This document shows positions 1 through 59,210 of a stretch of DNA of 59,210 nt, piece after piece; position 1 is the first letter of the stretch, and the number at the start of each line of letters is the position of its first letter. The notes beneath the pieces were generated by a model, which searched no databases, was not told the origin of the DNA, and saw only the letters and a program-made list of their open reading frames with translations. Source of the DNA: Actinomycetes bacterium (GTDB lineage: Bacteria > Actinomycetota > Actinomycetes > Nanopelagicales > Nanopelagicaceae); assembly GCA_014190015.1 (NCBI GenBank), contig BJFT01000005.1, positions 1-59,210 of the forward strand, in the 5' to 3' direction. The position numbers were made by a program, and so were the translations under genes.

Positions 1-327
1 AGTGCAACTGATGAAGAGATTCTTCTGGTTTTAAAATTAGTTGAACTTGATTCTTTAGTCTCAGAAAATGTGCAAGGGTTAAATACTGTCATCGGAGAGT
101 TCGGCAGACACATTTCGGGGGGCGAAGCGAAACGTTTAAGTTTGGCTCGCGTTCTATTGTCTAAAGCCCCAATCCTGATCCTTGATGAACCAACAGAGCA
201 TCTCGACCTGGAGTTAGCGCTTCGAATCGAAAAACGCATATTGGAATTCACATCACACAAAACATTAGTTGTAATTACCCACTCGGGTTGGCATGAAATT
301 GGCAGGACTTTAGAACTTTCTCGTTAG
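1..327 (+). CDS. cydC: CydC-type ABC exporter ATPase, C-terminal fragment
   Basis: The reading frame is open from the first base of the window, so only the last 108 residues are present. They hold the ABC signature (ISGGEAKRLSLAR), Walker B (ILILDEPTEHLD) and the switch histidine in VVITHS. The DEPTEHLD form of Walker B and the abrupt end soon after the H-loop fit CydC, the second half of the heterodimeric exporter that moves glutathione or cysteine and is needed for cytochrome bd assembly. The membrane half lies outside the window, so another ABC exporter of the same type cannot be excluded. A GTG at 70 is internal and is not the start. Confidence 0.75.
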   Translation, partial: SATDEEILLVLKLVELDSLVSENVQGLNTVIGEFGRHISGGEAKRLSLARVLLSKAPILILDEPTEHLDLELALRIEKRILEFTSHKTLVVITHSGWHEIGRTLELSR

Positions 328-380
328 ATTCCATGCGCCCAATACACGCTCCACAGCTTTAAACAGTGGAGAATGTCGCC

Positions 381-2552
381 ATGGCATCCCTTGATAGCAA
401 AGTCAGTAGCGTTCTGGGGGATCGCACATCAAAAGTTCTAGAGACTACCTTTGGAATCAAGAGCGTTGCAGATTTATTGCGCCATTATCCGCGTCGCTAC
501 GCCGTACGTGGCGAACTGACAGATATTTCTACTTTGCAAGAAGGCGATGAAGTCACGATTCTCGCCGAAGTTTTTAGTGCATTAAATCGACCACTCCATG
601 GTCGCAAGGGAAGCATTTTCGAAGTCATTGTCACTGATGGAAAAGCAAAACTCTCACTCACATTCTTTAATCAAGCCTGGCGTGAAAAAGAGTTAAAGGT
701 TGGTCGCCAAGGATTGTTTGCAGGAAAAGTTGGCGTGTTTAAAGGTAAGCGCCAATTAGCTCACCCAGATTATGAATTGATTCCAGATGGAAGTGATGTA
801 GATAGCGCAGTTGATGAATTTGCTGGAAAGTTCTTAGCTGTGTATCCAGCGGCAGCAAAGATGCCATCGTGGAAGATTGCACAATGCATCGATCTAGCCA
901 TTGATGGTTTAGATGAAGTGCCTGATTTCTTGCCCGAAGATATCCGCGAGAAACATGGTTATCCGACTCTGCATCAAGCGTTAGTTCAACTGCACAAGCC
1001 AGCTGATTTAGAGCACGCCGAAATTGCTCGTGAACGTCTAACTTTTGATGAAGCATTTTTGCTGCAATTACTTCTGGCCAAAAGAAAGGCCGCCCTTAGA
1101 TCACTCGATGCAATTGCACGGCCACGAGTATCTGGGGGATTGTTAGATGCATTCGATAAGTTGCTGCCATTTGAATTAACTGCAGGACAGAAAGAAGTCA
1201 GCGCGGAAATTGAATCTGATTTAGCAAAATCTCACCCAATGCATCGATTACTTCAAGGAGAAGTGGGATCTGGAAAGACAATTGTTGCACTGCGCGCAAT
1301 GCTGACAGTTATTGATAATGGTGGTCAAGCAGCACTTCTTGCGCCCACGGAAGTTTTAGCTGCACAGCACATGCGAACAATTACAAAACTTTTGGGAGAT
1401 TTAGCCCATGGTGGAATGTTGGGTGGCGATGAAAAAGCTACACAAGTAACTCTAATTACGGGATCACAGAGTGCTGCAGCTCGAAAAGAAGCACTTGCAT
1501 TGGCAGCAAATGGTGCCGCCGGGATTGTTATCGGTACCCATGCGCTGTTAGGGGAGTCAATAGTTTTTAAAGATCTCGGGTTAATTGTTGTCGATGAACA
1601 ACACCGATTTGGTGTTGAACAACGTGATGCACTTAAGAGCAAAGCACATACCCCTGCACACTTATTAGTAATGACTGCAACACCAATTCCACGAACTGTG
1701 GCTATGACTGTTTTCGGTGATTTAGACATCTCGACGCTTCGAGAATTGCCACTTGGCAGACAACCAATTACTACGCACGTAATTGCTGCACAAGAAAAAC
1801 CTGCACACTTAGAACGTGCATGGCAAAGAATTGCTGAAGAGGTATCGCAAGGACATCAGGCATACGTAGTGGCGCCTCGAATTAGCGCTACCAATAATGA
1901 AGATGCGGATATGGATTTTCTCTTTGGAACTGAGTCACAGAGCATTGCAAGCGTTGAAGAGTTAGGACCAATGCTTCACAGCGGACCTTTTTTTGGATTA
2001 CGCGTTGCACCTTTACATGGTCGCCTCTCCACCGAAGTTAAAGATTCAACAATGTCCGCGTTTTCTGCCGGAGATATAGACGTTCTTATTTCAACAACAG
2101 TTATTGAAGTTGGCGTAGATGTACCAAATGCCACAGTAATGGTAATAATGGATGCAGATCGATTTGGTGTTTCTCAGCTACATCAGCTTCGTGGACGTAT
2201 TGGACGCGGATCTTCTCCGGGACTCTGTTTGCTAGTTACTAATTCATTGCCAGAGACTCCTGCACGCATACGCCTGGATGCAGTTGCTTCTACGCTAGAT
2301 GGTTTCGAACTCTCAAAGATCGATTTAGAACAACGCAGAGAAGGAGATGTGCTGGGCGCAAGCCAATCCGGAACTCGTTCGCACCTTAGATTGCTGCGCG
2401 TATTGCGAGATGAAGAGCTGATTGAAAGTGCACGAGAGAGTGCAGAAAAAATAATCGAAGCAGATTCAAGTCTTACAGGATTTAAGCTACTCAATGATGA
2501 AATAAAATTCCTAGAAACAGATTCCGCGACTGACTTCATAGATAAGGGTTGA
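381..2552 (+). CDS. recG: ATP-dependent DNA helicase RecG
   Basis: RecG remodels stalled replication forks and branch-migrates Holliday junctions. The protein is about 723 residues, normal for the family. An N-terminal wedge/OB domain is followed by the helicase core: Walker A GEVGSGKT near residue 295, the DExH-type box VVDEQHRFGV near 405, TATPIPRT just after it, and QLRGRIGRG near 600. A GTG at 366 is in frame, but GGAG at 368-371 lies about nine bases before the ATG at 381, so I prefer 381. rsmD follows after 4 bases, suggesting one operon. Confidence 0.95.
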   Translation: MASLDSKVSSVLGDRTSKVLETTFGIKSVADLLRHYPRRYAVRGELTDISTLQEGDEVTILAEVFSALNRPLHGRKGSIFEVIVTDGKAKLSLTFFNQAWREKELKVGRQGLFAGKVGVFKGKRQLAHPDYELIPDGSDVDSAVDEFAGKFLAVYPAAAKMPSWKIAQCIDLAIDGLDEVPDFLPEDIREKHGYPTLHQALVQLHKPADLEHAEIARERLTFDEAFLLQLLLAKRKAALRSLDAIARPRVSGGLLDAFDKLLPFELTAGQKEVSAEIESDLAKSHPMHRLLQGEVGSGKTIVALRAMLTVIDNGGQAALLAPTEVLAAQHMRTITKLLGDLAHGGMLGGDEKATQVTLITGSQSAAARKEALALAANGAAGIVIGTHALLGESIVFKDLGLIVVDEQHRFGVEQRDALKSKAHTPAHLLVMTATPIPRTVAMTVFGDLDISTLRELPLGRQPITTHVIAAQEKPAHLERAWQRIAEEVSQGHQAYVVAPRISATNNEDADMDFLFGTESQSIASVEELGPMLHSGPFFGLRVAPLHGRLSTEVKDSTMSAFSAGDIDVLISTTVIEVGVDVPNATVMVIMDADRFGVSQLHQLRGRIGRGSSPGLCLLVTNSLPETPARIRLDAVASTLDGFELSKIDLEQRREGDVLGASQSGTRSHLRLLRVLRDEELIESARESAEKIIEADSSLTGFKLLNDEIKFLETDSATDFIDKG

Positions 2553-2556
2553 TGCA

Positions 2557-3132
2557 ATGAGAATTATTGCTGGCATCGCTAAGGGTCGCTCGTTATCTAG
2601 CGTGGCAGGTGCAACGAGACCAACTTCAGATCGTGCCCGTGAAGCGATTTTTTCAACGTTGACTTCCGAATTTGGAGATTTTCTGGGGTTACATATTTTA
2701 GATTTATTTGCTGGTTCAGGTGCAATGGGGCTAGAGGCTCTCTCGCGTGGAGCATCCCTTGTTCACTGCGTAGAAAAAGATGATGCTGCGGCAAAGACAA
2801 TTTCAACAAATTCTGCACTTGTGCAAAAGTCACAACCTGTTGGGGTGTTTCACTTATTTCATATGGCAGTGCAAAAGTTTGTAGAAGGCTCTCCAGAGAA
2901 TCAATATCACTTCGTTTATATAGATCCACCTTATGATTTTGCGGATTCCGAACTCACAAATATTTTGGAAAAGCTGCAATCAAATAATTTCTTCAAAGAT
3001 GGTGCGGTCATTGCAGTTGAAAGGGCATCAAAATCTGCACAACCTAAGTGGCCACAGGGATACGAGCCATCTCGCACCAAGGTCTATGGGCAAGCGAGTA
3101 TTTATTACGCCAATTACGCTAAGAATGGATAA
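2557..3132 (+). CDS. rsmD: 16S rRNA (guanine966-N2)-methyltransferase RsmD
   Basis: RsmD methylates the exocyclic amine of G966 in 16S rRNA using S-adenosylmethionine. At 191 residues it has the usual length. The start MRIIAGIAKGR is typical; the SAM-binding loop is LDLFAGSGAMGLEAL near residue 49, and the catalytic N2-methyltransferase motif DPPY is near 122. It sits between recG and coaD, an order common in Actinobacteria. The 3' end is separated from coaD by 29 bases that contain a probable promoter for the latter. Confidence 0.93.
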   Translation: MRIIAGIAKGRSLSSVAGATRPTSDRAREAIFSTLTSEFGDFLGLHILDLFAGSGAMGLEALSRGASLVHCVEKDDAAAKTISTNSALVQKSQPVGVFHLFHMAVQKFVEGSPENQYHFVYIDPPYDFADSELTNILEKLQSNNFFKDGAVIAVERASKSAQPKWPQGYEPSRTKVYGQASIYYANYAKNG

Positions 3133-3148
3133 GCGCAGAAATCGTTGC

Positions 3149-3154
3149 TAGCGT
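3149..3154 (+). promoter_or_regulatory. Probable -10 element for leaderless coaD mRNA
   Basis: TAGCGT ends seven bases before the coaD ATG, with no Shine-Dalgarno site between. If transcription starts at the A of the ATG this is a normal -10 position. No clear -35 hexamer is seen. Confidence 0.5.
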
Positions 3155-3161
3155 TTGACCC

Positions 3162-3641
3162 ATGAGACGCGCAGTTTGTCCGGGATCTTTTGATCCAATC
3201 ACATACGGTCATTTAGACATCATCGAACGCGCAAGTCGCCACTTTGATGAAGTAATTGTGGCTGTACTTGAAAATCGAACGAAGTCCAGTTTATTTACAG
3301 TCGATGAACGCATTTCAATGATTTCAGAAGTGACTAAGAAATTCTCAAATGTTCGAGTTGATTCATGGAGCGGTCTGCTAGTGGACTACTGCAAGTCAAA
3401 CTCTGTGCAATCAATCGTTAAGGGTTTGCGCGCTGTTTCGGATTTCGATTATGAATTACAGATGGCGCAGGTCAATCTTCAGGGATCTGGTGTCGAAACA
3501 ATGTTTATGGCGACTTCACCAACTCACTCCTTTTTATCATCCTCACTTGTGAAAGAATTAGCCCATTACGGTGGAGATGTATCCTCTATGGTTCCACCGA
3601 GTATTAACGAAGCACTAAAACGTCGAGTAGCAGGGAAGTGA
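3162..3641 (+). CDS. coaD: Phosphopantetheine adenylyltransferase CoaD
   Basis: CoaD transfers AMP from ATP to 4'-phosphopantetheine, the penultimate step of coenzyme A synthesis. The 159-residue length is standard. The nucleotidyltransferase signature GSFDPITYGHLD occupies residues 8-19 and includes the T/HxGH motif, and the second conserved segment SPTHSFLSSSLVKELA begins near residue 117. The next gene begins three bases after the stop, so the two are probably co-transcribed. Confidence 0.95.
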   Translation: MRRAVCPGSFDPITYGHLDIIERASRHFDEVIVAVLENRTKSSLFTVDERISMISEVTKKFSNVRVDSWSGLLVDYCKSNSVQSIVKGLRAVSDFDYELQMAQVNLQGSGVETMFMATSPTHSFLSSSLVKELAHYGGDVSSMVPPSINEALKRRVAGK

Positions 3642-3644
3642 TCC

Positions 3645-4127
3645 ATGGATTCGATTGAGAAGTTAACAACCGCAATATCAATAATTGAAGAGGCGCGCGG
3701 AGTGCCGTTGTCTGCATCATGCGTTTTGCACCGTGGCGAAATTTTAGAAGTTCTAGATGGCGCCCGTGCCGCACTGCCAAATGATTTAGAAGCGGCGAGA
3801 AAAATTCTTGCTTCACGTGATTCTTTAATTGAAGAGGGTCGTCTGAGCGCTGAAGCTTTGATCGCAAGTGCTCGCGAAGAAGTTTCACGAATGATCGAAC
3901 AGACTGCAATTGTTTCCGCTGCTCGCGAGGAAGCTCAACATATTCTGGATGATGCACACCTTGAGGCAGAGCAAGAACGTGAAGAAGTTGAAAAATACAT
4001 TGACTCACGTCTGGCTACTCTTGAAGTGATTCTCAATAAAACATCAGATGCAATCGCCCGTGGTCGCGAAAGACTTGCTGGCGCTGGCGATAAAGATGTT
4101 TTGTCACAACTCGCTAACGATAAGTAA
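3645..4127 (+). CDS. SepIVA/DivIVA-like coiled-coil protein
   Basis: This 160-residue protein is strongly predicted to be helical and coiled-coil: residues 50-130 are rich in Glu, Ala and Arg with heptad-like spacing, and there is no signal peptide. Its place between coaD and the YceD-rpmF-rnc genes matches the actinobacterial locus for a DivIVA-like cell-division protein (SepIVA in mycobacteria). SepIVA-type proteins act in the cytoplasm at the septum and the intracellular membrane domain. The family assignment rests on position and coiled-coil character more than on sequence identity. A GGGAAG site lies just before the ATG. Confidence 0.65.
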   Translation: MDSIEKLTTAISIIEEARGVPLSASCVLHRGEILEVLDGARAALPNDLEAARKILASRDSLIEEGRLSAEALIASAREEVSRMIEQTAIVSAAREEAQHILDDAHLEAEQEREEVEKYIDSRLATLEVILNKTSDAIARGRERLAGAGDKDVLSQLANDK

Positions 4128-4139
4128 AGCGTTACTCGC

Positions 4140-4730
4140 ATGTCTCGAGATCTCTCACCCTTTCGCGTAAATACACACGAGCTTCCACGCCGTGCAGGTG
4201 AGATGAAAGAGTATTCAATTGACTTTGATCTCACCGAAGCATTTGGTGTTGAACTAATCAGTGTTCCGCCAGGAGAAGTTATTGAAGTTGATCTTCGCCT
4301 GGAGTCAGTTACTGAGGGGATTCTCGCTACTGCCGATGTCTTTGCAACAGCAATGGGAGAGTGCATCCGCTGTCTTGATCCGATAGCAATCGATATTGAT
4401 AGAAGTTTTCAAGAGCTATATCGATACGAAGTGCATCATGAAAAGGGTTCAAAAGGATCTAAGAAGCGTCGTCCAAGTGAAGAAGCAATTGATGATTTAG
4501 ATGTTGAAGATGACCTGTTAATGCAAGGCGATTACATGGACTTAGAAACTCCTCTACGAGATGCGATTGTGTTAGCTCTTCCAGTAAACCCACTCTGCTC
4601 AGAGGATTGCTTAGGGCTCTGTCAGCAGTGCGGCGAAAAATGGTCAGAACTTCCAGAGGGACATGCTCACGCGCTAATAGATCCTCGCTGGGCTGCCCTT
4701 GGCTCTCTCGAGGCGGATAAGGGCGAATAG
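4140..4730 (+). CDS. YceD family protein (DUF177)
   Basis: This 196-residue protein belongs to the YceD/DUF177 family, found almost universally upstream of rpmF and linked to 23S rRNA accumulation and ribosome assembly. Visible family marks are the CIRC pair near residue 75 and the C-terminal CSEDCLGLCQQCG cluster near 153-165, which probably binds a metal. An acidic, lysine-rich insertion (about residues 100-128) separates the two Cys regions. The rpmF neighbour supports the call. The biochemical role of the family is not settled. Confidence 0.9.
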   Translation: MSRDLSPFRVNTHELPRRAGEMKEYSIDFDLTEAFGVELISVPPGEVIEVDLRLESVTEGILATADVFATAMGECIRCLDPIAIDIDRSFQELYRYEVHHEKGSKGSKKRRPSEEAIDDLDVEDDLLMQGDYMDLETPLRDAIVLALPVNPLCSEDCLGLCQQCGEKWSELPEGHAHALIDPRWAALGSLEADKGE

Positions 4731-4850
4731 TTCATAACCCTTGCTCGATTTTAAGAATTCGTACTTTTAGGGGATACTTTCACCCATATCCGCACTCCTT
4801 GTGAGGGCGGTATCTCAGATGAGATTTAAGAAGAGATTAAGGACGCCACC

Positions 4851-5024
4851 GTGCCAGTACCAAAGCGAAAGATGTCTCGCTCAAAGACTCGTTCTCGTCG
4901 TAGTCAGTGGAAAACAACTGCGGCAGCACTAGCGGCGTGCCCACAATGTCAGCAACCAAAATTGCAACACACTGCATGTCCAACGTGCGGAACATATAAC
5001 CGCCGTCAGGTTATTGAGGTCTGA
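4851..5024 (+). CDS. rpmF: 50S ribosomal protein L32
   Basis: This is a 57-residue protein starting with GTG (MPVPKRKMSRSKTRSRR). The basic N-terminus and the zinc ribbon CPQC...CPTC at about residues 30-47 identify L32, a late-assembling protein of the large subunit; the four Cys mark the zinc-binding C+ form of the protein. AAGGA at 4839-4843 is the ribosome-binding site. The 120-base gap before it carries a small perfect inverted repeat (ATCTCA-GA-TGAGAT, 4812-4825) and may hold a promoter. The 3' end overlaps the proposed rnc start by 11 bases. Confidence 0.93.
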   Translation: MPVPKRKMSRSKTRSRRSQWKTTAAALAACPQCQQPKLQHTACPTCGTYNRRQVIEV

Positions 5025-5718
5025 TCTGTACTCTGAATTAACACAGCACTTAGGTGTTGACGTTGATCCAAATCTTTTAGCCTTAGCTTTTACTCATCGT
5101 TCATTCGCTTATGAATCTGGCGCAAAAGAAACCAACGAACGTCTTGAATTTCTAGGTGACTCAGTTCTCGGATTAATAGTTACTGAAGAGTTATTTCTTC
5201 GCTTCCCTGATTTAGATGAGAGCAGACTCTCACCACTTCGCTCCGGTGTTGTAAACATGAGAGCCCTTGCAGATATTGCTCGCGAACTTAATCTCGGAAA
5301 GTACATTCGTCTAGGTAAAGGTGAGGAAGTCACCGGCGGACGGGATAAAAACTCACTATTGGCAGATGCGCTAGAAGCTCTGATTGGCGCTATTTATCTA
5401 CACGCTGGTCTTGCAACCACTGCGACCGTTGTTCGAAAGTTAATTGATGCAACATTGACGCAAGCAATGGCGCGCGGTGCAGGCTTAGATGGCAAAACCG
5501 CACTTCAAGAGTTAACTGCTCAACTCGGTAAAGGCGCTCCCGAATACATTGTCACCGAGACGGGTCCAGATCACGACAAGAGTTTTAGCGCCGATGCGAT
5601 GGTCGCTGGGGTCTGTATCGCTAGCGGCACCGGAAAGAGCAAGAGAGAAGCCGAGCAAGTTGCTGCCAGAATCGCCTATGACATATTAAAACCTCAAGTT
5701 GTGGATGAAGGTAACTAG
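5014..5718 (+). CDS. rnc: Ribonuclease III
   Basis: RNase III cleaves double-stranded RNA, including rRNA precursors. The catalytic domain carries the signature NERLEFLGDSVLGL near residue 41 and DALEALIGAIYL near 113, supplying the acidic metal ligands. The C-terminal double-stranded-RNA-binding domain begins near residue 162 (GKTALQELTAQ) and ends in AEQVAARIAYDIL. At 234 residues it is full length. The TTG start at 5014 overlaps rpmF, which suggests translational coupling; no better start is seen downstream before conserved sequence. mutM, which often follows rnc in Actinobacteria, is absent here. Confidence 0.93.
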   Translation: MRSDLYSELTQHLGVDVDPNLLALAFTHRSFAYESGAKETNERLEFLGDSVLGLIVTEELFLRFPDLDESRLSPLRSGVVNMRALADIARELNLGKYIRLGKGEEVTGGRDKNSLLADALEALIGAIYLHAGLATTATVVRKLIDATLTQAMARGAGLDGKTALQELTAQLGKGAPEYIVTETGPDHDKSFSADAMVAGVCIASGTGKSKREAEQVAARIAYDILKPQVVDEGN

Positions 5719-5773
5719 CTCTAGATACTTTCGGAGCCGCCGTGTTACTTCGCTAATTAACGCGCTCGCAAGG

Positions 5774-5779
5774 TAGGTT
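5774..5779 (+). promoter_or_regulatory. Probable -10 element for leaderless smc mRNA
   Basis: TAGGTT is followed by exactly six bases and the GTG start of smc. No Shine-Dalgarno site fits between. Confidence 0.5.
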
Positions 5780-5785
5780 TACCGC

Positions 5786-8700
5786 GTGTATCTAAAGAGC
5801 ATCACGCTCAAGGGCTTCAAGTCCTTTGCTTCAGCGACCACTCTGCGCCTTGAACCCGGGATCACCTGCGTCGTCGGTCCAAATGGTTCTGGAAAATCAA
5901 ACGTTGTTGATGCACTCACATGGGTTATGGGTGAGCAAGGTGCTAAATCTCTTCGCGGCGGAAAGATGGAAGATGTCATCTTCGCCGGTACCAGTGGGCG
6001 AGCACCGCTTGGCCGCGCTGAGGTTTCAGTAACAATTGATAACGCTGATGGCGCACTCAATATTGATTATTCAGAAGTAACAATTTCACGCATTCTTTTT
6101 AGAAATGGTCAGAGCGAATACCAGATAAATGGTGAAGCATCTCGACTACTTGATATTCAAGAACTATTAAGCGATTCAGGTATCGGCCGAGAAATGCACG
6201 TAATCGTCGGCCAAGGACAACTTGATGCAATTTTGATGGCTAATCCAGATGAACGTCGTGGATTCATTGAAGAAGCGGCGGGCGTACTTAAGCACCGCAA
6301 GCGAAAAGAAAAAGCGCTTCGCAAATTAGATTCGATGCAAGCCAACTTAGCTCGCGTGCAAGACCTCACTGTGGAATTACGTAGACAACTTCGCCCACTC
6401 GGCAAGCAGGCAGAAGTTGCAAAGAAAGCTGCCACAATTCAAGCCGATCTTCGAGATGCCAAACTTCGTTTGTTAGCAGATGACTTTATCTCGATGACTA
6501 AAACTCTCGATGCCGAAGTTGCAGATGAAACAGCTCTTCGTGAAAGACGCGCCATAGTCGATGCCGAATTAGACAAAGTACGTGCGCGCGAAGAAGCACT
6601 CGATGCACAAGCTGCAGTCGATGGTCCATTACTTGTTAAAGCACAAGAGACGTATTACCAACTCAACTCTTTGCGCGAAAGATTTCGAGGAACAGCCTCA
6701 CTTGCACAAGAGCGCTCTCGTTTCTTGGCTGAAGAAGCAGAAGAAGCACGCACGTTAGGTCGCGATCCAGAAGCTCTCGAACGTGAAGCACAAGCACTTC
6801 GAGTAGAAGAAGCTGAACTGCGTGCAGCAGTTGCCAGTGCAAATCTTTCTCTCACTGAAGCAACTAATGCATTAGCGCAAGCAGAAAATTCACTGAAGAG
6901 CGAAGAAGACAGAGTTGCTGCAGCAATGCGCGCGATTGCAGATGCTCGCGAAGGTACAGCGAGACAAGAAGGACATATTAAATCTTTGCGTGCTCGCCTT
7001 GAAGCTATAGCTGAAGAGATTGCTCGATCAGAAAAATCACGAAATGAAGCACAGCAACGTGCCGATGAAGCTTCACGTGCTTACTCAACATTTGAATTAG
7101 AAATAGCGAGTGCAGATTCCAGCGAACTTGGTTTGGATTCACAATTCGAATCAGCTAAGTCCAAGTTAGATAGTGCAAAGAAGACACTCTCTGATCTTGT
7201 AGATAATGAACGTAACACCGAACGAGAAAAGAACGCAGTAGAGGCAAAGCTTGAAGCGCTTCGAATTACGTCAAAGAGCAATGACGGCGCAGCGGCGTTA
7301 CTTTCAAATTCTCGTGGCGTAAAGATTCTTGGCAGCGTTAGCTCTTTGATTTCAATTGAAAAAGGATATGAGAGCGCAGTGGCAGCAGCTCTTGGTTCAC
7401 TCGCTGATGCCATCGTTGTTCAAGATTTAAATTCAGCAGTGAGTGCACTCACAACCATGCGTTCAGAGAATCTGGGCCAAGCCGATGTTCTAGTCTTTGA
7501 CGAGAATTCCAGATCAGCAGAATCAATCCCATCCGGACTCACTTCTCTCAACAATTATGTGCAGTCCAGTTCAATCGCATCATTAGTTACTTCGTTACTC
7601 AGTGCTACCGCAGTAGTTGATTCAGCCCGAGATGCAGCAGATGTTCTTCGTAATCATCCACAAATTCGAGTTGTCACGCGAGATGGCGACATCGTCACAT
7701 CTACTCGTGCACGCGGTGGTTCTAAGTCCACTTCATCATTGATTGAAATCAATGCACTGATTGCAGACCTAACAACTAAACTAGAAGAGATCAATCACAA
7801 GGCAGACCGAATTCGTTTCGAGATTTCTACTGCAACCAACGAGTTAGCTTCACGTCAAAGTGAATATGACCAAGCACTTGGAAAACTCAATGAATCAGAT
7901 GCGCGAATTGCAGCTCTGACTGAGCAACTTGCAGTCGCGGGACAAAATGCGAAATCTGCTGCAGCAGAAGTTGATCGCCTAAATGTTTCAATAGCAGAGG
8001 CAACTTCAGCAAAATCCCGAGATGAAAATGAATTGAACATCGCCTCAAACCAACTATCTATGCAAGGTGAGACTCCAGAGCCTGATCACGCGCAAGTAGA
8101 AGTAATACGCGCACAAGTTTCAACTGCTCGCAGCACAGAAGTAGAAGCACGTTTGGCAGTTCGCACAAGTGAAGAACGTGTGGACTCACTCGCTGCTCGC
8201 GCAAAAGCACTTGAAGATGCAGCGCAAGCAGAACGTGATGCTTCCGAGCGAGCAATTTCTAGACGTGGAGCTCGTGCACGTGGCGCAGTTATTTCACAAT
8301 CTGTCGCGGAAGCAGCTTACGAAGTTTTGATTCATATCGAACGCTCTATTGCAAAGGCAGCAACTGAACGAGCACGTCTTGAAGATGCTCGTGCACAACG
8401 AGAAGGTGAAACTCTGACCATTCGTTCTCGTGGTCGCGAATTGTCAACAGAATTAGAGCAATTAACAAACAGCGTTCACCGTGATGAAATTGCACGAGCC
8501 GAACAGCGTATGCGTATCGAAGCTCTCGAACTCAAAGCTGTTGAAGAACTCGGTGTGGACACAACAATTTTGGTCAATGAATACGGTCCACACAATGACG
8601 TACCAACATTTCTTGAAAATGAAGCGGGCGAGATTGTTACAACTGAATTGATTCCGTATCGTCGTGATCAACAAGAAAAGCGTCTGGCAGCAACCGAGCG

Positions 8701-9322
8701 TTCGCTCACACTACTTGGAAAGATTAATCCACTTGCACTTGAAGAGTATGACGCCCTTGAAGAGCGTTTGAAGTTCCTTGCTGAACAACTAGAAGATTTG
8801 AAAAATACTAAGAAAGATCTTCTCGATATCGTTAAAGAAGTTGATGACCGAGTTCAACAAATCTTTATGGAAGCGTACGAAGAGACAGCAAAGCACTTTG
8901 AAGAGATCTTCGCTCGCTTATTCCCAGGTGGAGATGGTCGCTTAATTCTTACCAATCCAGATGATTTGCTCTCTACAGGTGTTGATGTTGAAGCACGTCC
9001 ACCAGGAAAGCGCGTAAAGAGACTCTCATTGCTTTCAGGAGGAGAAAAATCTCTGACTGCTGTTGCAATGCTTGTAGCAATTTTCAAAGCTCGCCCAAGT
9101 CCGTTCTATGTACTAGACGAAGTTGAAGCAGCACTTGATGATGTAAACCTAGGACGCTTGCTTGGGGTGCTTGAAGAGTTACGTGCAAGTTCACAGCTGA
9201 TCATCATTACTCACCAAAAGCGCACGATGGAAATCGCAGATGCTTTGTACGGCGTAACAATGCGCGGAGATGGCGTGACTGAAGTAATTTCTCAGCGTCT
9301 TCGTGAATCTGAAACTGCCTAA
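5786..9322 (+). CDS. smc: Chromosome segregation ATPase SMC
   Basis: SMC is the condensin subunit that compacts and segregates the chromosome, working with ScpA and ScpB. The 1178-residue protein has the full layout: N-terminal Walker A GPNGSGKS at about residues 31-38, a long coiled-coil arm, a hinge at about 508-650 (starting near LLSNSRGVKILGSV), a returning coiled coil, the ABC-type signature LLSGGEKSLTAVAML near 1080 and Walker B FYVLDEVEAALDD near 1107. The start is GTG with no Shine-Dalgarno site, preceded by a suitable -10 element. ftsY follows closely, an order common in Actinobacteria. Confidence 0.96.
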   Translation: MYLKSITLKGFKSFASATTLRLEPGITCVVGPNGSGKSNVVDALTWVMGEQGAKSLRGGKMEDVIFAGTSGRAPLGRAEVSVTIDNADGALNIDYSEVTISRILFRNGQSEYQINGEASRLLDIQELLSDSGIGREMHVIVGQGQLDAILMANPDERRGFIEEAAGVLKHRKRKEKALRKLDSMQANLARVQDLTVELRRQLRPLGKQAEVAKKAATIQADLRDAKLRLLADDFISMTKTLDAEVADETALRERRAIVDAELDKVRAREEALDAQAAVDGPLLVKAQETYYQLNSLRERFRGTASLAQERSRFLAEEAEEARTLGRDPEALEREAQALRVEEAELRAAVASANLSLTEATNALAQAENSLKSEEDRVAAAMRAIADAREGTARQEGHIKSLRARLEAIAEEIARSEKSRNEAQQRADEASRAYSTFELEIASADSSELGLDSQFESAKSKLDSAKKTLSDLVDNERNTEREKNAVEAKLEALRITSKSNDGAAALLSNSRGVKILGSVSSLISIEKGYESAVAAALGSLADAIVVQDLNSAVSALTTMRSENLGQADVLVFDENSRSAESIPSGLTSLNNYVQSSSIASLVTSLLSATAVVDSARDAADVLRNHPQIRVVTRDGDIVTSTRARGGSKSTSSLIEINALIADLTTKLEEINHKADRIRFEISTATNELASRQSEYDQALGKLNESDARIAALTEQLAVAGQNAKSAAAEVDRLNVSIAEATSAKSRDENELNIASNQLSMQGETPEPDHAQVEVIRAQVSTARSTEVEARLAVRTSEERVDSLAARAKALEDAAQAERDASERAISRRGARARGAVISQSVAEAAYEVLIHIERSIAKAATERARLEDARAQREGETLTIRSRGRELSTELEQLTNSVHRDEIARAEQRMRIEALELKAVEELGVDTTILVNEYGPHNDVPTFLENEAGEIVTTELIPYRRDQQEKRLAATERSLTLLGKINPLALEEYDALEERLKFLAEQLEDLKNTKKDLLDIVKEVDDRVQQIFMEAYEETAKHFEEIFARLFPGGDGRLILTNPDDLLSTGVDVEARPPGKRVKRLSLLSGGEKSLTAVAMLVAIFKARPSPFYVLDEVEAALDDVNLGRLLGVLEELRASSQLIIITHQKRTMEIADALYGVTMRGDGVTEVISQRLRESETA

Positions 9323-9340
9323 AAGATAGGTACGTTGTAC

Positions 9341-10174
9341 ATGGGGATTTTTTCTAAGTTTTTATCAAAAATCAAAGTAACAGAGTTACTCCACAAGCCA
9401 GATCTAGATGAACTAGCAGATGAACTTATTGCAGCCGATATTGGGGCTGATCTTGCTCATTCAATTATCGAACAGACACGAAAAGTTAAATCTGCCACTC
9501 CTGAGGAATCACTTCATACGGTTTTGTTATCGCACCTATCAAAAAAAGAGCGAAGTATTTCAACTGCTTCAGGCGTTACAGCGGTAATGGTTGTTGGAGT
9601 TAACGGAACTGGCAAAACAACTTCTGTTGCAAAATTAGCGCGTAATTTCCAAAGCCAAGGTACAGTTGTATTGGCAGCTGCGGATACTTTTCGCGCCGCA
9701 GCAGTTGAACAGTTGCAAACGTGGGGCCAGAGGATAGGCGTAGAAGTAGTTAGCGGTAAAGAGAACTCCGATCCAGCATCAGTTGCTTTTGATGCGATTT
9801 CGAAAGCACAGCAACTCTCAGCAGCCTTTCTGCTCATAGATACTGCCGGGCGTTTACACAATAAGAGCGATCTCATGAATGAACTTGGAAAAATAAAACG
9901 CGTTATCGAAAAAGTCACTCCAGTTAGTGAAGTACTTTTAGTTATAGATGCGACAACGGGTCAAAATGGGCTGCAACAGGCAAAGATTTTTGCCGAGGCT
10001 GTCCAAGTTACAGGCATTGTGCTGACTAAGTTAGATGGCAGCGCACGAGGTGGCATCGCACTTGCGATTGAAGATTCACTCGACATTCCAATCAAATTTG
10101 TTGGGACGGGCGAGTCGATCGAGGACCTGGCACCTTTTAATCCTGATGAGTACGTCAAAGGCTTAATCTCTTAA
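9341..10174 (+). CDS. ftsY: Signal recognition particle receptor FtsY
   Basis: FtsY is the membrane-associated GTPase that receives ribosome-SRP complexes. Visible GTPase motifs are G1 GVNGTGKTTSVAKLA near residue 86, DTFRAAAVEQL near 120, G3 DTAGR near 166 and G4 TKLDG near 228. At 277 residues the protein is essentially only the NG domain; the long acidic A domain of other FtsY proteins is missing. A TTG at 9335 could add two residues, but the ATG at 9341 has a better-spaced purine tract (GATAGG). Its partner ffh lies 1.8 kb downstream. Confidence 0.94.
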   Translation: MGIFSKFLSKIKVTELLHKPDLDELADELIAADIGADLAHSIIEQTRKVKSATPEESLHTVLLSHLSKKERSISTASGVTAVMVVGVNGTGKTTSVAKLARNFQSQGTVVLAAADTFRAAAVEQLQTWGQRIGVEVVSGKENSDPASVAFDAISKAQQLSAAFLLIDTAGRLHNKSDLMNELGKIKRVIEKVTPVSEVLLVIDATTGQNGLQQAKIFAEAVQVTGIVLTKLDGSARGGIALAIEDSLDIPIKFVGTGESIEDLAPFNPDEYVKGLIS

Positions 10175-10211
10175 CGTAGATGTAACACAAGTGCCTATTA
10201 GGCCGAAAAAT

Positions 10212-10249
10212 GTGACGTGTTTGAAACCTTGATTGCCATTGCCTGTAAC
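10212..10249 (+). promoter_or_regulatory. GlnR-like operator upstream of amt-glnK
   Basis: GTGAC (10212-10216), six bases, GAAAC (10223-10227) matches the published actinobacterial GlnR half-site pair gTnAC-n6-GaAAC. A further GTAAC at 10245-10249 lies in phase, 33 bases (three 11-base steps) from the first. The cluster ends 82 bases before the ammonium transporter start. GlnR activates nitrogen-uptake genes under nitrogen limitation. The match is seen; that this organism has GlnR is inferred. Confidence 0.6.
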
Positions 10250-10331
10250 TCACCTGGGGCATTTTTACCCTCATCTCAAAGGCGAGAATCCCACATGTTA
10301 TTTGCAACCACATTATTGAAAGCAGTTACTT

Positions 10332-11971
<1,640 letters not shown>

Positions 11972-11990
11972 ACTTTTTGCATACCTAAAG

Positions 11991-11996
11991 TAGGCT
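11991..11996 (+). promoter_or_regulatory. Probable -10 element for leaderless ffh mRNA
   Basis: TAGGCT is followed by six bases and the ffh ATG at 12003. The 31-base gap after glnK contains no Shine-Dalgarno site at the right distance. Confidence 0.5.
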
Positions 11997-12002
11997 CTGC
12001 AC

Positions 12003-13442
12003 ATGTTTGATGCGCTCTCGGCTCGCTTTGCCAAAACTTTTGGCAATTTGCGATCAAAGGGAAAGATCTCATCTTCGGATATCGATTCAGTACTGGATGA
12101 AATAACTAGTGCACTTCTTGAAGCAGATGTTGCCAAAGAGGTAGTAGATCTCTTTACCGAGCGCATCGGTGCGCAAGCCGCTGCACTTCTCCCAACTCTG
12201 CAAGCAGGCAGCAATCAGGCACAGGCAATTTTTGATGTTGTTAACTCAGAGCTCATCAAAATTCTTGGCTCTGAAGGTAGAAGAATTAGATTTGCAAAGA
12301 ATCCTCCAACGGTAATTATGTTGGCTGGTTTACAAGGCGCTGGTAAAACAACTCTCGCGGCAAAGCTTGCTAAGTTTTATAAAGACCAAGGCAATACTCC
12401 GCTCTTGATTGCCGCAGATCTTCAGAGACCAAATGCGGTTACACAGTTGCAGGTTTTAGGCGAACAAATCGGCGTGCCAGTTTTTGCTCCTGAGCAAGGA
12501 AATGGTTCTGGAAACGCAGTTGAAGTAGCACGCGATGGTATTGCATTCGCTCAGTCAAAAGTTCATAACATGGTCATTGTCGATACTGCTGGCCGATTGG
12601 GCGTTGATGATGAATTAATGGATGAAGCAATTGCAATCCGCAATCAAATCCAACCGCATGAAATCCTCTTTGTAATCGATTCAATGATTGGACAGAGCGC
12701 GATTGCCACGGCTCGCGCATTCGAACAAGGCGTCGGTTTTGATGGATTAGTTCTGACTAAATTAGATGGCGATGCTCGTGGTGGCGCTGCGCTTTCAATT
12801 ACAGAGGTACTTAAACGACCAATCATGTTTGTTTCTACTGGTGAAAAGATCAGCGATTTTGATCTGTTCTATCCGGAGCGAATGGCTTCACGTATTCTCG
12901 GACTCGGCGATGTTGCTACCTTGGCAGAGCAAGCAAAGAAGGCACTTAACCCAGAGACGAGTGCAAAACTAGAAGAAAAGTTTGCTCGCGGTGATGATTT
13001 CACATTAGAAGATTTCCTAGAACAACTAGAAGCTATGGCCAACATGGGCTCAATGGGCAAGCTACTTTCAATGTTGCCAGGGGCGGCATCAATGAAGAAA
13101 CAAATTGAAAATTTTGATGAAAGCGAAATAGTTCGAACAAAAGCGATCGTTCAATCAATGACACCCCATGAGCGTCGTGATGTGAAAGTACTTAATGGAA
13201 CTCGGCGCGCACGTATTGCACGCGGAAGTGGCAGAGCTGTTTCAGAAGTTAACTCACTGGTTGAAAGATTTTCTGCTGCGCAAAAAGCTATGAAGCAAAT
13301 GCGCAATGGATCGATGCCGGCAGGTATGCCTGCGGCAATGTCAGGCATGCCAGCAATACCGGCGTCCAAAAGCGCGGTGGTACACAAGAAGAAGTCCAAG
13401 TCGGGTAACCCCGCTAAACGGGCTGCAGAAGAGCGCGGATAG
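12003..13442 (+). CDS. ffh: Signal recognition particle protein Ffh
   Basis: Ffh binds signal sequences emerging from the ribosome and, with 4.5S/6S RNA, docks on FtsY. The 479-residue protein shows G1 GLQGAGKTTLAAKLA near residue 110, DLQRPNAVTQL near 139, G3 DTAGR near 193, G4 TKLDG near 251, and a methionine-rich M domain from about 300. The last 50 residues are a Met/Ala/Pro-rich then basic tail. The SRP RNA gene is not in the window. Confidence 0.96.
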   Translation: MFDALSARFAKTFGNLRSKGKISSSDIDSVLDEITSALLEADVAKEVVDLFTERIGAQAAALLPTLQAGSNQAQAIFDVVNSELIKILGSEGRRIRFAKNPPTVIMLAGLQGAGKTTLAAKLAKFYKDQGNTPLLIAADLQRPNAVTQLQVLGEQIGVPVFAPEQGNGSGNAVEVARDGIAFAQSKVHNMVIVDTAGRLGVDDELMDEAIAIRNQIQPHEILFVIDSMIGQSAIATARAFEQGVGFDGLVLTKLDGDARGGAALSITEVLKRPIMFVSTGEKISDFDLFYPERMASRILGLGDVATLAEQAKKALNPETSAKLEEKFARGDDFTLEDFLEQLEAMANMGSMGKLLSMLPGAASMKKQIENFDESEIVRTKAIVQSMTPHERRDVKVLNGTRRARIARGSGRAVSEVNSLVERFSAAQKAMKQMRNGSMPAGMPAAMSGMPAIPASKSAVVHKKKSKSGNPAKRAAEERG

Positions 13443-13600
13443 GCCTTAATTTCGCATCCTGCCTAACTGATGGCAAGATTGGGCACCTGTGACGGGGCCC
13501 TCTACCCCCGAAACATCCAAGTCCATCGCTTGGCCAAAATGATTGCGCACCCCGCTGCGATCGAATTGGCACGGCACACATTTACAGGAGCACTAGTTAC

Positions 13601-14158
13601 TTGGCTACAAAAATTCGCTTAATGCGCATGGGAAAAATTCGCACACCTTATTTCCGTATTGTTGTTACAGATTCACGCAAGGCTCGCAATGGTTTATCCA
13701 TTGAAGAGATTGGTCGTTACGCACCAGGTCAAGAACCATCACTGATCGAAGTTAACTCTGATCGTGCTCTGTATTGGCTCGGCACTGGCGCACTTCCAAC
13801 ACCAGCAGTAGAGGCGATTCTTAAAGTTACTGGCGATTGGCAAAAGCACAAGGGACTTCCTGGAACAGAAGGAACTCTTCGCGTTGCAGCACCTAAGCCA
13901 CCTAAGAGCGTTGCTTACGAAGCAGCTGTTAAGCAAGCAATGGATGAACCAAAAGAAGGCGCAACAACTCTTAAGAAGAAAGCACAAGAGAAGTTAGCTG
14001 CCAAAGCAAATCCAGTTGTAGAAGAAACCCCTGCACCAGCTGCTGAAACAGTTGTTGAAGAAGCACCTGCTGTAGAAGCAGAAGCTCCAGCAGTTGTTGA
14101 AGAAACTCCAGCAGCAGAAGTTGTTGCTGAAGCAACTCCTGAAGCGGCAGCCGAATAA
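13601..14158 (+). CDS. rpsP: 30S ribosomal protein S16 with long acidic tail
   Basis: S16 stabilises the body of the small subunit. Residues 1-85 are the conserved core (KIRLMRMGKIRTPYFRIVV, then DSRKARNGLSIEEIGRYAP). The protein then continues to 185 residues through a basic linker into a tail composed almost only of Glu, Ala, Pro and Val from about residue 137. Actinobacterial S16 proteins are often extended, but this is long against the 80-90 residues of E. coli S16. The start is TTG, supported by AGGAG at 13586-13590. The 158-base gap before it is relatively GC-rich and probably contains the promoter of the rpsP-trmD operon, but I could not fix one. Confidence 0.93.
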   Translation: MATKIRLMRMGKIRTPYFRIVVTDSRKARNGLSIEEIGRYAPGQEPSLIEVNSDRALYWLGTGALPTPAVEAILKVTGDWQKHKGLPGTEGTLRVAAPKPPKSVAYEAAVKQAMDEPKEGATTLKKKAQEKLAAKANPVVEETPAPAAETVVEEAPAVEAEAPAVVEETPAAEVVAEATPEAAAE

Positions 14159-14160
14159 CA

Positions 14161-14400
14161 ATGATGGATGAAGCTCTCGAGCATCTCGTAAAAGGGATCG
14201 TTGATAATCCTGAAGATGTCATTGTTAAGGAAAAAACTCATCGTCGCGGAACAACGCTAGAAGTTCGAGTTAATCCTGAAGACATTGGCAAAGTTATTGG
14301 TCGCAACGGCCGAACAGCTAAAGCACTGCGCACAGTCGTAAGTGCAATTGCAGGTCGTACAGTGCGCGTCGATCTCATCGAGACCGACGAGGCACGCTAA
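14161..14400 (+). CDS. khpA: KH-domain RNA-binding protein KhpA
   Basis: This 79-residue single KH domain protein carries the GxxG loop as GRNG in GKVIGRNGRTAKALRTVV. KhpA, usually with KhpB/Jag, binds many RNAs and affects cell elongation and division in Gram-positive bacteria. It begins two bases after the rpsP stop and keeps the order rpsP-khpA-rimM-trmD that is standard in Actinobacteria. The first codons are ATG ATG, so the start could be 14161 or 14164. Confidence 0.92.
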   Translation: MMDEALEHLVKGIVDNPEDVIVKEKTHRRGTTLEVRVNPEDIGKVIGRNGRTAKALRTVVSAIAGRTVRVDLIETDEAR

Positions 14401-14414
14401 CAACTCTTTCGCAT

Positions 14415-14918
14415 ATGCGTTTACTCGTGGGCCGCATTGGTCGCGCTCACGGAATTCTTGGTGAAGCGACGATTGAAGTTCGCACCGATGATCCAGATAT
14501 TCGCTTTGCAATTGGTGCAACCGTAAACACAGATAAGCATGGTGATCTCACAATTGTTTCAGGACGGGTCCATAACGGAATTCTACTCTTGGGATTTAAG
14601 GGCATAACCACACGCAATCAAGTCGAAGAGTTACGTAACGAAATGCTTTATTCAGATGTTGATATCAATGAATCAACTGGCGATGACGATGAATATCATG
14701 TTCTTCAGTTGATTGGCTGTATCACTTATTTAGAGTCCGGGGAAGAATATGGCGAAGTATCTGATGTCATTAATCTTCCAGGACAAGATTTGCTAGCCAT
14801 TAAAACCCAAGAAGGTGAATCTCTTATTCCATTCGTGCATCAATTAGTGCCAGAAGTTGATGTAAAAAATAAACGCATTGTGGTTATCCCTCCAACAATC
14901 ACAGGGGAGATGAAATGA
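14415..14918 (+). CDS. rimM: Ribosome maturation factor RimM
   Basis: RimM (167 residues) binds S19 and helps mature the 3' head domain of 16S rRNA. The N-terminal barrel begins VGRIGRAHGILGEATIEVRTD, a clear family signature, and the C-terminal PRC-barrel spans about residues 95-165 with HVLQLIGC and FVHQLVPEVDVKNKRIVV. The stop overlaps the trmD start by four bases, suggesting coupled translation. Confidence 0.94.
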   Translation: MRLLVGRIGRAHGILGEATIEVRTDDPDIRFAIGATVNTDKHGDLTIVSGRVHNGILLLGFKGITTRNQVEELRNEMLYSDVDINESTGDDDEYHVLQLIGCITYLESGEEYGEVSDVINLPGQDLLAIKTQEGESLIPFVHQLVPEVDVKNKRIVVIPPTITGEMK

Positions 14919-15598
14919 AATTAGACGTAGTCACTATTTTCCCGGATTATCTTGCACCTCTTAAGTTATCCCTGCTTGGCAAAGCGCAGGACGAAGGTTT
15001 GCTAGAAATCAATGTTCACGATTTGCGTGCACACGCAACCGATAATCACCACAGCGTTGATGACACTCCGTATGGCGGTGGTGCTGGCATGGTTATGAAA
15101 GCAGAAGTGTGGGGCGAAGCGCTGGATCCATTGTTGGTTAAAGATGTTGATCTCATTGTTTTAACACCCGGCGGCAAGAGATTTAATCAACGAATGGCTG
15201 AAGAATTTTCACAGCGCACGCACCTTGTTTTTGCGTGCGGTCGATATGAAGGTATTGATGATCGCGTTCGCCAGTATTACTCGCAAGAATCATTCGCCCA
15301 GAAAAATGTTCGTGTGCACGAAGTTTCCATCGGCGACTATGTATTGGGTGGGGGTGAGGTAGCTGCCATGGTGATGATTGAAGCAATCACCAGATTGCTT
15401 CCAGGTGTACTTGGAAATCCAGAATCAATCGTTGAAGAGTCACATATGCTAGATGGATTCGCTGAATATCCAGCATTTACGAAGCCGCAAACATGGCGTG
15501 ACATCAGTGTTCCTGAGATCTTGCTTAGTGGAAATCACGCACAGATTGCTGCGTGGCGTACTCAATCTGCAAAAGATCGAGCAGAAAAGAATTTCTAA
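14915..15598 (+). CDS. trmD: tRNA (guanine37-N1)-methyltransferase TrmD
   Basis: TrmD makes m1G37 in tRNAs reading CNN codons, preventing +1 frameshifting. The 227-residue protein has the knotted SPOUT SAM site: LTPGGKRFNQ near residue 89, CGRYEGIDDRV near 108 and SIGDYVLGGGE near 138. The trmD stop is followed by a promoter and a desaturase gene, whereas rplS is the usual next gene in Actinobacteria, so the operon ends early here. Confidence 0.95.
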   Translation: MKLDVVTIFPDYLAPLKLSLLGKAQDEGLLEINVHDLRAHATDNHHSVDDTPYGGGAGMVMKAEVWGEALDPLLVKDVDLIVLTPGGKRFNQRMAEEFSQRTHLVFACGRYEGIDDRVRQYYSQESFAQKNVRVHEVSIGDYVLGGGEVAAMVMIEAITRLLPGVLGNPESIVEESHMLDGFAEYPAFTKPQTWRDISVPEILLSGNHAQIAAWRTQSAKDRAEKNF

Positions 15599-15623
15599 CT
15601 CGTCAGTAATACAGAAATTACCG

Positions 15624-15629
15624 TAGGGT
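15624..15629 (+). promoter_or_regulatory. Probable -10 element for leaderless desaturase mRNA
   Basis: TAGGGT is followed by six bases and the ATG at 15636. There is no Shine-Dalgarno site in the short trmD-desaturase gap. Confidence 0.5.
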
Positions 15630-15635
15630 TCTTCC

Positions 15636-16604
15636 ATGTCTGAAGAGTCCGCGCAAATCCAATCTCGATTGATTCGCGACCTCGAACCAGTTGTTGCTGT
15701 AGAACTTGAGCGACACCTAGCAATTCAAAAGAACTGGTATCCACACGAGTATGTCCCATGGAGTGAAGGACGCGATTTCGCAGGCCCACTCAATGGTGAC
15801 GCGTGGGAAGCTAAAGACTCTCGCCTGAGTTCAGTTGCACAAGATTCACTTATTCTAAATTTGTTAACTGAAGATAACTTGCCGAGCTATCACACTGAAA
15901 TTACTCTCTCGATGGGCCGCGATGGCGCATGGGGTAATTGGATTGAACGATGGACCGCCGAAGAAGGCCGCCACGCAATTGTGATTCGAGATTACTTAAT
16001 GGCTACTCGCGGAGTCGACCCGTACGAATTAGAAGATTTGCGTATGGCTCATATGTCACTGGGATATCAAACTCCTTATGAAAATGACATGTTGCATACG
16101 ATTGCATACGTATCTTTTCAAGAGTTAGCCACTCGAATTTCTCACCGCAATACTGGCAAAATTTCTGATGATCCAATCGCTGAAGGCATGATGCAGAGAA
16201 TTGCTTTGGATGAAAACCTTCACATGATTTTTTATCGTAATACTCTCAAGGCAGCACTTGAATTAGAGCCAAATGCAGCAATGCGAGCAATTGCAGATGT
16301 TGTGACAAATTTTGATATGCCTGGTGCCAACATGCCTGGTTTTGGTCGCAAAGCTGTGCAGATTGCTCTGGCTGGAATTTATGACATGCAGCAACACCTA
16401 GAAGAAGTTATTGCTCCGGTTCTTCGCGCATGGGATGTTTTTGAAAGAAATGATCTATCAGGTGATGGTTTAGTAGCGCGAGATGAGCTCACTGCCTTCT
16501 TAGCAAAAACGACTGAAGAATCTGATCGCTTTAATGAAAAACGTGAACACCATTTCGAGCGTTTGATTGCACGCGGTCAAGAGCCAATTCGCATTCAAAA
16601 ATGA
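15636..16604 (+). CDS. Acyl-ACP desaturase (DesA family)
   Basis: This is a soluble di-iron desaturase that inserts a double bond into acyl chains on acyl carrier protein. Both iron-binding motifs are visible: EEGRH (about residues 109-113) and DENLH (about 191-195), with the first-helix Glu in LPSYHTEITLSMG. At 322 residues it matches mycobacterial DesA1/DesA2 and plant stearoyl-ACP desaturases. Unsaturated fatty acids would set membrane fluidity, useful in cold water. It overlaps the next gene by four bases, so the two are probably translated together, though no functional link is known to me. Confidence 0.9.
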   Translation: MSEESAQIQSRLIRDLEPVVAVELERHLAIQKNWYPHEYVPWSEGRDFAGPLNGDAWEAKDSRLSSVAQDSLILNLLTEDNLPSYHTEITLSMGRDGAWGNWIERWTAEEGRHAIVIRDYLMATRGVDPYELEDLRMAHMSLGYQTPYENDMLHTIAYVSFQELATRISHRNTGKISDDPIAEGMMQRIALDENLHMIFYRNTLKAALELEPNAAMRAIADVVTNFDMPGANMPGFGRKAVQIALAGIYDMQQHLEEVIAPVLRAWDVFERNDLSGDGLVARDELTAFLAKTTEESDRFNEKREHHFERLIARGQEPIRIQK

Positions 16605-17329
16605 GCAAACGCGTAATTTTCATCGAGCATGACCACGTCAGTGAAGGTGGTCCTATCTGGCATCAGTTTAAAGTTCGTGGATATGAAATTACTCGTTTCA
16701 TAATCGTTGACGAAGAACATCAAAAGAGTCCAAATGTCACAGTTGAGTGGCCCGATCTACTTTCATTCGACGTTGTAGTAGTTATGGGTGCACCGTATGC
16801 CGCATATGGCGATGACGTTGTCGGGAATTGGTTGTTACCCGAGTTAGAAAAAATGAAAGAAGTTCACAACGCGGGGATACCTGTGCTTGGAATTTGTTTT
16901 GGTGGACAGCTAATGTCGCGCGTACTAGGCGGCACCGTTTCTCGTTCACCTCGGGCTGAGCTTGGTTGGTATGAAATCGAAAGCAATGATGAATCACTTA
17001 TTCCACGTGGACCGTGGTTTCAATATCACTGGGATCGCTTCACGCTGCCACCAGAAGCCACTTTGATTGCAGAAAATGATTTATGCCCGCAGGCTTTTTC
17101 ATTTGGGCGCACGCTCGGATTGCAATTTCACCCAGAAATCGATCCACACGTTCTGGATTTATGGTTGGAAATGGAAGGCGGATGCGCTGAAGTTGAATCA
17201 GAGGGCGTTGACGTTAAGGAGTTACGCGCAGAGACAAAAGAGATTGAAGCGCAAACAAATCAGCGCGGTTACGATTTAGTCGATCAATTTCTTGACCGCA
17301 TCGCAACCGCGCCAATTAAGCGGATCTAG
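16601..17329 (+). CDS. Class I glutamine amidotransferase-like protein
   Basis: This is a 242-residue GATase1 protein. The nucleophile elbow GICFGGQ (Cys near residue 99) and the C-terminal LGLQFHPEID (catalytic His and Glu near 177-179) complete the triad. It resembles stand-alone amidotransferases of the GMP synthase type rather than the PuuD family. Possible roles are hydrolysis of a gamma-glutamyl amide or ammonia donation to a partner. It overlaps the desaturase upstream and converges on the amine catabolic genes, stopping six bases from the end of the dehydrogenase. Substrate is not predictable from sequence. Confidence 0.85.
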   Translation: MSKRVIFIEHDHVSEGGPIWHQFKVRGYEITRFIIVDEEHQKSPNVTVEWPDLLSFDVVVVMGAPYAAYGDDVVGNWLLPELEKMKEVHNAGIPVLGICFGGQLMSRVLGGTVSRSPRAELGWYEIESNDESLIPRGPWFQYHWDRFTLPPEATLIAENDLCPQAFSFGRTLGLQFHPEIDPHVLDLWLEMEGGCAEVESEGVDVKELRAETKEIEAQTNQRGYDLVDQFLDRIATAPIKRI

Positions 17330-17335
17330 GTTTAT

Positions 17336-18109
17336 TTAGACATCAAGCGGAGTTACATACGCTCCAGAGATTCCACCATCTACTAAGAAGTTCGCTGCTG
17401 TAATAAATGATGAGTCATCGCTAGCAAGGAATGCCACAGCTGCAGCAATTTCTGTGTCATCAGCAAAGCGACCCATTGGGATGTGCACTAGGCGACGAGC
17501 AGCACGCTCTTTATCTTTTGCAAAGAGCTCTTGTAGAAGTGGTGTGTTAACTGGTCCAGGAGATAGAGCATTGACGCGGATACCTTCGCGAGCAAACTGA
17601 ACTCCAAGTTCGCGAGACATTGCTAGAACGCCACCCTTTGATGCTGTGTAAGCGATCTGAGATGTAGCAGCGCCCATAGTTGCAACGAATGAAGCAGTGT
17701 TAATGATCGAACCTTTTCCAGCTTTTTGCATGTACGGGATTACGTACTTGCAGCAATGGAAAACACTCGTTGTGTTAACACGTAAAACTCTTTCCCATGC
17801 ATCAAGACCCGTGGTCAAAATTGAATCATCATCTGGAGGAGAGATACCTGCGTTATTAAATGCAATATCAATTCGTCCATAGGTATCAAAGGCAACCTTG
17901 TACATGTTTTCAACATCTGCAGCACTAGTAACATCTGCCTTTACGAAGATTCCGCCAGTTGCTTTTGCAGCAGCTTCGCCAGATTCAGGGTTCATATCTA
18001 CTGCAACAATCTTTGCGCCTTCACTAGCTAAACGCTTGGCTGTTGCAAGACCGATTCCGCTACCTGCTCCTGTGATTACTGCTACGCGTCCTTCGAGACG
18101 TTGCGACAT
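17336..18109 (-). CDS. SDR family NAD(P)-dependent oxidoreductase
   Basis: This is a classical short-chain dehydrogenase of 257 residues. It has the cofactor loop TGAGSGIG (residues 13-20), NNAG near 90, and the catalytic YTASK with Tyr near 154 and Lys near 158, followed by an active-site lid and the C-terminal DGG motif. An acidic residue after strand two (VAVDMN) suggests NAD rather than NADP. It is the last gene of the minus-strand set with an aldehyde dehydrogenase and a glutamine-synthetase-like ligase, so an oxidative step in amine or alcohol breakdown is plausible. The annotation as ketoacyl-ACP reductase seen for such proteins would be generic. Confidence 0.9.
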   Translation of the reverse strand: MSQRLEGRVAVITGAGSGIGLATAKRLASEGAKIVAVDMNPESGEAAAKATGGIFVKADVTSAADVENMYKVAFDTYGRIDIAFNNAGISPPDDDSILTTGLDAWERVLRVNTTSVFHCCKYVIPYMQKAGKGSIINTASFVATMGAATSQIAYTASKGGVLAMSRELGVQFAREGIRVNALSPGPVNTPLLQELFAKDKERAARRLVHIPMGRFADDTEIAAAVAFLASDDSSFITAANFLVDGGISGAYVTPLDV

Positions 18110-18135
18110 GTTATTTCCTTTTCTGTATGAGTGTG

Positions 18136-19494
18136 CTAGTCGTTAGAAATAAAGACGTTCTTTACTTCGGTAAATGAATCAAGAGCATCTGGTCCAAGTT
18201 CGCGTCCAAGCCCTGATTGTTTAAAGCCACCAAATGGAGTCCAGAAACGAACGGATGAGTTTGAGTTAACTGAGAGTGCGCCGGTTTCAATACCGCGAGA
18301 AACGCGAAGCGCACGGCCAACATCTCGTGTCCAGATAGATCCGGAGAGTCCGTATTCGCTGTCATTTGCCATAGCAATAGCTTCTGCTTCATCTTCAAAT
18401 GTCATAACAGAGACAACTGGTCCGAAGATTTCTTCTCTCCATGAACGTGATTGCGTATTTTTTGGCAACAGAACTGTAGGTGGCATCCAGTAACCAGGTC
18501 CGCTCGGAGCAGAACCCTTAAATGCAACTGGTTCATCCAAGAAAGATTCAACAACGTCGAATTGCTTCTTTGAAATAAGTGGTCCCATATCAGCTGTTGC
18601 AAGGTTTGGATCTTCCACGCGGAATTTCTTGACCGCAACTTCGAAGTGCTCCATGAAAGTGTCGAAGGCAGATTTTTGAACAAGGATGCGTGAACGTGCG
18701 CAGCAATCTTGTCCAGCGTTATCAAATACCGCACCAGGTGCACCGGCCGCAGCCTTTGCTACATCGGCATCGGCAAAGATGATGTTTGAAGATTTGCCAC
18801 CAAGTTCGAGAGTTACTCGCTTAACTTGGTCTGCGCATCCAACCATGATTTGTTTTCCAACTGTGGTCGAACCAGTGAAAACAACTTTTCTTACTAGGGG
18901 ATGGGTTACGAAACGATTTCCTACGATGCTGCCTTTGCCAGGAAGTACGTTAAACACGCCTTCAGGAATTCCAGCCTTAAGCGCTAATTCGCCTAAACGA
19001 ATTGCTGTCAGTGGTGTGTATTCAGCTGGCTTTAATACAACTGTGTTTCCTGCAGCAAGTGCTGGTGCGAATCCCCAACCAGCAATCGGCATTGGAAAAT
19101 TCCAGGGAACGATTACTCCGACAACACCAAGTGGTTCCTTGAATGTGACATCTATTCCACCAGGTACTGGAATTTGGCGACCGAATAAACGCTCAGGAGC
19201 AGCCGCGTAATACATCAGAGTATTTGCAACGTTGTCTGCTTCCCACAACGCATTTCCGCGAGTGTGACCAGAGTTTGTAATTTCTAGTTGAGCTAACTCT
19301 TCACGATGATCGGTGACAATTTGTGAGAATGCGCGGAGCAAACGTGCACGCTCTCCGGGTGCGACATTTTTCCAACTCTCGAAAGCTTTTGCCGCCTTTG
19401 CAATGACAGCATCCGTTTCTTCTAAACCTAAAAGGTTTACAGTTTCTACGATGCTTTCATTTGCTGGGTTTATTACTTCATACGTGGATGGCAC
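18136..19494 (-). CDS. Aldehyde dehydrogenase family protein
   Basis: This NAD(P)-dependent aldehyde dehydrogenase of 452 residues converts an aldehyde to a carboxylate. The general base Glu lies in [10 protein letters not shown] near residue 228, and the nucleophile Cys in GQDCCARSR near 261. PWNFP (substrate/cofactor region) and FGPV (near 355) are also intact. Its neighbours, a glutamine-synthetase-like ligase and an amine permease, suggest it oxidises a gamma-glutamyl-amino-aldehyde, as PuuC does in E. coli polyamine breakdown. It starts three bases after the ligase stop, so both are on one transcript. Confidence 0.92.
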
Positions 19495-19497
19495 TTA

Positions 19498-20856
19498 TTA
19501 GAACCTTTCGAAGTTTCGGAATAATTCCCAGTCAGTTACTGCTTTGCCGTAAGCGGCGATTTCAACACGAGCCATATTTGCATAGTGAGCTTGTACTTCT
19601 TCGCCGAAAGTTTCCTTTACCCACGCGCTCTTTTCCCAAAGATCAAGAGCTTCGTTCATAGTTGAAGGCACTCGTGGAGAATCTGAAACGTAGGCATTGC
19701 CTGTAAATGCTGGTTCTACCTTCATCTTCTTTGTGATCCCATCAAGGCCTGCAGCGATAATTCCTGCAACTGCCAAATAAGGGTTCACATCGCCACCAGG
19801 AATACGGTTTTCAAGACGTAAACCTGCTCCGCGACCTACAAGGCGGAACGCACATGTGCGGTTATCGCGTCCCCAACGAATAGCAGTTGGAGCAAAAGAT
19901 CCTGGCACGTAACGCTTGTATGAATTGATATTTGGTGCGAACAAAAGTGAAAGCTCACGCATGTGGGCGAGTTGGCCAGCGATGAATTGGCGACCAAGTT
20001 CTGACATGCCGTGCTCTTTATCTGATTCATCAGCCATCACTAATTCACCGTTTAGACCACGGAAAGATAAGTGAATATGTGAAGAGTTTCCTTCACGTTC
20101 ATTTGGCTTAGCCATAAATGTCAGCGCGTAACCTGCTTCTGCTGCGATCTCTTTGGCACCATTCTTGTAAATAACGTGTTGATCGCAATTTGAAAGAGCA
20201 TCTGAATACTTAAATGCAATTTCATGCTGGCCAAGGTTGCACTCGCCTTTGACTGATTCCACAGTCATGCCAGCAGCAGCCATACCAAGTCGAATTTCAC
20301 GCAGCAATGGTTCAATGCGAGATCCGCCCAGAATTGAATAATCAACGTTGTATTGATTTACAGGAGTTAGATCGCGGTAAGCCTTGTTCCAAGCTTCCTC
20401 GTATGAATCCTTGTAGACAACGAATTCAAGTTCGGTACCGCACATTGCTTGCATGCCAGCTTTTTCTAGATTAGCAATCTGCTTGCGAAGAATCTGGCGA
20501 GGAGATGCAACAACAGGGGAGTGATCGAGCCACTGCACATCTGCAAGCACTAGTGCTGCGCCTTCTTGCCATGGAATCAGTCTGAGTGTGTTGAAATCTG
20601 GTGCGAGTTCAAAGTCGCTATATCCACGTTCCCAGGATGACATTTCGTATCCCTGAACTGTGTTCATGTCCACATCGACTGCAAGAAGATAGTTACATCC
20701 TTCTGTGCCGTGTTTCAAAACTTCATTGAGAAAGTGATCTCCATGAATTCTTTTTCCTGTTAGTCGACCTTGCATGTCTGTCATAGCTACAACAACGGTG
20801 TCGATAGCACCTGATTGGATTGCAGCCGTTAACTCTTCAATTGATAGTGAACTCAT
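19498..20856 (-). CDS. Glutamine synthetase family ligase (gamma-glutamyl-amine type)
   Basis: This 452-residue protein has the glutamine synthetase fold: the metal-ligand region NEREGNSSHIHLSF (near residue 255) and the ATP/glutamate region PGSFAPTAIRWG...RIPGGDVNPYLA (near 313-355). It lacks the tyrosine adenylylation loop of GlnA-I, and its setting with an aldehyde dehydrogenase and APC permease matches PuuA or Streptomyces GlnA3/GlnA4, which attach glutamate to polyamines or ethanolamine. The substrate cannot be read from sequence. A strong terminator just upstream separates it from the permease, so it probably has its own promoter in about 30 bases. Confidence 0.88.
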   Translation of the reverse strand: MSSLSIEELTAAIQSGAIDTVVVAMTDMQGRLTGKRIHGDHFLNEVLKHGTEGCNYLLAVDVDMNTVQGYEMSSWERGYSDFELAPDFNTLRLIPWQEGAALVLADVQWLDHSPVVASPRQILRKQIANLEKAGMQAMCGTELEFVVYKDSYEEAWNKAYRDLTPVNQYNVDYSILGGSRIEPLLREIRLGMAAAGMTVESVKGECNLGQHEIAFKYSDALSNCDQHVIYKNGAKEIAAEAGYALTFMAKPNEREGNSSHIHLSFRGLNGELVMADESDKEHGMSELGRQFIAGQLAHMRELSLLFAPNINSYKRYVPGSFAPTAIRWGRDNRTCAFRLVGRGAGLRLENRIPGGDVNPYLAVAGIIAAGLDGITKKMKVEPAFTGNAYVSDSPRVPSTMNEALDLWEKSAWVKETFGEEVQAHYANMARVEIAAYGKAVTDWELFRNFERF

Positions 20857-20885
20857 AGCGGTGAGTATTCCACTTAAAGGGCAAA

Positions 20886-20928
20886 AAAAGAACTCCCTCT
20901 CATCATTGCGATGAGGGGGAGTTCTTTT
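20886..20928 (-). terminator. Rho-independent terminator after the APC permease gene
   Basis: A near-perfect 19-base-pair stem (20886-20904 with 20910-20928, one mismatch) with a five-base loop is followed on the minus strand by a T run (the A tract at 20883-20889 on the plus strand). It lies ten bases past the permease stop and ends that transcript before the ligase gene. Confidence 0.85.
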
Positions 20929-20937
20929 ATTTTTAGA

Positions 20938-22479
20938 TTAGATAGTGCTCTTAGGTCCTGTGAACCACTTCTTGACTGATAGGTGCCACCAGATCCATAG
21001 AAGTAGCATCGAGCCACCAACTAGCACAGGTGCGTAGTTGACGAACTTGATGTCGAATGAATCACTGGTTGGCCAACCCATTGGAGTCGTTGGCATGATG
21101 AAGTAAATACAGATGATCACAATTTCTGCAATCGCAATTGGAGCCATCCACTTGTACTTGCTACCAAGATTCCATGATCCTGTCTTGAACTTATCGCCCA
21201 TACGTAGACGTTGGTAAATTGGAACCAAGAACGCCAAGTACAAACCGATAACAGTTATTGAAGTAACTGCATAGAACGCAGTAGGTACAACGATTGGTGC
21301 ATCAGCTGAACCAATGTTTACTTCAACAAGTGCTGGCAAAGTAATTGCGAGAGCAACAACAGCGCATGCAAGAACAGCGTTCTTTGGAACCTTGTTCTTA
21401 TCTACTTTTGACCACAACTTAGATCCAGGAACCGCTCCGTCACGACTAAATGCGAACATCATTCGAGAAGCACTTGTAAGTGCTGATGTAGCACAGAACA
21501 TTTGACCGAAGCTTGCGATGAGTAGAACTACGCCTGCCCACTTAGCACTGAGTGCTTGAGCAAAGATAACGGCAACGCCGCCACCGCCTGCAGTAACTGC
21601 TTCTGCATCTTGAACTGCATAAAGGAATGCAAGTAGCAAGATCCATCCACCGATAGCTGAGTAGAAAATTGCCTGCCACAAACCACGAGCTGCTGAATGT
21701 TCAGCACCCTTTGTTTCTTCTGACATGTGTGCACATGCATCGAAACCTGTGATTGTGTACTGAGTTAGCAAGAAGCCAAGCGGAAGAACGTAGAACCAGA
21801 ATGTTGTTCCACTTGTTTCTCCGCCAGCTAGTCCTGCAGTGTTATTGACTCGCATTGAGAACATGTCATAAACAGACATGTGATTCTCAGGAAGAATAAC
21901 TAGTACGCCTACGATGAATGCAGCACCGAATACGTGCCACCATACTGAGATGTTATTTAATGTTGCCATCAAGTGACCGCTTCCGATATTGAGAGCGGCG
22001 ATAATTACTAGCAACACGATAAACATCACGAATACACGTTGTAATGAGTATCCCTCTGCCCACGATGGGCTCAATGATGAGAAGGAGAGATCAAAGAACG
22101 TCGCGCATCCGTAGGCAACTGATGCTACGCAACCAAATAGACCAAGCAGATTGAGCCAGCCTGTGTAAAAACCAACTTTGGCTCCACCCATTTTGGAAGC
22201 CCACCAGTAAATTCCACCTGATGTTGGCATCGCTGAAACGAGTTCTGACATACAAAAACCAATGATCAGAATAAATAGAGAAATAAGCGGCCAGCCAATT
22301 GAAATTGCAATTGGTCCGCCGTTATTCCAAGCCTGACCAAATGTTGTAAAGCAACCGGCCAAGATTGAAATGATTGAGAAAGAAATTGCGAAGTTTGAGA
22401 ATCCGCTCCATGAACGATCAAGCTCTTGCTTGTAACCAAGTTCAGCTAAGCGTTTTTCATCACTTTGTAAGTTTGACAA
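20938..22479 (-). CDS. APC family amino acid/amine permease
   Basis: This 513-residue membrane protein of the APC superfamily has 12 or more hydrophobic segments. The N-terminal WSGFSNFAISFSIISILAG and EL-x-SAMPTSGGIYWWAS segments are typical of the amino acid/choline (GABA permease) branch. It probably imports a polyamine, GABA or a related amine for the downstream ligase and dehydrogenases. The start is TTG, supported by a strong AGGAGG on the minus strand ending about eight bases before it. It is transcribed divergently from the class II amidotransferase gene and followed by a terminator. Confidence 0.9.
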   Translation of the reverse strand: MSNLQSDEKRLAELGYKQELDRSWSGFSNFAISFSIISILAGCFTTFGQAWNNGGPIAISIGWPLISLFILIIGFCMSELVSAMPTSGGIYWWASKMGGAKVGFYTGWLNLLGLFGCVASVAYGCATFFDLSFSSLSPSWAEGYSLQRVFVMFIVLLVIIAALNIGSGHLMATLNNISVWWHVFGAAFIVGVLVILPENHMSVYDMFSMRVNNTAGLAGGETSGTTFWFYVLPLGFLLTQYTITGFDACAHMSEETKGAEHSAARGLWQAIFYSAIGGWILLLAFLYAVQDAEAVTAGGGGVAVIFAQALSAKWAGVVLLIASFGQMFCATSALTSASRMMFAFSRDGAVPGSKLWSKVDKNKVPKNAVLACAVVALAITLPALVEVNIGSADAPIVVPTAFYAVTSITVIGLYLAFLVPIYQRLRMGDKFKTGSWNLGSKYKWMAPIAIAEIVIICIYFIMPTTPMGWPTSDSFDIKFVNYAPVLVGGSMLLLWIWWHLSVKKWFTGPKSTI

Positions 22480-22506
22480 CTCTTACGCCTCCTAAAGCCT
22501 CTTCAT

Positions 22507-22528
22507 ATTTAAGCCAGGCGGCTTAAAT
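22507..22528. promoter_or_regulatory. Palindromic operator candidate between divergent genes
   Basis: ATTTAAGCC, four bases, GGCTTAAAT forms a perfect inverted repeat with nine-base arms in the 132-base gap between the permease and the class II amidotransferase. A second, smaller repeat (GTACC-GA-GGTAC) lies at 22553-22564. There is no T run after either, so an operator is more likely than a terminator. No regulator gene is adjacent. Confidence 0.5.
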
Positions 22529-22611
22529 AAGGTGGTGCTGGTTCGGTGTGGGGTACCGAGGTACTCTTTCTACCTCATAGTGTGACCTGAGCGACAGGGG
22601 TTTGACGATAA

Positions 22612-23352
22612 ATGTGCCGACTTTTGGGTTACGTGTCGCAGGAGAAGCAGAGCTTTAATCAAGCCGTCGGGTCCGATTTCGCCGAGTTTGTGACCCTTTC
22701 CTCCGTCCATTGCGATGGATGGGGTGTTGCGACTATCGATCATGATCAAAGCGTTGCGCACGTTAGTCGCGCACCCGAGGCTGCCAGCAAGAGCGAAGAA
22801 TTTTCAAAGACTATTGCCGCATCAATTTCAGATGGCGCACTGCTTCATCTTCGGTGGGCTACCGCTGGTTTACCGGTAAGTGAAAACAACACACATCCAT
22901 TTGCGTATAAAGATATTTCATTTATTCATAATGGAGCGACGTATCCACCTGTCGCACTCGAGTCAGTTATATCTCCTGAATTGATTCCACTTATTCAAGG
23001 TGACACAGATAGCGAACGTTACTTCTATTTTGTTATTACAAAGATCAAAGAACTCGGATTTGTAGAAGGGTGCAAGGCTGCAGCGAATTACATTAGAAGT
23101 AATATTGATTATTCGAGTATAAACGCAATGATCATGAATGAAAAACAATGGGTCGTTGTTTGCGAGCACCATCCAGATCGTGCACCTGATTGGGCTCCAG
23201 CAGATTATTACGAGTTGAAGTACAAGGCTGATTCACACGGAGTACTAGTTGCATCCACCGGATGGAACCAACCAGGATGGACAGTGCTTCCTAATCATCA
23301 CATGCTGGTCATAGACCGAGCCACCTTTGCCGTACAGGTCTTACCTCTCTAA
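22612..23352 (+). CDS. Class II glutamine amidotransferase (EgtC-like)
   Basis: This 246-residue protein is of the N-terminal nucleophile class: Met is followed at once by Cys2 (MCRLLGYVSQ), then CDGWGVA, RWAT and the oxyanion segment HNG (SFIHNGATYP). EgtC, which removes glutamate from a gamma-glutamyl intermediate of ergothioneine, is the nearest named family, but no other egt gene is here. Its divergent placement beside a gamma-glutamyl-amine gene set makes it a candidate for the amide hydrolase that set requires. That role is inference. Confidence 0.8.
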   Translation: MCRLLGYVSQEKQSFNQAVGSDFAEFVTLSSVHCDGWGVATIDHDQSVAHVSRAPEAASKSEEFSKTIAASISDGALLHLRWATAGLPVSENNTHPFAYKDISFIHNGATYPPVALESVISPELIPLIQGDTDSERYFYFVITKIKELGFVEGCKAAANYIRSNIDYSSINAMIMNEKQWVVVCEHHPDRAPDWAPADYYELKYKADSHGVLVASTGWNQPGWTVLPNHHMLVIDRATFAVQVLPL

Positions 23353-23376
23353 TAACTAGTAATAGCGAACTAGCAT

Positions 23377-23382
23377 TAGGAT
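23377..23382 (+). promoter_or_regulatory. Probable -10 element for leaderless miaB mRNA
   Basis: TAGGAT is followed by six bases and the miaB ATG at 23389. No Shine-Dalgarno site is present in the gap. Confidence 0.5.
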
Positions 23383-23388
23383 TGGCGC

Positions 23389-24810
23389 ATGGAGCGCACA
23401 TATTCTGTAGAAACCTACGGATGTCAGATGAATGTTCACGACTCCGAACGTATTGCAGGTTTGTTAGATGATGCGGGTTACGTACCAGTTACAGAAGGCG
23501 AACAAGCAGACATAGTTGTTTTCAATACGTGCGCAGTTCGCGAGAATGCTGACAACAAACTTTATGGAAATTTGAGCTTCTTAGCCCCAATAAAAAAATT
23601 GAATCCCGGTATGCAAATTGCAGTTGGTGGGTGTCTGGCACAAAAAGATCAATCAATAATCTTAAAGAGAGCACCATATGTTGATGTTGTCTTTGGAACT
23701 CATAATGTTGGTTCACTTCCTGCCTTACTAGAACGCGCAAGAATTGAAGAAGAAGCTCAAATTGAAATTAAGGAAGCACTAGAACACTTTCCATCGACTC
23801 TGCCCGCCCGCCGTTTATCAGCCTTTTCTGCGTGGGTTTCGGTCTCAGTTGGCTGCAACAACACTTGCACTTTTTGCATAGTTCCAACGCTACGTGGAAT
23901 CGAAAAGGACCGAAGCGAAGAAGACATTTTGCGTGAGATTCGCGCTCTAGTCGCGCAAGGCGTTATCGAGATTACCCTGCTTGGACAAAACGTAAATGCA
24001 TATGGAGTCGATTTTGGCGACAGACAAGCATTCGCAAAGTTACTCCGCAAATGTGGAGATGTTGATGGCCTTGAGCGGGTCCGATTCATGTCTCCACACC
24101 CACGTGATTTCACAGATGATGTCATCGAAGCAATGGCAGAAACTCACAACGTTATGCCGCATCTTCATATGCCATTGCAATCCGGATCGGATCGAATATT
24201 GCAGAGCATGCGCCGTTCATACAGAAGTGATCGTTATTTAAAGATTCTTGAAAATGTTCGTAGCGCTATTCCACATGCATCAATTACGACTGACATCATC
24301 GTTGGTTTTCCAGGTGAAAGCGAAGAAGATTTCCAAGCGACATTAGATTTGTGCACAGAAGCGCAGTTTGCTGCCGCATACACATATCAATATTCAATTC
24401 GTCCGGGAACTCCCGCGGCCACTATGCCTGATCAAATTTCAGCTGCCGTGGTTGGCGAGAGATACACGCGATTACACGAACATCAACAACTAATTTCTTT
24501 AGGTGTAAATAGGAAAGCAATTGGAAAAAAGATGCGCGTCTTAGTTGGAGAATATGAAGGCCGACGTGACGCTCGAGAGTCTCGACTTACTGGAAAGAGT
24601 GAAGATTTCCGATTGGTCCACTTTGCGGATTCGAGTAATGCTCGTGCAGGTGATTTTGTTGATGTTCAAATAACAGATGCATCAGCTCACTATTTAATTG
24701 GTGAAGAGCTACAAACAATTGCAACTCGCGGGGGAGATGCACACGAATTACGAACAGTTGAGAAGAAATCTTCCGGAGTTTCACTCGGAATCCCAACAGT
24801 GCGGGCATGA
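23389..24810 (+). CDS. miaB: tRNA-2-methylthio-N6-dimethylallyladenosine synthase MiaB
   Basis: MiaB is a radical-SAM enzyme that adds a methylthio group to i6A37 in tRNA. Three N-terminal Cys for the auxiliary cluster are visible ([21 protein letters not shown]), and the radical-SAM triad CNNTCTFC begins near residue 155. A TRAM domain lies at the C-terminus (about residues 375-445). Its 473-residue length is normal. The stop overlaps miaA by four bases; MiaA makes the substrate i6A37, so the two act in sequence. Confidence 0.95.
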
Positions 24811-25700
24811 AACTCGTAGTTATTGCTGGCGCCACCGCCACAGGGAAAAGCGCTTTGAGCGTTGCTCTGGCCGAAGCAATCGGAGCCGAAATAATCAATG
24901 CTGACTCGATGCAGGTGTACCGAGGAATGGATATTGGTACCGCAAAGATAACTCTCGAGGAACGTCATGGCATTGCACACCATATGCTCGATGTATTAGA
25001 TGTTAATCAGGATTCAACAGTTGCTTGGTATCAAAGTGCTGCGCGAGAAGCGATTGATGAAATACATACACGCGGAAAAAGCGTTGTCATGGTGGGCGGT
25101 ACTGGTTTATATATCAAAGCGGCAATAGATGAATTAAATTTCCCAGATACAGATCCAATGGTGAGGCATACATTAAATAAGGAAGCCGAAGAACTCGGAA
25201 TAGATGAGATGTTCGCGAGACTAGAAAAATTAGATCCAGCAGCAGCTCTGGCTATAGATCGAGCAAACTTGCGAAGAATTATTCGCGCCCTCGAAGTTAT
25301 TGAGATAACTGGTAAACCATTTACTGCCAATTTACCCAGAGAAGAGAGTGTTAGATATCCGCACGCCAGACAATTTGGGTTAGTTATGGATAGAGAATTG
25401 CTCTCTGAAAGAATTGATGAACGCGTTACTACAATGTTTGATCAAGGTTTGGTCGCAGAAGTTCAGCAACTAATGAATGCAGGATTACTAGAAGGTCGCA
25501 CAGCTCAAAGGGCTTTGGGGTACGCGCAAGTTCTCTCTCATCTGCAAGGTGAGATCTCTTTGGATGCAGCAATTGAAGAAACTAAACGAGCGACGCGCCA
25601 ATATGCCAGACGACAGGAAACCTGGTTCTCACGAGATGCTCGAATTAAGTGGATTTCACCTCGGCAGCCGCGTCTAGAAAGTATTTTGGAATCCCTGTAA
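24807..25700 (+). CDS. miaA: tRNA dimethylallyltransferase MiaA
   Basis: MiaA transfers a dimethylallyl group to A37 of tRNAs that read codons starting with U. The P-loop [14 protein letters not shown] starts near residue 7. [17 protein letters not shown] and [12 protein letters not shown] are family signatures, as is RALGYAQ near the C-terminus. At 297 residues it is full length. The prenyl donor comes from the MEP pathway, whose first enzyme, Dxs, is also in the window. Confidence 0.95.
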
Positions 25701-25729
25701 CGATAAAGAACTACTAAACTAACTCTTAT

Positions 25730-26539
25730 ATGAATACTACAAAGTCGATTCCAGCAACGTATGGGCACGGCACTCATAATGACTTTGTAATTATTTTTGA
25801 TCCAGATGATCAGCAATCCGTGACTACTGCTCAAACGCAAGCAATCTGTAACAGACAAACTGGTATTGGCGCTGATGGACTTATTCGCATCCTTAAGCGC
25901 GAGGGTAAATGGTTTATGGATTACAGAAATTCAGATGGCTCTCTTGCTGAAATGTGCGGCAACGGTATTCGAGTTATGGCTAAGTACTTAGTGGTTCATG
26001 GCCACCAAGGCGAAGGCATATTTGCAATAAACACTCGAGATGGAATCAAACACCTGCGCGTTCCAGCTGAAGGAGACATCTCCGTCAATATGGGCAAAGT
26101 TCAAGACGAGTCTGAAGAGATTACTGCTTCGCAAAATGGTCATATTTGGAATGGTTTTAACATCAGCATAGGAAATCCGCATGCAGTTGTTTTTGTTGAA
26201 GATTTGAATTTAGTTGGCGAACTAACGGATGCCCCAATCGTTCGCCCGAAAGAGAGTTATCCAGAAGGCGTTAACGTCGAGTTCGTGGAATTCATAAGTG
26301 ATTCAGAGTTAAAGATGCGAGTTTTTGAACGCGGAAGTGGCGAAACTCAATCATGCGGAACAGGAACTTGCGCTGTTGCGCTAGCTGCAACGTTAAAGAA
26401 AAACAAAAGCCTTCCCGCGAAATGGGTTATTTACCCACCAGGTGGTCGTCTTGAGGTAGATATTGATGGACATTCAAATGCAACCCTCATAGGTCCAGCT
26501 GAATTAGTGAGAGATGTAGATTTGGCTAAGTTCTTTTAA
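25730..26539 (+). CDS. dapF: Diaminopimelate epimerase
   Basis: DapF converts LL- to meso-diaminopimelate for lysine and peptidoglycan. The cofactor-free racemase uses two cysteines, both present: EMCGNGIRVMAKYL (near residue 75) and QSCGTGTCAVAL (near 208). The length of 269 is typical. A TAAACT hexamer at 25715-25720 may be a -10 element, but it lies nine bases before the ATG, so a very short leader is possible. hflX begins immediately after the stop. Confidence 0.94.
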   Translation: MNTTKSIPATYGHGTHNDFVIIFDPDDQQSVTTAQTQAICNRQTGIGADGLIRILKREGKWFMDYRNSDGSLAEMCGNGIRVMAKYLVVHGHQGEGIFAINTRDGIKHLRVPAEGDISVNMGKVQDESEEITASQNGHIWNGFNISIGNPHAVVFVEDLNLVGELTDAPIVRPKESYPEGVNVEFVEFISDSELKMRVFERGSGETQSCGTGTCAVALAATLKKNKSLPAKWVIYPPGGRLEVDIDGHSNATLIGPAELVRDVDLAKFF

Positions 26540-28009
26540 ATGAGCAAAGAACTGCCAATTGATAGAAGTGAAGGATCTTTTGAAGCACTTTTGCGTGAGA
26601 GTGCGCGCATAACAGCTGATTACGATGCAGATGAGCAAGATTTAGAGACGTCTTCACAATCTGAGATTTCAGATCGCGCGGCGTTGCGAAGAGTTAAAGG
26701 TTTTTCAACCCAGCTACAAGATATTTCAGATGCTGAGTATCGCGAACTTCAATTAGAGAGAGTTATTTTAATTGGAGTGTGGACTGAGGGTACAGCAGAG
26801 ATGGCTGAAAATTCCCTCGATGAATTAAAAGCTTTGGCGCAAACTGCTGGCTCTGAAGTACTAGATGGATTCATTCAGCGGCGCGACAAGCCAGATCCTG
26901 CTACTTATATCGGCTCGGGAAAAGTGGAAGAACTTCGAAACGTGGTCGCATCCAGTGGTGCAGACACAGTCATTTGCGACGGAGAACTTTCGCCATCGCA
27001 GTTACAACAACTTGAAGCAAAACTTAAGGTTAAAGTTGTTGATCGCACCGCGCTGATTCTCGATATTTTTGCACAGCATGCAAAGAGCAAAGAAGGAAAA
27101 GCCCAGGTTGAATTAGCTCAGATTTCATATTTGCTGCCACGTTTGCGTGGATGGGGTGAATCTCTCTCTCGCCAAGTTGGTGGTCGTGCAGCTGGCGGTG
27201 CTGGTATTGGTGGTCGTGGTCCAGGTGAAACGAAGATTGAAACAGATCGCAGACGTATCCGTGACAAGATGGCAAAACTTCGCCGAGAGATAGCCGAGAT
27301 GAAGATATCTCGCGACACAAAACGTCAAGAACGTAGACGAAACAACATCGCATCAGTTGCAATCGCTGGTTATACAAATGCTGGAAAATCTTCGCTTCTC
27401 AATAAGTTAACTGGTGCTGGTGTATTGGTTCAAAATGCACTCTTTGCAACCCTTGATCCAACTGTGCGCAAAACCCACACCGCAGATGGACGTATTTACA
27501 CACTGACCGACACAGTTGGATTTGTTCGTCATCTGCCCCATCAATTAGTGGATGCATTTAAGTCAACGCTTGAAGAAGTATCTGATGCCGATGTCATCGT
27601 TCACGTAGTAGATGGTTCACATGCTGATCCATTCGAACAGATTCGTGCAGTACGGACGGTTTTTAACGAAATTGGCGCGCAAGAAGTTCCTGAGATTATT
27701 GCGATTAACAAGGCAGATGTTGCAGATCAAGAAGTGCTCATGGAAATTTTGCGCAAAGAACCAAATAGCTATGCAATTTCAGTTAAGACTGGCTTCGGCA
27801 TTGATGCGCTCATTCACGCAATTGAAAAAACATTACCGAGACCAAAAATTGAAATCGATGTTGTTATTCCGTATAACCGTGGTGATCTCATTAGTTCCAT
27901 TCACGAAAGTGGCGAAATTTTGAGCGAAGAGTATGTAGCCGAAGGAACTGCCATCCATGCACGAGTTGACGGGGGATTAGCCCGTCAGATTCAAAGGATG
28001 CAGGAATAA
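26540..28009 (+). CDS. hflX: GTPase HflX
   Basis: HflX is a ribosome-associated GTPase that splits stalled or hibernating 70S ribosomes during stress. The 489-residue protein has an N-terminal HflX domain (about 70-265) ending in a glycine-rich loop GGRGPGETKIETDRRRI, then a G domain: G1 GYTNAGKSSLLNKL near 276, DTVGFVRHLP near 317 and NKAD near 390. The first 65 residues are an acidic extension. The ATG directly follows the dapF stop. The miaB-miaA-dapF-hflX order is usual in Actinobacteria. Confidence 0.94.
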   Translation: MSKELPIDRSEGSFEALLRESARITADYDADEQDLETSSQSEISDRAALRRVKGFSTQLQDISDAEYRELQLERVILIGVWTEGTAEMAENSLDELKALAQTAGSEVLDGFIQRRDKPDPATYIGSGKVEELRNVVASSGADTVICDGELSPSQLQQLEAKLKVKVVDRTALILDIFAQHAKSKEGKAQVELAQISYLLPRLRGWGESLSRQVGGRAAGGAGIGGRGPGETKIETDRRRIRDKMAKLRREIAEMKISRDTKRQERRRNNIASVAIAGYTNAGKSSLLNKLTGAGVLVQNALFATLDPTVRKTHTADGRIYTLTDTVGFVRHLPHQLVDAFKSTLEEVSDADVIVHVVDGSHADPFEQIRAVRTVFNEIGAQEVPEIIAINKADVADQEVLMEILRKEPNSYAISVKTGFGIDALIHAIEKTLPRPKIEIDVVIPYNRGDLISSIHESGEILSEEYVAEGTAIHARVDGGLARQIQRMQE

Positions 28010-28112
28010 ATCCCTTTCTTGGCGTGTTGTAACAGGCAGTAACCCCTGAAATAGGCGATTATGCGCCCGTTCAGTAAATAACCGACGAGTTTAGTGAAGG
28101 TAGGTGAGAGCA

Positions 28113-28409
28113 GTGGCAACGGATTACGACACCCCCAGAAAGACCGATGAAGAACTCCATGAAGAGTCGTTAGAAGAGTTAAAAGCGAAGCGAGTAGATG
28201 CTCAATCCGGCCAGATCGATGTGGATGAAGCAGAAGCTGCTGAAAACCTAGAACTCCCTGGTGCAGATTTATCTGGTGAAGAACTTGCAGTGCGTGTTGT
28301 TCCAAAGCAAGTAGATGAGTTCACATGCTCACGTTGTTTCTTGGTACACCACATCACCCAGCTTTCAAAGGGTGAAGGCGCAAAAGCAGTATGTAAAGAG
28401 TGCGCTTAA
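28113..28409 (+). CDS. DUF4193 family protein
   Basis: This is a 98-residue actinobacterial protein. The start MATDYDTPRKTDEELHEESL, the middle DVDEAEAAENLELPGADLSG and the Cys pairs CSRC and CKEC in the last 30 residues match DUF4193 closely. The two pairs suggest a zinc ribbon. Function is unknown. The GTG at 28113 gives the family's usual N-terminus; the GTG at 28104 would add three residues. The stop codon shares a TTAA with the convergent DUF3093 gene. Confidence 0.9.
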   Translation: MATDYDTPRKTDEELHEESLEELKAKRVDAQSGQIDVDEAEAAENLELPGADLSGEELAVRVVPKQVDEFTCSRCFLVHHITQLSKGEGAKAVCKECA

Positions 28410-28843
28410 CCAATCGCTTTTGCTAATTCATCTCCACGTTTGGATGAAATTAGCCAATATGGCGTGGAATCTCTCGAGTCTTTTACTCTTACTAAAACTC
28501 CGCGCGGACTCCAAAATCTAATTGCTAAGAAGGCCGATGGATCAGCATCTCGACCGCGGGCATAACGCATTTCCTGTATGTCTAGGACTTTTACTTCACC
28601 AAGATACTTATGCTCTATGTGAGCTGCATTGATTCGCACTTCATTCTCATCAATCTCAATAACCATGCGCGAACGCACTGCTATGTAAATCAATACACAC
28701 GTAAGAATTATCTGACACCAAAGCGCTGGTGTATTTCCAATGGCTGCCCAAAGCGAGATGCTAATTGAGGAGAATAGGAAGTAGATGAAGGCCAAAAGCC
28801 AGATGGGAGGGGCAATAACTTCGCGAAATCGCACGGGAGTCAC
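28406..28843 (-). CDS. DUF3093 family membrane protein
   Basis: This 145-residue protein has two adjacent hydrophobic segments near the N-terminus (about residues 12-35 and 40-57), then a soluble beta-rich part. It matches the DUF3093 family, which sits next to dut and DUF4193 in mycobacteria as here. The role is unknown; the layout suggests a small membrane-anchored protein with a cytoplasmic PH-like domain. The start is GTG. Confidence 0.82.
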   Translation of the reverse strand: MTPVRFREVIAPPIWLLAFIYFLFSSISISLWAAIGNTPALWCQIILTCVLIYIAVRSRMVIEIDENEVRINAAHIEHKYLGEVKVLDIQEMRYARGRDADPSAFLAIRFWSPRGVLVRVKDSRDSTPYWLISSKRGDELAKAIG

Positions 28844-28876
28844 GCTACCTCATTAAGTATTAACTCGCTTCGGCAG

Positions 28877-28882
28877 TAAACT
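28877..28882 (+). promoter_or_regulatory. Probable -10 element for leaderless thioesterase mRNA
   Basis: TAAACT is followed by six bases and the ATG at 28889, in a 45-base divergent gap with no Shine-Dalgarno site. Confidence 0.5.
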
Positions 28883-28888
28883 AAATGC

Positions 28889-29473
28889 ATGAGTCGAGTT
28901 GCAAGTACAACGCCACCGGAAGGGTCAATAATCCCTTCACGCCATCCTGAGGCTCCTGCAACTGGTTCAAGAATTCCATCCCACTTTGCGCATTGCTTTG
29001 GTTGTGGAGAAAAACATCCGACTGGTCTACATCTAGTTGCTCACGTTGGCAACGAAATGAACATCACTGCTGAATTCGTTGTTTCAGAAAATCATCAAGG
29101 TGCACCAGGTCTTGCACATGGTGGACTGCTCTCATTGGCATTTGATGAAGCACTCGGAAAATTGATGTGGCTATTGCGCGCACCAGCAGTAACTGCGCGT
29201 CTTGAAACTGATTTCCTGAAGCCAGTACCAATGGGATCAAAGCTATTTATTTCTGCCGAAATAACTGGTCAGGTAAGCCGAAAAGTTTATTGCTCAGCTG
29301 TTGGACGTTTGAATTCACCCGATGGAGAAATTGCCGTTCGAGCCGCTGCCCTCTTTGTAATTGTTCCGATGAGCCATTTCTTGCAAAATGCACCTGCTGA
29401 ATATTTAGAAGCTATAGCCAAAACTCCTGAAGTTTTGGCATTTGTCGATCCGAATTTTAATATCAACCCATGA
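28889..29473 (+). CDS. PaaI-family hotdog thioesterase
   Basis: This 194-residue protein has one hotdog domain from about residue 30. The marks are HFAHCFGCGEKHPTGLHL and GAPGLAHGGLLSLAFDEALG, the latter carrying the HGG loop and helix Asp/Glu typical of PaaI-type acyl-CoA thioesterases. It probably hydrolyses an acyl-CoA in the cytoplasm. It overlaps dut by four bases, and the same neighbour is seen in other Actinobacteria. The substrate is unknown. Confidence 0.87.
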   Translation: MSRVASTTPPEGSIIPSRHPEAPATGSRIPSHFAHCFGCGEKHPTGLHLVAHVGNEMNITAEFVVSENHQGAPGLAHGGLLSLAFDEALGKLMWLLRAPAVTARLETDFLKPVPMGSKLFISAEITGQVSRKVYCSAVGRLNSPDGEIAVRAAALFVIVPMSHFLQNAPAEYLEAIAKTPEVLAFVDPNFNINP

Positions 29474-29910
29474 GCGTACAAGTTCTAATTAAGCGCCTTG
29501 ATCCAGGTGTTCCTTTGCCAAGTTATGCCAAGGGTGGCGACGCCGGTGCGGACATAGTTACCGCAATTGATATCACCTTGGCACCAGGTGAACGTTCTTT
29601 AGTTCCAACTGGAATATCTATTGCCCTTCCCGATGGATATGTTGCGTTAGTACATCCACGTTCTGGTTTAGCAATTAAGCATGGCGTCACCATGGTTAAT
29701 TCACCAGGAACAGTTGATGCTGGTTACAGAGGCGAACTTAAGCTCATCCTCATAAATCACGATCCAAAAGAATCAGTCTCATTTAAGCGCGGAGATCGAG
29801 TGGCACAACTTGTAATTCAACAAGTTGAACGTGCACTGTTTGTAGAAGTTCAAGAGCTTCCTGGTTCCGGACGTGGAACTGATGGATTCGGATCGACGGG
29901 ACGTACATGA
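29470..29910 (+). CDS. dut: dUTP diphosphatase
   Basis: Dut hydrolyses dUTP to dUMP, keeping uracil out of DNA and feeding thymidylate synthesis. All five trimeric dUTPase motifs are visible in 146 residues: DAGADI, PRSGLAIKHGV, VDAGYRGELKLILIN with the catalytic Asp, RVAQLVIQ, and the C-terminal GRGTDGFGSTGR. It overlaps genes at both ends by four bases, so translation of the three is probably coupled. Confidence 0.96.
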   Translation: MSVQVLIKRLDPGVPLPSYAKGGDAGADIVTAIDITLAPGERSLVPTGISIALPDGYVALVHPRSGLAIKHGVTMVNSPGTVDAGYRGELKLILINHDPKESVSFKRGDRVAQLVIQQVERALFVEVQELPGSGRGTDGFGSTGRT

Positions 29911-30530
29911 GTCAAGAAAATGAAGAACGCGCCAAGGTTGTAAACGCACTAGGCGGTAAAAAAGGCTTAATTGACTCTGGTCTACCCTCAATTCTGTTTT
30001 TAATTGTTTTTAACGTGGCAGATGATTTACAAATTGCGCTCTATGCAGCCGTTGCTACATCAGCTCTCTTAACAATTATTCGCTTGGCAAAGAAAGACAC
30101 TATTCAGCATGTGATTTCTGGCTTTATTGGCGTTGCTTTTTGCGCGTACCTTGCCAATCGAACCGGAAATGCAAACGATTTTTTCTTACCTAAGTTTTTA
30201 ACCAATTTGGTATACGGAACGATCTATTTAATTGCTAACGTCGTTGGTTGGCCAATTCTCGGGTTGGTACTGGGTCCAATTCTTGGTGAAAACCTCACGT
30301 GGCGTAAACATCCTGAACGCAAGAAGGCATATATCCGTGCAGGTTGGTTATGGGTGGCAATGTTTTATATTCGCTTGCTCGTGCAGGTACCGATTTATTT
30401 AAGCGGACCAGAAAATCTAAATTTATTGGGAAGCGTAAATCTGGCTATGGGTTATCCACTCTTTGCAGCAGCAGCATGGGGATCGTGGTTGATATTAAAG
30501 AAGGTTCCGAGCGTTAAAGCAGAGGATTAA
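29907..30530 (+). CDS. DUF3159 family membrane protein
   Basis: This 207-residue integral membrane protein has about five or six hydrophobic segments and the N-terminal family mark LGGKKGLIDSGLPSILFLIVF. It matches DUF3159, an actinobacterial family of unknown function that sits near dut and the TrkA genes in mycobacteria. A conserved polar stretch (LTWRKHPERKKAYIRAGWLW) lies near residue 130. The stop codon shares TTAA with the convergent trkA. Confidence 0.85.
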   Translation: MSQENEERAKVVNALGGKKGLIDSGLPSILFLIVFNVADDLQIALYAAVATSALLTIIRLAKKDTIQHVISGFIGVAFCAYLANRTGNANDFFLPKFLTNLVYGTIYLIANVVGWPILGLVLGPILGENLTWRKHPERKKAYIRAGWLWVAMFYIRLLVQVPIYLSGPENLNLLGSVNLAMGYPLFAAAAWGSWLILKKVPSVKAED

Positions 30531-31186
30531 CTCTGGATAAAACAGGCTTTAATTTGCGCTTCAGCTGTAGCGGATGCAACAAAGAGTAATTCATCTCCCG
30601 CAGCGAAAACATCGTGTGCTGTGCATGCAATAACTTGTCCATCACGAACAATTGCCGCAAGGGATGCGTTATCTGGTAATTGAATTTCTTCTACTGTTTT
30701 GCCAATGCACGAAGAGTTATCAGGAAGCGTAAGTTCCACAAGGTTTGCTTGACCTTTTCTAAATGAGAAGAGGCGTACAACATCGCCGACACTGACTGCT
30801 TCTTCAACGAGTGCTGAGATAATTCGTGGAGTAGATACAGCAACATCAACGCCCCATGAGCTATCAAAGAGCCATTCATTCTTTGGATGATTAATTCGTG
30901 CGACCACACGTGGAATTCCGTATTCAGTCTTTCCAAGAAGTGATGCCACGAGATTAACTTTGTCATCTCCTGTAGCAGCGACTAAAACCTGACAATTATT
31001 TAGCTTGGCATTATCGAGGGATGTAATTTCGCAGGCATCGGCCATGAGCCATTCAGCATCAGGAACGCTCTGCATCTTCATCGCTTTTGGATCTTTGTCG
31101 ATGAGCAATACTTGATGACCGTTATCGAGAAGTTCGCGTGCTATCGCACGACCGACATTTCCTGCTCCAGCAATAGCAATTCTCAT
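30527..31186 (-). CDS. TrkA-type potassium regulatory protein (second copy)
   Basis: This 219-residue RCK protein is the mycobacterial CeoC type. The Rossmann domain starts MRIAIAGAGNVGRAIA with VLLIDKD, and the TrkA-C domain covers about residues 135-219 (LVELTLPDNSSCIGKTV, then DELLFVAS). It binds NAD(H) or nucleotides and gates a K+ channel or transporter from the cytoplasm. It overlaps the first trkA by four bases, so the pair is probably translated together as a heteromer. The membrane partner is not in the window. Confidence 0.88.
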   Translation of the reverse strand: MRIAIAGAGNVGRAIARELLDNGHQVLLIDKDPKAMKMQSVPDAEWLMADACEITSLDNAKLNNCQVLVAATGDDKVNLVASLLGKTEYGIPRVVARINHPKNEWLFDSSWGVDVAVSTPRIISALVEEAVSVGDVVRLFSFRKGQANLVELTLPDNSSCIGKTVEEIQLPDNASLAAIVRDGQVIACTAHDVFAAGDELLFVASATAEAQIKACFIQS

Positions 31187-31848
31187 GAGGCGGTCTCCGG
31201 AGCGTGAGAGAAGGATTTCTCTACATTCGCTAAATCTTCATCGCGCACCATCATGTGCAGTAGATCGCCTTCTTGAAAAACTGTGTGTTCATCTGGAATC
31301 AAACCTGCGCCGAGTCGTGTGATAAATGCGACGCGCGCGCCAGTGATGTTTTCAATTGTTGAAACTGGGATGCCGAACCAATTAGATACAGGATGAAATT
31401 CACAGAGTTGAATTGCACCACTTGCATCGCGCCATTCAGATTTGGATCCTTCTGGAACAATTCGGCGCAGAATCTGATCTGTAGTCCAAAGAACTGTCGC
31501 TACGGTAGGAATACCTAGACGCTGATAAATCTCTGCACGACCTGGGTCATAAATTCGGGCTACTACATTTGCAACTTTGTATGTTTCTCTTGCTACACGT
31601 GCAGCCAAAATATTTGAATTATCACCATTGCTCACTGCTGCAAATGCATCAGCTTTTTCAATACCAGCTTCTAAGAGTGTGTCTCGATCAAAGCCCATTC
31701 CAGTAACAGTGTGACCTTTGAAGTTTGGACCTAGTCGGCGAAAGGATTCACGAGCTTGATCAATAACAGAAACTGAGTGACCAGCGGATTCCAACTCAAT
31801 AGCGAGGGAAGATCCAACTCGACCGCAACCCATAATCACTACGTGCAC
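31183..31848 (-). CDS. TrkA-type potassium regulatory protein (first copy)
   Basis: This is the CeoB-type partner, about 221 residues: Rossmann start HVVIMGCGRVGSSLAIELE with VSVIDQ, then a TrkA-C domain (about 135-220). A TTG at 31857 would add three residues, but the GTG at 31848 gives the normal family N-terminus and has TAAGTT ending seven bases upstream, as expected for a leaderless start. It is divergent from the RNA methyltransferase gene with only 32 bases between starts. Confidence 0.87.
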   Translation of the reverse strand: MHVVIMGCGRVGSSLAIELESAGHSVSVIDQARESFRRLGPNFKGHTVTGMGFDRDTLLEAGIEKADAFAAVSNGDNSNILAARVARETYKVANVVARIYDPGRAEIYQRLGIPTVATVLWTTDQILRRIVPEGSKSEWRDASGAIQLCEFHPVSNWFGIPVSTIENITGARVAFITRLGAGLIPDEHTVFQEGDLLHMMVRDEDLANVEKSFSHAPETAS

Positions 31849-31855
31849 GTAGTAC

Positions 31856-31861
31856 AACTTA
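31856..31861 (-). promoter_or_regulatory. Probable -10 element for leaderless trkA mRNA
   Basis: On the minus strand TAAGTT is followed by seven bases and the GTG at 31848. It lies only six bases from the opposing -10 at 31868, so the -35 region of each promoter must lie inside the other gene. Confidence 0.45.
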
Positions 31862-31867
31862 CACCCT

Positions 31868-31873
31868 TACTCT
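31868..31873 (+). promoter_or_regulatory. Probable -10 element for leaderless RNA methyltransferase mRNA
   Basis: TACTCT is followed by seven bases and the ATG at 31881. There is no Shine-Dalgarno site. Confidence 0.45.
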
Positions 31874-31880
31874 TAGATAC

Positions 31881-33110
31881 ATGGAATCAAAGGCACAAAT
31901 TGGGCTGCACGTGGGTCAACGTCTAACGGTGGACATCGAAAAAATTGCCCACGGGGGACACTTCATTGCGCGCCACGAAAGCGAAAATGGCAAGAAGGCC
32001 GTGATATTTGTTCGCCATGCGATTCCCGGAGAAAAAGTAGAGATTGAAATTACTAGCACAAGCTCAAATTTTATTCGTGCAGATGTAGTTAACGTTATTT
32101 CACCGAGTCCAGATCGAGTGCAAGCACCGTGTGCGTACTCCCATCGTGATGGATGTGGTGGATGCGATTTTCAGCATATTTCTATTGCACGCCAACGAGC
32201 ACTTAAATCAGAAGTCATCAAAGAACAATTCGAAAGAATTGCAAAGATGGACATCTCTGTTGAAGTTGAAGAAGTTGGTGAACCATTGCACTGGCGAACT
32301 CGCGTAACTGCGACGACTGATAGCAACGGAGCCCTAGGTTTTTACTCATCACGAAGCCATCGTGTGATACCAGTTAAAGATTGCCTTATCGCACTTCCAG
32401 AAATAGGAATTGCGGCGATGTCCAAGCAAAAGCTATCACCCGATGTTCGTATTGAAATTGCTTACTCATCAGAAGGCGAGCGAATGGTTGCAGAAGCGCC
32501 AAAGAGTGGGGATGGAAAGTTTCGACAAAATACTGGCCCTGCGGTTCTCCATGAAAGAGTTGGCGAAGAATTACTTCAAGTAAGTCAGAGATCATTTTGG
32601 CAAGGACACAAACGAGCGCCAGAAGTATTAACTGAGGTTGTTCGCAATTTTGCACAGTTACAAGAGGGCGAAGTTGTGTTGGATTTGTATGGCGGGGTTG
32701 GTCTATTTACATCGGCATGTTTGAAAGATGTGGGCACAAGCGGTTCAATTCACTTAATTGAAGGCAGTAAAGATGCAACAGCAGATGCGAAAAACAACTT
32801 TGCTTCACAATCAAATGTAGAAATCTCAACTGGTGATGTTGCAAAAATCATTACTCGAATTAACCGCGCTGACGTTGTGATTTTGGATCCACCGCGTGAA
32901 GGAGCAGGAAAAGAGGTTGTGCAGGAAATCACGCGTTTATCTCCGCGTTCAATTGTTTATGTCGCATGCGATCCCGCAGCCCTCGCTAGAGATACGGCTT
33001 ATCTGAAGGAAAACAGCTATAACCTAGAAAAGATTCGTGCCTTTGATTTGTTTCCCATGACGCACCACATTGAATCTATTGCGCTCTTCAGCTCAAGTAA
33101 GGTATCTTGA
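31881..33110 (+). CDS. TrmA/RlmD-family RNA (uracil-5-)-methyltransferase
   Basis: This 409-residue SAM enzyme methylates C5 of a uridine in rRNA or tRNA. An N-terminal TRAM domain (about 1-70) is followed by a four-Cys iron-sulfur site (CAYSHRDGCGGCDF near 84, plus a later Cys). The SAM fold begins LDLYGGVGLFT near 268, with VILDPPREGAGKE near 333 and the nucleophile Cys in YVACDPAALARD near 361. Which uridine it modifies cannot be told from sequence. It occupies the Rv2689c position in the conserved block. Confidence 0.9.
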   Translation: MESKAQIGLHVGQRLTVDIEKIAHGGHFIARHESENGKKAVIFVRHAIPGEKVEIEITSTSSNFIRADVVNVISPSPDRVQAPCAYSHRDGCGGCDFQHISIARQRALKSEVIKEQFERIAKMDISVEVEEVGEPLHWRTRVTATTDSNGALGFYSSRSHRVIPVKDCLIALPEIGIAAMSKQKLSPDVRIEIAYSSEGERMVAEAPKSGDGKFRQNTGPAVLHERVGEELLQVSQRSFWQGHKRAPEVLTEVVRNFAQLQEGEVVLDLYGGVGLFTSACLKDVGTSGSIHLIEGSKDATADAKNNFASQSNVEISTGDVAKIITRINRADVVILDPPREGAGKEVVQEITRLSPRSIVYVACDPAALARDTAYLKENSYNLEKIRAFDLFPMTHHIESIALFSSSKVS

Positions 33111-33121
33111 CGTCAAGATAC
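33102..33121. promoter_or_regulatory. Perfect 20-base palindrome before acnA
   Basis: GTATCTTGACGTCAAGATAC is an uninterrupted perfect palindrome with no loop, overlapping the stop codon of the preceding gene and ending 18 bases before the acnA ATG. Such a site is typical of a dimeric repressor. MarR-family regulators such as TamR control aconitase in Streptomyces, and I recall, without being able to check, that their sites are also TTGA/TCAA palindromes. Confidence 0.65.
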
Positions 33122-33139
33122 TTTTAGCTGGGAGCGACG

Positions 33140-35797
33140 ATGAGCACCAACTCTTTTGATTCCAAGAGCACCTTAAGTGTTTCTGGAAAAACCTATGAAA
33201 TTTTTGATATTTCAAAAATCGAAGGTGCGAGCTCCCTTCCATTTAGCTTAAAAATTCTTTTAGAAAACTTATTACGAACCGAAGATGGTGCAAACATAAC
33301 TTCGGCGCATATCAAAGCATTAGCACAATGGGACCCAGCCACAGAGCCAGATACTGAAATTCAATTCACTCCTGCACGAGTTGTAATGCAGGATTTCACC
33401 GGAGTTCCTTGCATCGTAGATCTTGCAACGATGCGTGAGGCAATTGTGGCTCTCGGGGGCGATCCAGCAAAAGTTAACCCGTTAGCACCTGCAGAATTAG
33501 TTATTGACCACTCTGTCATCGCAGATGCTTTTGGCACAAAGGATTCCTTCGAGAAGAACACAGATATTGAATATGAACGAAATCGTGAACGTTACAGATT
33601 CTTGCGCTGGGGACAAGGTGCCTTCGATGAATTCAAAGTTGTTCCACCCGGAACAGGAATTGTTCACCAAGTAAATATTGAATACCTAGCCCGAGTAGTA
33701 ATGACTCGTAATGTAAATGGTGTTTTGCGCGCATATCCCGACACTGTTGTCGGAACTGACTCTCACACAACAATGGTTAATGGACTCGGCGTACTTGGCT
33801 GGGGAGTAGGTGGCATTGAGGCAGAAGCAGCTCTGCTTGGCCAGCCAGTATCAATGCTCATTCCTCGTGTAGTTGGTTTCAAACTCAAGGGTGAATTACC
33901 GCTTGGAACAACGGCTACAGATTTAGCTCTGACGATTACAGAAATTTTGCGAAAGCATGGCGTAGTTGGAAAATTCGTAGAATTCTACGGTCCTGGTGTT
34001 GTTGCAGTGCCGATGGCTAATCGCACAACCATTGGAAACATGAGTCCTGAATATGGATCAACATGTGCAATTTTCCCAATAGATGAAGAGACACTCCGTT
34101 ATTTGAAACTTACTGGTCGCAGTGCCGATCAAGTTGCACTTGTCGAGCAGTATGCAAAATTACAAGGCTTATGGCACAACCCGGATATTTCTCCACGTTT
34201 TTCCGAGAACATCGAGTTGGATCTATCAACAGTTGTTCCTTCTATTGCAGGACCTAAACGCCCGCAAGATCGAATCTCACTATCAGATTCCAAGAGCGCC
34301 TTTGAAAAGGTTTTACCAACGTATTTCGGTGATAAGACAGCGAAGAGTGCAATTGACATTAAGGTAAATGAGAAAAGCACAACCATTAAGAATGGCGATG
34401 TAGTTATTGCATCCATTACATCGTGTACAAATACATCCAATCCTTCAGTCATGATCGGTGCTGCGTTACTGGCCAAGAAAGCAGTTGAAAAGGGACTTCA
34501 TTCCAAGCCGTGGGTAAAAACAACACTTGCTCCTGGTTCAAAAGTGGTCACCGATTATTACGACCGCGCTGGATTAACTCCGTATATGGAAAAACTTGGT
34601 TTTAATCTTGTTGGCTATGGCTGTGTGACATGCATCGGAAACTCTGGACCATTGCCAGTAGAAATCAGCAAAGCAGTCAACGAAAATGATTTAGCAGTGA
34701 GTGCAGTACTTTCTGGTAACAGAAACTTTGAAGGTCGCATAAGTCCCGATGTGAAGATGAATTATTTAGCATCCCCTCCGCTAGTTGTTGCATACGCACT
34801 CGCAGGAACGATGGATCATGATTTTGTTAAGGATTCTCTAGGTGAAGGAACTGATGGAAAGCCAGTTTATTTGGCAGATATCTGGCCAACACCACAAGAA
34901 ATTCAAAGCGTGATTGACTCATCAATCTCATCAGAAATGTTCAGTAAAGATTATGCAAGCGTCTTCGATGGTGATCACCGCTGGAAATCACTTGATACTC
35001 CAACAGGTAAGACCTTTGAGTGGGATGCAAAATCTACGTATGTACGCAAGCCTCCATACTTTGACGGAATGCCGTCGCAACCAACTCCAGTCACAGATAT
35101 TTCCGGCGCGCGTGTTCTTGCAATTCTTGGTGATTCAGTGACGACAGATCACATTTCACCTGCAGGAAATATTAAAGCTGATTCGCCTGCGGGTAAGTAT
35201 CTCCTAGAAAATGGCGTTGATCGTAAGGACTTTAATTCTTATGGTTCAAGACGTGGAAATCACGAAGTAATGATTCGTGGAACATTTGCAAATATTCGTC
35301 TAAAGAATTTACTTTTAGATGGCGTTGAGGGTGGTTTCACACGTAACTTCTTAAATGAAGGTGTGCAAGCAACAATTTATGACGCATCCATTGATTATCA
35401 GAACGCTGGTGTTCCACTCGTGATCTTGGCTGGAAAAGAGTATGGCTCTGGATCCTCGCGAGACTGGGCAGCAAAAGGAACAGCGCTTCTCGGTGTGCGT
35501 GCAGTAATTGCTGAGAGTTTTGAAAGAATTCATCGTTCAAATCTGATTGGTATGGGCGTACTTCCGTTGCAATTTAAGAATGGAGAAAGCGCTTCCACTC
35601 TTGGATTAAAAGGTGATGAAGTATTTGAAATCATGGGAATTACTGATCTCAATTCAGGCAAGACACCCAAGGAAGTCACGGTCAAGGCTGGAGATAAAAC
35701 ATTTAGCGCCGTGGTGAGAATTGATACTCCAGGAGAGGCGGATTACTACCGCCACGGTGGAATCATGCAGTACGTATTACGTTCACTTCTCGCTTAG
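33140..35797 (+). CDS. acnA: Aconitate hydratase
   Basis: AcnA isomerises citrate to isocitrate in the TCA cycle with a [4Fe-4S] cluster. The 885-residue protein has the AcnA/IRP layout. Cluster cysteines lie in [12 protein letters not shown] (near 429) and [11 protein letters not shown] (near 494 and 497). The swivel domain begins near 650 with [14 protein letters not shown], and [12 protein letters not shown] lies near 770. GGGAG at 33131-33135 is the ribosome-binding site. A perfect palindrome just upstream suggests control by a repressor that senses a TCA intermediate or iron status. Confidence 0.96.
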
Positions 35798-35821
35798 TGT
35801 GCTAATTCTGTATTCGCGTTC

Positions 35822-35827
35822 TAGAAT
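35822..35827 (+). promoter_or_regulatory. Probable -10 element for leaderless dxs mRNA
   Basis: TAGAAT is followed by six bases and the GTG start of dxs at 35834. Confidence 0.55.
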
Positions 35828-35833
35828 AAGAAT

Positions 35834-37753
35834 GTGATTTCAGATATTAAATCGCCCCAGGATTTAGGGCGCCTTAGCCACGATGAGCTCAATACTCTCG
35901 CGGCTGAAATCCGTGGTTTTCTCATTGAAAAAGTTACAAAAACGGGTGGACATCTAGGTCCAAACTTAGGTGTTGTTGAATTAACAATTGCAATTCACAG
36001 AATATTTAAATCGCCTAAAGATGTCATTCTTTTTGATACAGGACACCAGAGTTACGTTCATAAGATTTTAACTGGCAGAAGCGAAGGCTTTGATTTACTG
36101 CGCCAACGCGGGGGACTCGCCGGGTACCCAAACAGATCCGAAAGCGTTCACGACGTTATTGAGAATTCACATGCATCGACAGCACTTTCTTGGGGAGATG
36201 GAATTTCTCGTGGATTTTCTCTAAGCGGTCAAGATGATCGATCAGTGGTCGTCGTAGTTGGCGATGGCGCTCTTACGGGCGGAATGTCTTGGGAAGCACT
36301 TAACAATATTGCTACTTCAAAAAATCAGAGATTAGTTATTGTTGTCAATGATAATGAACGTTCATATTCGCCCACAATTGGCGGATTAGCAACGTATCTC
36401 TCTACATTACGAGCAACTCGCGGATACGAAAAATTTTTGGATTGGGGCAAAGAAGTACTTGCTCGCACCCCTGTTGTTGGAGGTCCTATTTATGACACTC
36501 TGCACGGAATGAAAAAAGGAATTAAGGACATTGTTGCTCCACAAGGAATGTTTGAAGATTTAGGATTGAAATATCTTGGTCCATTTGATGGCCATGACAT
36601 TGAGGCCATGGAAAAGGCTCTCCTTAAGGCAAAAGAATTCGGTGGACCGATTTTGGTACACACAATTACAGAAAAGGGTCGCGGATACGCTCCTGCAATT
36701 GAAGATGAAGCTGAAAAGTTCCATGCTGTTGGAATTGTCGATGCTGAAACTGGAATGCCAGTTAAGAAGTGTGCGGCAACATGGACCAGCATTTTTGCAA
36801 ATGAATTAGTTGAAATAGGCCGCGAACGTAAAGATGTTGTGGCAATAACTGCAGCCATGCTCGGGCCAACTGGGTTAGATAAGTTTCAAAAAGAGTTTCC
36901 GGAACGAACAATTGATGTGGGTATCGCCGAACAACATGCGGTTACGAGCGCGGCTGGCCTGGCTTTCGCCGGAATGCATCCCGTGGTTGCCGTCTATGCC
37001 ACATTTCTCAATCGAGCTTTTGATCAGATGCTTTTGGATGTGGCACTTCACAAGGCCGGAGTTACATTTGTTTTGGACCGCGCTGGCGTTACTGGCGATG
37101 ATGGTCCTTCACATAATGGTATTTGGGATCTTGCTCTGACCGGAATTGTTCCAACGTTGCAAGTTGCAGCGCCGCGAGATGGTGCGCGTGTGAAAGAAAC
37201 CCTGCGCGAAGCAATGCAAGTAAAAGATGCTCCAACTCTTATTCGATTCCCTAAAGGCGCTGTAGTTGCTGACATACCAGCGTTTGAACAACGAGATGGT
37301 GTTGATGTTTTGTATCGCGGCGAGAGCGCTGATGTATTGCTCGTAAGTATCGGAGCAATGGCACATATGGCTGTTGAAGCAGCATCCCAGGCATATCGTG
37401 AAGGTGTCGGCGTAACAGTAATTGATCCACGTTGGGTAAAACCGTTGCCAGAATCATTAATCACTATGGCGCAACGTTATAAGAGCGTCGTAGTTCTTGA
37501 AGATGGAATTCGCCATGGTGGAATTGCAAGCACTGTTTCTGAGATGTTCAGAGATGCAGGATTGCAGGTGCCAATTCACTCAATTGGTGTTCCACTTGAA
37601 TTTTTGGAACACTCAAAACGCGATGAAGTTTTACAAGACCTCGGCATAACCGCACAAAATATTACGCGATCAATTGTTGAGTGGAGCAGCTCCCTTAAGG
37701 AAGGGATGCAATTCCCGGTTGATGAAAACGTTTCCCGCACACAGCTTCGCTAA
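35834..37753 (+). CDS. dxs: 1-deoxy-D-xylulose-5-phosphate synthase
   Basis: Dxs condenses pyruvate and glyceraldehyde-3-phosphate with thiamine diphosphate, the first step of the MEP isoprenoid pathway. The 639-residue protein shows GGHLGPNLGVVELT near 36, the ThDP motif GDGALTGGMSWEALNN near 142, and the transketolase central domain starting near 317 with DVGIAEQHAVT near 361. The last 59 bases overlap the convergent fadB-type gene, so the final 20 or so residues (after about 618) are encoded opposite that gene's end. Confidence 0.95.
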   Translation: MISDIKSPQDLGRLSHDELNTLAAEIRGFLIEKVTKTGGHLGPNLGVVELTIAIHRIFKSPKDVILFDTGHQSYVHKILTGRSEGFDLLRQRGGLAGYPNRSESVHDVIENSHASTALSWGDGISRGFSLSGQDDRSVVVVVGDGALTGGMSWEALNNIATSKNQRLVIVVNDNERSYSPTIGGLATYLSTLRATRGYEKFLDWGKEVLARTPVVGGPIYDTLHGMKKGIKDIVAPQGMFEDLGLKYLGPFDGHDIEAMEKALLKAKEFGGPILVHTITEKGRGYAPAIEDEAEKFHAVGIVDAETGMPVKKCAATWTSIFANELVEIGRERKDVVAITAAMLGPTGLDKFQKEFPERTIDVGIAEQHAVTSAAGLAFAGMHPVVAVYATFLNRAFDQMLLDVALHKAGVTFVLDRAGVTGDDGPSHNGIWDLALTGIVPTLQVAAPRDGARVKETLREAMQVKDAPTLIRFPKGAVVADIPAFEQRDGVDVLYRGESADVLLVSIGAMAHMAVEAASQAYREGVGVTVIDPRWVKPLPESLITMAQRYKSVVVLEDGIRHGGIASTVSEMFRDAGLQVPIHSIGVPLEFLEHSKRDEVLQDLGITAQNITRSIVEWSSSLKEGMQFPVDENVSRTQLR

Positions 37754-39809
37754 TTCCTTCACGATCTAGGTAGGGCAATATTCCACCAAGGTGCATCGGC
37801 CAACCTGCACCGAGCAACATGCATAAATCAATTTCAGCAGGTGTTGCAACAACGCCTTCATCAAGCATCATGCGCGCTTCTTCTGCCAGTGCTGTGAGTG
37901 CGCGAGAGCGAACCTGTTCTGCTGTAGATGATTTGCTCCCAGAAACAATCAATGCAACTGCTTCAGGGTTAGCGATCAAGCCACCTTTGTCATCTTTGAT
38001 GTAGAAGGTACGAATACCAGCTTTAACCATGGCAGCCATAGTTGGAGAGATCTTGTAGCGAGGCCCAAGGTTCTTATTCAAAGTTTCAGAGACATGTAAA
38101 GCAACTCCAGGACCAACTAGACCAAGTAATTCAAATGGCGACATTGGAAAGCCAATAGAGCGCATTGCATTATCGGCAACATCTGGGGGAGTTCCTTCAT
38201 CCATCGCATCTGTAATTTCACCCATAAAACGAGTGAGTAGACGATTAACGACGAATCCCGGAGCATCTTTTGTGATGACCATAGTTTTCTTGAGTTCTTT
38301 ACCTACGTTTACAGCTGTTGCAGTCGTTGCATCATCTGTCTTTGTTGTACGTGCAACTTCTAGTAGCGGCATAATTGCAACAGGGTTGAAGAAGTGGAAT
38401 CCAACCACGCGTTCAGGATTTTTCAATCCTTCGCTCATTGCTTCAACAGATAGTGATGATGTATTTGTCGCTAGAACGCACTCAGGTGAAATTATGGTTT
38501 CTAATTTCTTGAACAATTCCTGCTTGAGTGAGAGTTCTTCAAAGATAGCTTCGATAACAAAGTCACATCCTGCAAAGACGCTCTGATCTGCTGAACCAGA
38601 AACAAGGGCTGAAAGTCGGTCTGCACTCTCTTGTGACATGCGACGTTTTTCAACAAGTTTCGCTAATTCTGCGCGAACCCAAGCAACACCTTTATCTGCG
38701 CGCGCCTGATCGATATCAGTCATGACTACAGGGCATTTCAGATTTCGAACAAATAAGAGTGCAAGTTGCGAAGCCATTAATCCTGCGCCAACGACTCCAA
38801 CCTTGGCAACTTTTCTACCGAGAGCTGGCTTTGGTGCGCCCTCAACTTTCTTACGCTTCTTTTGAATGAGATTAAATGCATACAAGGACGCGCGCAATGG
38901 ATCTGACATCGTGAGATCAGCCAAAGCTTGATCTTCGGCATCAAAACCACTTGATCGTGTAGCAGTTTTTGCAGCCGCTATTAGTTCGAGTGCGCGAGTA
39001 GGTGCTGCAATTTCAGCCCCACCATACTTCTTGAGAGCAGCTGCGCGGCCAGTAGCAATTGCGCTATCCCACGCAGGATCATTTGAGAAATCTTTGCGAT
39101 CAATCTTTGTTGAGCCACTGAGAACGGATGCTGCAAATTGAACAGATTTTTCTAAGAAATCTGCTGGTTCATATACGGCATCAACTACACCAAGTGAAAG
39201 TGCATCTTTTGCCTTCATCATTGTGTTGTTGTTAAGTGCATTGAGCATGATTACTTGAACTGCTTTTTCTGGTCCAATCAATTTAGGAAGAAGTGTTGCG
39301 CCACCCCAACCCGGAACCAAACCAAGGAAAACTTCAGGCAATCCTGTAAAGGCTGTTGATGCAAGCGTTCTGTAATTGCAGTGAAGACCAACTTCAAGGC
39401 CTCCACCGAGTGCTAAACCATTAATGAATGCGAATGTAGGAATTTCGATTTCACCGAGTCGGCGGAATACATCGTGACCGAACTTTCCAATAGCTAATGA
39501 TTGTTCACGTTTATTTAGAAATGCCAGTGCAGATAAATCTGCTCCCGCAGCGAAAATAAATGGCTTTCCAGTGATTGCAATTGCAGCCGGGGCGGTTGCA
39601 ATCGCTGCTGTGATTGCTTCATTAAGCGCTGCAAGTGATTGTGCGCCGAAAGTATTTGGACGGGTGTGATCCAATCCGTTATCCATAGTGATTAAAGCAA
39701 GCGTGCCCTTAAATCCAAATGGTGTGAGATCAACTGGGCGCAGGATTGCATGAGTGATGACTTCTTCAGGAGCACCTTCTGGAAGTGTTAGATCTACAGA
39801 AGTAGTCAT
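37695..39809 (-). CDS. 3-hydroxyacyl-CoA dehydrogenase / enoyl-CoA hydratase (FadB/FadJ type)
   Basis: This two-function beta-oxidation enzyme has 704 residues. The N-terminal crotonase domain has an oxyanion loop FAAGADLSAL (near 67) and catalytic Glu in GGGLEVGLHC and LPEVFLGLVPGWGG. The NAD domain begins KVGVVGAGLMASQLA near 335, with NTSSLSVE and GFHFFNPVAIMPLLEV near 445-475. It ends with the usual REGI...GKRFHQP. It forms the alpha part of a trifunctional complex with the thiolase encoded just upstream (one-base overlap). Its 3' end overlaps dxs by 59 bases, tail to tail. Confidence 0.93.
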   Translation of the reverse strand: MTTSVDLTLPEGAPEEVITHAILRPVDLTPFGFKGTLALITMDNGLDHTRPNTFGAQSLAALNEAITAAIATAPAAIAITGKPFIFAAGADLSALAFLNKREQSLAIGKFGHDVFRRLGEIEIPTFAFINGLALGGGLEVGLHCNYRTLASTAFTGLPEVFLGLVPGWGGATLLPKLIGPEKAVQVIMLNALNNNTMMKAKDALSLGVVDAVYEPADFLEKSVQFAASVLSGSTKIDRKDFSNDPAWDSAIATGRAAALKKYGGAEIAAPTRALELIAAAKTATRSSGFDAEDQALADLTMSDPLRASLYAFNLIQKKRKKVEGAPKPALGRKVAKVGVVGAGLMASQLALLFVRNLKCPVVMTDIDQARADKGVAWVRAELAKLVEKRRMSQESADRLSALVSGSADQSVFAGCDFVIEAIFEELSLKQELFKKLETIISPECVLATNTSSLSVEAMSEGLKNPERVVGFHFFNPVAIMPLLEVARTTKTDDATTATAVNVGKELKKTMVITKDAPGFVVNRLLTRFMGEITDAMDEGTPPDVADNAMRSIGFPMSPFELLGLVGPGVALHVSETLNKNLGPRYKISPTMAAMVKAGIRTFYIKDDKGGLIANPEAVALIVSGSKSSTAEQVRSRALTALAEEARMMLDEGVVATPAEIDLCMLLGAGWPMHLGGILPYLDREGISEAVCGKRFHQPGIASLP

Positions 39810-40999
39810 TACTTAGCACCCTTCGTAAAGTGTGGGTTTTCCCAAATTATTGTTCCGCCCATACCAAGTCCAATACACATTGTTGTGATTCCGTAACGTA
39901 CTTCTGGATGTTCTTCGAAGCCGCGAGCCAAATTAAGAGCTAAGCGAACACCCGAAGATGCAAGTGGATGTCCAACAGCGATTGCACCGCCAACTGGATT
40001 AACACGAGGGTCATCATCTGCAATTCCAAAGTGATCGAGGAATGCCAGAACTTGCACAGCAAATGCTTCATTGATTTCAAATAGACCGATATCTGAAATT
40101 GATAAGCCAGCCTTCTTCAAAGCTTTTTCAGTTGCAGGAACCGGCCCGTAACCCATAACTTCTGGTTCGACTCCAGCGAAAGCAAAAGTTACAAGACGAG
40201 CTTTAATTGAAAGTCCTTTTTCTTTTGCGAACTCTTCACTTGCTAACAAGGAGACAGTCGCTCCATCGTTTAGACCAGCGGCATTTCCTGCAGTTACACG
40301 ACCAGCAGGACGAAACGGAGTCTTAAGGGCCGCAAGTGCTTCCATAGTTGTACCTGGACGTGGTGGTTCATCAACTGTTGCAATACCCCAACCAAGTTCG
40401 GCACTTCGAGTTGCAGTTGGGATTAAATCTTTCTGAATTGTTCCTGCTGCATAAGCCTTGGCTGTTTTTTCCTGAGAACCGAGTGCATATTTATCAGCGC
40501 GCTCTTTTGTAATTGCTGGAAAGCGATCGTGCAGACGTTCTGCTGTGTTTCCCATAGCAAGTGCATCTTGTTCGACGATTTTTTCTGCAAGGTAACGCGG
40601 ATTTGGATCCATGCCTTCGCCCATTGGGTGATTTCCCATGTGCTCGACTCCGCCAGCAATTCCGACTTCGTAAGCACCCATCGCAATTGATCCAGCAATT
40701 GTTGTCATTGCAGTGAGGGCACCAGCGCACCAGCGATCGATTGAATAACCAGGTACAGAATTTGGGAGCCCAGCAAGAAGTGTCGCACTTCTACCAATAT
40801 TCATTCCTTGGTCACCGCTCTGTGTTGCAGCAGCGATTGCAACATCATCAATGTCAGTTGGAGCGATCTTTGGATTACGTTCCAGCAAGCCACGCATTGC
40901 GCGAACGATTAAGTCATCGGCGCGGGTACCGGCATATAAACTTCCGGCTTTTCCAAATGGAGTGCGGACTGCATCTACTAAAACCACTGAACGTGACAT
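39809..40999 (-). CDS. fadA: Acetyl-CoA C-acyltransferase (thiolase)
   Basis: This 396-residue thiolase cleaves 3-ketoacyl-CoA in beta-oxidation. The acylated Cys is in DRWCAGALTAM (near 90), NEAFAVQ is near 320, the base His is in GGAIAVGHPLASSG (near 350) and the second Cys in TTMCIGLGMGG (near 380). SRSVVLVDAVRTPFGKAGS is a typical N-terminus. It is first in a two-gene operon with the fadB-type gene. The RNase D and DUF3000 neighbours beyond the FTR1 gene are conserved in Actinobacteria. Confidence 0.93.
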   Translation of the reverse strand: MSRSVVLVDAVRTPFGKAGSLYAGTRADDLIVRAMRGLLERNPKIAPTDIDDVAIAAATQSGDQGMNIGRSATLLAGLPNSVPGYSIDRWCAGALTAMTTIAGSIAMGAYEVGIAGGVEHMGNHPMGEGMDPNPRYLAEKIVEQDALAMGNTAERLHDRFPAITKERADKYALGSQEKTAKAYAAGTIQKDLIPTATRSAELGWGIATVDEPPRPGTTMEALAALKTPFRPAGRVTAGNAAGLNDGATVSLLASEEFAKEKGLSIKARLVTFAFAGVEPEVMGYGPVPATEKALKKAGLSISDIGLFEINEAFAVQVLAFLDHFGIADDDPRVNPVGGAIAVGHPLASSGVRLALNLARGFEEHPEVRYGITTMCIGLGMGGTIIWENPHFTKGAK

Positions 41000-41071
41000 C
41001 TAAAACTTCTCTCTATGAGCTCCTGTATTAGGTGCTCCTAGGTTACTGGTCAGTAGACAAAAGTAAAAGAT

Positions 41072-41896
41072 TTAGGCTGAAATCAGATCTTTCTTCGATG
41101 CTCGGGCAGGCTTGAGATAGAGCCAAAGAATGGCTCCGATGTATGCGCCGGCAACAATGAACTGCAACCAGGATGTTGTCGTATCAAATCCAATTGAACC
41201 CGCAAGTACCGTGGCAAGGATCGAGTCTTTAGCCATCCAGCTAGTGACATCCCAAACATAAGCGTCTACACCTGGAAGCCAACCGAGCTCTTGGTATTCG
41301 TGAATTCCATAGGAGAGAACACCAGCTGCAACAATGACGAGTGCAGTGCCAGTTACTTGGAAAAACTTGCTGAGATTAATTCGCACTGAACGGTTGTAGA
41401 TCAAGTAACCGAGTGCAACAGCTAACGCCAAACCAAGGACTAATCCCACAGTTGCTGATGATGCTGCGCCCACAGTTTTGAAGTTTGTATATACAAATAA
41501 CGCTGTTTCTAAGCCTTCGCGAACAACTGCGATGAAGGCTGTAACGGCAATAGCAGTGCGCCCAGCACCGATGGCTGCATCAACTTTTCCATGAAGTTCA
41601 TCGCGCAATCCGCGCGCTGCGCGCTTCATCCAAAAAACCATCCATGTTACGAAACCAACTGCTAAGAACGATGTTGTACCTGCGAAGAACTCTTCACCAC
41701 GAGCTGATAACTCAGCAGATGTGAATGAGAGGAAACCACCGAGAGCAAGACTTGCCGCAATCGCCACGGACACACCAAGCCACAGTGGAGCCAGTAAATG
41801 GTTGCGTCCAGTTTTGACCAGATAGGCAACCAGGATTCCAACGATTAGGGCGGCTTCTAGGCCCTCGCGTAGCGCGATTAAGAATGTGCTCAACAT
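41072..41896 (-). CDS. efeU: FTR1/EfeU family iron permease
   Basis: This 274-residue membrane protein has seven hydrophobic segments. The two iron-binding motifs are REGLEAALIVG (residues 10-20) and REGLETALFVY (near 125), matching the REGLE signatures of EfeU/FTR1 ferrous or ferric iron permeases. Neither efeO nor efeB is adjacent, and the C-terminal lipoprotein-like domains of fused forms are absent, so it may work alone or with a distant partner. TAAGTT six bases before the ATG suggests a leaderless transcript. Confidence 0.9.
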   Translation of the reverse strand: MLSTFLIALREGLEAALIVGILVAYLVKTGRNHLLAPLWLGVSVAIAASLALGGFLSFTSAELSARGEEFFAGTTSFLAVGFVTWMVFWMKRAARGLRDELHGKVDAAIGAGRTAIAVTAFIAVVREGLETALFVYTNFKTVGAASSATVGLVLGLALAVALGYLIYNRSVRINLSKFFQVTGTALVIVAAGVLSYGIHEYQELGWLPGVDAYVWDVTSWMAKDSILATVLAGSIGFDTTTSWLQFIVAGAYIGAILWLYLKPARASKKDLISA

Positions 41897-41902
41897 GGGA
41901 AT

Positions 41903-41908
41903 AACTTA
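41903..41908 (-). promoter_or_regulatory. Probable -10 element for leaderless efeU mRNA
   Basis: On the minus strand TAAGTT is followed by six bases and the ATG at 41896. Confidence 0.5.
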
Positions 41909-41948
41909 GAACAGGGTTTGGATTTACGCAACTCAAGTGTTGCGTAAT

Positions 41949-43253
41949 TCAGGGGGTTTCAGGGAGCGTTTCAGAGGCCTCTTCGGCCGGAATTTCTCGT
42001 GGTTCGCGCTCAAGAAGGGCGTTTGCCACAAGCGGGGCAACGAGATCAACCTGCCATTGGCGGGCACCGAGTCCGAGCATTGCTGTAGCAACGGCCTCGG
42101 CATTGAGGTTCTGCATGGAGTCAGCAGGCGGTGCCCAACAGATGCGTCGGATGATTTCTGGAGAGATTAAATTTTCCGCAGGAATTGATAACTCCTGCGC
42201 TAAAGATTCAACAGCAAAACGTGCATGTGTAAGTGGTGCGTATTTATCAGCAAAACGTTCCCGCCATAATTTAAGTGGAGGCAGAGTGGCGGCGCCAGAT
42301 TTCATAGGTGGCCATTCGTCTTCAGGAGTATTTAGCGCAGTTTCAGTTGCAGATAACCATGTAGGCATATTCTCAAGCCATCGCGCTCGCATGCCGATGG
42401 GACGTAGAGCTTTTTCTGCATCTTTTTTGGTCAATGGTTTATGAATTGCAAACTCAATAATTGCCGCGTCATTGAGTAACTTGCCACTTGATACATCGCT
42501 TGCTCGTGCGATCTCATCTCGCGCATGCCATAAATTTTTTATAACGACTAGTTGATCTCGTTTTTTAATTTTGTGCATGCCAGAAGTTCTTCGCCAAGGA
42601 TCTATCCGTGGGGGAGCGGGCGGTGCAATCAAAATGGATGCAAATTCAGCCTCAGCCCATTTCCATTTTTTGGATGCGCTGAGAAGTTCATAAATCTTCT
42701 GACGTAATTCAATGAGCAATTCGACATCTAAAGCGGCGTAGTTCAGCCACTCTTTAGGCAATGGTCGAGTGGACCAATCAACAGCTGAGTGCTCTTTAGC
42801 GAGTGAGACTCCCATTAATGATTCAAGAAGTGGCCCTAATCCAACTCGTGGTAATCCAGCAATGCGACCGCCTAATTCAGTATCAAATAGGCGAGTGGGA
42901 TTTATTCCAACTTCTCTCAAGCACGGCAAATCTTGGGTGCTCGCGTGCAGGATAACTTCATCAGTATTGAGTAAATCATTGAGTTTTATAAAGAGTTCGT
43001 GGCCTGGACCAAATGGGATTGGATCAATTAGATGGAGGCCACCATTAGTGCGTTTTATTTGAATTAGATAAGCACGCGCACTGTATTTATAACCAGATGC
43101 GCGCTCGGCATCAATGGCAAACGGGCCGTTACCTTTTTTTAACTGAACTAGCGCGGATTCAAATTTTTCAGGTGTATCAATTACATCCGGCACTCCCTGT
43201 GCTGGAGCCAGCAAAGGCACAGCAACATGAACATCAGGCGTTGTTTCACTCAT
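41949..43253 (-). CDS. rnd: Ribonuclease D-like 3'-5' exonuclease
   Basis: This 434-residue DEDD exonuclease matures tRNA and other small RNA 3' ends. The three exonuclease motifs are visible: FAIDAERASGYKY (near 46), LHASTQDLPCL (near 100) and NYAALDVELLIEL (near 168), followed by an HRDC domain at about 210-290. The C-terminal part ends in an acidic run. It follows the DUF3000 gene by two bases, so they are co-transcribed. The pair corresponds to Rv2681-Rv2680. Confidence 0.9.
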   Translation of the reverse strand: MSETTPDVHVAVPLLAPAQGVPDVIDTPEKFESALVQLKKGNGPFAIDAERASGYKYSARAYLIQIKRTNGGLHLIDPIPFGPGHELFIKLNDLLNTDEVILHASTQDLPCLREVGINPTRLFDTELGGRIAGLPRVGLGPLLESLMGVSLAKEHSAVDWSTRPLPKEWLNYAALDVELLIELRQKIYELLSASKKWKWAEAEFASILIAPPAPPRIDPWRRTSGMHKIKKRDQLVVIKNLWHARDEIARASDVSSGKLLNDAAIIEFAIHKPLTKKDAEKALRPIGMRARWLENMPTWLSATETALNTPEDEWPPMKSGAATLPPLKLWRERFADKYAPLTHARFAVESLAQELSIPAENLISPEIIRRICWAPPADSMQNLNAEAVATAMLGLGARQWQVDLVAPLVANALLEREPREIPAEEASETLPETP

Positions 43254-43255
43254 AA

Positions 43256-43834
43256 CTATTTACGTTTAGCAGATGTAATTGCAGATACGCCTTCAGGTAT
43301 TGGTGGCAAGCCAGAAACTTCTGCAATCAAGTTACACCAGCCTTCGATGTGTTTGATTAGCTCGCAAGGATCGGTAACGATTGGACTCCACGAAGCACGT
43401 ATTTCCATTTCAGATTCATCATGACGTGGCGATAATTTTCCAAAGGATGCACTAGAAACTCGAGTAACAGTTCCACTTGGGGCGTTGAATTCACATCCCG
43501 CGTTGCTAATTGATTCAAGGAACCAACTCCAGCCCACCTCAGGCAATAGCGGATCCTCTTGCATAACAAGATCAACATCTGCCCGCACAAAAGTAACGCA
43601 GCGGAATTCACCTTCCCAGGTGTCCTGTCCACCTGGTTCGTGCAAGAGTACGAAGCGTCCGGATGCGATTTCATCTTCAGCATCACCTAGCAAGCCATTA
43701 CTTACATCGGCTGAAAAAGCGAAGGAGTAAGCAGCAAGTTTCTGAGGAGCAGGAACTTCCTCGAGAATAATTTCTGACCGTGGAGTAAATGAACGTAAGT
43801 GATCAATTAACTTATCAAATTCAAATGATTCCAC
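43256..43834 (-). CDS. DUF3000 family protein
   Basis: This 192-residue protein matches the actinobacterial DUF3000 family, always found next to RNase D and hemE or dxs. The visible marks are FVLLHEPGGQDTWEGEFRCVTFVRA and LLPEVGWSWFLE. No catalytic motif stands out and there is no signal peptide or membrane segment, so it is probably cytoplasmic. The start is GTG, with TAGAGT six bases upstream on the minus strand. Confidence 0.85.
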   Translation of the reverse strand: MESFEFDKLIDHLRSFTPRSEIILEEVPAPQKLAAYSFAFSADVSNGLLGDAEDEIASGRFVLLHEPGGQDTWEGEFRCVTFVRADVDLVMQEDPLLPEVGWSWFLESISNAGCEFNAPSGTVTRVSSASFGKLSPRHDESEMEIRASWSPIVTDPCELIKHIEGWCNLIAEVSGLPPIPEGVSAITSAKRK

Positions 43835-43840
43835 TGGCTA

Positions 43841-43846
43841 ACTCTA
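43841..43846 (-). promoter_or_regulatory. Probable -10 element for leaderless DUF3000 mRNA
   Basis: On the minus strand TAGAGT is followed by six bases and the GTG at 43834. Confidence 0.5.
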
Positions 43847-43882
43847 AATCGCGCAATCCCAATTGCGTGGGAGGCGGGGCTG

Positions 43883-43888
43883 TACTCT
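43883..43888 (+). promoter_or_regulatory. Probable -10 element for leaderless EamA transporter mRNA
   Basis: TACTCT is followed by six bases and the ATG at 43895. It faces away from the DUF3000 promoter 37 bases to the left. Confidence 0.5.
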
Positions 43889-43894
43889 GCGTTA

Positions 43895-44746
43895 ATGGGT
43901 TCACTGCTAGCACTCTTGTCCAGCGCTCTATGGGGTGCAGCTGATTTCTTCGGCGGAAAATTAAGCAAGAAATATGCGCCGATTGTCGTACTCGGAATGA
44001 CGCAAGCAATTGGGTTGTTATTTGGAATTACATTGGTGTTATTAAGTGGTGAATTATTTGGATCTAATCCACCTAATGCTTTTGGAGATGGTGGATATTT
44101 CTTTGCTGGTGCTATCGCAGGTTTGATGGGTTACATCGGATTGATTTGCTTGTACGCAGGTTTATCAACTGGGCGCATGGGCGTTGTATCTCCAATCAGT
44201 GCTTTGAGTGCTGTAATTCCATTAACAGTTGCACTCGTCTCAGGTGAAGTTTTAACACGCAATCAAGGTATCGGCGTAGTCATTGCATTGGCTGGTGCAT
44301 TTTGTGCAAGTGGACCCGAACTCTCTCAAGGTTTATCTCCCAAGCCAATATTACTAGCACTTGGCGCTGCTGCCGGCTTTGGTACTGCATTAACTTTTAT
44401 GTCAATCGGCTCTGAATCCAGTGCGCTTATGACAATGGTCATGATGAGAGCAACAACCTTCATCTTTACAATTGCCTTAGTCATTAAATTTCGAAACGTT
44501 GGAAAATTTGAAAAATCAGAGATTCCAGTTTTGGTTTTCATCGGAGTTTCTGATTTTCTTGCGAATTTACTTCTCGGGGCAGCAACTAATTTTGGATTAG
44601 TTTCACTCGTTATGGTGCTTGGGTCGCTCTATCCCGTAGTAACCGCTTTGATGGCATTTAAGTTTTTAAACGAACGTTTACACCGAGTCCAGTACGTAGG
44701 CATAGCTTTAGCTGTTACTGGAGTTGCTCTTATTTCAGCGTCTTAA
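43895..44746 (+). CDS. EamA/DMT family transporter
   Basis: This 283-residue protein has about ten membrane helices in two EamA repeats (about 1-135 and 145-283). The N-terminus LSSALWGAADFFGGKLSKK and the end-of-repeat segments SALSAVIPLTVALVSGE and VLGSLYPVVTALMAFKFLNE are typical of drug/metabolite transporters, each with the conserved helix before the final hairpin. Substrate is unknown. The end overlaps the convergent reductase gene by 17 bases. Confidence 0.9.
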   Translation: MGSLLALLSSALWGAADFFGGKLSKKYAPIVVLGMTQAIGLLFGITLVLLSGELFGSNPPNAFGDGGYFFAGAIAGLMGYIGLICLYAGLSTGRMGVVSPISALSAVIPLTVALVSGEVLTRNQGIGVVIALAGAFCASGPELSQGLSPKPILLALGAAAGFGTALTFMSIGSESSALMTMVMMRATTFIFTIALVIKFRNVGKFEKSEIPVLVFIGVSDFLANLLLGAATNFGLVSLVMVLGSLYPVVTALMAFKFLNERLHRVQYVGIALAVTGVALISAS

Positions 44747-45224
44747 ACTCCGCGGTATAAAAAGTTGTATCGGATACAACTTTTTCAGTAACCCTGTGGG
44801 CTAAAGATAAAAACTTTTTGTAGTCGAAGATATCTGCCCCACCAGTTGAATTAGTAACACTGAGTTCAAGTACATCAACTAGATTTTGTTCAAGTAGGTG
44901 TGAAATAAAGAAAGCGCCACCCTCGATAAGAATATTGTCGCCGAATTCTTGGCGCGCTCTAGTTAAGGCATCCTTAGGATCTAGATCCCACACGTGTGCT
45001 GAAGGCAGCTGAGGATGCTCTTGTTTTGAAACAACGACAAGTGGCGCAGGAGTCTTTGAATATGGTTCGTTGCGAGCGGTATTTCCACCGATGATGATGC
45101 AGTCGACAAGACGGCGTCGTTGCAGGAAAGTGGCCCTATCGGCAGCTGAGGTTACTTCTGACGAAGATCCGTTTATTGTGCTTGAGCCATCAGCGCCTAC
45201 GACGATTGTGGCAACGATGCTCAC
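44730..45224 (-). CDS. RibD C-terminal / dihydrofolate reductase-like protein
   Basis: This short (164-residue) protein has the RibD C-terminal fold: ATIVVGADGSSTING at the N-terminus, VDCIIIGGNTARNE near 40, and the NADPH site DNILIEGGAFFISHLLEQNLVDVLEL near 95-120. Related actinobacterial proteins, often called pyrimidine reductases, are about 220-250 residues, so this one is compact or trimmed at the N-terminus. The reaction is unknown; a riboflavin-pathway reductase or an F420-type enzyme partner are possibilities. The start is GTG. Confidence 0.75.
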   Translation of the reverse strand: MSIVATIVVGADGSSTINGSSSEVTSAADRATFLQRRRLVDCIIIGGNTARNEPYSKTPAPLVVVSKQEHPQLPSAHVWDLDPKDALTRARQEFGDNILIEGGAFFISHLLEQNLVDVLELSVTNSTGGADIFDYKKFLSLAHRVTEKVVSDTTFYTAEFKTLK

Positions 45225-45268
45225 GCCTGGCCCCTTTATCTCGGAAAGTAAATGTCAGTCCCTATCTT

Positions 45269-45274
45269 TATCGT
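45269..45274 (+). promoter_or_regulatory. Probable -10 element for leaderless small Cys-protein mRNA
   Basis: TATCGT is followed by seven bases and the ATG at 45282. This supports the shorter start. Confidence 0.45.
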
Positions 45275-45281
45275 AAGGCTC

Positions 45282-45476
45282 ATGATCATTGACTGCGATA
45301 CATGTATTAAAAAAGATATTGAGTGTTCAGAGTGCGTCGTCTCATTCTTTATTGGTACACCCACAAAATCAGAGATATCTCCACAGATAATCGGTGCCAT
45401 CACGCTTTTGGCATCACGAGAAATAAGTAAAGAGCTCAAATTCATGCCCCTAAATGATGAGGCCCAAACGGGGTAA
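45282..45476 (+). CDS. Small conserved actinobacterial Cys protein
   Basis: This is a 64-residue protein. The N-terminus MIIDCDTCIKKDIECSECVV has four Cys in the pattern C-x2-C-x6-C-x2-C, which suggests a bound metal. The rest is uncharged to acidic with no membrane helix. A small protein of this kind lies between the NlpC/P60 and PimB' genes of mycobacteria (Rv2189c, from memory), and here it sits just before the same two genes. Function is unknown. The longer form from 45252 is unlikely because the -10-like hexamer lies inside it. Confidence 0.7.
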   Translation: MIIDCDTCIKKDIECSECVVSFFIGTPTKSEISPQIIGAITLLASREISKELKFMPLNDEAQTG

Positions 45477-45558
45477 TCACCCGCCTAATTCCCTCATTCT
45501 GCGCAATTTCTCAGGCTTGTAGGTGCTTTTGAGGTTGAGGCGCGCTCTTCTGACAGGT

Positions 45559-45564
45559 TAACCT
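45559..45564 (+). promoter_or_regulatory. Probable -10 element for leaderless NlpC/P60 mRNA
   Basis: TAACCT is followed by seven bases and the ATG at 45572. Confidence 0.4.
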
Positions 45565-45571
45565 CATAACC

Positions 45572-46588
45572 ATGTATTTCATGGGCAAGCGAGTGGCAAT
45601 CATTGGTGGGCTTACTAGCGCGCTGATTTCCTCGTTACTCCTTGCTCCAGAAGCACAAGGAGCTCCAACTCTGGCTGAAGTTCAAGCCAAGGTTCGTCAA
45701 CTTGAAGAGGATGCAACGGCTGCCGCCGAAGGCGCCCAGGAAGCAAAAGTTAAATTGGCTTCTCTGACTAGAACTCTTACAGGGATTAAACAAAAGGCAG
45801 CCGTCCAAGGTCAAAATGTTTCCCAACTCTCTAAATCACTTGGTTTAATTGCAATTGATCAATACAAAAATGGTGGATTAAGCCAGAGCCTCGAGCTTCT
45901 CTTTTCATCCGATCCAACTCTGTATCTATCAGCCGCCGGTTCCCTAGATGCGTTAACACGTCGCAAATCCATTCAACTTAATAAATTTGAAGCAGCTGAA
46001 CAACGGCTCAATGCAACAACGCTGACAGTTGCTGACAAAGTTGCACTTATTGCAGCCACGCAAAAAAAGTATCAAGCGCAAGCCCGCTTGGCTCAATCAA
46101 AATTAGCCGAAGCTGAACAATTACTCGCGCAACTTAAAAAGGAAGATAGAGAACGCTTGGCGCGTTTGGCCGAAGAACAAGAAAATGCCGATCAAGCTTC
46201 TTCTTTAGAGGCGGCCAAGAGTGCGAACCGAGTTTCGGGTCGTGCGGGTGTTGCTTTGAAGTATGCACTCCAGCAAATCGGAGATCGATATGTTTTTGGT
46301 GCTGATGGAATGACAACGTGGGATTGCTCTGGACTGACAATGAGAGCATTCCAAGCAGCGGGCGTTTCTCTCCCACACTCTTCAGCCGCGCAGTTTCGTT
46401 ATGGAAAATCTGTCAGTAGATCAAATCTGCGTGCAGGCGATTTAGTCTTCTTTGGTTCGCCAATTTCACACGTTGGAATTTATCTTGGCGGAAATAAAAT
46501 GGTTCATGCCCCACGATCAGGATCCCGCGTCAAGGTAGCGACCATGGATATGGGTCGTAAGAAATTTAGAGGTGGAAAACGTTTATAA
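45572..46588 (+). CDS. Secreted NlpC/P60 peptidoglycan hydrolase (RipC-like)
   Basis: This 338-residue protein has a signal peptide (about 1-30, cleaved near AQG-AP), a coiled-coil domain (about 35-215) and a C-terminal NlpC/P60 domain. The catalytic Cys is in TWDCSGLTMRAF (near 251) and the His in HVGIYLGG (near 303), with DLVFF before it. It would cut peptide stems of peptidoglycan during cell division; in mycobacteria the coiled-coil domain of RipC is regulated by FtsEX. It precedes the PimB'-like gene with a 17-base overlap. The ATG at 45581 is an alternative start. Confidence 0.9.
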   Translation: MYFMGKRVAIIGGLTSALISSLLLAPEAQGAPTLAEVQAKVRQLEEDATAAAEGAQEAKVKLASLTRTLTGIKQKAAVQGQNVSQLSKSLGLIAIDQYKNGGLSQSLELLFSSDPTLYLSAAGSLDALTRRKSIQLNKFEAAEQRLNATTLTVADKVALIAATQKKYQAQARLAQSKLAEAEQLLAQLKKEDRERLARLAEEQENADQASSLEAAKSANRVSGRAGVALKYALQQIGDRYVFGADGMTTWDCSGLTMRAFQAAGVSLPHSSAAQFRYGKSVSRSNLRAGDLVFFGSPISHVGIYLGGNKMVHAPRSGSRVKVATMDMGRKKFRGGKRL

Positions 46589-47726
46589 AAAAATTCTCCT
46601 AGTAACAAATGATTTTGGTCCACGCGCTGGTGGAATCGAAACTTTTGTTATTGGATTACTGGAGAGAATCAAGGGTCACGAAGTCACAGTTTTTACATCG
46701 CAACAAGGTGACACTTCTGTATATGACCAACAATGGTTAGATAAATTCGGAGTCAGAGTTGTTCGCGATAAAAGCAAGATTTTGCTCCCTTCCTGGCGCG
46801 TAACACGAGCCGCAAAAAAAATCGTTGCAGTAAAGAACATCGATGTCGTAGTTTTCGGTGCTGCGGCCCCACTTGCGTTAATGAGCCCTTCGTTACGAAA
46901 ATCCGGCGTCAAAAAAATCATCGCACTTACTCATGGTCATGAAGTGTGGTGGGCGAAAATCTTTCCATTTAAGCTCGCTATTAAACGAATTGGCAAGAAC
47001 GTTGATCACCTTACATATTTGGGTGAATTTACCCGCCAGGCAATCTCTGAAGCTCTCAGTAGAAAAAGCGCCACAGAGATGGTGAAAATCGCTCCGGGAA
47101 TAGATACTGCACACTTCATTCCTCAACCGGATGCAATGCAAAAAAGAAAAGAATTAGGGCTACAAGATAAAAAGATAATTATTAGCGTAGGTCGATTGGT
47201 GCATCGAAAAGGTCAAGACAGTCTCATACAAGCGATGCCTGCGGTCTTGAAAAAAATTCCTAACGCGCATCTCCTGTTAGTAGGTGAAGGTCCTTACAAA
47301 AAACACCTAGAAAAACTAGTGATGAGGTTATCGCTTAAACAAAATGTTACTTTTGCAGGCAGAATCATGTATGACAGATTGCCTAGTTATTTATCTGCTG
47401 CTGATCTATTCGCAATGCCATCGCGCTCAAGATTTTTTGGATTAGAAGTTGAGGGATTAGGAATTGTTTACCTTGAAGCCAGTGCTTGTGGAATTCCGGT
47501 TGTGGCAGGTAATTCAGGGGGAGCACCCGATGCGGTACTCGAAGGCGTTACTGGTTTGTGTGTTGACGGAACCAACATTGAACAGATTACAAGGGCAATA
47601 GTCGAAATCTGTAGAGATGCCGAGCGCGCATCGCATATGGGGGCAGCGGGACGTAATTGGATTGTCGATCAATGGCGATGGGATATTTGGTCTAAAGAAT
47701 TTAATGCGTTACTGGTGGAGCAATAA
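46572..47726 (+). CDS. GT4 glycosyltransferase, PimB'-like mannosyltransferase
   Basis: This 384-residue GT-B enzyme has the N-terminal donor-fold start LLVTNDFGPRAGGIETFVIGL and ALTHGHEVWWA near 120. The nucleotide-sugar domain begins near IISVGRLVHRKGQDSLIQAM, and the catalytic Glu region is FGLEVEGLGIVYLEASACG near 300. The TNDF-PR-GGI start and place next to RipC and FadD genes match PimB', which adds the second mannose to phosphatidylinositol mannoside. The ino1 gene at the right end would supply inositol. The start is GTG, overlapping the hydrolase. Confidence 0.83.
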   Translation: MENVYKKILLVTNDFGPRAGGIETFVIGLLERIKGHEVTVFTSQQGDTSVYDQQWLDKFGVRVVRDKSKILLPSWRVTRAAKKIVAVKNIDVVVFGAAAPLALMSPSLRKSGVKKIIALTHGHEVWWAKIFPFKLAIKRIGKNVDHLTYLGEFTRQAISEALSRKSATEMVKIAPGIDTAHFIPQPDAMQKRKELGLQDKKIIISVGRLVHRKGQDSLIQAMPAVLKKIPNAHLLLVGEGPYKKHLEKLVMRLSLKQNVTFAGRIMYDRLPSYLSAADLFAMPSRSRFFGLEVEGLGIVYLEASACGIPVVAGNSGGAPDAVLEGVTGLCVDGTNIEQITRAIVEICRDAERASHMGAAGRNWIVDQWRWDIWSKEFNALLVEQ

Positions 47727-48335
47727 ACCGATCTTCTTTGCAGCAATAATTGCTTGAATTCTGTTTTTTGAATCTAGTTTTCTATAGATAGATGCTAAGT
47801 GAGTTTTTACTGTTGCTTCCGTAATGAATAATTCAAGACCAATAGAACTAGCGCTTAAACCATCCGAGAGCTTTTCTAAAACCTGTATCTCGCGGGTAGT
47901 TAGAGCATTTGCCTCATGATCTTTCTTCATTACGCGGGAAATTCCTTGCGCGCTAAAGGATAAAGGCGCGATGAATGAGTGTTCAATGGCCGAAATTAAC
48001 TCTGCAAGGGGAGCGCTTTTTTCAACAAAAGCACTTGCTCCTGATTTCATAACTGTGAGCAAGAAATCTTGCGCAGGATTGAGTGTGAGAACGACAATCC
48101 CAATTCTTTCCGAGATTGAACGAGCCCATTGAACTATTTCTAAACCATTTCCATCAGGCAAAGAGAGGTCGACAACAATTACTTGAGGATTCGTATGCGC
48201 AATTTGTGCTCGGGCTTCAGAAATGCTGCCAGCTTCACCAACACAAATATGACCCGCTCGTGAGAGCGCAGCTTTTATTCCAGCACGCACGCTTTCATGA
48301 TCATCAATTACTAATACTGATAGCGGTTGCTTCAT
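47709..48335 (-). CDS. LuxR-family response regulator
   Basis: This 208-residue NarL-type regulator has a receiver domain with acidic pair VIDDHE (residues 10-13), phosphoacceptor Asp in VIVVDLSLPD (near 55), Thr in VVLTLNP and Lys in VEKSAP, followed by a LuxR helix-turn-helix (LTTREIQVLEKLSDGLSASSIG through EATVKTHLASIYRKL, about 145-200). It overlaps the kinase gene by four bases. The pair sits directly after fadD on the same strand, so it may respond to lipid or envelope state. Its 3' end overlaps the PimB'-like gene by 18 bases. Confidence 0.9.
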   Translation of the reverse strand: MKQPLSVLVIDDHESVRAGIKAALSRAGHICVGEAGSISEARAQIAHTNPQVIVVDLSLPDGNGLEIVQWARSISERIGIVVLTLNPAQDFLLTVMKSGASAFVEKSAPLAELISAIEHSFIAPLSFSAQGISRVMKKDHEANALTTREIQVLEKLSDGLSASSIGLELFITEATVKTHLASIYRKLDSKNRIQAIIAAKKIGLLLHQ

Positions 48336-48907
48336 GAAGGAATTGAAATTAAGTAATTTGTTCCTAAATCATTAGTTGACACAGTGAGCTCACTTTCGAT
48401 TGATAAGCATCGTTCCCGAATACCCTGAGTACCGAAACCAGAGGGAATGAGTGGATTGATTCCCTTTCCATTATCTCGATATGAGTAAGTGCTTCCATTC
48501 TCACTTTGTTCAATCGTAATCTCTATAACGCTAGCCCCAGAGTGCTTTACAGAGTTGCGCAGAAGTTCTCTAGAGATGGCAAGAATCTGTATTGCCACGC
48601 TTTCGGAGAGCCTGAAGTCATCCAGAGCGAGCTTTAGTTCAATGGAAGTGTGCAATTCTGCTAACAAAGTGCGAAGAGAAGTTTCTAACCCGTTTAAATC
48701 AGCACTGCGGAGATTGAATATTTCTCTGCGAACTCTTTCGATCATCGTGGAGACGGAAAAGATCAACTTACGAAGTTCGATTCTGGTGCTGGCGGGCGTA
48801 TCTACTTCAGATAGCAAGAGATCAAGCGAGTATGAAAGCGCAACAAGATCTTGTGCGATTCCATCATGTAACTCTTGAGCGATTTTTACTCGCTCAGGTT
48901 GCGTCAA
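48332..48907 (-). CDS. Sensorless cytoplasmic histidine kinase (HisKA_3)
   Basis: This is a 191-residue NarX-type kinase. Phosphoacceptor His13 lies in IAQELHDGIAQDL. The ATPase domain has the N box RELLRNSVKHS, DNGKGI and GFGTQGIRERC. There is no input domain and no membrane segment; the protein begins twelve residues before the His. It starts with TTG directly abutting the fadD stop, so it needs translation of fadD for its own. It probably phosphorylates the adjacent regulator. Sensing may come from a partner protein, or the gene has lost its sensor. Confidence 0.88.
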   Translation of the reverse strand: MTQPERVKIAQELHDGIAQDLVALSYSLDLLLSEVDTPASTRIELRKLIFSVSTMIERVRREIFNLRSADLNGLETSLRTLLAELHTSIELKLALDDFRLSESVAIQILAISRELLRNSVKHSGASVIEITIEQSENGSTYSYRDNGKGINPLIPSGFGTQGIRERCLSIESELTVSTNDLGTNYLISIPS

Positions 48908-50698
48908 TTACTTTTCAAAGAGGGCGGCAATTTCTGCTGCGAATTCTTTTCCAATCACATGGCGCTTCAATGAGAGTTTGGCTGTGAGTTGTCCACCGGC
49001 GATAGTGAAATCGGTAGGCAAAATAGTGAATTTACGAATTGATTCCGCTTTACTCACTGCTTTATTGGCTTCATCAACAGCAGTTTGAATTACAGAAATT
49101 AGGTCTGGATCATTAGCAAGATCAGCTAAGGATGCACCATCTTTCTTATTCGCAGTGATCCAGGTTTTTAGCGCATCTTGATCGATTGTGATCAAAGATG
49201 CGATAAATGGTTGGTTATCTCCAACCACCATGCACTGACTAATTAGTGGATGAGCGCGCAATCTATCTTCAAGAACGGCAGGAGCAACATTTTTTCCACC
49301 TGCAGTAACAATGAGTTCTTTCTTGCGACCAACGATGTAAAGGAATCCTTCATCATCTAACTTGCCAAGGTCGCCGGAGTGAAACCAACGTTCTCCGGAG
49401 AAAACTTCCGCGTTTGCTGCTTCATTCTTCCAATACCCCTGCATAACAATTGGACCTTTAATAAGAACTTCGCCATCTTCTGCGATTTTAATTGTTGTGC
49501 CTGGAATTGGACGACCAACAGAGCCAACCTTAATTTTGTTAGTGAGATTAAGTGTTGCGCCAGCAGTTGTTTCAGTGAGTCCATAACCTTCAAGAATTGT
49601 TATTCCTGCGCCACGATAAAAGTGCCCAAGGCGTTCTCCAAGTGGTGCTCCACCAGAAATAGCTGCTTCAACTCGACCGCCAAGACCGGTACGGATCTTT
49701 GAATAGACAAGTTTGTCGAATAAACCGTGCTTTAGACGTAGTGAAGTAGAAATTTTTCCACTTTCAATACCTTGGCTGTATGCGACTGCAATATCTGCTG
49801 CCTTTTTAAAGATTTTGCCTTTGCCAGCGGCTTCAGCTTTTGCTGCCGCGCCGTTGTAAACCTTTTCAAAAATACGGGGAACAGCAAGAACGAATGTTGG
49901 CTTAAATGAAGCTAGATCAAAAGGCAAACGACCAACAGGATCACTGCAATGTGCCAAATGTAATCCTGCCGCAACTGATCCAATTTGAACCATGCGCCCG
50001 AATACGTGTGCGACCGGTAAGAACAACAATGTTGATCCACCAGGCTTTAAGAACAAATCGCTAGCACCTTGCACAACATTTCCACACTCAGATAAGAAGT
50101 TTGAGTGTGAGAGCTGTACGCCCTTTGGTTTTCCAGTTGTTCCAGATGTATAGATAAGAGTCGCCAGTGTTTCAGGGACCAGAGAATTTCTGCGCTTTTC
50201 TATCTCTTCATCACTGATCGATGCGCCGTCGTATTCTAGAGTTGCAAGGACATTTTCTGTCATTGTCCATACGCGCTTTGTATGTGCTGGTTGGACTGTT
50301 TTTACTAAATCACGAAGAGCAGGTGTTTCAACAATAATCGCAACAGATCCTGAGTCATTTAGAATCCAATCAATCTGCTCTGCAGAAGATGTGTCATAAA
50401 TTGGAACGACACAACCACCGGCATACCAAATTGCGAAATCTAGAATCGTCCATTCGTAACGCGTACGTGACATAATCGCTACACGATCACCAACATTGAT
50501 ACCCGAAGCAATTAGTCCTTTCGCAGTGGCGCGAACTTCAGCTTCAAACTCTTTAGCAGTAACGCTTTGCCAACCGTCTCCAAGTGGACGTGAGAGCATG
50601 ATGCGTTCAGGTTCAAACCATGCACGTTCAGATACAAGGTTTGTGAGGTTTCCAGCGCTGGCAATTGGCACGATGGCCGGGATTGAGATCTCGTTCAT
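48908..50698 (-). CDS. Long-chain fatty-acid-CoA ligase (FadD15-like)
   Basis: This 596-residue adenylate-forming enzyme activates fatty acids with ATP and CoA. The P-loop YTSGTTGKPKGVQLSH is near residue 190, GYGLTETTAG near 376, the hinge-region GDLGKLDDEGFLYIVGRKKELI near 447, and a C-terminal domain with the catalytic Lys near GGQLTAKLSLKR. It resembles the mycobacterial FadD15 gene located near PimB'. TAGCGT seven bases before the ATG on the minus strand suggests a leaderless transcript running through the kinase and regulator genes. Confidence 0.92.
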   Translation of the reverse strand: MNEISIPAIVPIASAGNLTNLVSERAWFEPERIMLSRPLGDGWQSVTAKEFEAEVRATAKGLIASGINVGDRVAIMSRTRYEWTILDFAIWYAGGCVVPIYDTSSAEQIDWILNDSGSVAIIVETPALRDLVKTVQPAHTKRVWTMTENVLATLEYDGASISDEEIEKRRNSLVPETLATLIYTSGTTGKPKGVQLSHSNFLSECGNVVQGASDLFLKPGGSTLLFLPVAHVFGRMVQIGSVAAGLHLAHCSDPVGRLPFDLASFKPTFVLAVPRIFEKVYNGAAAKAEAAGKGKIFKKAADIAVAYSQGIESGKISTSLRLKHGLFDKLVYSKIRTGLGGRVEAAISGGAPLGERLGHFYRGAGITILEGYGLTETTAGATLNLTNKIKVGSVGRPIPGTTIKIAEDGEVLIKGPIVMQGYWKNEAANAEVFSGERWFHSGDLGKLDDEGFLYIVGRKKELIVTAGGKNVAPAVLEDRLRAHPLISQCMVVGDNQPFIASLITIDQDALKTWITANKKDGASLADLANDPDLISVIQTAVDEANKAVSKAESIRKFTILPTDFTIAGGQLTAKLSLKRHVIGKEFAAEIAALFEK

Positions 50699-50705
50699 GC
50701 GGCTA

Positions 50706-50711
50706 ACGCTA
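50706..50711 (-). promoter_or_regulatory. Probable -10 element for leaderless fadD-kinase-regulator mRNA
   Basis: On the minus strand TAGCGT is followed by seven bases and the ATG at 50698. Confidence 0.45.
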
Positions 50712-50752
50712 GCGCGAACGGGTTATTTTGTGGAAGAGGGGTTACTTAACGG

Positions 50753-50758
50753 TAGCCT
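50753..50758 (+). promoter_or_regulatory. Probable -10 element for leaderless SRPBCC mRNA
   Basis: TAGCCT is followed by six bases and the ATG at 50765. It decides between that ATG and a GTG at 50759. Confidence 0.5.
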
Positions 50759-50764
50759 GTGCCC

Positions 50765-51202
50765 ATGAGCGAATTAAGCACTTCAACAATCACGATTGAC
50801 GCACCAATTGATGCGGTTCGAGCCATCCTCTTTGATTTGGCCGCCTATCCCACCTGGTCAACTGCGATTAAGAGCGCAGAAGTTAAAGCCACCGATAATC
50901 AAGGTCGAGCGACAAGTCTCAAGGTTTCTATTGATGCGGGAATGATGAAAGACCGCGTGCTGCTTAATTACGACTGGAGCGCAGCGCCAGATCGTCTTGA
51001 ATTTTCTCTCGAGGATGCAGACCTCCTAACTGCGATGAATGGCGCATACATAACTAAGGCAATCGATGCGGATACAACTTCAGTGACATATGAATTAGGT
51101 GTTGAAGTTTCAATGCCAATTCCAGCGATGATGCGTACAAAAGCTGAGAAAGCGACGATTGATCAAGCACTCGCGCAACTTAAAGAACACGCTGAAAACT
51201 AA
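50765..51202 (+). CDS. SRPBCC / polyketide cyclase-like protein
   Basis: This 145-residue START/SRPBCC-fold protein has the beta-strand pattern STITIDAPIDAVRAILFDLAAYPTWS at the N-terminus and a long C-terminal helix ending in DQALAQLKEHAEN. The hydrophobic cavity of this fold binds lipids or polyketides; no catalytic residue is evident. It lies between fadD and glucokinase as in mycobacteria (Rv2185c region) and Streptomyces, where its function is unknown. The promoter supports the ATG at 50765 over the GTG at 50759. Confidence 0.85.
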   Translation: MSELSTSTITIDAPIDAVRAILFDLAAYPTWSTAIKSAEVKATDNQGRATSLKVSIDAGMMKDRVLLNYDWSAAPDRLEFSLEDADLLTAMNGAYITKAIDADTTSVTYELGVEVSMPIPAMMRTKAEKATIDQALAQLKEHAEN

Positions 51203-51220
51203 CTCTCGTATCTGACACCT

Positions 51221-52165
51221 ATGTCGCTAACTATTGGAATTGACGTTGGTGGCACCAAGTTATTAGGTGGAGTTGTAGACGCTGAAGGTAATGTCCTCAC
51301 GCACATTCGAAGCGAAACCCCGCGTGAAGGTGGACGCAAACTTACTCAGAGAATTGCAGATCTCGCCAAAGAGTTAATCGCAGATCACTCTATTCAAGCA
51401 GTTGGATTATCTGCTGCAGGTTTTGTTTCTTCAGATCGAAAAACAATGCTCGCTGCTCCAAATATTGCAGATTGGAATGGCGTTAATCTCGATAAAGAAT
51501 TGCGCGAACTAATTGGCTTGCCAGTAATAATTGAAAACGATGCCAATGCAGCAGCGTGGGGTGAAGCAAAGTTTGGAGCAGGCAAGAATCAAGATCACGT
51601 CATGTTGCTAACTATTGGTACGGGTATTGGTGGAGGATTAGTTGTTAACGGGGATCTTCATCGTGGAGCATTTGGAGTGGCTGCAGAGTTTGGACATTTA
51701 CGTGTAGTTCCAGAGGGACATTTGTGTGGATGCGGTGCACGTGGATGCTTTGAACAATACGCCTCCGGCAATGCATTGCTGCGCCATGCACGCGAAGCAA
51801 TTGCTGCTAGTCCAGAATTAGCGCGAAACTTATTAGCGCGCGGTGATGGAAGCGTTAATGGATTAACCGGAACTGCAGTCACAGATGCAGCTCGCGAAGG
51901 CGATCCGGTAGCACTTGCAGCATTTAATACGACAGCGCAATGGCTGGGTGCGGGTATTGCATCACTCAGCGTAATTCTTGATCCTCGTTGTGTAATCATC
52001 GGCGGGGGAGTAATCGATGCAGGAGATATCTTGCTTAAGCCAACTCGCGAAGCAGTCGCTCGATACATGCCATTTGCAGGCAAGCATCCTTATCCAGAAA
52101 TTATTTCAGCAGCCCTTGGGAATAAAGCTGGGCTAATTGGCGTATCTGACTTAGCTAGACGCTAA
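51221..52165 (+). CDS. glk: ROK family glucokinase
   Basis: This 314-residue ROK kinase phosphorylates glucose with ATP. The phosphate loop is GIDVGGTKLLGGVVD (residues 5-19), the sugar-binding and catalytic site ENDANAAAWGEAKFG (near 106) with the base Asp, and the zinc motif CGCGARGCFEQYASG (near 168) with its His upstream. It feeds glycolysis and, through glucose-6-phosphate, Ino1. The stop directly abuts the convergent oxidoreductase stop with no spacer. Confidence 0.92.
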   Translation: MSLTIGIDVGGTKLLGGVVDAEGNVLTHIRSETPREGGRKLTQRIADLAKELIADHSIQAVGLSAAGFVSSDRKTMLAAPNIADWNGVNLDKELRELIGLPVIIENDANAAAWGEAKFGAGKNQDHVMLLTIGTGIGGGLVVNGDLHRGAFGVAAEFGHLRVVPEGHLCGCGARGCFEQYASGNALLRHAREAIAASPELARNLLARGDGSVNGLTGTAVTDAAREGDPVALAAFNTTAQWLGAGIASLSVILDPRCVIIGGGVIDAGDILLKPTREAVARYMPFAGKHPYPEIISAALGNKAGLIGVSDLARR

Positions 52166-53149
52166 TCATTCAGATGGGTATTTCAATCCAATTTTGCTTC
52201 TGACCTGATCCATCAACTCCATTATTTCTAAAGTGTGTTTGTGAGTTAGATGCTCAGATTCGTATTTTCCGCTGCGAACAACTCTTTCAAATTCAATTGC
52301 TTGCTCACGTAAACCATGGCCCTGATAGCTAATTGGATATTCAGTCGTTCCACCTTCATACAAATGAACACGCATGCTTGCGGGGTTATAAAAAGTTCGA
52401 TCTATTTCTAACCAACCGTTTACTCCAGAGATCACTGCGCGGCATGGTGTCTGCGCAATCATTGTTGTTGAAAGAATTGCTTGAGCGCCCGATGCATACG
52501 TAAAGAGCATGGATGTGGATGCATCAACACCTTTATCTGTCATAACAGCCGCAGCTTGAATACTCGTCGGAACTCCCAGGACCATGTGCGCAAATGAAAC
52601 CGGATAGATTCCAAGATCTAATAGTGCGCCACCTGCCAAAGATGGTTCGATTAATCTAGGAATTCCTTGATCTGCTAAACGTTGACCGTGATCTGCAGTG
52701 ACACTGATTATTTCGCCGAGCACACCGCTGGCAAGAATTTTTCGAACATCGAAAATATGCGGCAAAAAACGCATCCACATTGCTTCAAGTAGAGCTACGT
52801 TGTTATGTATCGAGGCTTCAACCATCTGACGAGCTTCTGAGGAATTGATTGAAAATGGTTTTTCACACAAAACTGGCTTACCTGCATTAAGTGCTAGAAC
52901 AGTATGTGTAACGTGCATTGGATGTGGAGTTGCAACATAAATAGCATCGATATCCGGATCTGCAACAAGTTCTTCGTAGCTGCCATATGCAGCACAACCT
53001 GGAAATTCCATCGAGAAGTCTTCAGCACTCTCTTTAGTTCTGGAACCAACAGCTGCAACGATGTGATTGTTTAGAAATGTTAGGTCACGAGCAAAAGCTC
53101 GGGCGATTCCACCGGTGCCGAGAATTCCCCATTTAAATTCTTGACTCAT
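52166..53149 (-). CDS. Gfo/Idh/MocA family oxidoreductase
   Basis: This 327-residue NAD(P) enzyme has the Rossmann start WGILGTGGIARAFARDL and the EKP motif in VLCEKPFSINSSEA near 95, followed by the alpha/beta substrate domain with GGALLDLGIYP near 170. It resembles the trans-dihydrodiol / glucose-fructose oxidoreductase branch. The substrate is probably a sugar or cyclitol, but cannot be fixed; inositol dehydrogenase is a related possibility. It overlaps the small upstream gene by one base. Confidence 0.88.
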   Translation of the reverse strand: MSQEFKWGILGTGGIARAFARDLTFLNNHIVAAVGSRTKESAEDFSMEFPGCAAYGSYEELVADPDIDAIYVATPHPMHVTHTVLALNAGKPVLCEKPFSINSSEARQMVEASIHNNVALLEAMWMRFLPHIFDVRKILASGVLGEIISVTADHGQRLADQGIPRLIEPSLAGGALLDLGIYPVSFAHMVLGVPTSIQAAAVMTDKGVDASTSMLFTYASGAQAILSTTMIAQTPCRAVISGVNGWLEIDRTFYNPASMRVHLYEGGTTEYPISYQGHGLREQAIEFERVVRSGKYESEHLTHKHTLEIMELMDQVRSKIGLKYPSE

Positions 53150-53430
53150 TACAACTCCACTCCGTCATCTCGGTTGTTTTCATGTCGTAGCCATCGTTTA
53201 ATCGCAATGCGAGCACTCTGAATAAAATTTCTTAATCCTGGCCACGATGGATTTGGTTCTTGAAAGTGGTTCTCATCGAGAGCGGAAGCTTTTTCCAAAT
53301 CATCTAAATATGTATTTGGTGTGGATTGATCCAGTGACAAACCAGCAACCATAGATTCAAACTCTGAGTTGATGAGATCCATCTCATCATCGCTTGGATC
53401 CTTTGGTGCTGGGGTATCGCTCACGCTCAA
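53149..53430 (-). CDS. Hypothetical acidic protein
   Basis: This 93-residue protein is strongly acidic over the first 60 residues (DPSDDEMDLINSEFESMVAGL) with a basic helix near the C-terminus (FIQSARIAIKRWLRHE). There is no signal peptide or membrane segment. It is co-oriented with and overlaps the oxidoreductase gene by one base, which supports a real gene. The start may be TTG 53430 or GTG 53424. I do not recognise the family; comparable small acidic proteins occur at this spot in other Actinobacteria. Confidence 0.65.
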   Translation of the reverse strand: MSVSDTPAPKDPSDDEMDLINSEFESMVAGLSLDQSTPNTYLDDLEKASALDENHFQEPNPSWPGLRNFIQSARIAIKRWLRHENNRDDGVEL

Positions 53431-53507
53431 ATAGTGGCACAGTGGCAGGTATCCACTAAATTAGGAGCAGACATTTCGAGTGTATTTCTAGAAAGAGCGG
53501 AGTGAAG

Positions 53508-54203
53508 ATGAATGTAAATAATCTTCCATACGGGGTTCTCCGCGCATTCCTGACTCCATTTCTAATGCTGGCTTTTCGCCCAAAGGTAAAAGGTCTGCGA
53601 AATGTTCCGGCTAATGGTCCAGTAATCATCGCCAGCAATCACTTATCTTTTAGCGATTCAATCTTTATGCCTCTCGTTGTTCCTCGCAAAGTAACTTTCC
53701 TCGCCAAATCTGAATATTTCACTTCACCTGGACCTAAGGGATTGCTCAAGAAGTTAACCTTTATTGCATTGGGGCAAGTTCCAGTTGATCGCTCCGGTGG
53801 ACGTCGAAGCGAAGCTGCCCTCATCACCGGGTTACAGGTTTTAGCAAAGAATGAATGCTTAGGTATTTATCCCGAAGGGACTCGCTCGCCAGATGGGCGT
53901 CTATATAAAGGAAGAACTGGAATTGCACGTATAGCAATTGAATCTGGCGCTCCAATTATTCCTGTTGCAATGTTTAACACAGAAAAGATTCAACCAACAG
54001 GAAAAGTTATTCCAAAGATTATGCGCGTGAAAATGGTCTTTGGAGAGCCGATGTTTTTTGAGGGCGACTCATCTGATTTATTGTATTTACGTGATGTTAC
54101 AGATCAAATCATGAAAAAGATTCAAGAGTTATCTGGTCAAGAGTATGTAGATATTTATGCAAGTCGGAGAAAAGATGAACTAAAGGATGAATCAGAGGAT
54201 TAA
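53508..54203 (+). CDS. 1-acyl-sn-glycerol-3-phosphate acyltransferase (PlsC-like)
   Basis: This 231-residue enzyme makes phosphatidic acid. The acyltransferase motifs are NHLSFSD (near 46, the HX4D site), VDRSGGRRSEAA near 90, YPEGTRSPDG near 122 and the final substrate-site VPVAMF near 150. One N-terminal hydrophobic segment may tether it to the membrane. GGAG at 53499-53502 fits the ATG at 53508 better than the GTG at 53502. Its stop shares TTAA with the convergent nuclease gene. Confidence 0.92.
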   Translation: MNVNNLPYGVLRAFLTPFLMLAFRPKVKGLRNVPANGPVIIASNHLSFSDSIFMPLVVPRKVTFLAKSEYFTSPGPKGLLKKLTFIALGQVPVDRSGGRRSEAALITGLQVLAKNECLGIYPEGTRSPDGRLYKGRTGIARIAIESGAPIIPVAMFNTEKIQPTGKVIPKIMRVKMVFGEPMFFEGDSSDLLYLRDVTDQIMKKIQELSGQEYVDIYASRRKDELKDESED

Positions 54204-54877
54204 CTCTCTAGTTCTCTTCGTTGCACCAAATAATTACAGGTTGGACACTTTGGCCCCGCATCAGGAAAGTCACCTTCTAGGACATTAATTAAATCTTCGA
54301 TTAGCGCCATGAATTGAGCTTCGTCACGTTCGACCGGCAAGTAATGCTGAGCAGCAAAAAATCCTTGTTTTTCTTTGATATCAAAAGCTGCATTTGGATT
54401 CCATACGAGTAATCCCATGGTTGCAACACTGACGGCATTGCCTTGCAAAGGATTTTCCAGGGAGTGTGCATACGCCTCAAGTTGAGGTGCATAAAACTCG
54501 CCGTTATCTCGAGAGCTATCTGAAACTTTGCAATCAATAAGTGCAACAGTGCCATCTTCATTGGCTGCCACTAAGTCGTACTTGCCACGAATGTGCCATC
54601 TAGTTTCAAAACCATTGATTTTCATTGGTTTGCTCTTTACCCAGCCACCCCACTGTGTAACTTTTCCTGGACGAAGCGATGGGTCGATGTCCTGCATTGA
54701 TGCACCGCGAAAATGTTTCTCTTGTAAATCAGCCAAAGTCCCTACCAATGGAAACGCTCCAGGCATCGTTACCTTGAACCAGTATTTGATCCATAAACAT
54801 CTTTTGCATGTAGATAAACCAAATGTGAGATCAGATGGTGAGATGAATTCGGTCGCGGGCGCTGCTGGCTTTTTCAT
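54200..54877 (-). CDS. PD-(D/E)XK nuclease family protein with flanking Cys pairs
   Basis: This 225-residue protein of the RecB/Cas4-like nuclease fold has Asp in RGKYDLVAAN (near 98), the D-x-K part in VALIDCKVSDS (near 112), and QLEAYAH (near 130), giving the metal site. Two Cys (STCKRCLW, near 22 and 25) precede the domain and two (CPTC, near 214-217) follow it, like the cluster ligands of Cas4 and AddB. No cas or rec genes are nearby. Its role in repair or RNA/DNA processing is unknown. It follows the LysE gene by 15 bases on the same strand. Confidence 0.78.
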   Translation of the reverse strand: MKKPAAPATEFISPSDLTFGLSTCKRCLWIKYWFKVTMPGAFPLVGTLADLQEKHFRGASMQDIDPSLRPGKVTQWGGWVKSKPMKINGFETRWHIRGKYDLVAANEDGTVALIDCKVSDSSRDNGEFYAPQLEAYAHSLENPLQGNAVSVATMGLLVWNPNAAFDIKEKQGFFAAQHYLPVERDEAQFMALIEDLINVLEGDFPDAGPKCPTCNYLVQRRELES

Positions 54878-54892
54878 GAATCTATCTTCTCG

Positions 54893-55537
54893 CTAATCAC
54901 TGACAATTGCCGCGATTAGAACTGATATTCCAAGAATTATCATCACTATTCCACCTGTTGCGCGTAGTTTCTCTAATCTTTTGGCATCAGTGGCTAACCA
55001 TTGCCGCGCAGTTCCGGCCAACAAGCCCCATGTGCCATCTGAGATAAATGCCAAGATTGAAAATACTGCTCCGAGAAATATTAGTTGCAGAGCGACGTTA
55101 CCTCTGTCGCGATCTACGAATTGCGGCAACACAGCAGCGTAAAAAACTAACCCTTTTGGATTAAGCGCACCAACCCAAAACCCATCGCGCATAGATCGTG
55201 CGATTCCAGGTGCAGCATCTCCTTGGTTGCGCATATCTTCAGCGTGAATTTTTCTCTGCCGAATTGCTTCTACTCCTAAGTACATAAGATACAAACTGCC
55301 GCCCCATTGAATAGCGGCGTATGCAAGATCTGATCTTTGAAGTATTGGACCTAATCCGACCGCCACAAGTGTTGAAAGTGCAAAAGCACCTGTGACATTT
55401 CCAGCGACTGTAAAAACGGCTGTCTTTCGGCCCCAAGCAATAGCTCGAGCAATTACAAACAAAACACTTGGACCTGGCGCCAAGATGATTACCATCGCGG
55501 CCACGATGTATTCAGGTAGCCGCGATGGAATCACCAT
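54893..55537 (-). CDS. LysE family exporter
   Basis: This 214-residue membrane protein has about six helices. PGPSVLFVIARAIAWGRKTAV near 20 and GFWVGALNPKGLVFYAAVLPQF near 115 are LysE/RhtB family marks. It probably exports an amino acid or a derivative. On the minus strand TAAGAT stands six bases before the ATG, so it probably has its own leaderless transcript despite the close upstream permease stop. Confidence 0.9.
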   Translation of the reverse strand: MVIPSRLPEYIVAAMVIILAPGPSVLFVIARAIAWGRKTAVFTVAGNVTGAFALSTLVAVGLGPILQRSDLAYAAIQWGGSLYLMYLGVEAIRQRKIHAEDMRNQGDAAPGIARSMRDGFWVGALNPKGLVFYAAVLPQFVDRDRGNVALQLIFLGAVFSILAFISDGTWGLLAGTARQWLATDAKRLEKLRATGGIVMIILGISVLIAAIVSD

Positions 55538-55543
55538 AGTTTT

Positions 55544-55549
55544 ATCTTA
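55544..55549 (-). promoter_or_regulatory. Probable -10 element for leaderless lysE mRNA
   Basis: On the minus strand TAAGAT is followed by six bases and the ATG at 55537. Confidence 0.5.
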
Positions 55550-55550
55550 C

Positions 55551-56804
55551 TTACTTACGCGAGTTTGATAGTGCAGTTAAGACACGGTGACCAACAACAG
55601 CAACCAAAGTTGCGTTAATGATTCCGTTGAATGTGTAATCACCTTGAGTCCAAGAGATATCTGCAATACCGATGATGAGAGCAGAACCTGCGATCAAGAG
55701 ATTAGTTGAGTTAGAGAAATCAACTCGACTATCAATCCAGATGCGCGCGCCCAAAACGCCAATCATTCCGAATAGAGCAACTCCAACGCCACCAAGTGCG
55801 CCTACTGGTGTTGCACTAAGTACTGCACCAAATTTTGGTGACAGAGATAGAAGGATTGCGCCAACGCCTGCGATCCAATAAGCAGCAGTTGAGTAAACGC
55901 GTGTAGCAGCCATTACGCCAATGTTTTCAGCGTATGTCGTTGTACCTGATCCACCACCTGCACCTGCAAGTGTTGTTGCAAGTCCATCTGCCATCAGGGC
56001 ATTACCCATTTGGTCATCAAGATTTTTGCCAGTCATAGCAGAAACTGATTTAACGTGTCCAACATTTTCTGCAATCAAAACTAAAACAACTGGCAAGAAG
56101 AGAACGATTGCTTTTGAATCAAATGTTGGTGTTGTAAATGATGGCAAAGCAACCCATGATGCTGAACTAATTGCATCAGTCTTCACATCGCCCATTGCCA
56201 GAGCAACTACGTAGCCAATGATTAGACCAACAAAGATGCTTATGCGATTAAGGAAACCGCGTGATACTGCTGAGACAACACCAATAGATGCCAGAGTGAT
56301 AATCGCAACCATTGGACCAGCTACGAAGTTGTTTTTAGCCGCACCTGCAAGGTTTAGTCCGATGACCATAACAATTGTTCCTGTTACAACAGGAGGCAAG
56401 AGCCAGTTAATCCAACCAATTCCTGCTTGGCGAACAATCAAACCGACAGCAGCAAGGATCAAACCTGTAACAACAACGCCACCCAAAGCTGCGCTCATTC
56501 CGCCGCCTGTTTGTGCGGCAGCAATTGGCGCTAAGAATGCAAAGGATGAACCGAGGTAGCTAGGAACTTTGTTCTGAGTGATTATGAGGAATAGAAGAGT
56601 TCCGATACCGGAGAAGAGCAGTGTTGTAGTTGGCGGAAAGCCAGTGATGATTGGGACGAGGAAAGTTGCACCAAACATTGCAGCAATGTGCTGCACACCA
56701 ACGCCGATTGTGCGTGGCCATGTGAGGCGCTCATCTGTGGATACGACATCTCCGTGAGCAATGTTCTTTCCATTGCCGTGAAGTTTCCATGAGAGCAGGG
56801 ACAT
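55551..56804 (-). CDS. Uracil/xanthine permease (NCS2 family)
   Basis: This 417-residue nucleobase:proton symporter has about 14 hydrophobic segments. VGVQHIAAMFGATFLVP near the N-terminus, the central LIAENVGHVKSVSAMTGKNL and GSGTTTYAENIGVMAATRVYS are NCS2 signatures; the Glu pair lies in LIAEN and YAENIG. The family includes uracil (UraA) and xanthine/urate carriers and I cannot separate them here, although uracil is favoured by the AENIG form. The frame is open back to 56942, but the ATG at 56804 has GGAAGGA just upstream and gives the family start. Upstream lies a structured leader. Confidence 0.88.
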   Translation of the reverse strand: MSLLSWKLHGNGKNIAHGDVVSTDERLTWPRTIGVGVQHIAAMFGATFLVPIITGFPPTTTLLFSGIGTLLFLIITQNKVPSYLGSSFAFLAPIAAAQTGGGMSAALGGVVVTGLILAAVGLIVRQAGIGWINWLLPPVVTGTIVMVIGLNLAGAAKNNFVAGPMVAIITLASIGVVSAVSRGFLNRISIFVGLIIGYVVALAMGDVKTDAISSASWVALPSFTTPTFDSKAIVLFLPVVLVLIAENVGHVKSVSAMTGKNLDDQMGNALMADGLATTLAGAGGGSGTTTYAENIGVMAATRVYSTAAYWIAGVGAILLSLSPKFGAVLSATPVGALGGVGVALFGMIGVLGARIWIDSRVDFSNSTNLLIAGSALIIGIADISWTQGDYTFNGIINATLVAVVGHRVLTALSNSRK

Positions 56805-56810
56805 AGTGTT

Positions 56811-56909
56811 CCTTCCGTATACGGGCGGGGTAAACGCCCTGAAGAGGCGGGGAAGGCCGTCAACAAGGGTAAGTCTGAGCCAGCACTTACCTCGGCGTAC
56901 GCCACGCCG
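56811..56909 (-). promoter_or_regulatory. Structured 5' leader of the uracil/xanthine permease mRNA
   Basis: Reading the minus strand, three stems line up: a 6-base-pair stem (56893-56909), a perfect 7-base-pair stem with a 10-base loop (56868-56891) and a 5-base-pair G/C stem (56823-56839). The ribosome-binding GGAAGG (56811-56816) is an exact complement of CCTTCC at 56851-56856, so the site can be hidden in a longer stem enclosing the last hairpin. The leader is visibly richer in G and C than the genes around it. This resembles a riboswitch or protein-controlled leader; I do not recognise a known class. Confidence 0.5.
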
Positions 56910-56961
56910 AATATCTCCGGGGCTAGCGAGGCGAGTTGGCATTGCGGGGCAGTATCGGGTT

Positions 56962-57005
56962 AACTATCGCATCGTTATATCGAATCGATATATAAACCGA
57001 TAGTT
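56962..57005. promoter_or_regulatory. Nested palindromic operator between the permease and padR-ino1
   Basis: An inner palindrome, TATATCGAATCGATATA (56976-56992, eight-base arms), lies inside an outer inverted repeat AACTATCG...CGATAGTT (56962-56969 and 56998-57005) with almost the same centre. It sits 31 bases before the padR ATG and in the divergent control region of the permease. PadR proteins bind such AT-rich palindromes, so self-regulation of padR-ino1 is likely. Confidence 0.65.
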
Positions 57006-57036
57006 GATTTTTCCGCACCTGAGAGGAGACCGTCCT

Positions 57037-57564
57037 ATGCGCTCGCGAAGTGAATCACTTGAATTTGCACTCCTCGGCCTCTTATCTCAGAGCCCTCTTC
57101 ACGGTTATGAATTGCGAAAGCGGATGTCCGCAATTTTCGGACCTTTCCGCGCACTTTCATTTTCAGTTTTGTACCCACAACTGCGAAGAATGATGGAAGC
57201 CGGACTCATTGATGCCTCAGTTGCAGATACAGCTCGGCGCTCGCGAATCGTTTATGAGATCACAACAAAAGGCAAGAAACGTTTTGAAACTTTGGCAGAA
57301 ACTGTCAGTCCAGATACATGGGAAGACGAAGGTTTTGAAATTCGCTTCGCATTCTTCGGTCCAACTTCGACTAAGAATCGCGTCCGGATTTTGGAAGGCC
57401 GACACCGTCGGTTGAAAGAGAAAGCAGAGATTCTGCGCGGAGAACTCGAAAAGTCTCCAGTTGGAATCGATAAGTATCTCGAAGAGTGGCGTCGTCACTC
57501 TTTGGAATCAGCACAGCGAGAAATCGACTGGCTGGAAGACATGATCAAAACCGAGAGGAAATAG
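57037..57564 (+). CDS. PadR family transcriptional regulator
   Basis: This 175-residue regulator has an N-terminal winged helix ([20 protein letters not shown], then [17 protein letters not shown]) and a C-terminal helical Vir-like dimerisation region from about residue 90. The next gene, ino1, starts two bases later, and the same pair is found in mycobacteria (Rv0047c-Rv0046c), so it probably controls inositol synthesis. GAGGAG at 57023-57028 supports the ATG at 57037; a TTG at 57004 would extend it into the operator. Confidence 0.9.
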
Positions 57565-57565
57565 A

Positions 57566-58663
57566 GTGAAAATAACAACCGGTAAAGGCGATATCCGAGT
57601 TGCAATCGTTGGCGTTGGAAACTGCGCTAACTCTCTAGTTCAAGGCGTGACCTATTACAAGGATGCTGCCCGCGACCAGGAGATTCCAGGACTTATGCAC
57701 GCTGTTGTGGGCGGTTACCACATTAGCAATGTGAAGTTCGTTGCAGCTTTCGATGTAGACAAGAAAAAAGTTGGCCTAGATATGGCAGATGCCATTTGGG
57801 CGAGCGAAAACAACACAATCAAATTCGCAAATGTTGATAAGACAGGCGTTGAAGTTCTACGCGGTGTAACTCATGACGGTCTAGGTCGTTATTACCGCGA
57901 AACAATCGAAGAGTCATCTGCGGCTCCTGTAGATGTTGTTGCAGTTCTCAAGGAAGAGCAAGTAGATGTTCTTATCTGCTACCTACCTGTGGGTTCAGAA
58001 GTTGCAGCAAAGTTCTATGCGCAGTGTGCAATTGATGCAGGGTGCGCATTCGTAAATGCACTTCCAGTCTTTATTGCATCAGATCCAGCATGGGAAAAGA
58101 AGTTTGCTGATGCGGGATTACCAATCGTTGGCGATGATATTAAGAGCCAAGTTGGAGCAACTATTACTCACCGAATCATGGCTAAATTGTTCCAAGATCG
58201 CGGTGTTCACTTAGATCGTACCTACCAATTAAACGTTGGTGGAAACATGGACTTCAAGAACATGCTCGAGCGTGACCGTCTTGAATCAAAGAAAATCTCT
58301 AAGACAAACTCTGTAACTTCACAATTGCATCACGACCTTGGTGAAAAGAATGTTCACATCGGACCTTCTGATTACATTCCATGGCTTGATGATCGCAAAT
58401 GGGCCTACGTTCGCCTCGAAGGCCGTGCTTTTGGAGATGTTCCACTAAATCTTGAGTACAAGCTTGAAGTGTGGGATTCACCAAACTCAGCAGGAGTAAT
58501 CATCGATGCGCTTCGCTGCGCAAAGATTGGTCTAGATCGCAAGATTGGTGGAGCGCTTCATTCACCTTCTAGCTATTTCATGAAGACGCCTCCAACTCAG
58601 TACACAGATGAACAAGCGCACGATAGGACTGAAGATTTTATTTCAGGAAAGATTGATCGCTAA
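57566..58663 (+). CDS. ino1: Inositol-1-phosphate synthase Ino1
   Basis: Ino1 turns glucose-6-phosphate into 1D-myo-inositol 3-phosphate using NAD, the entry to phosphatidylinositol, its mannosides and mycothiol. The 365-residue protein matches the actinobacterial short form: NAD loop [16 protein letters not shown] (near 12), [14 protein letters not shown] near 140, [15 protein letters not shown] near 191, and [13 protein letters not shown] near 220. The GTG start has AGGAAA just upstream and abuts padR. A strong terminator follows. Confidence 0.95.
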
Positions 58664-58688
58664 TTAATTTAAAACTCTCGGTAAAAAG

Positions 58689-58722
58689 AAAAACCCCCCT
58701 GACAAAAGCCAGGGGGGTTTTT
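58689..58722. terminator. Strong rho-independent terminator after ino1
   Basis: A perfect 13-base-pair stem (58689-58701 with 58710-58722) contains six consecutive C:G pairs, an eight-base loop and flanking A and T runs on both sides. It can stop ino1 transcripts from the left and the membrane-protein transcript from the right. Confidence 0.9.
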
Positions 58723-58746
58723 ACTTCCCTCACGGAGAGTTGAGGG

Positions 58747-59210
58747 TCAAATCGTCGCCTCTTCAGGAGTGCGACGAATATGTACTATTCCCGCGATTGA
58801 TAGAAGAAGAAGCAAGATGCCTCCAACTAGTGAAGCAAGTGCAGCAATGGCTGCAATGTTTCCGAGTGTTCCGAATGCATAGGCTTCAAGAAGAAGTCCA
58901 CGCAATGTGTTACCCATAAATAATGTTTGGCGAAGATCTCCAAGTTTCGCAATTTCTTCAGGAGTAGCAGTTCCACCTTTTAGCGCGCCCATGTACATTC
59001 CAGAAACTTCTGAATAGGTAGCTTCTTTTCCTACGCCAGCTTTGGCTGCACCTTTCATATGTTCCCAGATGTATAGATCTGCGTAGTCTTTAGCCATTTC
59101 ACCAGTAGTTACTTGCATTTCTGCCCATTTAGCTAATTGATCTTTAGTTGTAGGTGGCATTGCTTCAGCAACTGGTAATGAAATATTTTGATTCTCAAGT
59201 TTGCTCTTCA
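58747..59210 (-). CDS. Membrane-anchored protein of unknown function, C-terminal part
   Basis: The reading frame is open on the minus strand to the edge of the window, so the start is missing; the ATG at 59160 is internal. The visible 153 or so residues have a soluble part rich in Ala and Lys/Glu, with GKEATYSEVSG, and a single hydrophobic helix near the end (about IAAIAALASLVGGILLLLLS), followed by a short basic cytoplasmic tail. The layout recalls small actinobacterial membrane proteins with one or two helices around an extracellular domain that lie near ino1, but I cannot name the family. Confidence 0.6.
   Translation of the reverse strand, partial: KSKLENQNISLPVAEAMPPTTKDQLAKWAEMQVTTGEMAKDYADLYIWEHMKGAAKAGVGKEATYSEVSGMYMGALKGGTATPEEIAKLGDLRQTLFMGNTLRGLLLEAYAFGTLGNIAAIAALASLVGGILLLLLSIAGIVHIRRTPEEATI

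Follow-up and report, generated by a model that had tools for sequence, protein, structure and literature searches.

At the enterobacterial pyrC and pyrD genes, nucleotide pools choose the transcription start and a 5′-terminal hairpin masks the Shine-Dalgarno (SD) sequence. The locus described here resembles these E. coli and Salmonella systems in having a pyrimidine-related gene with a short 5′UTR in which the initial bases pair with the SD, whereas it differs from them in its upstream phased operator, in the phylum to which it belongs and in offering no evidence of nucleotide-dependent start choice. Translational riboswitches share with it an SD that is masked by an upstream complement; however, our locus has no Rfam match, no conserved aptamer-like core in the predicted transcript, and a UTR of only ∼54 nt. 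The M. smegmatis xanthine/uracil permease MSMEG_2570, at which GlnR binds and whose expression rises 51-fold when nitrogen is limiting (PMC3662644), is an orthologous kind of permease with an OmpR-type 5+6+5 box upstream. In contrast, the second half-site is degenerate at our locus and GlnR binding is putative, and MSMEG_2570 is not known to carry a 5′ SD mask.

The window, i.e. the whole analyzed stretch of 59,210 nucleotides, belongs to a 1.25-Mb assembly that is 92% complete. The permease encoded in it scores above the cut-off of the NCBIfam NCS2 superfamily model, followed by the RutG and uracil permease models, which it matches below their cut-offs; orthologs were found in 124 of 201 genomes of the family (Ca. 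Nanopelagicaceae). We collected leaders from 91 relatives within the family, 68 of them non-redundant. In our assessment, the region upstream of the permease probably combines a promoter and operator with a 5′-terminal SD-masking hairpin, giving two layers of control. It is most likely a permease control region conserved in freshwater actinobacteria, and it gives no convincing indication of a new riboswitch. As far as our literature search shows, this known kind of control region is new in the Nanopelagicaceae lineage. Its features are the following.

55551–56804, minus strand: NCS2 uracil/xanthine-type permease gene, RutG/UraA-like, with its ATG at 56802–56804
56805–56858, minus strand: predicted 5′UTR of ∼54 nt, from a start at ∼56858 placed by the −10 box and published spacing
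56811–56816, minus strand: SD sequence GGAAGG
56823–56839, minus strand: inner hairpin GGGCG-TTTACCC-CGCCC in the fold of the predicted UTR
56851–56856, minus strand: anti-SD CCTTCC, from base 3 of the predicted transcript onward, an exact complement of the SD
56866–56871, minus strand: −10 box TACCCT (TANNNT), at the same place in the family leaders
56888–56899, minus strand: putative operator dyad TAC-GCCGAG-GTA, recognized by its N6 spacing and its distances to the −10 box
56900–56907, minus strand: conserved GCGTGGCG element adjoining the dyad, marked by clusters of GCGTG, with GTGGCGTAC almost invariant in the genus
56976–56992, no strand assigned: TATATCGAATCGATATA, an almost perfect palindrome in the padR–permease intergenic region, strongly conserved across the genus

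A TANNNT hexamer lies directly upstream of the UTR structure in all 91 leaders. This count is biased, since a list of such hexamers served to anchor the −10 box, and the redundant relative L053 reads TGCCCT; yet the two leaders missed by the list have TAGTAT and TAATCT in the corresponding position. TACCCT itself occurs in 41 of the 68 non-redundant leaders, the others having TACCAT, TACCGT, TACGAT, TATTCT, TAGCCT, TAGGGT, TATGGT and similar variants. Several permeases of outgroup genera (Cellulosimicrobium, Cellulomonas, Actinotalea and Arthrobacter) have TACCCT, TAATGT, TAAAGT or TATTGT about as far from the ATG. Mapped −10 boxes in M. tuberculosis are TANNNT, with purine starts in 85% of cases and no −35 consensus (PMC3898074), and the preferred start in E. 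coli is ∼7 bp downstream of the −10 box (PMC5730371). From the position of the −10 box and this published spacing (PMC5730371, PMC3898074), we infer that permease transcription starts at ∼56858; a TANNNT box followed ∼7 nt on by a purine at the predicted start is the arrangement of an actinobacterial housekeeping-type promoter. No −35 box is recognizable in the permease promoter, and a scan with the sigma-70 consensus returned no site, which says little because the promoter has no −35 box. In the relative L071 a strong 16-bp terminator ends ∼45 nt before the −10 box, and the permease therefore needs its own promoter there. A terminator was also seen by eye in L061; it was unreported by the terminator scan, so only L071 is cited.

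The sequence-only reading had proposed a 150-nt leader with three successive stem-loops that acts as a translational riboswitch or protein-bound RNA. With the −10 box at 56866–56871 the start falls at ∼56858, so the leader is probably ∼54 nt long and most of the 150 nt is probably not leader; stem-loops 1 and 2 coincide with the putative operator and the −10 box. The stem-loops could not be upheld as a special fold either, the 176-nt region folding no better than shuffled sequences (z = +0.16). Stem 2 overlaps the −10 box and pairs the dyad with it, being 67% paired. Stem 1 (56891–56908) is conserved, with covariation at two pairs, within the genus only, and no conserved covarying structure across relatives was found in the transcript. 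The excess of GC is real (61% at 56800–56949 against about 45–50% nearby), although ‘far more’ GC-rich was an overstatement.

The conserved upstream letters are arranged by helical phase. TAC-N6-GTA occurs in 37 of the 68 leaders and other spacings in 0–4; about half of the leaders lack the exact TAC-N6-GTA. The dyad is separated from the −10 box by 6 nt in 9 leaders (mostly g16), by 15–17 nt in 18 leaders (g1, g11, g17 and g2) and by 25–26 nt in 8 leaders (g4), and two more copies lie 50 nt from the −10 box. These distances move by one helical turn (10 bp), as expected of a DNA site. The flanking GCGTG element is bimodal, being found 33–37 and 42–47 nt before the −10 box. The conserved upstream letters keep their sequence while hairpin potential differs between genera, and in g4 the letters of stem 1 are present without the stem 1 hairpin. 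Judged by these patterns, the upstream letters behave as DNA, as a promoter and a putative operator. A regulon search with GTGNCGTAC-N5-RGTA found a single copy in the window's genome, and the non-permease matches examined in other genomes all lie inside coding sequence. The numbers of TetR and GntR genes in genomes with and without the permease were uninformative.

For the leader to be a true translational riboswitch or a protein-bound RNA, transcription would have to start upstream of 56907, and the whole RNA of 110–150 nt would sense a nucleobase or nucleotide, or bind a protein, thereby freeing the SD. This would fit the anti-SD/SD pairing, the function of the permease, which suits nucleobase sensing, and the stem 1 pairs that changed on both sides within the genus, with 95.8% of cells paired as in an RNA hairpin. 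However, the helical phasing of the conserved letters, the loss of stem 1 in g4 despite kept letters, the lack of excess folding, the terminator just upstream in L071 and the Rfam result all count against it. The Rfam 15 covariance models gave no match at gathering score in the window or in eight related loci, in agreement with the earlier statement that the leader matches no recognized RNA class, and a permissive scan returned chance hits only (E > 5). Downstream of the predicted start we saw no conserved core resembling an aptamer, and a literature search found no paper on Nanopelagicales and riboswitches. We consider a riboswitch, a protein-bound leader or an undescribed 150-nt RNA element at this locus very unlikely.

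The control block moves with the permease through at least three neighborhoods (padR/ino1, argG and infC-rpmI-rplT). In the window the divergent genes upstream are padR (57037, plus strand) and ino1 (57566, plus strand). The palindrome TATATCGAATCGATATA is retained beside padR in G014, a genome without a permease match; it probably serves as operator for padR-ino1, the divergent unit, and lies outside the permease block. PadR was rejected as the permease regulator, because the palindrome stays in G014 and the permease block persists without padR. In a different lineage, a more distant NCS2 permease of genus g6 (L118; G105, C44) seems, judged by eye, to adjoin a PucR-type regulator gene (sequence ...NINVAETSRILHFHYNTLRYRI...). 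In two loci of genus g4 (L055 and L056) the string GGCGATTAAAAGAAAGAGCGCAATCGCC is repeated, with inverted copies, on both sides of the permease, possibly as a repeat or terminator-like element.

The exact complementarity of CCTTCC at 56851–56856 to the SD GGAAGG at 56811–56816 was confirmed on the minus strand, and the predicted start at ∼56858 lies upstream of 56850, the limit set beforehand for the leader, and keeps the anti-SD in the transcript. In the fold of the predicted UTR the SD is paired (mean unpaired probability 0.04), although for this single sequence the masking does not exceed what chance would give (dinucleotide shuffles 0.23, p = 0.16). The inner hairpin has little covariation among the five closest relatives. 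Across the family, SD openness equals that of shuffles (0.41 versus 0.40), and total UTR folding is stronger than in shuffles at p ≤ 0.05 in 30% of leaders.

The family-wide SD openness fits another explanation, in which SD masking is incidental, control is exerted at the promoter only, and the CTTCC tract reflects an initial-transcribed-sequence preference or an mRNA-stabilizing 5′ stem. In line with it, the 5′ stem retained in g11, g17, g2, g10 and part of g1 does not cover the SD. On the other hand, L100, L104, L110 and L115 have extended pairing over the SD, and the 5′ end and the SD co-vary both between and within genera. The latter was tested by comparing the mean duplex energy of 5′ ends paired with their own SDs and with those of other species: own duplexes reach −9.97 kcal/mol versus −8.85 ± 0.28 kcal/mol for cross-species ones (p = 0.0005), and inside genera the difference has p = 0.0035, with permutations that do not remove all ancestry effects. 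Inside genera the difference is no longer significant when the 5′ segment is 30 nt long (p = 0.18). Among control segments, the two immediately upstream of the −10 box show no fit to the SD (p = 0.36 and 0.54) and one far upstream is marginal (p = 0.027). Moreover, TTCC occurs near the predicted start in 36 of the 68 leaders versus 3–4 of 68 in equal windows elsewhere, and a GGAA-type SD is present in 35 of these 36 leaders versus 14 of the 32 others. The pairing test and these counts suggest that in part of the family selection acts on the masking stem, which begins at the predicted start, and we regard purely incidental masking as unlikely. Own-SD hiding, as proposed from the sequence, thus stands as a co-variation of the 5′ end with the SD across species, located at the predicted mRNA 5′ end, but the masking is lost in some clades: a 5′-terminal segment that pairs and co-varies with the SD is found, though not in every genus.

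Since removal of the first 5–7 nt of the predicted transcript opens the SD (0.04 to 0.35), a start switch like that at enterobacterial pyrC is conceivable. Nucleotide pools would then pick between starts a few bases apart, only the longer transcript having the whole anti-SD, which indeed lies close to the predicted 5′ end. We give this explanation little credence: no conserved pair of alternative initiating bases is present at the start, SD masking is not retained in all genera, and the shift needed exceeds that known at pyrC. The pyrC/pyrD precedent is mentioned in PMC5730371. It is also quite improbable, in more general terms, that the anti-SD hairpin acts as a switch responding to nucleotides or nucleobases, either by start-site choice or as a minimal riboswitch of ∼50 nt; if true, such a hairpin would give the acI lineage, whose genomes are reduced, a link between internal pools and the uptake of nucleobases.

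A more specific form of the DNA layer would make the operator a GlnR box and the permease a nitrogen-limitation gene. Analogy with MSMEG_2570 (PMC3662644) and the resemblance of the operator to the 5+6+5 geometry of GlnR boxes (PMC10704036) speak for it, as do the canonical GlnR boxes before amtB in the same genome and the GlnR-like proteins recognized by eye, from a degenerate receiver, in G040, G103, G117 and G109. When the box was tested as gTnAC-n6-GnAAC (AC-n9-AC), the first half-site of the permease operator had AC in 35 of 35 cases; the second, however, is degenerate, with A at position 15 in 15/35 and C at position 16 in 15/35, and is AC-like in under half. In addition, the dyad is more palindromic than a direct repeat, and GlnR is not among the three OmpR-type regulators in the window's genome (92% complete). 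MtrA also binds GlnR boxes (PMC10704036), which weakens the case for GlnR and makes MtrA another candidate regulator, to be followed as a lead. Because of the degenerate second half-site GlnR is likewise a lead only, and its control of the permease is a tentative possibility.

Before amtB (ammonium transporter match at 10365–11597) a GlnR-type box, GTGAC-GTGTTT-GAAAC, lies at about 10180–10228 (plus strand), with GTAAC-N6-GTAACA in relatives. The leader of this gene also contains CATCTCAAAGGCGAG at 10272–10286 (plus strand), kept before amtB in most relatives examined, where CUC-AAAGGC-GAG may form a short hairpin. Of 61 genomes of the family, 25 contain the pattern CAYCTCAANGNCGAG, mostly as a single copy. 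The CATCTCAAAGGCGAG sequence has no Rfam match and may serve amtB as an element of RNA or of DNA.

In the two-layer control that we favor, the first layer would act on DNA, at a promoter with the −10 box TACCCT and no recognizable −35 box, where a dimeric regulator, perhaps a GlnR-like nitrogen regulator of the OmpR type, would bind GCGTGGCG/TAC-N6-GTA just upstream, at a putative operator that shifts by whole helical turns between genera. The second layer would act on RNA: with transcription starting near 56858, the predicted mRNA opens with the anti-SD CCUUCC, which would pair with the SD GGAAGG around the small inner hairpin and hold down translation. The sequence features, their phasing and the 5′-end/SD co-variation are direct observations in the leaders. 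They correct a plausible riboswitch call, in that the letters with the most striking conservation behave as DNA, as a promoter and a putative operator. Should GlnR be the regulator, these bacteria would link their nucleobase uptake to nitrogen limitation, as mycobacteria do. More broadly, this control region illustrates a way in which a freshwater lineage that is abundant and genome-reduced may regulate its uptake of nucleobases.
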